Shown here one piece after another: positions 1-38,745 of a stretch of 38,745 nt of DNA. Made by a program: the position numbers and the translations under genes. Source of the stretch: an uncultured Ectothiorhodospiraceae bacterium (GTDB lineage: Bacteria > Pseudomonadota > Gammaproteobacteria > Nitrococcales > Halorhodospiraceae); the NCBI GenBank assembly GCA_913055765.1, contig CAJXKI010000003.1:1-38745 (forward strand), given 5' to 3'. The notes under the pieces were generated by a model. It was not told the origin of the DNA. It saw only the letters and a list, made by a program, of their open reading frames with translations, and made no database searches. Each line of letters opens with the position of its first letter. Positions within the stretch are counted from its first letter, which is position 1.

Positions 1-432
1 TTCACCGGCATCCCGGACTTCGCCCCGGAGCTGTTCCGCCGGGTCGTGCTGCGCGACCCGATGCGCATGAAGGCCCTGCAGAAGGGGCTCGAGCAGCTCT
101 GCGAGGAGGGCGCCACGCAGCTCTTCCGCCCCCTGCTGGGCGGCAACTGGATCGTCGGCGCCGTCGGCAACCTGCAGTTCGACGTGACCGCCTACCGGCT
201 GCGCCAGGAGTACGGGGTCGAGTGCACCTTCGAGGGGGTGCAGGTCTACACCGCGCGCTGGGTCAGCGCCGACGATCCGAAGACGATGGAGCGCTTCCGG
301 GAGCGTAACGAGTCCGCCCTGGCGTACGACGGGACCGGGGCGCTGGCCTACCTGGCGCCGACACGGGCCAACCTTGAGCTGACCCAGGAGCGCTGGCCGG
401 ACGTACACTTCTTCGCCACCCGGGACCGCTAG
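1..432 (+). CDS. prfC: Peptide chain release factor 3, C-terminal part (5' end outside window)
   Basis: Frame open from base 1: [45 protein letters not shown], typical RF3 C-terminal domain sequence; stop at 432. Confidence 0.93.
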
Positions 433-439
433 CGCGGTC

Positions 440-1642
440 TCAGGCGGTGAGGAGCCGCTCGAGGATCCGCGCCCCCGCCAGGTAGGTGCCGAGCGCCGAG
501 CCGAGGGAGGCGAAGAGGAATACCAGCAGCGTGCGCGCCACGCGGTTGGTCCACCAGCCCTGCCAGCGCACGATGTGCTGGCGCAGCTCGCGGAAGTCGC
601 CTACCCGCGGCCGGCGCACCGTCAGCTCGATGGCCGCGGCGACGAATCCGGCGCCGATGGTGGGGTTCAGCGAGGTCAGGGGAGCGGCGAGGAAGGCGCC
701 TGCCACGGTCACCGGATGCCCGTAGGCGAGGGCAGTGCCTACCGCCGAGAGCCCCCCGTTGACCAGGAACCAGGTCCCGATCAGGCTCCAGCCGAGCTCC
801 GGGCTTCGGCTAAAGCCGATGGCGAAGCCGGACAGGATCACGGCGGCTACCAGGTAGGCCAGGTACCTCGGCCAGCGGGCCGGCGGCGGCATGCGATCCA
901 GCGCCTCGCGCTCCGCGGCCGCGCCTGCCGGCGGGTTGCGGAGGTGATCGGCGACCCCCGCCAGGTGCCCGGCGCCGAGGACCACCAGGACCCGGCGGTG
1001 GCGCCCGGCGCTGGCCTCCAGCAGCCGGGCGGCCATGTAGCGGTCGCGCTCGGTGATCAGGGGGTGGTAGAGGGCGCGGCTGCTCTGCGCCAGCTCGCGG
1101 AAGGTCGACTCCAGCAGGTCGCCCTGCTTGAGGCGCTCCACCTCCTCGCTGCTGACCCGCTGCGAGGAGGCGAGGCTGCCGACGAGGCCCGCGAGGAGGC
1201 CGAGGCGCTGCCACCACGGCACGTTGCGGTAGAGCCGGCGCATGGTCACGCCCACCTCGCGGTCGGCCAGGATCAGCTCCACGCCGTGGCTGTCGGCCTC
1301 CGCCGCCGCGGCCTTCATCTCGGCGCCGGGCTCCACGCCGAGCTGCTCCGCCAGCCGCTGCTGGTAGGCGCCCAGGGCCAGGCTCGCCATCACCAGGCCG
1401 CCGCGGCCGGCGCGCAGGACCTGGAGCAGGTCCATCCGCTCGAGGTAGTCCGGCTCCCGGAAGGCCCGCATGCGGCTCTCGCAGAGCTCGACGGCTACCG
1501 CATCGTAGCCGCCGTGGCGGATCTCCTCGGTGACCTCATCGGTGCTCGCCTGGGAGATATGGGCTGTGCCGAGGAGGACGAACTCCGTACCGTCGACGGT
1601 GACGTGCTGGCGCGGACCGGCTGGCTTGTGCTCTGGCATCAT
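440..1642 (-). CDS. TraB/PrgY-family membrane protein
   Basis: VLLGTAHISQASTDEV...VAVELCESRMRAF motif, GAGHL motif, multiple C-terminal hydrophobic segments. Confidence 0.85.
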   Translation of the reverse strand: MMPEHKPAGPRQHVTVDGTEFVLLGTAHISQASTDEVTEEIRHGGYDAVAVELCESRMRAFREPDYLERMDLLQVLRAGRGGLVMASLALGAYQQRLAEQLGVEPGAEMKAAAAEADSHGVELILADREVGVTMRRLYRNVPWWQRLGLLAGLVGSLASSQRVSSEEVERLKQGDLLESTFRELAQSSRALYHPLITERDRYMAARLLEASAGRHRRVLVVLGAGHLAGVADHLRNPPAGAAAEREALDRMPPPARWPRYLAYLVAAVILSGFAIGFSRSPELGWSLIGTWFLVNGGLSAVGTALAYGHPVTVAGAFLAAPLTSLNPTIGAGFVAAAIELTVRRPRVGDFRELRQHIVRWQGWWTNRVARTLLVFLFASLGSALGTYLAGARILERLLTA

Positions 1643-1710
1643 TGGCTTCCCGTGGATAAGGCCTAGGATTATGACGCAGGCGAACCCGCGACCCCAAGGA
1701 GCGCACCGCC

Positions 1711-2460
1711 GTGGGCCTTCTGCGTGACTGGCGCCGGCGCCGTGCAGCCCGCCGCCGGCTCTCGCCGTCGGCGTGGGCCCGGGGTGAGGCCGTGCTCCCC
1801 GGGCTGCGGCGCCTGGACCCGGCGGCTCGACGGCGGCTGGAGGCGACCGCTGCCGCCTTCGCCGCAGAGAAGCGCTTCGAGGGCGTCGCCGACGTCCAGG
1901 CGGACCAGGCGGCGATCGATACGGTCGCCCTGCAGGCGGCCGTGCCGGTGCTCGAGCTCGGCCTCGACTGGTACGCGCCGTGGACGACGGTGATCCTGTA
2001 CCCGGCCGGCTTCGTGGCCACGCACGAGTACGAGGATGACGACGGCGTCGTCCACGTGGCGCGCGGGCCGTTGATCGGGGAGGCGTGGCTGAGGGGCCCG
2101 CTGGTGCTGTCCCTGGAGGACGCCCTGGCGCCGGCGGCGGGGACGAGCGTGGTCATCCACGAGTGCGCGCACAAGATCGACATGCGCCAGGGCGACAGCA
2201 ACGGCCTGCCGCCCTTGCCCCGGTCCATGCCCGTCGAGGCGTGGTCCGAGGCCTTCGGGCGCGCCTACGCGGATCTCAGGCGCCGTACGGACGACGGCAT
2301 GCAGGACGGCGACCCCGGGGGGCCGCTGGACGCCTACGCCGCGCAGGACCCGGCCGAGTTCTTCGCCGTGGCCACGGAGGCCTTCTTCGCCGCGCCGCTG
2401 CGCCTGCGCCGGGGCTACCCCGAGGTCTACCGCCAGCTAGAGCAGTTCTACGGCTGGTAG
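1711..2460 (+). CDS. mtfA: MtfA-type zinc-dependent peptidase (DUF980)
   Basis: HExxH in SVVIHECAHKIDMRQGDSNG; conserved DAYAAQDPAEFFAVATEAFF; GTG start. Confidence 0.88.
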   Translation: MGLLRDWRRRRAARRRLSPSAWARGEAVLPGLRRLDPAARRRLEATAAAFAAEKRFEGVADVQADQAAIDTVALQAAVPVLELGLDWYAPWTTVILYPAGFVATHEYEDDDGVVHVARGPLIGEAWLRGPLVLSLEDALAPAAGTSVVIHECAHKIDMRQGDSNGLPPLPRSMPVEAWSEAFGRAYADLRRRTDDGMQDGDPGGPLDAYAAQDPAEFFAVATEAFFAAPLRLRRGYPEVYRQLEQFYGW

Positions 2461-4349
2461 CGCAGCCCGTACGCCTGCATCGCCTTGTCGATCTCGTCGA
2501 GGCTCGTCGGGTCGTCGATGGTGGAGGGGGTGGCCAGCTGCTCCCGCGCCTGCCCGGCGAGCGTCCGGATGCTCTTGCGCAGGATCTTCCCGGAGCGCGT
2601 CTTGGGCAGCTTGTCGACCACCGCCACCCGGCGCAGAGCGGCGATGGCGCCGATCTCGTTGCGGATCATCTGCGCCAGCTCCTCCTCGATGTGCTCCGCT
2701 GAGGGCTCGACCCCGTCCTTGAGGACTACAAAGGCGGCCGGCAACTCGCCCTTGTACTCGTCCTGGATGCCCACCACGGCGCACTCCGCCACCGCCGAGT
2801 GGTGGCCGATGACCTCCTCCATCTCGCCGGTGGACAGCCGGTGGCCGGCGACGTTGATGACGTCGTCCACCCGGCCCATCACGAAGACGTAGCCGTCCTC
2901 ATCGATATAGCCTGCGTCTGAGGTGTCGTAGTAGCCCGGGAAGCGCTCCAGGTACGATTGCCGGAAGCGCGCCTCATCTTGCCAGAGCGTCGTCAGGCAG
3001 CCCGGGGGTAGGGGCAGCCGGATGGCGAGGTTGCCCTGCTCACCGGCGGGCAGCTCGCGCCCGCTGTCGTCGAGGATCCGGATGTCGTAGCCGGCGACCG
3101 GGTAGGTGGCCGAGCCGCTCTTGACCGGCATCGGCTCGATGCCCATGGGGTTGGCGACGATAGGCCAGCCGGTCTCGGTCTGCCACCAGTGGTCGATGAC
3201 CGGGCGCTGCAGCGTCTCGGCGAGCCACTCGTAGGTAGGCGGATCGAGGCGCTCGCCGGCGACGAAGACGTTCTCCAGGCAGGAGAGGTCGTAGCCGCTC
3301 AGCAGCCGCGCCTCCGGATCCTCCTTCTTGACCGCGCGGAAGGCCGTCGGCGCGGTGAAGAAGGCCTTGACGCGGTAGTCGGAGATGACTCGCCAGAAGG
3401 CCCCGGCGTCCGGGGTCCGGACCGGCTTACCCTCGTAGACGACGGTGGTGCAGCCACGGAGCAGCGGCCCGTAGACGATGTAGGAGTGGCCCACGATCCA
3501 CCCGATATCCGAGGCGGTCCAGAAGACCTCGCCGGGGTGCATGTCGTAGATGGCGCCCATGTTCCAGTTCAGCGCCACCGCATAGCCGCCGCTGTCGCGC
3601 ACCACGCCCTTGGGCTTGCCGGTGGTGCCGGAGGTGTAGAGGATATAGAGTGGATCGGTGGCATCCACCGGCACCGGTCCCGCGGGCGCCGCCTGGGCGA
3701 TCTGCTCGTACCAGTCGATATCGCGCCCCGAGGTCCACGAGATCGACGCCTGGGGGCGGGGCACATAGATGACGCGTCCTGGGGCGTGGTCCGCGCGCTG
3801 GAGTGCCTCATCGATGAGCGGCTGGTACGGGATGACGCGGTTGAACTCGATCCCGCAGGCCGCCGAGATGACCACCTTCGGCCGGGCATCGTCGATACGG
3901 ACGGCCAGCTCGTGGGCGGCGAAGCCCCCGAAGACCACGGAATGGATGGCCCCGAGGCGGGCGCAGGCGAGCATGGCGATCACCGCCTCCGGGATCATGG
4001 GCATGTAGATTACCACCCGGTCGCCGTGGGCCACCCCCTGCTCGCGCAACATGCCTGCGGCGTAGGCCACCGCGTCGCGCAGCTCGCGGTAGGTATAGGC
4101 CGAGCGTTCGCCGGTGACGGGGGAGTCGTACAGCAGGGCGTGCTGCTCCCCGCGGCCGGCGTCGACGTGGGCGTCGAGGGCGAGGTGGGCGATGTTGAGC
4201 CGGCCGCCGCGGTACCAGCGCTGGTGTCCCTCCTCATCCTGGCTCAGGGCCTGCTGGGGCGGCTCCATCCAGGCCAGGCCCTGGGCCTGCTCCATCCAGA
4301 AGCCTTCCGGGTCGCGGAGGGAGGCCTCGTAGATCTCACGGTAGCGCAT
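2448..4349 (-). CDS. prpE: Propionyl-CoA synthetase / acyl-CoA synthetase (PrpE-like)
   Basis: AMP-binding motif YTSGTTGKPKGVV, WWQTETGWPI, PKTRSGKILRK; start MRYREIYEASL preceded by GGAGGAGAACCC. The tracked ORF extends further upstream. Confidence 0.88.
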   Translation of the reverse strand: MRYREIYEASLRDPEGFWMEQAQGLAWMEPPQQALSQDEEGHQRWYRGGRLNIAHLALDAHVDAGRGEQHALLYDSPVTGERSAYTYRELRDAVAYAAGMLREQGVAHGDRVVIYMPMIPEAVIAMLACARLGAIHSVVFGGFAAHELAVRIDDARPKVVISAACGIEFNRVIPYQPLIDEALQRADHAPGRVIYVPRPQASISWTSGRDIDWYEQIAQAAPAGPVPVDATDPLYILYTSGTTGKPKGVVRDSGGYAVALNWNMGAIYDMHPGEVFWTASDIGWIVGHSYIVYGPLLRGCTTVVYEGKPVRTPDAGAFWRVISDYRVKAFFTAPTAFRAVKKEDPEARLLSGYDLSCLENVFVAGERLDPPTYEWLAETLQRPVIDHWWQTETGWPIVANPMGIEPMPVKSGSATYPVAGYDIRILDDSGRELPAGEQGNLAIRLPLPPGCLTTLWQDEARFRQSYLERFPGYYDTSDAGYIDEDGYVFVMGRVDDVINVAGHRLSTGEMEEVIGHHSAVAECAVVGIQDEYKGELPAAFVVLKDGVEPSAEHIEEELAQMIRNEIGAIAALRRVAVVDKLPKTRSGKILRKSIRTLAGQAREQLATPSTIDDPTSLDEIDKAMQAYGLRYQP

Positions 4350-4483
4350 GGGTTCTCCTCCATCTGTCGCCGCGCCCCGGCGTCGCTGGGTTGTCGTCGG
4401 TATAGGCGGCGGGCTTGTGTGCCGGGGCAGGTCCAATCTAACCCCCAGGCGGGGTGCCGGGAAGGGGTGTATTGCTGCACAAG

Positions 4484-5113
4484 TTATTGATTTTCTGGGT
4501 TAATAAAGGCGTGCGGCGTGACGCCCATGCGCTCAATCATGCCCCGGGCGCAGCGGATCAGGAAGGCCGCGACCTGCCGGTGGTCATCCAGGTCAAGGCA
4601 GGGCAGCCGGTCCGGCACCGTAGCGGGATCGTCCGTGGCCACCGCCAGGACGGCGGGATCGGCACGATAGTCGGCAGGCCGGCTGCGCACGCTATCGACC
4701 ACCAGCTTGCCTGCGCCGCTGTGGCGGAACCCCTCGGCGAGGACGATGTCCGTGCGCGCCCAGTCGAGCGCTCGCAGGCGCTCGCTGAGCAGGTCGTCGC
4801 GCTCCTCAGTCGGCGTCTCCGACAGCAGGGCCCAGCGCTGCGCGGAGACGATCAGCACCTGCTCGGCGCCGGCCTCCCGGACCCGGTAGCTGTCCTTGCC
4901 CGGCCGGTCCAGGTCGAAGCCGTGGTGCGCGTGCTTGACGACAGCCGGGCGCCAGCCGCTGCGGCGCAGCTGCTCGACAGCGCCGCTGATCAGGGTCGTC
5001 TTGCCCGCGCCGGATAGGCCGGTGACGGCGATGACCGGGCCCGGAGGGCCGATGGCGGCGGCCCGGTCCAGGGCCGCCGCCGGGGGGAGGGCCTCGGGAT
5101 CAGGGGTGTGCAC
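4484..5113 (-). CDS. mobB: Molybdopterin-guanine dinucleotide biosynthesis adaptor protein MobB
   Basis: Walker A GLSGAGKTTL, VVKHAHHGFDLDRPGKDSYRVREAGA, VLAEGFRH. Confidence 0.9.
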   Translation of the reverse strand: MHTPDPEALPPAAALDRAAAIGPPGPVIAVTGLSGAGKTTLISGAVEQLRRSGWRPAVVKHAHHGFDLDRPGKDSYRVREAGAEQVLIVSAQRWALLSETPTEERDDLLSERLRALDWARTDIVLAEGFRHSGAGKLVVDSVRSRPADYRADPAVLAVATDDPATVPDRLPCLDLDDHRQVAAFLIRCARGMIERMGVTPHAFINPENQ

Positions 5114-5206
5114 GGTCGGCCTCCTTACGCCGAGGGTTGCCCGATCCTAGAATAAGGTCACGGCTGCCCTGCAAGCGCGCCGCCCTGCAAGGAACAAGGG
5201 GAGCTG

Positions 5207-6184
5207 ATGGATACGGTCTTCCTGGACACCGGATCGCTCGACCGAGATGATCTCGACCTGCAACCGCTCCGCGAGGCCGCTGACCGGCTGACTTGCTACC
5301 CCCAGACGGATCCAGGCGACGTGGTGTCACGGCTAGAAGGGGCCGAGGCTGCCATCGTCAACAAGGTGCCCCTCACCGCGGAGACCTTGGCTGCGCTGCC
5401 CGGGCTACGGCTGATCGCCGTCGCCGCTACGGGCACCAACAACGTCGATCTCGAGGCGTCACGGGAGCAAGGTATCACGGTGACCCGCTGCCGGGGCTAC
5501 GGGACGGCGGCGGTGGCGCAGCACGCGCTCACCCTCATCCTCAACCACTTCACCCGCATCCCGGCGTCAGCCGGCCGTGTCCGTGCCGGCGACTGGTTGC
5601 GGAGCCCGCACTTTTGCCTGATCGATCCGGCTACGCGGGAGCTGGCCGGCAAGCGGCTCGGCATCGTCGGCTACGGCACCCTGGGCCAGCGCCTGGCGCA
5701 GCTCGGCGAGGCGCTGGGGATGGAGGTACGGATCGCCGAGCGCCCCGGTGCGAGCACGACCCGCCCCGGACGCTGGGCCTTCGAGGCGCTCCTGGGGGAG
5801 GTGGAGGTGCTGAGCCTGCACTGCCCGCTGACCGAGCGGACGCAGGGGATGATCGACCGTGAGGCCCTGCGGGCGATGCGCAGCGATGCGCTGCTGGTCA
5901 ACACGGCGCGCGGCGGCCTCATCGATGAGCCGGCGCTGGCTGAGGCGCTGCGTGAGGGGGCGATCACAGGGGCGGCGCTGGACGTGCTGGGCCAGGAGCC
6001 CCCGCCGCCGGAGCACCCCCTGCTGGCCGAGGACTTGCCCAATTGCACGGTCACCCCGCACAGCGCCTGGACAGCCGTGGAGGCGCGGCAGCGGATCGTG
6101 CATCAGCTCAGCGAGGCCCTGGCGGCCTCAGCGGCCGGGCGCAAGCCGCCCGAGTGCATCGTCGCGCCCGATGATCTAGAGTGA
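5207..6184 (+). CDS. D-2-hydroxyacid dehydrogenase (hydroxypyruvate/glycerate dehydrogenase-like)
   Basis: LGIVGYGTLGQRLAQLGEALGM nucleotide-binding motif; NTARGGLIDEPAL; catalytic Arg, Glu and His present (ARGG, LGQEPP, TPHSAW). Confidence 0.9.
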   Translation: MDTVFLDTGSLDRDDLDLQPLREAADRLTCYPQTDPGDVVSRLEGAEAAIVNKVPLTAETLAALPGLRLIAVAATGTNNVDLEASREQGITVTRCRGYGTAAVAQHALTLILNHFTRIPASAGRVRAGDWLRSPHFCLIDPATRELAGKRLGIVGYGTLGQRLAQLGEALGMEVRIAERPGASTTRPGRWAFEALLGEVEVLSLHCPLTERTQGMIDREALRAMRSDALLVNTARGGLIDEPALAEALREGAITGAALDVLGQEPPPPEHPLLAEDLPNCTVTPHSAWTAVEARQRIVHQLSEALAASAAGRKPPECIVAPDDLE

Positions 6185-6246
6185 GCGCCTCGTGTGAGGC
6201 GTATCCGGCTGGTATCTGTGCATATAACTCGGGAGGAATGGCTCTG

Positions 6247-7023
6247 ATGAGTTGGCAGGGAGACGAGCTCGCCGTGGTAACCGGCGGCAGTAGCGGGCTC
6301 GGCCGAGCGCTGGCGCGGGAGCTGGCCAGCATCGGGCTCCAGGTGCTGGCCGTGGGCCGGCGCGCCGATGCCCTGGCGGAGACGGCCGCGCCGAACGCCG
6401 AGCGGATCCAGGCCGTCACCGCCGACGTCGGGGACCCCGAGGGGCGGGCGCGTGTCGTGGAGGCGGCACGGGGCAGCCCGGTGCGGACGGTCATCCACAA
6501 CGCCGGGGTCCTGGAGCCGGTGGGGCCGCTGCGCGACGTCGACGTCGCCACCTGGCGCCACGCCATGGCCGTCAACCTGGAGGCGCCGGTCTTCTTGACC
6601 CAAGGGCTGCTGCCGCTCATGGCGGCAGGCAGCCGGGTGCTGCACATCTCCTCGGGGGCGGCGCATCAGCCATCCCAGGGGTGGGGCGCCTACTGCGCCA
6701 GCAAGGCGGCGCTGTACATGGTCTACCAGGTCTATCGCGAGGAGCTCAGCCAGGACGGGGTGCTCGTCGGCTCGGTACGGCCGGGGGTGGTGGATACGCC
6801 CATGCAGGCGCACATCCGCGGGCAGACGCCGGACCGGTTCCCATCGGTGGAGCGCTTCGTCAAGCTCAAGGAGAACGGTCAGCTCCACGCCCCTGAGGAC
6901 GTCGCCGACTTCATCCGGTGGGTGCTATTCCAGACCGGGGACCGGCAGTTCACCGAGCAGGAGTGGAACATCGGCGACGCCGAGCACTACCGGCGCTGGC
7001 GCGATTCACGCCGCAGAGATTGA
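6247..7023 (+). CDS. Short-chain dehydrogenase/reductase
   Basis: VVTGGSSGLGRAL, HNAGV, SSGAAH...YCASKAAL; ATG at 6247 has GGAGG at suitable spacing. The ORF track starts earlier. Confidence 0.9.
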   Translation: MSWQGDELAVVTGGSSGLGRALARELASIGLQVLAVGRRADALAETAAPNAERIQAVTADVGDPEGRARVVEAARGSPVRTVIHNAGVLEPVGPLRDVDVATWRHAMAVNLEAPVFLTQGLLPLMAAGSRVLHISSGAAHQPSQGWGAYCASKAALYMVYQVYREELSQDGVLVGSVRPGVVDTPMQAHIRGQTPDRFPSVERFVKLKENGQLHAPEDVADFIRWVLFQTGDRQFTEQEWNIGDAEHYRRWRDSRRRD

Positions 7024-7176
7024 GTTGACTATACGAGCGGCCGCTACACGGCCAGGGCGCAGCCAGGGTCGCGTCTGACCTGGCCCACCATGTGTGCACT
7101 TTGTTATTTAACATAATATATCTTCCGCGAATCACCGGCTGCGGCCGCGCTCCAGGCACCGGCCGAGCTGCCTCGT

Positions 7177-7182
7177 TATAAT
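7177..7182 (+). promoter_or_regulatory. Candidate -10 box (TATAAT) upstream of class V aminotransferase
   Basis: Perfect TATAAT in otherwise GC-rich sequence 35 nt before the ATG; no good -35. Confidence 0.4.
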
Positions 7183-7216
7183 CCCCTGCAGTCCCCAGGC
7201 AGCAAGGCCCTATCCT

Positions 7217-8338
7217 ATGCGCGACCATCCTCAGTTCCCCCAGGACGACGGGCTCGTCTACCTCAACCACGCCGGTGTCGGTGTCTGGCCACGGCACACC
7301 CGGGACGCCGTTCAGGGGTTCGCCGAGGCGTGCCTGCGGCGCGGCGCGGCGGACTATCCCGGCTGGATCGAGGTCGAGGACCGGCTGCGCCAGCGCCTGG
7401 CCCGGCTGATGGACGTTCCGGTGGCGGACCTCGCCCTGGTGCCGAACACCTCGGCAGGCCTGTCGCTCATCGCCTACGGGCTGGACTGGCAGCCGGGTGA
7501 TGAGGTCATCACCAATGACCACGAATTCCCCTCTAACCGGTGGGTCTGGGAGTCCCTGGCGCAGCGCTACGGCGTGCACGTCCGCCACGTTCGCCTGTGC
7601 GACGCGGCTACGCCGGAGGATGCGCTGATCGAGGCCATCGGCCCGCGGACGCGGCTCCTGCCGGTCAGCAGCGTGCAGTACGGCACCGGCCTGCGCATGG
7701 ACCTGGAGCGGTTGAGCGACGCCTGCCGCGAGCACGGCGTGCTCCTCGGCGTGGACGCCATCCAGACCCTCGGCGCCCTGCGGCTGTCGGTGGATGCCGA
7801 CTTCATCGTCGCCGACGGGCACAAGTGGCTGCTCGGCCCTGAGGGGCTCGGCGTCCTCTACTGCCGCCCCGAGCTGCGCCGGAGCCTGCGGCTGACCCAG
7901 TTCGGCTGGCACATGGTCGAGCACCTCGGCGAGTTCGATCGTCCGGACTGGCAGCCGGCGGACAGCGGCCGCTGCCTCGAGCCCGGCAGCCCCAACATGC
8001 TCGGCAGCCACGCCCTGGAGGCGAGCCTCGCGGTGCTCGAGGAGACCGGCATGGCGGAGGTCGAGCGGCGCGTCCTGGCCAACGCCCGCTACACCATGGA
8101 GGCCGCCCGCAGCCACGGCTGCGAGCTCGTCACCCCCCAGGAGCCGGACCGGCACGCCGGGATCGTGACCTTCCGCGTCCCAGGCGCCGACCCGGAGCGC
8201 CTCCTCGCCGCGCTGCGCGGCAGCGACGTCGCCTGCGCCGTCCGGTGTGGCGGGATCCGCTTCTCCCCCCACTTCTACACCAGCTACGAGGCCATCGACG
8301 AGGGGTGGCGGCGGCTGCGCTACTGCCTCGAGGGGTGA
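7217..8338 (+). CDS. Class V aminotransferase / cysteine desulfurase-like PLP enzyme
   Basis: YLNHAGVG N-terminus, VDAIQTLGAL, PLP lysine in FIVADGHKWLLGPEG. Confidence 0.88.
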   Translation: MRDHPQFPQDDGLVYLNHAGVGVWPRHTRDAVQGFAEACLRRGAADYPGWIEVEDRLRQRLARLMDVPVADLALVPNTSAGLSLIAYGLDWQPGDEVITNDHEFPSNRWVWESLAQRYGVHVRHVRLCDAATPEDALIEAIGPRTRLLPVSSVQYGTGLRMDLERLSDACREHGVLLGVDAIQTLGALRLSVDADFIVADGHKWLLGPEGLGVLYCRPELRRSLRLTQFGWHMVEHLGEFDRPDWQPADSGRCLEPGSPNMLGSHALEASLAVLEETGMAEVERRVLANARYTMEAARSHGCELVTPQEPDRHAGIVTFRVPGADPERLLAALRGSDVACAVRCGGIRFSPHFYTSYEAIDEGWRRLRYCLEG

Positions 8339-9354
8339 GCCCCGCTGAGGGCGGCAGCCAGCTCGAGGAAGATGGCCTCCGCCGCCAGGCGGCCGTTGAG
8401 GGGCTGCTCCAGGCCGCGGCGGTGCTCGCTGATGCGCAGGAAGGCCTGGTGGAGGCGCTCGGCGGAGCCGCCCGCAGCCAGCTGCCGCGCCAGCCCTGCC
8501 GGCAGCAGGCCGCGATCCGGGGCGCCGTGGCGCTGCCGGAGCAGGTCCGCGAGGATCGCTGCCACCCCGTCGGCCAGCTCCACGGGCGCCTGCTCCCAGC
8601 CCTCGGCCTCCTTGACCGGATCGCCGCCGGCGGCCAGCCGCTGCAGCTGCTGCAGCAGCGCCTCGTAGCCCGCTAGGCTGCCCTGCGCCAGGAGGCGCTC
8701 GGCGGCCAGAGGCATGCCGCCGGCCAGCGCCAGGGCCCTGCGGACGCGCTCGCTACCCGCCTCGGTGCGCTCACCCAGCCAGCGCTCGGCGGTATCGGCA
8801 TCCGGAGGGGTGAGGGATCGCACCGCGCAGCGGCTGCGCACGGTCGACGGCAATCGCCCGGGCCGCCCGGTGGCGAGGATCAGGAAGGCCCCTGGCGGCG
8901 GCTCCTCGAGGCTCTTGAGCAGGCTGTTGGCGGCGGCGCGGTTGAGCCGGTCGCAAGGGACGATGACGGCTACGCGGGGGCCACCCAGCTGGGGGCTCAG
9001 GTGCAGGAACTCGACCAGGCCGCGGGCGCTGTCGACCAGGATCTCGCCGCGCTCCCCCTCCACCTCCGGGCCGAGGCGGCGCAGGTCCGGGTGGGATTGA
9101 CCGGCCGTGAGCCGGCAGCTGCGGCAGTGGCCGCAGGGGCGCTCCCCTGGGTCCTGGCGACACAGCAGACCCCGGGCGAGCGCCTCGGCGAGCAGCCGCT
9201 TGCCGAGCCCGCTACGGCCGGTAAGCAGCAGGGCGTGGTGCAGCCTGCCAGCCTCCTGGAGGGCGAGGAGCCGCTCGAGCTCCGGGCGCAGCCACGGGGG
9301 TAGCGCCTCGCCGCCGGGGGTGGTCGTCGTCGCCTTCGGCGCAGGCCCGCTCAC
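8320..9354 (-). CDS. holB: DNA polymerase III subunit delta'
   Basis: LLTGRSGLGKRLLAEALA, zinc-binding CRQDPGERPCGHCRSC, NSLLKSLEEPPPGAFLILAT; next to tmk. Confidence 0.93.
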   Translation of the reverse strand: MSGPAPKATTTTPGGEALPPWLRPELERLLALQEAGRLHHALLLTGRSGLGKRLLAEALARGLLCRQDPGERPCGHCRSCRLTAGQSHPDLRRLGPEVEGERGEILVDSARGLVEFLHLSPQLGGPRVAVIVPCDRLNRAAANSLLKSLEEPPPGAFLILATGRPGRLPSTVRSRCAVRSLTPPDADTAERWLGERTEAGSERVRRALALAGGMPLAAERLLAQGSLAGYEALLQQLQRLAAGGDPVKEAEGWEQAPVELADGVAAILADLLRQRHGAPDRGLLPAGLARQLAAGGSAERLHQAFLRISEHRRGLEQPLNGRLAAEAIFLELAAALSGAHPSRQ

Positions 9355-10004
9355 GCCGTACCTCCGTGACCGAGCAGCGCCTCGATCTCGTGCCGCACCT
9401 GCGCCGCCACCTCGGCGGCCGGGCGGTTGGCATCGACGATCCGGAACCGCCCCGGCTCCGCGGCAGCGCGCCGGTGGTAGGCTGCCCGCGCCGCGCGGAA
9501 GAAGGCGTCCTGCTCCTGCTCGAAGCGGTCGGCATGGGCGCCGCGGGTGGCGATACGCGCTCGCCCCACGTCAGGCTCTACGTCGAGCAGCAGCGTACGG
9601 TCCGGCCCGAAGCCGCCGTGGACCCACGCCTCCAGCTCAGCCACCCGCCTGTCGCCCAGCCCTCGCCCCCCGCCCTGATAGGCGTAGGTGGCGTCCGTGA
9701 AGCGGTCGCAGACCACCCAGCGGCCGGCCTCCAGGGTCGGACGGATGACCCGGGTGAGGTGGTCGGCCCGTGCGGCGAATACGGTCAGCGCCTCCGCCTC
9801 CGCCGTCATCCCCTGGTACTGCGGATCCAGGAGCACGCTGCGCAGGGCCTCGCCGAAGGGGGTGCCGCCTGGCTCCCGGGTGAAGAGCGGCTCCGGCTCG
9901 CCGGCCATGCGCAGCGCCGCGGCGATGGCCTCCAGGCAGCTCGTCTTGCCGGCCCCCTCGAGCCCCTCGACGGTTATAAAGCGCCCTCGCCCACGCCTCG
10001 CCAC
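9351..10004 (-). CDS. tmk: Thymidylate kinase
   Basis: FITVEGLEGAGKTS, TREPGGTPFGEALR, CDRFTDATYAYQGGGRGL. Confidence 0.95.
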   Translation of the reverse strand: MARRGRGRFITVEGLEGAGKTSCLEAIAAALRMAGEPEPLFTREPGGTPFGEALRSVLLDPQYQGMTAEAEALTVFAARADHLTRVIRPTLEAGRWVVCDRFTDATYAYQGGGRGLGDRRVAELEAWVHGGFGPDRTLLLDVEPDVGRARIATRGAHADRFEQEQDAFFRAARAAYHRRAAAEPGRFRIVDANRPAAEVAAQVRHEIEALLGHGGTA

Positions 10005-11035
10005 TACTGCTCCTCCAGGATGTAGCGCCGCACGGCCGCTCGGTGCTCCTCCAGCGTAGCGGAGAACTGCAGGGTCCCGTCCCCCCGGGCGACGAAGTAC
10101 AGCGCCTCGCCGGGGGCGGGATCCACGGCAGCCTCCAGCGAGGCCTCGCCCGGCAGCGCGATCGGCGTCGGCGGCAGGCCGCGACGCTCGTAGGTGTTGT
10201 AGGGGCCATCGCGGCGCAGGTCATCGCGCCGTAGGCGGCCATCGTGGTCATCCCCCAGGCCGTAGATGACCGCCGGGTCGCTCTGCAGCCGCATGCCGCG
10301 CTCCAGCCGCCGGGTGAAGACCCCGGCCACCTCCCGCCGGTCCTCGGGGCGTGCCGCCTCCCGCTCGATGATCGAGGCGAGGATCAGCGCCTCGTAGGGC
10401 TCGGACAGGGGCAGATCGGGCTGGCGCTCCGCCCAGGCCGCCGCCAGGTGCTCCTCCATCTTGCGGTAGGCGAGCCGCAGGATCCGCCGATCCTCGGTCC
10501 CACGTGGGAAGTTGTAGGTCGTAGGGAAGAAGCGCCCCTCGGGGTGCTCGCCGTCCAGGCCCAGCTCCGCCATGACGGCGTCGGTCTCCACCCCCTCGAG
10601 GGTGTAGGTTACGGCCTCGTGCTCGCGCAGCGCGCGCCGCAGCCGCTCGAAGGTCCAGCCCTCGATGATGGTGAGCTGGTGCTGGACGACCTCGCCGGCC
10701 GCGATACGGCGGAGCAGCCGGCGAGCCGACATCTCCGCCTCCACGGCGTACTCACCGGTGCGGAGTGAGCCTGCGATCCCGCTCAGGTGGCCGTAGAGCC
10801 GGGCGCTGAGGGCCCCGGCAGCGCTCAGCCAGCCACGGCCCCTGAGCTCGCCGATGACCCCTTGGAGCGACGCGCCCTGCTCGATCTCTAGGTACTGCGG
10901 CGGGGTGTCGACCTGCAAGGGTCGGTCGAGCTCGTAGCCCAGCCATGCGGCTCCGAGGGCCAGGAGGGCGGTGGCTGCCAGCAAGGCGGCTACAGCCAGG
11001 CGCTGCAGCCAGCGGCTACGGCCCATGGCCACCAT
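10004..11035 (-). CDS. mltG: Endolytic murein transglycosylase MltG (YceG-like)
   Basis: N-terminal TM; LILASIIEREAARPEDRREVAGVFTRRLERGMRLQSDPAVIYGLG; GPYNTYERRGLPPTPIALPGEASLEAA. Confidence 0.93.
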   Translation of the reverse strand: MVAMGRSRWLQRLAVAALLAATALLALGAAWLGYELDRPLQVDTPPQYLEIEQGASLQGVIGELRGRGWLSAAGALSARLYGHLSGIAGSLRTGEYAVEAEMSARRLLRRIAAGEVVQHQLTIIEGWTFERLRRALREHEAVTYTLEGVETDAVMAELGLDGEHPEGRFFPTTYNFPRGTEDRRILRLAYRKMEEHLAAAWAERQPDLPLSEPYEALILASIIEREAARPEDRREVAGVFTRRLERGMRLQSDPAVIYGLGDDHDGRLRRDDLRRDGPYNTYERRGLPPTPIALPGEASLEAAVDPAPGEALYFVARGDGTLQFSATLEEHRAAVRRYILEEQ

Positions 11036-11876
11036 CCGCCTGCCCCAGCAGCGGGGTCAGCCGCTGCTCGGCCATACGCGCCAGGTAGCGGCGGCTGATC
11101 GGGCCTACGGGGATCTGGTGGCCCGCTACCGAGCGTACCGGCCACAGCCCGATGAGGCTATTCGTCAGGAAGGCCTCGTCCATCTCAGGCAGCTCCTCGG
11201 GGTGGATCCCGCGGCGCTCCACACGCAGCCCGAGGGCCTCCGCCTGCGCCAGGACCCAGCGCCGCATGACGCCGGCAACACCGGCACTGGCCAGCGCCGG
11301 GGTGACCAGCGCGCGGCCTCGGACTGCGAGGAAGTTGGTGGCTGTGCCCTCGACGATGGCCCCCTCGGGATCGAGCATCAAGCCCTCGGCGACGGCCGGG
11401 TCCTGCCACTCCGAGCGCGCCAGGACCTGCTCGAGCCGGTTGATGTGCTTGACGCCGGCGAGCGCGGGCTGCGCGCTCAGCCGTATCCGGCAGAGCCGGC
11501 AGTCCACGCCCTCCCAGCGCTCGCGGGGGATGGCGGGTAGCTCGTGCCGGCTCACTACCCGTGTCGGCTCCGGCCGGTCCGGTGGCCTGTAGCCCCGTCC
11601 GTCCCCTACCCCTCGGGTGTAGTAGACCTTCAGCACCCCGCCGCTGGCCTCGCGGGCCAGGGCGTGGCCCTCCTCGTGCAGGGTGGCCAGCGGCGGCTCC
11701 GGGAGCCCGAGCCGGCGCGCCCCCTCGAGGAGGCGGTCCATGTGCTCGTCCCACAGGCGCGGCCGGCCATCGGCGATGGCCACCGTCTCGAACAGCCCAT
11801 CCCCGTAGGCGAGGCCGCGATCCTCGGGCGCGATGGCGGCCTCGGCCCTGCCGTTGACCAGCCTCGCCTCGGCCAC
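11016..11876 (-). CDS. pabC: Aminodeoxychorismate lyase
   Basis: Class IV aminotransferase fold: DRGLAYGDGLFET, AGVKHINRLEQVLA; position between fabF and mltG. Confidence 0.92.
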   Translation of the reverse strand: MAEARLVNGRAEAAIAPEDRGLAYGDGLFETVAIADGRPRLWDEHMDRLLEGARRLGLPEPPLATLHEEGHALAREASGGVLKVYYTRGVGDGRGYRPPDRPEPTRVVSRHELPAIPRERWEGVDCRLCRIRLSAQPALAGVKHINRLEQVLARSEWQDPAVAEGLMLDPEGAIVEGTATNFLAVRGRALVTPALASAGVAGVMRRWVLAQAEALGLRVERRGIHPEELPEMDEAFLTNSLIGLWPVRSVAGHQIPVGPISRRYLARMAEQRLTPLLGQADGGHGP

Positions 11877-11880
11877 CCGA

Positions 11881-13125
11881 TCAGCCCAGGCGGCGGAACA
11901 GCAGCGAGGCGTTGGTCCCGCCGAAGCCGAAGGAGTTGCTCAGGACGGCGCCGAGCTCCCGCCGACGCGCCTCGTGCGGGACCAGGTCCAGGCCCTCGCA
12001 CTGCGGCTCCGGCTCGTCGAGGTTGATGGTCGGCGGCACAACGCCGTCGCGCAGGGCGAGGAGGCTGAAGGCCGCCTCGACGCCGCCGGCGGCGCCGAGC
12101 AGGTGGCCGGTCACGGACTTGGTGGAGCTCATGGCTACGCTACCCGCCCGATCGCCGAAGAGGCGCTGCACCGCCGACGCCTCGGCCAGGTCACCGACCG
12201 CGGTGGAGGTGCCGTGGGCGTTGATGTAGTCGACCTCTGCCGGCGCCATGCCGGCGTCCTCTAGGGCGCGTGCCATGCACCGCTGGGCGCCCTCGCCGCT
12301 CTCCGCCGGCTGGGTGATGTGGTAGGCGTCGGAGCTGGTACCGAAGCCGGCGAGCTCGGCGTAGATGGGCGCCCCACGGGCGCGGGCGTGGGCGTAGGAC
12401 TCGAGGACCAGCACCCCGGCGCCCTCGGCGAGCACGAAGCCGTCGCGGCCCGTATCCCAGGGGCGGCTCGCGCCCTGCGGATCGTCGTTGCGGCACGATA
12501 GCGCCCGCGCCGCGCTGAAGCCGGCCAGGCTGAGCGGGGTAATGCACTTCTCGGCGCCGCCGGCGACCATCACATCGGCGTCCCCTGCGGCGATCATCCG
12601 GGCCGAGAGGCCGATGTTGTGGGTCCCCGCAGCGCAGGCGGTGACCGTGGAGAGGTTCGGCCCCCGGAGCCCGTAGTGGATGGACAGGTTGCCGGAGGCC
12701 ATGTTGATGACGCTGCTCGGCACCAGGAACGGGGAGACCTTGCGGGGGCCGCCGTCGAGCAGGGCGCTGTGGCTGTTCTCGATGCCCTGGATGCCCCCGA
12801 TCCCGGAGCCGATGGAGAGCCCCATGCGATCGGCGTTGTTCGCCCGGACCTCGAGGCCAGCGTCGGCGAGCGCCTCGTCGCAGGCCCCGAAGGCGTAGTG
12901 GATGAACGGATCCATCCGCCGCGCCTCCTTGCGCGGGAGGTACTCGCAGATATCGAAGCCCTCGATGGTACCGCCAAAGCCCACCGCGTAGCCGGAGGTA
13001 TCGAATTCCTCTATCGGCCGGATGCCGCTGCGGCCTTCGACGACGGCGGCCCAGGCCTCGTCCGCGGTATTCCCTACCGGGGAGACGATGCCCAGGCCCG
13101 TTACGACAACGGCTCGATCATCCAT
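11881..13125 (-). CDS. fabF: Beta-ketoacyl-ACP synthase II
   Basis: [46 protein letters not shown]; start [12 protein letters not shown] with upstream GGAGAG. Confidence 0.96.
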
Positions 13126-13217
13126 AGCTGCAAGCTCTCCGGACGCGGAATGCATCAGGGCCGGTCCACGCGCTGGACCGGCCCCGCTGCGCCTTTAGGC
13201 TTTGGCCGCCCGGAAGG

Positions 13218-13457
13218 TTACCCCTCCAGGTTCTTCTTGATGTAGTCGATCGCCTGCTGGACCGTTGTGATCTTCTCGGCCTCCTCGTCGGGGATCTCGC
13301 ACTCGAACTCCTCCTCGAGCGCCATCACGAGCTCGACAGTATCCAGCGAGTCGGCGCCAAGGTCGTCCACGAAGGAGGCCTCACCAGTGACCTCCTCCTC
13401 TTTGACCCCCAGTTGCTCGACGACGATCTTCTTGACGCGGTCTTCGATGCTGCTCAT
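13218..13457 (-). CDS. acpP: Acyl carrier protein
   Basis: [36 protein letters not shown] phosphopantetheine site. Confidence 0.98.
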
Positions 13458-13593
13458 GTAAAAGGTCCTCCGAGGTTCTCGTTGGCGCAGTCATCCAGCT
13501 GCGGCGCGTATTGTAGGGGAACTGCCCCTTGAGTGCCAGAAACCCCGTCACGGGGTCTCGGCTTGGCGAAACGCCCTGAATCGCCAGGGAAAA

Positions 13594-14346
13594 TCAGGAC
13601 ATGTACATGCCCCCATTCACGTGGAGCGTCTCGCCGGTGATATAGCTGGCCGCCGGCGAGGCCAGGAAGGCGACCGCCGCGGCGATATCCTCCGGCTTGC
13701 CGAGCCGCTCCAGCGGCACGTTGGCGATCAGCGCAGAGCGCTGCTCCTCGCTCATGGCGGCCGTCATATCCGTCTCGACGAAGCCCGGCGCCACCATGTT
13801 CACCGTGATCTCGCGCGTGCCGAGCTCCCGGGCCATGGACTTGGTCAGCCCGCTGATGCCGGCCTTGGCGGCGGCGTAGTTGCCCTGCCCGGCGTTGCCT
13901 GTCGCCCCGACCACCGAGCCGATGTTGATGATGCGCCCCCGGCGGGCCTTCATCATGCCGCGCAGGCAGGCCTTGCTCATGCGGTAGACGGAGCTGAGGT
14001 TGGTATCGATAAGCTCCTCCCACTCCTCGTCCTTCATCCGCATGATCAGGTTGTCCTGGGTTACGCCGGCGTTATTCACCAAGATCGTCGGCGCCCCGTA
14101 GGACTGGCCGACGGCGGTGACCACATCGCTGACCTGGCCAGGGTCGGTAACGTCCAGGGCCATCCCCGTACCCTGCAGGCCGAGCTCCTCGAGCCGCTGC
14201 TGGATGGCCTCCGCGCCTCCGTCGCTGGTCGCCGTACCGATGACCGAGGCGCCGTGGCGGCCGAGGGCCTCCAGGATGGCCCGGCCGATGCCGCGGCTCG
14301 CCCCGGTGACGAGCGCGATATCCTGCTGCAGGTCGTCGCCGTGCAC
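13594..14346 (-). CDS. fabG: 3-oxoacyl-ACP reductase
   Basis: IALVTGASRGIGRAI, NNAGVTQDNLIMRM, YAAAKAGI; GTG start at 14346 with AAGGAGG upstream. The tracked ORF start at 14712 is not supported. Confidence 0.94.
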   Translation of the reverse strand: MHGDDLQQDIALVTGASRGIGRAILEALGRHGASVIGTATSDGGAEAIQQRLEELGLQGTGMALDVTDPGQVSDVVTAVGQSYGAPTILVNNAGVTQDNLIMRMKDEEWEELIDTNLSSVYRMSKACLRGMMKARRGRIINIGSVVGATGNAGQGNYAAAKAGISGLTKSMARELGTREITVNMVAPGFVETDMTAAMSEEQRSALIANVPLERLGKPEDIAAAVAFLASPAASYITGETLHVNGGMYMS

Positions 14347-14369
14347 GCTGCCTCCTTCGCGATCCGTCG

Positions 14370-15323
14370 TTACGGTGCCGCCTGGAAGCGCCCCAGGGCC
14401 TCGTCGAAGGCCTCCGGATCGCTGAGCGCGACACCCTGAAGGTTGCGGTCGATGCGCCGGCACAGCCCGGCCAGGACCTTGCCGGGGCCGCACTCGGCCA
14501 CAGTCTGGACGCCCTCGCCGGCCATGCGCTGGACCGTCTCCGTCCAGCGCACCGGCTTGGCGAGCTGCTCGACCAGGCGCTGCCGGACGGCCTCGGCGTC
14601 GCTGCTGACCGAGAGGTCGGCGTTGTGCAGCACCCGCCGCCGCGGCTCGCCGATATCGACCTCCTCGAGCCGTGCCGCCAGGCGCTCGGCGGCGTGCTGC
14701 ATCAGGCTGCAATGGGACGGGGCGCTGACCGGCAGGGGCATCACCCGCTTCGCCCCCGCCTCCTTGGCGGCCTCTCCGGCCCGCTCGACGGCCTCCCGCT
14801 CACCGGCGATGACCACCTGGCCGGGGGCGTTGTAGTTCACGGGCTGGACGACCTGGCCCTGGGCGGCGCCGGCGCAGGCCTCGGCGACCCCGGCGTCGGC
14901 CAGGCCGATGACCGCCATCATGCCGCCGCGCCCGGCCGGTACGGCCTCCTGCATGTAGCGTCCCCGGTCGGCCACCAGGGCCACGGCGTCGTGCAGGCTC
15001 AGGGCCTCGGCGGCGACCAGGGCCGAGTACTCGCCCAGGCTGTGGCCGGCCATAACGGCCGGCTCGGCGCCGCCGCGCTCCTGCCAGAGCCGCCATAGGG
15101 CGATGCTGGCCGTGAGGATGGCCGGCTGCGTGCGATCGGTGCGGTCGAGCTCCTCGGCTGGGCCCTCGGCTACCAGCGCCCACAGGTCGTAGCCGAGGGC
15201 CTCCGAGGCCTCCCGGAACGTCGCCGTGACCGTCGCCTCTGCGCCCCACTCCGCCATCATCCCTACGGCCTGCGAGCCTTGGCCGGGGAAGACCATGGTC
15301 AGTTCCGGCGTTGCGTCGCTCAT
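14370..15323 (-). CDS. fabD: Malonyl-CoA:ACP transacylase
   Basis: MVFPGQGSQAVGMM, AGHSLGEYSALVAA. Confidence 0.96.
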   Translation of the reverse strand: MSDATPELTMVFPGQGSQAVGMMAEWGAEATVTATFREASEALGYDLWALVAEGPAEELDRTDRTQPAILTASIALWRLWQERGGAEPAVMAGHSLGEYSALVAAEALSLHDAVALVADRGRYMQEAVPAGRGGMMAVIGLADAGVAEACAGAAQGQVVQPVNYNAPGQVVIAGEREAVERAGEAAKEAGAKRVMPLPVSAPSHCSLMQHAAERLAARLEEVDIGEPRRRVLHNADLSVSSDAEAVRQRLVEQLAKPVRWTETVQRMAGEGVQTVAECGPGKVLAGLCRRIDRNLQGVALSDPEAFDEALGRFQAAP

Positions 15324-15356
15324 CCTCGCTCCCGATGGCTGTGCATGCTGTCCCGC

Positions 15357-16328
15357 CTAATACCGGACCAGCGCCGATCCCCAGGTAAAGCCGCCGCCGA
15401 AGGCCTCGAAGAGCAGCATCTCACCGCGCTGGATGCGCCCGTCCCGCACGGCCGTATCCAGGGCTATGGGGATGGATGCCGCGGAGGTGTTGCCGTGCTC
15501 GCCCACGGTGACCACCACGCGGTCCATGTGCAGGTCCAGCTTCTTGGCGGTGGCCTGGATGATACGGATATTCGCCTGGTGGGGGACCAGCCAGTCCACC
15601 TCCGTCTTGTCGACCTGGGCCGAGGCCAGGGTCTCCTCGACGATCCGCGTGAGGGTGTTCACCGCGACCTTGAACACCTCGTTGCCGCGCATGTGGATGT
15701 AGCCGCTCTGGGTGCCCAGCGCCGCGTAGCCCTGCCCCGGCCCCCACGGCACGTAGAGGAGGGGCTCGTAGCGCCCGTCGGAGTGCAGGTGCGTCGTCAG
15801 CACCCCGGGCTGCTCGGCGGCCTCGAGGAGCACGGCGCCGCCGCCGTCGCCGAAGAGCACGCAGGTGCTGCGGTCGTCCCAGTCGAGGATCCGGGTCATG
15901 GCCTCGGCGCCGACGACCAGGGCCCGCTCCGCCCCCCCGGTCCGGACGAAGCGGTCCGCGATGCCGAGGCCGTAGATGAAGCCGGAGCAGGCGGCGGAGA
16001 CATCGAAGGCAGCGGCGCCGGGGCGGATGCCCAGGTCCCGCTGCAGGCTGGAGGCCAGGCTCGGGAAGACGCGGTCGGGCGTGCAGGTCGCGACGACGAT
16101 CAGGTCGATCTCGTCGCCGCTGATGCCGGCAGCCTCCAGGGCCCGCTGCGCTGCGATGCGCGCCAGGTCCCCGCAGACCTCCTCCTCCCCGATGACGCGC
16201 CGCTCGTAGATCCCGGTGCGCTCGCGGATCCATTGATCGGAGGTCTCGACGTGCCGCTCGAGCTCGCCATTCGTGACCACCCGCTCGGGGAGATAGCTCC
16301 CCGTACCGATAATCCTTGCGCTCGTCAC
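15357..16328 (-). CDS. fabH: Beta-ketoacyl-ACP synthase III
   Basis: DVSAACSGFIYGL, VPHQANIRII, GEHGNTSAASIP. Confidence 0.96.
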   Translation of the reverse strand: MTSARIIGTGSYLPERVVTNGELERHVETSDQWIRERTGIYERRVIGEEEVCGDLARIAAQRALEAAGISGDEIDLIVVATCTPDRVFPSLASSLQRDLGIRPGAAAFDVSAACSGFIYGLGIADRFVRTGGAERALVVGAEAMTRILDWDDRSTCVLFGDGGGAVLLEAAEQPGVLTTHLHSDGRYEPLLYVPWGPGQGYAALGTQSGYIHMRGNEVFKVAVNTLTRIVEETLASAQVDKTEVDWLVPHQANIRIIQATAKKLDLHMDRVVVTVGEHGNTSAASIPIALDTAVRDGRIQRGEMLLFEAFGGGFTWGSALVRY

Positions 16329-17356
16329 GCCCCTTCCCTCACCCCTAGGAGCCGCTCGATGCGCGCCTCGATCAGGCTGGGCACCCCCTGCTCGGCCTCG
16401 CGGGCCGCCGTGTCGATGGCGCGTCCGAAGGCAAAGGTGTCGGCGGATCCGTGGCTCTTCAGCGCCACCCCCCGCAGGCCGAGGAGGCTGGCCCCGTTGT
16501 ACTGGCGCGGGTCGATGCGCCCGCGCAGGGCGCGCAGCACGGGCAGGGCCACGAGGCCGGCCAGGCGGGTCAGGAGGTTGCGCTGGAACTCCGAGCGCAG
16601 GTAGCCGGAGATCAGGCTGGCCACGCCCTCGCTGGTCTTCAGGGCGACATTGCCGACGAAGCCGTCGCAGACGACGACGTCCGCCTCGCCCTGGTAGACG
16701 CCGTCGCCCTCGACGTAGCCGATATAGCGGAGCTCCTCGGCCTCGCCGAGCCGCTCCGCGGCCTGCTTGACCTGCTCGTTGCCCTTGATCTCCTCCTCGC
16801 CGACATTGAGCAGCCCCACGCGCGGCTGCGCCAGGTCGTGGGCGGCCTCCACGGCCACTGCCCCCATGACGGCGAACTGGAACAGGTGATCGCTGCTGCA
16901 GTCGACATTGGCGCCGAGGTCGAGCATGTGCGTGGCGCCGTCCCGCGTGGGGATCGCGCTCATGATCGCCGGCCGATCGATGCCCGGCAGGGTCTTGAGC
17001 AGGTAGCGGGCGGTCGCCATCAGCGCGCCGGTATTGCCGGCGCTGACGCAGCCGTCCGCCTCTCCGGAGCGGACCATATCGAGCGCCACCCGCATGGAGG
17101 AGTCGCGCTTGTTGCGCATGGCCTGCGACGGGGGCTCCTCCATACCCACGACCTCGCTGCAGTGCCGGATCGAGATCCGCTCCGCCTCGCCAGCGCCGTG
17201 GGCGTGCAGCTGCTCGCGCAGCGCCTGCTCCTGGCCGACCAGGATCAGGTGCAGGCCCGGGTGGCCCTCGAGCGCCTGCACGGCCGCGGGGACCACGACC
17301 TTGGGGCCGTGGTCCCCGCCCATCGCGTCCAGCGATAGGGTCGTCTGGCTCGTCAT
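16325..17356 (-). CDS. plsX: Phosphate acyltransferase PlsX
   Basis: LDAMGGDHGPKVVVPAAVQAL, VSAGNTGALMATA, VVVCDGFVGNVALKTSEGVA. Confidence 0.96.
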   Translation of the reverse strand: MTSQTTLSLDAMGGDHGPKVVVPAAVQALEGHPGLHLILVGQEQALREQLHAHGAGEAERISIRHCSEVVGMEEPPSQAMRNKRDSSMRVALDMVRSGEADGCVSAGNTGALMATARYLLKTLPGIDRPAIMSAIPTRDGATHMLDLGANVDCSSDHLFQFAVMGAVAVEAAHDLAQPRVGLLNVGEEEIKGNEQVKQAAERLGEAEELRYIGYVEGDGVYQGEADVVVCDGFVGNVALKTSEGVASLISGYLRSEFQRNLLTRLAGLVALPVLRALRGRIDPRQYNGASLLGLRGVALKSHGSADTFAFGRAIDTAAREAEQGVPSLIEARIERLLGVREGA

Positions 17357-17414
17357 GCCGGGATCCGCTCGCTCACCGCTCGCCCTGCCCTTCCGGGCGG
17401 CACCTCGATTGCGC

Positions 17415-17594
17415 TCAGTCGTCCTGCCCCCGGGTGACCTTCCGCCCGCGGTAGTAGCCGTCGGGGCTGACGTGGTGGCGGCGGTGGGTCTCGCCGGTGC
17501 TCGGCTCGGTGGCCAGCTTGGGCTTGCGCAGGCTGTCGTGGGAGCGGCGCATGCCGCGCTTGGAGGGTGACTTGCGGTTCTGCTGTACGGCCAT
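17415..17594 (-). CDS. rpmF: 50S ribosomal protein L32
   Basis: [22 protein letters not shown]...[17 protein letters not shown]; 59 aa inside the longer tracked ORF. Confidence 0.96.
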
Positions 17595-17640
17595 CGTCCT
17601 CTCTCCTGATCGTTCAGGGCTCTTCGCTATCGGATCCGGC

Positions 17641-18144
17641 TCAATCCGCCCCCTCGCTGCTGCGCACCCGCCCGCGCAGGACGGCGAAGGGGCTGAGGGC
17701 CTCGCGCTGGGCCTCGGCATCGTGGGCCGGCGGCTCGCAGGCGCCAGCCGGATGCAGGGTGACTGCCGGCAGGGCCAGGAGGAGCTCCTCCTCGGCGACC
17801 TCCCTCGGGCGCACGGTCCTCGCGCTGACATAGGGCTCCAGCTCCGGCGGCAGCCCCTCCCCCTCCGCCTCCGAGGCGACGACCACGACGCTGAAGGCCT
17901 CCGCCACGGGATAGTAGTAGGGCTCGAGGCAGCGCTGGCAGGTGAGCGGGACGGCCGCCTCGACCCGCCCTTCCAGGAGCCGCCGCCCGTGCTCATCCAG
18001 CCCGGGCGCGATCTGCAGCCACGCATCACCTTCGGCCGCGGCCAGGAGCGGGGCCAGGCGCGGCATATCGGCCAGGGCCAGCGTGCCCTCGTAGACACGC
18101 GGCGAGGCGGCGAAACCGTCGGGGGCCAGCCTGTCCGGCAACAT
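17641..18144 (-). CDS. yceD: YceD/DUF177 family protein
   Basis: [15 protein letters not shown] signature; upstream of rpmF. Confidence 0.9.
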
Positions 18145-18238
18145 AAGGGCTGCATGCTAGCCGCGGCAGCGGGTAGTGTAAAGTACCGGCAGCACGCTGC
18201 GTTACCATCCCACACAGCCACGGGAGCCCTGTATCGAG

Positions 18239-18820
18239 ATGCCCACGCCAAGCCCCCTGATCCTGGCATCCGGGTCACCCTACCGCCGGGCCCTGCTCGA
18301 GCGCCTCGGCCTCCCCTTCGAGGTTATGGCGGCGGAGATCGACGAGGCCGTCGCTGATGCCGAGGCGCCGGAGGTAGCGGCCGTGCGCCTGGCGCAGGAC
18401 AAGGCTGCGGCGGTCGCCGCCGCTCACCCCCAGGCGACGGTGATCGGCAGCGATCAGTTGGTCGCCCTCGGCACCGAGATCCTGGGCAAGCCGGGCACGG
18501 CCGAGCGGGCCCGCGCGCAGCTGGCGCGCTACGCCGGCCGGGAGGTGCGCTTCCTCACGGCGGTGAGCGTCCGCCAAGGGGAGGTGGAGGCGCACGAGCT
18601 GCAGACGGTTCGGGCACGCTTCCGCGCCCTGGACGACGAGGCCATCGAGCGCTACGTCGAGGCGGATCGGCCCCTGGACTGCGCCGGGGCGATCCGCTCG
18701 GAGGGGCTCGGGGCGGCCCTGCTCGAGTCGGTGGACAGCAGCGATCCGGCGGCGCTGATCGGGCTCCCGCTGATCACGGTCACCCGCCTGCTGCGCCGCC
18801 TGGGGTACCCGCTGCCGTGA
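18239..18820 (+). CDS. maf: Maf-like nucleotide pyrophosphatase
   Basis: [42 protein letters not shown]. Confidence 0.93.
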
Positions 18821-18827
18821 CCCTGGC

Positions 18828-19778
18828 TCAGCGGGGCTGGTACGCCTGCATCTGCAGGGTCTCGAAGAGCCCGCGCCCGAGCGCGGTGCCGAAGCGGTCG
18901 GCGAGTTGCGACACCAGGTCGCCACGGACGGTATAGTCGACCCGCTCCTCGGCGCCGATGACCTCCCGGGCGACGCTGCGCGGGCTGCCGATCTTATCGG
19001 CCAGGCCCAGCTCCAGGCTCCGGCTGCCGGTCCAGACCAGGCCGGAGAAGAGCCGGTCCTCGTCCACCCCGGCCTCGTCGATGCGCTCCCCGCGCCCCTC
19101 GCGGACAGCGGCGATGAACTGGCCGTGGATCTCGTCGAGCATCGCCTGCACATGCTCGACCTCCCCCTCCTCCGCGGGGGAGAAGGGATCGAGGAAGTCC
19201 TTGTGCTCGCCAGCGGTGTACAGGCGCCGCTCGATCCCGAGCCGATCCAGGGCCTCCTGGAGGCCGAAGCCGCCCATGATCACGCCGATAGAGCCGACGA
19301 TGCTCGACTCGTTGACGAAGATCCGCTCCGCCCCCGCGGCGACGTAGTACGCCCCCGAGGCGCCGACGTCCTCGATGACCGCGTACACGGGGGTGTCCTC
19401 GTGGTCGGCGCGCATCCGCCGGAGCCCTTGGTAGATCTGCCGCGCCTGGACGGCGCTGCCGCCGGGGCTGTTGATGCGCAGCACGATGCCCTCGGCCTCC
19501 TCCGCCTCGAAGGCCCGCTCCAGGCCCTGGAGGACCCGGTCGGCGCTGGCCGGTGAGTCGGCCATGATCGGTCCCGTGACTGCCACCTCGGCGGTGTGCG
19601 GCCCCACATCCTGCTGCGGGCTGAGGTCCATCCGCGCCACGGCGATCACCCCCAGGACCACGAGGGCCAGCACCACGCTCCGGAGGATCAGGCGCCAGCG
19701 CCGCGCCCGGCGCTGCTCGCGCAGGTTCTCCTTGAGCAGCTCGACGAGCGCCTCCCGCTCGGTGCTCTCTTCGCTCAT
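18828..19778 (-). CDS. sppA: Signal peptide peptidase SppA, short form
   Basis: LRINSPGGSAVQARQIYQ, NESSIVGSIGVIMGGF, AGEHKDFLDPFSP, N-terminal TM. Confidence 0.92.
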   Translation of the reverse strand: MSEESTEREALVELLKENLREQRRARRWRLILRSVVLALVVLGVIAVARMDLSPQQDVGPHTAEVAVTGPIMADSPASADRVLQGLERAFEAEEAEGIVLRINSPGGSAVQARQIYQGLRRMRADHEDTPVYAVIEDVGASGAYYVAAGAERIFVNESSIVGSIGVIMGGFGLQEALDRLGIERRLYTAGEHKDFLDPFSPAEEGEVEHVQAMLDEIHGQFIAAVREGRGERIDEAGVDEDRLFSGLVWTGSRSLELGLADKIGSPRSVAREVIGAEERVDYTVRGDLVSQLADRFGTALGRGLFETLQMQAYQPR

Positions 19779-19792
19779 GCTTGCTCCTCCTT

Positions 19793-20749
19793 CTAGGGAT
19801 CAGGCAGCTGGTCGAGCACCGCCTGCAGCTCATCGCTGAGCGGTGTCTGGACCTCGAGGCAGGCGCCGGTATCCGGGTGCCTGAGCCGCAGCGAGCAGGC
19901 GTGCAGGAAGAGCCGGCGCAGCCCCGAGTCGCGGATGGTGGCGTTGCGGGTGCGGTCGCCGTAGCGGTCGTCGCCGGCGACCGGGTGGCCGATATGCTGG
20001 GCGTGGACCCGGATCTGGTGGGTGCGTCCGGTCTCCAGCCGGGCCGTGACCAGGGTCGCCTGCGGCCAGCGCCGCTCGACCTGGATCTCCGTGACGGCCG
20101 GCCGGCCCTGCTTGCTGACCTGCACCTGCCGGCCCCGCCCCTGTGCTGGCAGGCGCTCCAGCGGGGCGTCTATGCGGAGCGGCCCGGAGCCGCGCAGCCG
20201 GCCGAGCAGCAGCGCGGTATAGCGCTTCTCCACGGCACCTCGGCGCAGCTGCTCGTGGAGCCGGCGCAGGGTGGAGCGGCGCTTGGCCAGCATCAGGCAG
20301 CCGCTGGTCTCCTGGTCCAGGCGGTGGACCAGCTCGAGGAAGGGCAGCTCCGGGCGGTGCCGGCGCAGCGCCTCCACCAGGCCGAGGCGGACCGTGCTGC
20401 CGCCGTGCACGGCCACACCGGAGGGCTTGTCCAAGATCAGCAGCCGCTCGTCCTCGTAGAGCACCCCGTCCCGCAGCCGCTCCGCGAGCCCCGCCGGCAG
20501 CTGGCCGTCGGCGCTGCTGTCCCGCCTGCGGTCGGATACCGGCGGGATGCGCACCACCTCCCCGGTGCGCAGGCGCCGGGCGGGCCGGGCCCGGCCGCCA
20601 TCGATGCGCACCTCCCCCTTGCGCAGCAGCCGGTAGACCCGGCTGCGCGGCAGGCCCTTGAGCTGGCGCAGGAGGAAGTTGTCGATGCGCTGGCCGGCCT
20701 CGTCCTCGACCACGTGGCGGTACTGGACGCTTCGCTCATGTCCGCTCAT
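19793..20749 (-). CDS. rluC: 23S rRNA pseudouridine synthase RluC-like
   Basis: S4-like N-terminus (RIDNFLLRQLKGLPRSRVYRLLRKGEVRIDG), LVHRLDQETSGCLMLAK, TGRTHQIRVH; divergent from rne. Confidence 0.93.
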   Translation of the reverse strand: MSGHERSVQYRHVVEDEAGQRIDNFLLRQLKGLPRSRVYRLLRKGEVRIDGGRARPARRLRTGEVVRIPPVSDRRRDSSADGQLPAGLAERLRDGVLYEDERLLILDKPSGVAVHGGSTVRLGLVEALRRHRPELPFLELVHRLDQETSGCLMLAKRRSTLRRLHEQLRRGAVEKRYTALLLGRLRGSGPLRIDAPLERLPAQGRGRQVQVSKQGRPAVTEIQVERRWPQATLVTARLETGRTHQIRVHAQHIGHPVAGDDRYGDRTRNATIRDSGLRRLFLHACSLRLRHPDTGACLEVQTPLSDELQAVLDQLPDP

Positions 20750-20775
20750 GGCGAGAGTTTAGCAGAAGAATCAAT

Positions 20776-20805
20776 TTGAATGGGCGCGCAAGTCCCTGAT
20801 ACAAT
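20776..20805 (+). promoter_or_regulatory. Candidate sigma70 promoter for rne (TTGAAT-N18-TACAAT)
   Basis: -35 TTGAAT 20776-20781, -10 TACAAT 20800-20805, 18-bp spacer, in the rluC/rne divergent region. Confidence 0.5.
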
Positions 20806-20811
20806 TGACCG

Positions 20812-21134
20812 CACGTGGCAGAAGTCGCCACGCCAGGTTTCAGCGGCGTCGCCCTCGAGGCGGCGCGGCATAGTGAGCGCAAGCGTACACAGCCGCCGAC
20901 TCCCCGCTAGGGGAGCCGAACTGCCCACGATGGACACGCCCTGCGCCCCTTCGGAGCGAGTGCAGATGGCACGGACGGCATTGACGCACTGGATGGCCTG
21001 GCTCGCCGCTTGGTCCGTGCCGCAGCAGCGGCCCGGACAGCTGGCGATCGCCTGCGCCGTCCCGGCGCCGTGGCGAGCCTCCGTCGCCACCGGCCTTGGC
21101 GAAGCGATGGCGGCAGGGCTGCGGAGACTAGGCA
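20812..21134 (+). promoter_or_regulatory. Long structured rne 5' leader
   Basis: ~320 nt non-coding leader with strong hairpins: 8-bp stem 20846-20853/20859-20866, 6-bp stem CTCCCC-GCTA-GGGGAG 20900-20915, and CTGC...GCAG hairpin 20941-20965. Confidence 0.45.
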
Positions 21135-23996
21135 ATGAAGAGAATGCTCATCAACGCAACTCAGCCGGAGGAGTTGCGCGTAGCCCTCGTCGATGGCCAG
21201 GTCCTCTACGATCTCGATATCGAGGCGCCGTCACGGGAGCAGAAGAAGGCGAACATCTACAAGGGGATCATCACCCGCATCGAGCCTAGCCTCGAGGCGG
21301 CCTTCGTCCAGTACGGCGCGGAGCGTCACGGCTTCCTGCCGTTCAAGGAGATAGCGCCCGCCTACTTCACCTCGGCGGACGGCAAGCGCGCCACGCCGCG
21401 TGAGGGGCTGCGGGAGAACCAGGAGGTCCTGGTCCAGGTCGACAAGGAGGAGCGCGGCAACAAGGGCGCGGCGCTGACCACCTACATCAGCCTCGCCGGC
21501 CGCTACCTGGTCCTCATGCCCAACAACCCCCGCGCCGGCGGCGTCTCCCGGCGTATCGAGGGCTCCGAGCGCACGGAGACCCGGGAGAGCCTGCGCCAGC
21601 TCGATGTCCCCGAGGGCATGGGGCTCATCGTCCGCACGGCCGGCGTCGGGCGCAGCACCGAGGAGCTGCAGTGGGACCTGGACTACCTGCTCAAGCTCTG
21701 GGATGCCATCCAGAAGGCTACCGCGGAGCGGGCCGCGCCCTTCCTGGTCTACCAGGAGAGCGATGTCATCATCCGCGCCCTGCGCGACTACCTGCGCCCG
21801 GATATCGGCGAGATCCTCGTCGATGACGAGGCGGTCTATACCAAGGCGCGGGACTTCATCGAGCAGGTCATGCCGTACAACCGGCAAAAGCTCAAGCGCT
21901 ACACCGATCCGGTCCCCCTCTTCTCCCGCTACCAGATCGAGAGCCAGATCGAGTCGGCCTTCCAGCGCGACGTACGGCTGCCCTCCGGGGGCGCCATCGC
22001 CATCGACCACACCGAGGCGCTGATCTCCATCGATATCAACTCCTCGCGGGCGACCAAGGGCGCCGACATCGAGGAGACGGCGCTGAGCACCAACTTGGAG
22101 GCCGCCGACGAGATCGCCCGGCAGCTGCGCCTGCGCGACCTCGGGGGGCTCGTCGTCATCGACTTCATCGACATGGGCCCGCCGCGCAACCAGCGCGAGG
22201 TGGAGAGCCGCCTGCGCGAGGCCGTCAAGGCCGACCGCGCCCGGGTCCAGATCGGCCGGATCTCCCGCTTCGGCCTGCTCGAGATGTCACGGCAACGGCT
22301 ACGCTCCTCGCTCGGCGAGGCGCACCAGGAGGTCTGCAGCCGCTGCGGCGGCCAGGGCACGGTGCGCAGCGTCGACTCCCTGGGGCTGTCGATCCTGCGC
22401 ATCATCGAGGAGGAGGCGATGAAGGAGCAGACCGGCCGGGTCCTCGCCCAGCTGCCGGTGGACGTCGCCACCTTCCTGCTCAACGAGAAGCGCTCCCAGG
22501 TCGGCGAGATCGAGCAGCGCTACGGGACGCACATCCTGCTGATCCCGAACCGCAACTTCGAGACGCCGCACTACGAGATCCGGCGGATGCGCACCGATGA
22601 GGGCCTAGGCCCGGATGCCAGCAGCCACGACCTCGCCTCCCCCGCCCCGGAGCCGAGCCTCGTGGAGGCCGGCATCCCGGTCGGCCGCCCGCCGACGCCT
22701 GCGGTTCAGGGCGTCACGCCCAATACGCCGGCACCGGAGCCGGCCAATCAGGGCCCCGGGACCGGTCAGGCTACCGACGGCTCCGGCGAGACCGCCGACG
22801 GCGGCGGCGAGCAGGCGCCGCTGAGCTCGATCTTCCGGCGCCTGCGCGGCCTGCTCTTCCAGAGCGGCAGCGAGGAGCCGCCTGTCCCGGCGGCGGGCCG
22901 GCAGCGGCAAGGCAGCGACACCCCTCGCCAGGGCGGCGAGACCGAGCCATCCGCCGGGGGGCAGCGCAGCAGCCGCCCCCGGAGCGGGCGCACCCGGCGC
23001 AGCAGCGGCGGCGAGGATGCCGGGAAGCCCGCTGAGGCCAAGGGCGATACCGGCAAGCGCAGCGGCGGCAGCGCAAGCAAGGAGGAGCCAGGCAAGGACC
23101 GCAGCCGCAGCGGCGGCTCCAGCCGCCGCAAGAGCCGGGCTCCCAGCGGCGGTGGCGATAAGGCGCCCGCGGCCCAGGAGGCCGGCAGGGGTGCCGCCAA
23201 GGCAGCCTCGGGGAGCAAGCAGGGCCGCGAGAGCGACGACGGGGGCGGCGCCCAGGGCGCGAGCGAGGCGGGCCCGGCCGCCTCCTCCTCCGCCTCAAGC
23301 ACCGCTGAGGCCGCCTCCGCCAACGCCCGCAGCGGACGCAGCCGCCGCGGCCGCCGCGGCGGGCGACGCCGGCGCCGGACGGCCAGCGGCAGCGGTGACG
23401 CCCAGGGCGAGCAGAGCGGCGCTCCCGCCGGCGCTACGGCGGCCGGCGGCGATGAGCCCCAGCAGGAGCCGGGCGGGGACAGCGCCAAGGGCAGCAGCGG
23501 CGGCGGCAGCAGCCGTCGGGAGGCGCCCTCGCCGGCGGGGCACGCCGGCGGTCAGGCCCACGAATCGGGCCCGGATACCGCCGCAGAGGGAGATCGCGGC
23601 AAGGGCGACGAGGGTGATCCCCAGCGCTCGGAGGCTCCCGGGTCGAGCCCGGCCGAGGAGGCCGATGGGGCCAGCGGCGTGGAGCAGCCTGCAGCGGCGG
23701 CCGAGGCCGGCGAGGCCACGGCGCGAGGCTCGGAGGGCCGCTCCGGCGACGCGCCCCAGGAGGCGGGCAACGGCGGTGCCGAGACCGACCCGGAGGGGCC
23801 AGGCCAAGGTGGCGAGGCGCCGGCCGACGGCCCGTCGAGGCGGAAGGTGGTCCGCTCCGGGCGGCCACGCAAGCCGAGAGCGGCAGCTAGCGGTGCCGAT
23901 GCCGTAGCAGGCGGTGGTGGGGACGCAGGCGTGGGCGCCGAGGCCTCCGCGCCGGCCGGCCAGGCCGACGAGGGCTCGCCGGAGAAGGCGGAATAG
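21135..23996 (+). CDS. rne: Ribonuclease E with long disordered, Arg/Ser/Gly-rich C-terminal half
   Basis: [30 protein letters not shown]; catalytic IDINSSRAT and VVIDFIDM; Zn-link [10 protein letters not shown]; low-complexity tail. Confidence 0.97.
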
Positions 23997-24024
23997 CCGT
24001 GCCCCGGGCGCCGGCGGGCGGCGC

Positions 24025-24513
24025 TCAGCCGCCACGCCGGCGCAGGGCGTCGATCAGGCCGTCCGAGGCCTCCTGGATGAGGTCGAGGACGTACTCGAAG
24101 CCGCGCTCGCCGCCGTAGTACGGATCCGGGACCTCACGCTCCTGGCGCCCCGCCGCGTAGTCGAGGAACATGCCGATCTTGCCGGCATGCCCGGGCGGGC
24201 AGTCCGCCTGCAGGAGCTCGGCGTTGGCGGCGTCCATGGCCAGGATCAGGTCGAACGCCTCGTAGTCGCTCCAGTCCACTTGCCGTGCACGCAGGTCGCT
24301 GATGTCGATGCCGCGCCGCCGCGCGGCCTCCTGGGCCCGCGGATCCGGCGCCTTGCCGATGTGGAAGCCGTGCGTGCCCGCCGAGTCGAGCTCGACGCTG
24401 TCCTCGCACGCGTGCTGGCGCAGGCGCTCGCGCAGGACGCCCTCCGCCGTGGGCGAGCGGCAGATGTTGCCCATGCAGATTAGTAAGATGCGCTGTTTTT
24501 CCTGGCTGCTCAT
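24025..24513 (-). CDS. Low-molecular-weight protein tyrosine phosphatase, with element-supplied 5' end
   Basis: P-loop CMGNICRSP (CX5R-S), DPYYGG acid loop; codons upstream of CMGN differ from the displaced host copy at 26652-26695. Confidence 0.93.
   Translation of the reverse strand: MSSQEKQRILLICMGNICRSPTAEGVLRERLRQHACEDSVELDSAGTHGFHIGKAPDPRAQEAARRRGIDISDLRARQVDWSDYEAFDLILAMDAANAELLQADCPPGHAGKIGMFLDYAAGRQEREVPDPYYGGERGFEYVLDLIQEASDGLIDALRRRGG
24467..24477 (+). repeat. Putative att core, left (ttgcccatgca)
   Basis: Identical 11-mer at 26652-26662; encodes CMGN of the phosphatase on the minus strand. Confidence 0.8.
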
Positions 24514-24598
24514 GCACTTACCTCAACGAATAGGGGCATGAAAACGTCACCTCTCGTCACAATGCACCCTAACATAGACAGACACTTACGAGGCGGTT

Positions 24599-24604
24599 TT
24601 GCAG
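24599..24604 (+). promoter_or_regulatory. Candidate integrase arm-type site (ggttTTGCAGaag)
   Basis: Motif (A/G)GTTTTGCAGAAG shared with the opposite element end, ~120 bp from the core. Confidence 0.4.
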
Positions 24605-24749
24605 AAGGGGCGTACAGATCAGCGCTTCAAGTGCTCCCACCCGGGGCGCCAATATGTCCCGTTTCCCATCGCCTCCTAGGGCGTCGCTCGCGACCCCTCT
24701 GCTCCAAAGCGATCACCTGCTACCTTTCCCCGGAAGGGAGGGGAGAATC

Positions 24750-25148
24750 ATGAAAGCGCTAGCGCGAGCATCTGGCTTAATCGCTGTCGCGCTATTAGTG
24801 TGCGGCTGTGCTAGCACGGAAAAGGTCCAGTACACCGTCGAGAGCGAGCCCAGCGGTGCGCCGGTGGTAGTCAATGGCGCCTCCATGGGCGAGACCCCGG
24901 CAGAGTTCTGGATCGACGTGCCGAAGCGTTGGGTGGGGCTCATGAACGCGCCTGGAGGGTGGGCGTATCAGCCTACTCCGGTGACAGTCCGCATTATGCC
25001 GCCCAGCGACTATGCCGGTGACCAGGAGCTAACATCCCAGACACGCCAGCTTCGCGCGGACCAGTCCGTCGAATCGGGTGAGGCCCGCATCCGCGCCAAC
25101 CTCTTCTTGGAGCCACGGATGCCGACCCAACCCATCGAGGTACGATGA
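24750..25148 (+). CDS. Predicted lipoprotein with PEGA-like motif
   Basis: MKALARASGLIAVALLVCGC|AST lipobox; YTVESEPSGAPVVVNGASMGETPAEF resembles PEGA repeats; RBS GGAAGGGAGGGGAG. Confidence 0.75.
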   Translation: MKALARASGLIAVALLVCGCASTEKVQYTVESEPSGAPVVVNGASMGETPAEFWIDVPKRWVGLMNAPGGWAYQPTPVTVRIMPPSDYAGDQELTSQTRQLRADQSVESGEARIRANLFLEPRMPTQPIEVR

Positions 25149-25588
25149 GGGCAGCCACCGCTATATCGGTTGCCTTCATAGGGATGGTGGCGCTCCTCGA
25201 GAAGGGCCAAGACGCGCTACCGCACCCGAACCCTGCCGAGCACTGGCGCGACGAACTCGAGGGCGAGACCTGGATCATCGAATCGACCCGGAAAGCGCTG
25301 CAGGCCGACCGGCGCAAGCTCGACCGCCTCCTCGAGAGCCGCGAGGCGCGCCTGCGGGAGGAGCGGCTGCGCTGGGAGTCCGTCGGCCATGACCGCGACG
25401 GGGCGCGCAGCATGGCGCGCACCTTTCTCGAGTGGGAGGTGCAGCGCCTGCGATCCAAGATCGACACGGATGAGGGCCTCCTCCACCAAAGCTGCACGGA
25501 CTACAGGAGATACGCCCGGGAGTTGGCCGACGAGGCGCCAGGGCCGCCGAGGACGCCCCCGGCGGCCTGCAGCGACCTCACTCGATGA
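25145..25588 (+). CDS. Hypothetical protein, N-terminal hydrophobic segment plus charged coiled-coil-like region
   Basis: ATGA overlap with the lipoprotein gene; hydrophobic AATAISVAFIGMVALL then Arg/Glu-rich helical-looking sequence. Confidence 0.65.
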   Translation: MRAATAISVAFIGMVALLEKGQDALPHPNPAEHWRDELEGETWIIESTRKALQADRRKLDRLLESREARLREERLRWESVGHDRDGARSMARTFLEWEVQRLRSKIDTDEGLLHQSCTDYRRYARELADEAPGPPRTPPAACSDLTR

Positions 25589-26063
25589 CCTCCGGCTGAC
25601 CCTCCTCCTCGTAGAGCTGCATGAGCTCCTGCATGCGGTCGCGATAGCGCTCACGCAGCCTTTGCCGCTCGGCCTCGTTTGATGCCTCCGACAGCGCGCT
25701 CCTCATGACGCTTCTGTAGAAGCGCTCGCTCGGCCTGTAGGGGACGAAACGCCCCCGAAGAGCAAGCCTGACGTCCTGCTTGGAGAGCCCGCCGGAGTCC
25801 AGCACGCGAGCGATCTCCTGCTCGGTGACCCCCAGGGCGTTGGCGGCCTTCACCGATTCGTGGATGTCCTTGAACTTCTCCCGGTGCGCCTGCAGCGAGC
25901 TGCGGAAGGCGTCCCGGATCTCGCTGCTGCTGAGCTCGCCCCGGTTCGAGAAGGTGCCGGTCAGCATCCGGGCGGCGTTTCGCTTGCCCCGCGCGTAGTC
26001 GCGGGCCTTGAAGCTCAGGGCCTGGGGCACGTCGAGCGTGTTGACGCGGAAGCCGGAGAGCAT
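25578..26063 (-). pseudogene. C-terminal fragment of a phage-like protein (possibly the C-terminus of a large polyvalent protein)
   Basis: MLSGFRVNTLDVPQALSFKARDYARGKRNAARMLTGTFSNRGELSSSEIRDAFRSS...; upstream sequence in the ORF is antisense to the integrase and looks spurious. Confidence 0.5.
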
Positions 26064-26066
26064 GGC

Positions 26067-26570
26067 GCCGAGCTCGACCCCTGGGTGCAGCGCTCGATGG
26101 AGCTGTCCCTGGTCAGCGGTCAGCCGCGGGAGGTCGTCGTCGCCGCGCGCTGGGAGGACGTGCAGGACGGCTGGTGGTGGTGCCACCGCGGCAAGACCGG
26201 CGCGCAGATCAAGATCCCGCTGAGCCTGCGACTGGACGCGCTGGGGTGGACGCTGGAGGGCGTGGTGCGGGCGTGCCGCGACGCCGTGGTCAGCCGCTAC
26301 CTGCTCCACCACACGCGGTCGCGGACCCACAGCAACCGCGGCGACCCGGTCCACATCGACACGGTCTCGCGGGGGTTCTCGAGGGCTCGGGCACTGGCAG
26401 GGATCGACGACAAGGCGGCGCCGACGTTCCACGAGATCCGCTCGCTGTCGGAGCGGCTCTACTACGACCAGGGTGTCGACACCCAGGTGCTGCTCGGCCA
26501 CCGCGACCCGAGGACGACGGCGATCTACAAGGACCGGCGCGGCGCGGAGTGGATGGAGGTACAGGGGTAG
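26067..26570 (+). pseudogene. Truncated lambda-type tyrosine integrase (catalytic domain only)
   Basis: WVQRSMELSLVSGQPREVVVAARWEDV...GKTGAQIKIPLSLRLDALG...TFHEIRSLSERLYYDQGVDTQVLLGHRDPRTTAIYKDRRGAEWMEV; N-terminal domains absent. Confidence 0.9.
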
Positions 26571-26573
26571 GTT

Positions 26574-26601
26574 TTGCAGGGCGCTTGCAGGAGTTTTGCA
26601 G
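26574..26601 (+). repeat. Three TTGCAG repeats with 11-bp period (candidate integrase arm-type sites)
   Basis: TTGCAG at 26574-26579, 26585-26590 and 26596-26601, right after the integrase stop codon. Confidence 0.55.
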
Positions 26602-26631
26602 AAGACCGATGAACCCCTTGCTTTTCAGCCC

Positions 26632-26695
26632 CTTACACCCCTGTTCGTGTATTGCCCATGCACACCAGCAGGATCCGCGTCTTGTCGTCCGCCAT
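26632..26695 (-). pseudogene. Displaced original 5' end of the ptp gene
   Basis: Minus strand: MADDKTRILLVCMGN then element-derived TRTGV and stop; RBS AGGGGAG upstream; 30 nt after the kdsB stop. Confidence 0.88.
26652..26662 (+). repeat. Putative att core, right (ttgcccatgca)
   Basis: Identical 11-mer at 24467-24477, within the displaced ptp stub. Confidence 0.8.
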
Positions 26696-26725
26696 GTCGC
26701 TACTCCCCTGTTCGCAGGCGCTACG

Positions 26726-27505
26726 TTATCGGCCAGGTGACAGGCGCGCGGCGACGCGCGCCAGGTCCTCGGGAGTATCCACCCCCGGCTCCGGGCGCTG
26801 CTCGGCCACGGCTACCTGGATGGCGAGACCGTGCCAGAGGACCCGCAGCTGCTCCAGGGCCTCGTGCTGCTCCGGGGGCGCCGGCTCGAGGCGCGGATAG
26901 CGGCGCAGGAAGTCGGCCCGGTAGGCGTACAGGCCCAGGTGGCGCAGCCAGCCGCCGGCGGCGACCGCGGCGTCCCCGATCGCCTCGAAGCGATCCCGAT
27001 CCCAGGGGATGGGGGCGCGGCTGAAGTAGAGGGCACGGCCCTGCGCGTCGCGGACGACCTTGACCGCCGCCGGGTCGAACAGCTCCCCGGCGGAGGCTAT
27101 CGGCACGGCCAGGGTGGCGACGGCGGCCGCGGGATCACCCTCCAGGCTCGCCGCGGCGAGCGCCAGCAGCCCCGGCGGTATCAGCGGCTCATCGCCCTGG
27201 AGGTTGACCACGATGGCCTCCGGCGGTAGGGCCAGGCGCTCCACCACCTCGGCGATGCGGTCGGTCCCCGTGGGGTGGTCCGCGGCGGTAGCCAGGACCT
27301 CGGCGCCGAAGGCCTGGCACGCCGCCTCGATCCGTGGGTCGTCCGTAGCCACCACCACCCGCTGCGCCCCGCTCTGGGTAGCCCGCCGATGGACGTGGCG
27401 GACGAGGGGCTCGCCGTGCACCTCGGCCAGGGGCTTGCCCGGTAGGCGCGAGGCGCCGTAGCGGGCCGGGATGACCACGGCGAAGGGGGTCGCTGCTGCA
27501 GTCAT
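26726..27505 (-). CDS. kdsB: 3-deoxy-manno-octulosonate cytidylyltransferase
   Basis: VVIPARYGASRLPGKPL, VVNLQGDEPLIPP, HLGLYAYRADFLRRYP; ATGA overlap with lpxK. Confidence 0.96.
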   Translation of the reverse strand: MTAAATPFAVVIPARYGASRLPGKPLAEVHGEPLVRHVHRRATQSGAQRVVVATDDPRIEAACQAFGAEVLATAADHPTGTDRIAEVVERLALPPEAIVVNLQGDEPLIPPGLLALAAASLEGDPAAAVATLAVPIASAGELFDPAAVKVVRDAQGRALYFSRAPIPWDRDRFEAIGDAAVAAGGWLRHLGLYAYRADFLRRYPRLEPAPPEQHEALEQLRVLWHGLAIQVAVAEQRPEPGVDTPEDLARVAARLSPGR

Positions 27506-28482
27506 CCGCGCCTCTCCTCCGCTGCTGTGTCGATCACGCCGTCCACCGCCTCGCTGAGCGCGGGGGTGGGGACCAGCTCCGCGGGCAGGTACCAGGCCCT
27601 TCGCGCCTGCGGCAGATGGCGGGCCTTCACGGCATCCTTCTCGGTCATGAGGACGGGGCGATCGTCCTCGAAGGCCAGGTCCCGCGCCCGGAACGCGTGG
27701 TGGTCCGGGAGGGGGTGCCGGCTCGCGGCCTGGAAGCCGGCCGCGGCGGCGGTCGCGAAGAATGCCTCCGGGCGGCCGATGCCGGCCACCAGGTGGGCGG
27801 GACCGCCGGGCCAGGGTCGCTGGGCGCCGTCCACCGCCTGGGGGATACCGGCCTGCAGGTGGAAGGCGCACCGGCTCTCCGGGATCGGGTCGCCGTTGAC
27901 GGCGACGAGGGCTACCTCCCGCAGCCGGGATGGCGCCTCCCGCAGCGGACCCGCCGGCAGCAGCCGGCGGTTGCCGAGCCTGCGCTCCGCGTCGAGGATG
28001 ACGATCTCGGTGCTGCGGCGCATGCGGTAGTGCTGCAGGCCGTCGTCGCTGACGACCACGTCGCAGCCGGCGCCGTAGGCGGCCGCCACGGCCCCGGCGC
28101 GGTCGCTGCCGACGTAGACCGGGGCCCGCGTGCGCCCGGCGAGCAGAAGCGGCTCGTCACCGACCTGGCCAGGATCCGAGCTGGGCCGCACGGGCGTCGG
28201 GCCGGCCCCGGCCCGGCCGCCGTAGCCCCGGGCGACCACGCCGGGTGACCAGCCGCGGGCCTGGAGCCTCTCGACGAGCCAGGCCACGAAGGGCGTCTTG
28301 CCGGTCCCGCCCACAAAGAGGTTGCCCACCACGATCACCGGCAGCGGCAGATCCGGCCGCGCCAGCCAGCCGCGCTCGTAGGCGCGACGGCGCAGCGCGG
28401 CCGCCGCGCCGTAGCACCCGGCCAGCGGCGCGAGCGCGCGCGCTGCCGCGCCATCCCTCAGCCACAGCCCCGGAACCGGCAC
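27502..28482 (-). CDS. lpxK: Tetraacyldisaccharide 4'-kinase
   Basis: VVGNLFVGGTGKTPFVAWL, VSDDGLQHYRM, TEKDAVKARHL. Confidence 0.96.
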   Translation of the reverse strand: MPVPGLWLRDGAAARALAPLAGCYGAAAALRRRAYERGWLARPDLPLPVIVVGNLFVGGTGKTPFVAWLVERLQARGWSPGVVARGYGGRAGAGPTPVRPSSDPGQVGDEPLLLAGRTRAPVYVGSDRAGAVAAAYGAGCDVVVSDDGLQHYRMRRSTEIVILDAERRLGNRRLLPAGPLREAPSRLREVALVAVNGDPIPESRCAFHLQAGIPQAVDGAQRPWPGGPAHLVAGIGRPEAFFATAAAAGFQAASRHPLPDHHAFRARDLAFEDDRPVLMTEKDAVKARHLPQARRAWYLPAELVPTPALSEAVDGVIDTAAEERRG

Positions 28483-28485
28483 CGG

Positions 28486-30306
<1,821 letters not shown>

Positions 30307-30576
30307 GCCCCCGCCCTACCGCTGCGGCTCGGCTACGGCGATAGGCGCAGGCCCGGCGCCCTGCCCTGCCCGGTACCGGCGGGCGGCCGCCTGCCGCCGG
30401 GGTGTATCGGGGGCGGCCTGCATGGGCTCGAGCATCGCTACTCCAAGGCTCATCCGCTGGCGGGGCCTCCCACGGGAGGACCAGCTCCCCCCGTGGGCGC
30501 TCGGGCCCGGACCTGGCCCCGAGGGGCGTAGATTTTAAAGCATCCGCACGCTCGGTGCAGCCGGCGGACGGCGTGG

Positions 30577-32700
30577 CTACGGCGACCCGGCCCGGACGGG
30601 ATGCGGGGGCTGGTGGTAGAACCGGCCGCGATGCTGCCACTGGGTCTCCGCCTGCCAGCGGCCGGCCTGCCGGGTGATCGTGACCGCCCCGCGGGATGCC
30701 GTCCGTAGCACGCCGCGTCGCGGGGTTGCTACCGCCGCCGAGCAGGCCTTGTCCGCATCCTTGCAGCCGCGCGCGCCCACCTGCGGAGCCGTCGGCTCCG
30801 CAGGCAGGACGGGCTGCAGCACCAAGGCGGCACCGTCGCGCCGGCCACTGACCCGCAGGGCGAGGCCGCCGCTGCCGCCATCGGCCGTCTCCAGGTGCAG
30901 GGGACCGAGCGCCGTCGACCATGATCCGTCCCGCTGGTGGCCGACCCAGGTGGCCTCCGGCCAGCGCTCGCGGGCGTGCTCGACGGCGCCGTCCCACGGC
31001 GCCCCCGCGCGGGGTACGATCCAGGCGGTCAGCTCGAGGCCCCGGGCCTCCAGGTAGGGCGCCACCGCCACCGAGACGGCGTCCAGGCCGCCGCCCGGGC
31101 CGCCGCCGTAGACGACGGCGCGCTCACCGTCGGTGACCAGCGCCGTCAGCCCTGCGCCGGTATCGAAGACCACCACCCGCGCCGCATCACCGGGGCGCGC
31201 TGCAGGCCCGAGCAAGAGCACCCCTAGCAGCAGCGGCGCCAGGAGGCGCCCCGGCACCCCCCGCGGCGCGAGCATGAGGGCGGCCCCGAGCCCGGCCAAT
31301 AGCGCCTGCGCCGCCGAGGGTGCCGGGACCTCCAGCGCGCCCCATTGCCCCGCCATGGCCGTGAGTACCGTGAGGAGGGCCTGCAGGGACCAGTCGGCCA
31401 TCTGCCAGAGCGTCCCGGCTAGCGCCTCGCTGAGCGGCAAGGCAGCGATCCCGGTGAGCACCGGGGGCACGACCAGGACGCTCACCCAGGGTACGGCCAG
31501 GGGGTTGGCCAGCGGCGACAGCACCGGCAGGTGCCCGAAGTGCAGCGCCGTAGCCGGCAGCAGCCCCACGCCCACCAGCGCCTGGATGCGCAGCCACGGG
31601 GCGAGGCCGCGCACGGCGGCGCGCCCGGTGGTCGCGGCCAGGATCACGGCTACCGCACCGAAGGAGAGCCAGAAGCCTGCGCCCAGCGGCGCCCAAGGAT
31701 CGAGGGTCAGCACCGCCGCCGCGGCCACAGCCAGGCTGTGCCAAGGGCTCAGCGGCCGGCGTAGCAGCAGGGCCCCGGCGAAGACGAGCACCGTGACCAG
31801 GGCGCGCTGGGTCGGCAGCGTGAAGCCGGCGAGCGTCGCGTAGCCCGTCGCCGCCATCCCGCCGGCCAGGGTCCCCGCTGTCAGCGCCGGCACCCGACGG
31901 ACCAGCGGCGGTAGGCACCGCCACAGCCCGCCCAGCGTCGTACCTACGGCCCCGGCCACGAGGCTGATGTGCAGCCCGGAGATGGCGAGCAGGTGCGCCG
32001 TCCCGGTAGCTGAGAGGGTCTGCCACTGGGCGCTCGAGATGCCGGTGCGGATGCCGACGCCTAGCGCCTGGAGCAGGCCGAGCCGGGGGGATTCGGGCAG
32101 CGCCTCGCCCATGCGCGCCGCGATCGCCTCGCGGAGCGTATCCACCGTGGCGGCCCGCCCAGCGCGCTCGGCTGCCCCTGGCTCCCGGACGTAGCCGGTG
32201 GCGCCGATGCGGTGCCGGAATAGCCAGCGCTGGTAGTCGAAGCCGGCGGGGTTCAGGAAGCCATCGGGGGGCTGCAGCCGCAGGGACAGGTGCCAGCGCT
32301 CGCCGGGGCGCAGCGCCGGGGCGTCACCGTACCAGCGTAGCCGGATCCGGTGCGGCAGCGGGCGCGGCAGGCTACCGTCGAGGACCCGCTGCGGGCGCAG
32401 CTCGAAGACCGTGTGATCGTCCCGGACCTCCGGGATGCCGACGATCCGCCCTGCCAGGCGGGCGTCCACCTCGCCGGCGCCGGGCGGGAGCTGGTGGGCG
32501 GTGAGCCAGGAGGCGCTAGCCAGGGCCCAGGCGGCGCCGAGCAGCGCCGCCGCCGGCCAGCGCCGGCCGCGTGGCGCCAGCACCAGCCACGCCGCACCCG
32601 CCGCGGCGGTCGCCGCCACCACCGCCACCGCCGGCGCGCCTCGCAGCAGGGTCGCAACCGCCACGATTGCGCCCGCCCAGGCGAGCGCCGCTGCCTGCAT
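30577..32700 (-). CDS. comEC: ComEC/Rec2-family DNA-uptake channel protein with degenerate C-terminal MBL-like domain
   Basis: Competence domain SATGTAHLLAISGLHISLVAG, TLPTQRALVTV; C-terminus lacks MBL motifs (see findings). Confidence 0.9.
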   Translation of the reverse strand: MQAAALAWAGAIVAVATLLRGAPAVAVVAATAAAGAAWLVLAPRGRRWPAAALLGAAWALASASWLTAHQLPPGAGEVDARLAGRIVGIPEVRDDHTVFELRPQRVLDGSLPRPLPHRIRLRWYGDAPALRPGERWHLSLRLQPPDGFLNPAGFDYQRWLFRHRIGATGYVREPGAAERAGRAATVDTLREAIAARMGEALPESPRLGLLQALGVGIRTGISSAQWQTLSATGTAHLLAISGLHISLVAGAVGTTLGGLWRCLPPLVRRVPALTAGTLAGGMAATGYATLAGFTLPTQRALVTVLVFAGALLLRRPLSPWHSLAVAAAAVLTLDPWAPLGAGFWLSFGAVAVILAATTGRAAVRGLAPWLRIQALVGVGLLPATALHFGHLPVLSPLANPLAVPWVSVLVVPPVLTGIAALPLSEALAGTLWQMADWSLQALLTVLTAMAGQWGALEVPAPSAAQALLAGLGAALMLAPRGVPGRLLAPLLLGVLLLGPAARPGDAARVVVFDTGAGLTALVTDGERAVVYGGGPGGGLDAVSVAVAPYLEARGLELTAWIVPRAGAPWDGAVEHARERWPEATWVGHQRDGSWSTALGPLHLETADGGSGGLALRVSGRRDGAALVLQPVLPAEPTAPQVGARGCKDADKACSAAVATPRRGVLRTASRGAVTITRQAGRWQAETQWQHRGRFYHQPPHPVRAGSP

Positions 32701-32817
32701 CGACCATCCTTGGCCCGAGGCCGCTCCGTCGAGGTTACCTTCAGGCTAGCGCTGCCCCTGCGGGGTGCCAAGCCGGGTGCTACCGGCGCGAGGCGCGGCC
32801 TCCTACGCGGCTGCCTC

Positions 32818-33513
32818 CTACGCAGCGGCCGCCGAGCGCAGGAGGCCGTCCTCGAGCTCCAGCACGCGTGGCGCGCGGCCGGCGAGCGCCAGGTCGTGGG
32901 TGACGAAGATCAGGGCCGTGCCCAGCTCCTCGTTGAGGGCCTGCAGCATGCCGAAGACCTGCTCCGCCGTCTGCCGGTCCAGGTTGCCGGTAGGCTCGTC
33001 AGCGAGGATGCACTGCGGCCGGCTCACCACCGCCCGGGCGATGGCCACCCGCTGGCGCTCGCCGCCGGAGAGCTCCGCGGGCCGGTGGCCCAGCCGGGCG
33101 TCCAGGCCAATCCGCCCCAGCAGCTCCGTTGCCGCGTCGCGGGCCTCTGCCGCCGGGCGGCCGCGGATGAGCAGCGGCATGGCCACGTTCTCCAGCGCGG
33201 TGAACTCCGGCAGCAGGTGGTGGAACTGGTAGACGAACCCCAGGGCGCGGTTGCGCAGCTGCCCGCGGGCCCGCTGGCCGAGGGCGTAGATCGGCTCCCC
33301 GGCCACGTGCACTGCACCCGCCGTGGGCGTGTCCAGCCCGCCGAGGACGTGCAGCAGCGTGCTCTTGCCCGAGCCGGAGGGGCCGACGACGGCTACCTGC
33401 TCGCCGGCGCGGACTTGCAGGTCCACGTCGGCGAGCACCTCCACCTCCTGCGGTCCCTCGCTGAAGCGCTTGGCCACGTCCTGGGCCTCGACGATCACGC
33501 TCGCCTCACTCAT
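32818..33513 (-). CDS. lolD: Lipoprotein-releasing ABC transporter ATPase
   Basis: [49 protein letters not shown]. Confidence 0.94.
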
Positions 33514-34750
33514 AGCGTAGGGCCTCCGCCGGCTCCGTGCGCGCCGCCCGCCAGGCGGGGTAGAGGGTCGCCACCAGGGATAGGGCCAGGGCCAGCCCGG
33601 TGATCCGTACCACGTCCCCTCCGCGCAGCTGCGAGGGCAGATCGCTGATGTAGTAGACGTCCGCCGGCAGGAACTCGAGATCCAGCAGCCGCTCCAGGGC
33701 CGGGACGATGCTCTCCACGTTCAGCGCCAGCGCCACGCCTCCGGCCACGCCCAGGGCCGTGCCGATGAGGCCGATGACGCCCCCCTGGATGATGAATACC
33801 GCCATGACCCCGCGCGGGCCCAGCCCCAGCGTGCGCAGGATGGCGATATCCGACTGCTTGTCACGGACCACCATGACCAGCGTGGAGACGATGTTGAAGG
33901 CTGCCACCGCCACGATCAGGGCCAAGATGACGAACATGACCGTCTTCTCGGTCTGCACGGCGCGGAAGAAGTTCGCGTGCTGCCGGGTCCAGTCCACGAC
34001 CCGGTAGCGGCCGGGGAGATCGGCCGCCACCTGCTGCGCCAGCCGCGGCGCGGCCATCAGATCGTCGAAGCGCAACCGGATGCCGCTGATCGCATCGCCC
34101 ATGCCCTGGACCTGGGCCATATCCTGGAGGTGGGTGACGGCCAGGGCGCGGTCGTACTCGTGCATCCCCACCTCGAAGATGCCCGTGACCGTGAACCGCC
34201 GCATGCGGGGCGTCACCCCGGCGACCGAGACCCGGGCCTCCGGGGTGACCACGATGACCCGGTCGCCTACCTGGGCGCCGATCTCCCGGGCGAGCGCTGA
34301 GCCGAGGATGAGGCCGTACCCCCCGGCCTCAAGGGTCGCCTCGCCTGCCACCACCTGATCGAGCACGTCGGAGACACCGCGCTCGAGCGCCGGATCCACG
34401 CCCCGGATCAGGGTCCCGCTCACCTGCCCGCTGTGGGCGACCATGACCTGGCCGTCGATGAACGGTGCCGCCCCTGCCACGTGGGGATGCGACCGGGCCT
34501 GCTCCAGCAGGTCCGGCCACTGCTCGATCTCGCTGCCGGCGCCGTGGATCTCCGCGTGGGAGACCATCCCGAGGATGCGCTCGCGCAGCTCCTGCTCGAA
34601 GCCGTTCATCACCGACAGCACTGTGATCAGCGCCGCCACGCCCAGGGCGATGCCGACCATGGAGGTCATGGAGATGAACGAGACGAAGGGGCCGCGCCGA
34701 CGGGCGCGGGTATAGCGTAGGCCGATGAACAGCTCGACCGGTCGGAACAA
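33506..34750 (-). CDS. Lipoprotein-releasing system permease, LolC/LolE family
   Basis: [58 protein letters not shown]-terminal MacB/FtsX-like TMs. Confidence 0.93.
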
Positions 34751-34765
34751 GGGCTCGCTCCTCTC

Positions 34766-35485
34766 TCAGTAGTGGACCGGCAGGGCGCGCTCCGGCGCGA
34801 TGCCTGTGGCCCTCGGGTGCAGGCGTACGGCCGCGATCTCGACGCCGGCGGCGGCCGCCGCGCGCAGCGCCTCGGCGTAGCGCGGATCGATCCACGCCGC
34901 TGGCTGCACCGACCAGGCGTCGCTGCGCTGGACGCAGAAGACCAGGGCCGCACGCCCGCCTTGGCCCACCCAGCCGGTCAGCACCTCCAGGTGGCGCCGG
35001 CCGCGCTCTGTCACGGCGTCCGGGAAGAAGGCCGTCCCGCCCGCCACGGCCGCCGTGACGTTCTTGACCTCGACGAAGCAGGGGGGATCGCCGCGCGGGT
35101 GGCCGTCGAGGAGCCAGTCTGCCCGCATCGGCGCCTCGGGTACCCGCACCTCCCGCCGGCGCTCGGTGTAGCCGTCCAGGCCGGGCACCAGGCCCCTGTC
35201 CAGCGCCTCGCCGACCAGGGCGTTGGCACGGCCGGTGTGGACGCCCACGACCACCCCCGGCGCCACCTCGACCAGCTCCCAGGTGTAGGCGTACTTCCGC
35301 CCGGCGCGGTCAGAGCGGCTAAGCCAGACCCGCAGCCCCGGCTCGACACAGCCCTGCATCGAGCCGGTGTTCGGGCAGTGGGCCGTCCATCGCCGTCCCT
35401 GCGCGTCCTCGACATCGATGAGGAAGCGCCGATAGCGGCGCACCAGGCGCGCCTCGACCAAGGAGGCCTCGAACTCCACGCCCAT
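34766..35485 (-). CDS. sfsA: SfsA family DNA/RNA nuclease-like protein
   Basis: AHCPNTGSMQGCVEPG, FVEVKNVTAA, FFPDAVTERGRRHLEVL. Confidence 0.94.
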   Translation of the reverse strand: MGVEFEASLVEARLVRRYRRFLIDVEDAQGRRWTAHCPNTGSMQGCVEPGLRVWLSRSDRAGRKYAYTWELVEVAPGVVVGVHTGRANALVGEALDRGLVPGLDGYTERRREVRVPEAPMRADWLLDGHPRGDPPCFVEVKNVTAAVAGGTAFFPDAVTERGRRHLEVLTGWVGQGGRAALVFCVQRSDAWSVQPAAWIDPRYAEALRAAAAAGVEIAAVRLHPRATGIAPERALPVHY

Positions 35486-35540
35486 CCTCCCGCCAATCGA
35501 CCGCGCTCAGTCTACCCGTATGCGCGGCACAGCTATACCC

Positions 35541-35568
35541 TTTACATAACACGCCGATCGGTTATAGT
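35541..35568 (+). promoter_or_regulatory. Candidate sigma70 promoter for aguAB (TTTACA-N16-TATAGT)
   Basis: -35 TTTACA 35541-35546, -10 TATAGT 35563-35568, 16-bp spacer. Confidence 0.5.
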
Positions 35569-35602
35569 CCTCGTGCCTTTCGGTTATACCCCTCGTACCT
35601 TT
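35559..35602 (+). repeat. Imperfect tandem repeat, 2 x 22 bp
   Basis: cggttatagtcctcgtgccttt / cggttatacccctcgtaccttt, 19/22 identical. Confidence 0.85.
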
Positions 35603-35621
35603 CCGGGATCCGACGTCCGCC

Positions 35622-36734
35622 ATGGCCGCGCCCGCCCACCCAGATCGCCAGCTGCCGAGGCTCCCCGCCGAGTGGGAGCCGCACGCTGCGCTCATGCTCA
35701 CCTGGCCCCATCCCGGGGGGGACTGGGGCGAGCACCTTAAGGAGGCGGAGGCGTGCCTCGAGCAGCTCGCCGTCGCCGCCGCGCAGCATGAGCCGGTGCT
35801 GGTCGCCTGCCCCCACGCCCAGGCCGCCGCCCAGGTGGGCAACCGGCTGCGCTCGGCGGGCGTCCAGGCCGAGCGCCTCGTGCTCGGCGAGGCGCCCTCC
35901 AACGACATCTGGACCCGCGATCACGGGCCGATCACCGTCCTGTGCCCCGGGGGGCGGGCTCGGCTGCTGGACTTCTGCTTCAACGGCTGGGGCGGGCGCT
36001 TCCCGGCCGACGAGGACGACCGCCTGACGCGCCGGCTTACCGAGCAGGGCGTCTTCGGCAGCGAGTCGTACCGGCGCATCGAGTGGGTGCTCGAGGGCGG
36101 CAGCATCGACAGCGACGGCGCGGGGACGCTGCTGAGCACTACCAGCTGCCTGCTCAACCCCAACCGCAATCACGCCACCGACCGGGACGAGGTGGAGTCG
36201 CAGCTCTGCGCCCGGCTCGGGGCCCAGCGGGTGCTGTGGCTCGAGTCGGGGAGGCTGCTCGGCGACGACACCGACGGCCACGTGGACATGCTCGCTCGAT
36301 TCGTGGACCGCGAGACCATCGCCCACGCCGCCTGCCACGATCCGGAGGATCCCCACTACGAGCCGCTTCAGGCCCTAAGGGCAGAGCTGGAGGGGCTCCG
36401 TACCCGCAACGGCGAGCCGTACCGGCTGGTCGAGCTGCCGCTGCCGGCGCCGGTCCGTGACGAGCAGGGGCGCCGCCTGCCGGCGACTTACGCCAACTTC
36501 GTCTTCGTCAACGGCGCCGTCCTGGTGCCGGTCTACGGGGATCCGGCGGATGCCGTAGCCTGCGCGCGCCTGGGGCGTGCCTGCCCCGCGCGCCATGTGG
36601 TCGGCGTCCCGGCGCGGGGGCTGATCCGCCAAGGCGGCAGCCTCCACTGCGCTACCATGCAGCTGCCGGAGGGCGTCACCATCGATGCGCCCGCCTCCCT
36701 CTCGGCGCAGCGGATAGGAGCGAGCGAGGCGTGA
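35622..36734 (+). CDS. aguA: Agmatine deiminase / peptidylarginine deiminase family
   Basis: PAEWEPHAALMLTWPH, NDIWTRDHGPITV, VLEGGSIDSDG, DGHVDMLARF, GGSLHCATMQLP catalytic Cys. Confidence 0.94.
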   Translation: MAAPAHPDRQLPRLPAEWEPHAALMLTWPHPGGDWGEHLKEAEACLEQLAVAAAQHEPVLVACPHAQAAAQVGNRLRSAGVQAERLVLGEAPSNDIWTRDHGPITVLCPGGRARLLDFCFNGWGGRFPADEDDRLTRRLTEQGVFGSESYRRIEWVLEGGSIDSDGAGTLLSTTSCLLNPNRNHATDRDEVESQLCARLGAQRVLWLESGRLLGDDTDGHVDMLARFVDRETIAHAACHDPEDPHYEPLQALRAELEGLRTRNGEPYRLVELPLPAPVRDEQGRRLPATYANFVFVNGAVLVPVYGDPADAVACARLGRACPARHVVGVPARGLIRQGGSLHCATMQLPEGVTIDAPASLSAQRIGASEA

Positions 36735-37594
36735 GCGGACGGCTGAGCCTAGGCCTGGTGCAGCACGCCTGCACCGACGATCCGGAGACCAACCTGGCAC
36801 GGACCACGGCCGGGATCGCCGACGCGGCAGCCCGGGGGGCGGAGCTCATCCTCCTGCAGGAGCTCCACCGTGGCCTGTACCCCTGCCACGAGGAGCATAC
36901 GAGCCACTTCGACGCCGCCGAGCCCATCCCCGGGCCGACCACCGAGCGCCTGGGCGAGGCGGCCGCCGGGCACGGGGTCGTCGTGGTCGGCTCGGTCTTC
37001 GAGCGCCGCGCCGCGGGCCTCTACCACAACACCGCCGTGGTGCTCGAGCGGGACGGTAGCCTGGCGGGCACCTACCGCAAGATGCACGTGCCGGACGATC
37101 CCGGCTACTACGAGAAGTTCTACTTCACGCCGGGCGATCACGGCTTCGTCCCCATCGACACCTCGCTGGGGCGGCTCGGGGTGCTGGTCTGCTGGGATCA
37201 GTGGTTCCCCGAGGCGGCGCGCCTCATGGCCTTGGCCGGCGCCGAGATCCTGCTCTACCCTACGGCTATCGGGTTCGCCCCGGACGAGCCCGCCGATGAG
37301 CAGGCGCGGCAGCTGGAGGCGTGGCGGACCGTGCAGCGTGGCCACGCCATCGCCAATGGGCTGCCCGTAGCGGCCTGCAACCGTGTCGGCGCGGAGCCGG
37401 CAGCGCAGTTCTGGGGGCGGAGCTTCGTCTGCGGGCCCCAGGGCGAGCTCCTCACGGAGGCCAGCGCCGAGGCCGCGGTGCTGGTCGCCGGCCTCGAGCG
37501 CGGGCGTAGCGAGGCGGTCCGGCAGGCGTGGCCATTCCTGCGCGATCGCCGGATCGACGCCTACCAGGGGCTCACGCGGCGCTACCTGGACTAG
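36731..37594 (+). CDS. aguB: N-carbamoylputrescine amidase (CN-hydrolase)
   Basis: LILLQELHRGLYPCHEE, YRKMHVPDDPGYYEKFYFTPGD, VLVCWDQWFPEAARLMA; ATGA overlap with aguA. Confidence 0.95.
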   Translation: MSGRLSLGLVQHACTDDPETNLARTTAGIADAAARGAELILLQELHRGLYPCHEEHTSHFDAAEPIPGPTTERLGEAAAGHGVVVVGSVFERRAAGLYHNTAVVLERDGSLAGTYRKMHVPDDPGYYEKFYFTPGDHGFVPIDTSLGRLGVLVCWDQWFPEAARLMALAGAEILLYPTAIGFAPDEPADEQARQLEAWRTVQRGHAIANGLPVAACNRVGAEPAAQFWGRSFVCGPQGELLTEASAEAAVLVAGLERGRSEAVRQAWPFLRDRRIDAYQGLTRRYLD

Positions 37595-37680
37595 CCGCCG
37601 GCGGGTGGGCCCGGCGACGCGGGCGAGTGGCCCTGGTAGCATATCCCTTCCCTAGGCCCACGTAACGGCGAGTCGCTCCT

Positions 37681-38055
37681 ATGCAAGATCCGGCACAGAA
37701 CACCCCCACGGCCCAAGCCCCCGGGATCGCCCCGTGGCTGGTCTATATCCTCTACATCGTGAGCCTGTTCATCGGGCTCACCGCGGTCATCGGCGTGATA
37801 GCCGCCTACATGCAGCGCACCAATGCGCCGGAGTGGCTCCAGAGCCACTACCGCTTCCAGATCAACACCTTCTGGATCGGCCTGCTGGCCTTCCTGGCTG
37901 CGGTCATCACGCTCCCGCTCTACGGGGTCGGGATGCTGATCGGGGCCCTGCTCACGATCTGGCTGCTGGCACGCTGCATCTACGGCATGCGGCAGCTCAG
38001 CGCCCACGAGCCGATCCCGAACCCGGAGGCCTGGCTGTTCGGCTGGCACCGCTGA
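37681..38055 (+). CDS. DUF4870-like small membrane protein
   Basis: Three hydrophobic segments; WLQSHYRFQINTFWIGLL and MLIGALLTIWLLARCIYGMRQL. Confidence 0.75.
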   Translation: MQDPAQNTPTAQAPGIAPWLVYILYIVSLFIGLTAVIGVIAAYMQRTNAPEWLQSHYRFQINTFWIGLLAFLAAVITLPLYGVGMLIGALLTIWLLARCIYGMRQLSAHEPIPNPEAWLFGWHR

Positions 38056-38059
38056 GACC

Positions 38060-38745
38060 GTGCTGCTCGACGATCTCCCCCTGCCTAAGCGGGATGGCGA
38101 GCGCCGCGACTGGCCCGGCCTGATCGGCGCGGCGCAGCCGCTGGCCGCCGCCGAGGCCGTGTTGCGCCACCACGCCCCGGTCCTGGCCGTCACCGGCACG
38201 CCGCAGCAGGCTGCGGCGCTCCAGGAGTCGCTGGGCTTCTTCCTCGGCGACCAGGTGCCGGTGCTCGGCTTCCCCGATTGGGAGACCCTGCCCTACGACG
38301 TCTTCTCCCCGCACCAGGACATCATCTCCGAGCGCCTCGCCGGGCTCTACCGGCTGCCGAGCCTGGAGCGCGGGGTGCTGGTGGTGCCGGCGGCGACGCT
38401 CATGCACCCGCTGCCGCCGCGGGGCTGGGTGGAGAGCCGGACCCTGCTGCTGGGCGTTGGCGACCGGCTGGAGCTGGAGCCCATGCGCCACCGGCTCGAG
38501 GCCGCCGGCTACCGCTGCGTCCCGGAGGTGCACGAGCACGGGGAGTTCGCGGTCCGCGGCGCCCTGCTCGATCTCTTCCCTATGGGGGGCGACACCCCCT
38601 ACCGCATCGACCTGTTCGATGACGAGGTGGAGAGCCTGCGCCGCTTCGATCCGGAGACGCAGCGCACGACGGAGCGGGTCGAGGCGATCGAGCTCCTCCC
38701 CGCCCGGGAGATCCCCACCGACGAGGCGGCGATCACCCACTTCCG
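38060..38745 (+). CDS. mfd: Transcription-repair coupling factor, N-terminal part (3' end outside window)
   Basis: GTG start; VLGFPDWETLPYDVFSPHQDIISERLAGLYRLP, YRCVPEVHEHGEFAVRGALLDLFPMGGDTPYRIDLFDDEVESLRRFDPETQRT. Confidence 0.95.
   Translation, partial: MLLDDLPLPKRDGERRDWPGLIGAAQPLAAAEAVLRHHAPVLAVTGTPQQAAALQESLGFFLGDQVPVLGFPDWETLPYDVFSPHQDIISERLAGLYRLPSLERGVLVVPAATLMHPLPPRGWVESRTLLLGVGDRLELEPMRHRLEAAGYRCVPEVHEHGEFAVRGALLDLFPMGGDTPYRIDLFDDEVESLRRFDPETQRTTERVEAIELLPAREIPTDEAAITHF

Follow-up and report, generated by a model that had tools for sequence, protein, structure and literature searches.

In the attP of phage lambda, the H1 and H2 IHF positions lie upstream of the core. Escherichia phage 21 enters icd near its 3' end, and the SXT/R391 ICEs, which are conjugative, have their attB in the 5' end of prfC and supply a replacement start. 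The dusA-associated prophages and islands are tyrosine-recombinase elements whose shared attB is conserved and lies within the 5' end of a protein gene, which receives a new N-terminus from the element (PMC4482086; IMEVchUSA3, PMC8409611); a new promoter brought by dusA elements was demonstrated with lacZ fusions (PMC4482086; PMC8409611).

We here describe an element in ptp, the gene for a low-molecular-weight protein-tyrosine phosphatase, in the window G000:C3:1-38745, by which we mean the whole 38,745-nucleotide stretch of DNA analysed. The source genome is known from an incomplete draft in 177 contigs, one of which contains the whole locus. We hold it very probable, judging from the sequence, that a temperate phage integrated at an attB in the P-loop codons of ptp and swapped the 5' end of the gene, and that an internal deletion followed. 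The features of the locus are as follows.

24025 to 24466, minus strand: host-derived phosphatase body after CMGN (PF01451, E=1.3e-40)
24467 to 24477, minus strand: putative att core, attL copy, TGCATGGGCAA, codons C-M-G-N
24478 to 24513, minus strand: putative phage-supplied ptp 5' end, MSSQEKQRILLI, differing from the host stub and from the nearest genome (G001), with counterparts in viral contigs
24508 to 24520, minus strand: candidate H2 IHF position (-43) over the start codon, TAAGTGCATGAGC, 3 mismatches to consensus, placed by phage att alignment
24576 to 24588, minus strand: candidate H1 IHF position (-111), TAAGTGTCTGTCT, 3 mismatches to consensus, aligned with phage sites at -111/-124
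24596 to 24607, minus strand: left arm-type repeat, CTTCTGCAAAAC, an exact 12-mer common with the right arm (0 of 200 shuffles)
24750 to 25148, plus strand: small secreted or lipoprotein-like gene with a PEGA domain, near attL (PF08308, E=8e-6)
25145 to 25588, plus strand: small ORF with a 4-nt overlap with the PEGA-domain gene, no confident family match
25578 to 26060, minus strand: C-terminal piece of a large phage protein, 28.7% identical (E=3e-8) to an ORF of Pseudoalteromonas phage vB_Pun_Y3
26058 to 26570, plus strand: C-terminal catalytic half of a lambda-type integrase (PF00589, E=1.6e-13), N-terminal half deleted
26570 to 26604, plus strand: right arm-type repeats, GGTTTTGCAG at 26570-26579 and GTTTTGCAGAAG at 26593-26604
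26633 to 26695, minus strand: host ptp stub, MADDKTRILLVCMGN followed by TRTGV (five element codons) and TAA
26652 to 26662, minus strand: putative att core, attR copy, the same 11-mer as the attL copy
26726 to 27505, minus strand: kdsB (PF02348, E=4e-56), upstream neighbour of ptp at the empty site

The 11-mer TTGCCCATGCA is present twice in the whole window, at the two core positions listed, and no third copy was found in the window with up to one mismatch allowed. Shuffled sequences gave a mean of 0.28 matches, and 3 of 100 shuffles reached two. By itself the 11-mer is therefore thin evidence, but both copies are in frame and fall on the same codons of a ptp 5' end, their minus strand encoding Cys-Met-Gly-Asn of the phosphatase (PF01451). 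We read the two copies as a predicted attL/attR pair.

The corresponding empty site was found in the nearest genome, G001, where an uninterrupted ptp start, MADDKTRVLLVCMGNICRSP / MADDKTRVLLVCMGNICRSPTAEG, comes after kdsB at the spacing seen between kdsB and stub in the window. The stub and body that flank the element in the window, when rejoined at the core, read MADDKTRILLVCMGNICRSP / MADDKTRILLVCMGNICRSPTAEG / MADDKTRILLVCMGNICRSPTAEGVLRERLRQ. The core pair in the CMGN codons and this empty site bear out the site-specific insertion in P-loop codons that a preliminary description had proposed. It had also held that the insertion split a kdsB-ptp pair, and had predicted an uninterrupted junction in relatives; ptp indeed lies directly after kdsB in G001, with a start related to the stub, and the two genes are also adjacent in G004, G005 and G006. 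The attB occupies the 5' end of a conserved gene and is empty in relatives, and the new 5' end from the element is in frame in the window and likewise in a second genome, G295, as in integrations that replace the 5' end of their target.

The stub starts 30 nt past the kdsB stop with an AGGGGAG-like RBS and runs into its five element codons, and the ptp start at 24513, MSSQEKQRILLICMGN, differs from the stub start and has GAGG upstream, all of which agrees with the preliminary description. DNA identity to the ptp of G001 was 89% for the coding part of the stub and 91% for the body, compared with 68% for the new 5' end, so that the proposed replacement of the 5' end holds. The AT-richer codons that had been noticed in this 5' end are seen in the third-position GC, 67% on the phage side (12 codons) against 100% in the stub and 95% in the body. 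Expression of the rebuilt ptp would come from phage-borne signals; a sigma-70 consensus scan between the element and ptp gave no match, this consensus saying little for the organism concerned.

The 2.17 kb segment between the att copies is a gutted prophage and not an intact element, being what a deletion has left of a temperate phage whose integrase is of the lambda/phage-21 type. Arm-type repeats lie at both ends; between them are two small genes, the last part of a large phage protein and the C-terminal half of the integrase. GC content is 64% in 24501-25500 against about 72% around it. What had been taken for an integrative element is not intact, being a prophage remnant whose integrase has lost the N-terminal half.

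The integrase fragment has the catalytic domain (PF00589) of lambda-type integrases (Arm-DNA-bind_1 plus Phage_integrase). The N-terminal lambda arm-binding domain is missing, nothing of the N-terminal half being found in the window, and is present in the full-length relative from the viral contig L110 (PF09003, E=7e-17). The gene is a fragment of a lambda-type integrase and not a working member. To the integrase of IMGVR_UViG_3300002461_000311 (residues 187-358) it shows 58% identity, to phage-21-type integrases about 44-46%, and to the integrases of viral contigs with a ptp 5' end 43-60%; it ends 82 bp from the attR core. As the sole query, the fragment retrieved no IMG/VR relative. Among the residues R..K..HxxR..H..Y, the K, HEIR, GH and Y are present and the first Arg lies one position off (SGQPRE), which is also the case in the integrases of L139, L141, L143 and L152. 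Loss of the catalytic Arg was considered and dropped; QxR also occurs in other phage integrases.

The vB_Pun_Y3 ORF matched by the large phage protein is annotated as an ADP-ribosyltransferase and adjoins a DdrB-like giant protein. Homology to the phage protein starts at ~26060 on the minus strand and homology to the integrase at 26058 on the plus strand; since the two abut at 26058-26060, a deletion probably joined two prophage ends there. Identity of the phage protein with the giant protein of L110 was rejected, as there was no match between them. A search of seven ptp-phage contigs gave no homologue of the fragment, so that the donor phage itself was not identified.

To identify comparable arrangements, ptp 5' ends that end in CMGN without a following ICRSP were searched with two complementary patterns, the first of which leaves out stubs like the window's own (A after AAY), which the second covers. 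Together the patterns gave 17 IMG/VR contigs. A lambda-type integrase adjoins the stub in nine of them (L110, L139, L140, L141, L143, L145, L148, L151 and L152), on the 5'-end side of the stub in L151 and on the core side in the other eight. In L146 the integrase (L167) lies 4.4 kb from the stub and, being 60% identical to the window's, is the nearest found. The 80 closest integrase relatives added two contigs, L177 with a CMGS core and L234 with a CLGS core, indicating that the core tracks the P-loop variant. In total, a lambda-type integrase accompanies a phage-borne ptp 5' end in 12 IMG/VR contigs, and in 11 of these the two lie within about 120 bp of each other. An integrase in an element that splits ptp, as the preliminary description had suggested searching for, is also seen in G295. 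A ptp body was found in none of the 10 pattern-found lambda-type contigs, L177 and L234 being outside that search. In L110, phage genes flank the stub on both sides, as an attP would have, and the order is end of the giant protein, small genes, ptp 5' end, core and integrase, an order that the two ends of the window remnant repeat. These arrangements indicate that the predicted attB serves several phages as well as a second integrase class.

The pattern search of genome contigs gave 27 matches, with one probable lysogen in a Gallionella MAG; the remaining matches, in part examined, looked like chance, intact PTP-like genes of other types, or a frameshift. A short reading, CHT-ILLVCMGNSP, is the same in five deltaproteobacterial contigs, mostly Desulfosarcina (L121, L125, L129, L136 and L138), with no ptp nearby, and is perhaps the antisense of a conserved gene.

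The second integrase class was found in G295 (99% complete), where kdsB is followed by a stub, MMVRVLFVCMGNKKHS and a stop, a 9.5 kb element, and then a ptp starting MPIVKVLFVCMGNICRSP. The element (L163, G295:C1:184500-197500) is complete and phage-like, has a tape-measure gene (PF06791) and an Arm-DNA-bind_3 (P4-type) integrase, and carries an identical 24 bp, GTACTATTTGTATGCATGGGCAAC, at both ends. In the viral contig L149, an integrase 75% identical to that of G295 adjoins a ptp stub. Accordingly placed stubs in G295 and L149 indicate that a P4-type integrase unrelated to the window's lambda-type one uses the same predicted attB. The G295 integrase had no relative at E<=1e-20 in INPHARED phage records. 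In G179, of the same genus as G295, no element is present and a few hundred nt separate kdsB from the downstream ptp.

In the Gallionella MAG (G108; L132, L162), a stub and an intact ptp are on different contigs, the intact gene lying beside phage genes, with a perfect IHF site at -110 and an adjoining phage-type DNA methyltransferase; the MAG is probably a lysogen with an IS near attR. Its stub lies directly 5' of transposase-like sequence at the contig end. Another stub, MNNKKVVKVLFVCMGNMQ and a stop, lies at G283:C37:2056-2083 (L155, L160) on a contig other than that of ptp, and no integrase was recognised nearby. The second pattern was found in 3 of 369 genomes of the window's class, counting the window's own, and in 0 of 250 genomes of the Gallionella order, suggesting that occupied sites with this core are uncommon.

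We scanned 160 bp upstream of 11 viral cores (the ten with a lambda-type integrase, plus L149) for the IHF consensus YAANNNNTTGATW. Twelve perfect forward sites were found upstream of the 11 stubs, compared with 0.05 expected from shuffles, mostly at -111/-112 or -121 to -124, plus -43, which suggests that IHF is used there. The -43 site (<=1 mismatch) overlaps the ptp start codon (TTG/ATG at -36) in L110, L139, L141, L145, L151 and L152, and may be a dual-use sequence. The window's own H1 and H2 positions match the consensus poorly, with the 3 mismatches each listed above. Arm words common to left and right lie at -127 to -130 in four cases: L110, where they measure 9 bp, and the window, L145 and L151, where they measure 12 bp. 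The window's repeat, at -130, has the offset seen in L145 and L151. In the other six phages, arm words were not clearly above chance.

An IHF site (<=1 mismatch, -135 to -85) was also present in 3 of 28 ptp loci of relatives (G003, G041 and G023). Shuffles gave a mean of 0.155 with 0 of 400 reaching 3, and 253 control windows gave none. G007 has an IHF-like site at -97, just beyond the tested stretch. These sites, upstream of intact ptp genes without a recognisable prophage (L007 in G003, L009 in G007, L012 in G041 and L024 in G023), may be attL fossils.

In a tree of integrase catalytic domains, the window groups with L139 and L141 (97/95). The group around it has ten rows, nine of them ptp-associated, the tenth (L169) being near its contig end, and ptp association is clustered on the tree (4 changes against 11.2 in shuffles, 0 of 500). 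A single clade for all ptp-associated integrases was rejected (p-AU 0.007, for a group partly defined with the same data), so ptp probably became, or ceased to be, the target on more than one occasion. L169 (IMGVR_UViG_3300005548_000485) has two tandem lambda-type integrase genes near the contig end.

Read from the DNA, the two att sites with the stub and the empty site, the integrase fragment and the arm repeats, and independent phages of a like arrangement point to the following course. A temperate phage with a lambda-type integrase would have integrated at an attB made of the P-loop Cys-Met-Gly-Asn codons of ptp, directly downstream of kdsB, its attP bringing a ptp 5' end of its own with a start codon and about 12 codons. 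Crossover at the common TGCATGGGCAA would have produced an attL with a full-length ptp, composed of phage 5' end and host body, and an attR in which the host 5' end was left as a dead stub behind kdsB. A later large internal deletion would have fused the integrase gene, at its middle, with the end of the gene for the phage protein. The remnant is probably unable to excise by itself, and the ptp reading frame is still open at attL.

Other origins were weighed against phage integration. Foreign DNA with the 5' end of another ptp might have been captured by illegitimate or homologous recombination through 11 bp of microhomology, which would suit the short core, the resemblance of the new 5' end to a ptp gene, and the similar DNA upstream of ptp in some relatives without an adjacent kdsB. 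However, capture would not account for an integrase fragment 82 bp from the core, flanking arm repeats, or a dozen phages with a like arrangement, and we consider it quite improbable. An SXT-type integrative and conjugative element in ptp would likewise have its attB at the start of a gene and bring a substitute for that start, and in this respect the SXT/R391 precedent of the preliminary description stands. Against such an element, the window integrase is closest to phage integrases and the relatives of the arrangement are phage contigs. No conjugation gene was found in the segment, which is weak evidence given that the segment is a remnant. Such an element is highly improbable.

A mere change of gene order, with an unrelated block between kdsB and ptp, has parallels in G002, G007, G008, G033, G035 and G041, where the two genes are 1.5-50 kb apart, but those genomes have no ptp stub after kdsB and the window has one, which makes this reading extremely improbable. 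The same six genomes and G003 had been considered as further insertions and were rejected as gene-order changes because no stub follows kdsB.

Under phage integration, a broader proposition, to which we give about even chances, is that the P-loop codons are a recurrent attB reached independently by two integrase classes; that lysogeny moves ptp from the kdsB operon to a phage-borne start with an IHF site over the start codon, so that integration state could set phosphatase expression; and that several prophage-free ptp genes keep a domesticated attL fossil. A crossover on catalytic codons, which are conserved across hosts, may offer a phage a broad target, and the IHF-consensus site over the start codon is a directly testable connection between whether the phage is integrated and how a host enzyme is expressed. 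Integration in ptp adds a signalling-enzyme gene to the few genes whose 5' end is swapped between phage and host, accounts for unusual ptp starts and for the separation of kdsB and ptp in annotated genomes, and directs attention to integrases whose protein-coding target can be predicted.

A literature search of incomplete journal coverage found no report of ptp as an att site, which may already stand in a TIGER/Islander table. In kind, the window element is a 5'-end-replacing integration as known for dusA and prfC, with ptp as a target that this search did not find reported. The likeness to dusA elements, a conserved 5'-end attB and a replacement N-terminus, rests on the kind of integration and not on integrase clade; here, the target is ptp, two integrase classes share one attB, and the core codes for catalytic residues. 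The SXT/R391 ICEs in prfC are alike in 5'-end attB and replacement start, but the ptp element is phage-derived and has another target. Escherichia phage 21 has a lambda-type integrase 44% identical over the window fragment and carries a piece of its target gene (the icd pseudogene in M61865), as the ptp phages carry a ptp 5' end; however, the ptp phages replace the 5' end of their target. As in lambda attP, arm sites lie on both sides and IHF sites lie upstream of the core at spacings close to those of H1 and H2, whereas the core of the ptp phages lies in a gene and their H2 site overlaps its start codon.
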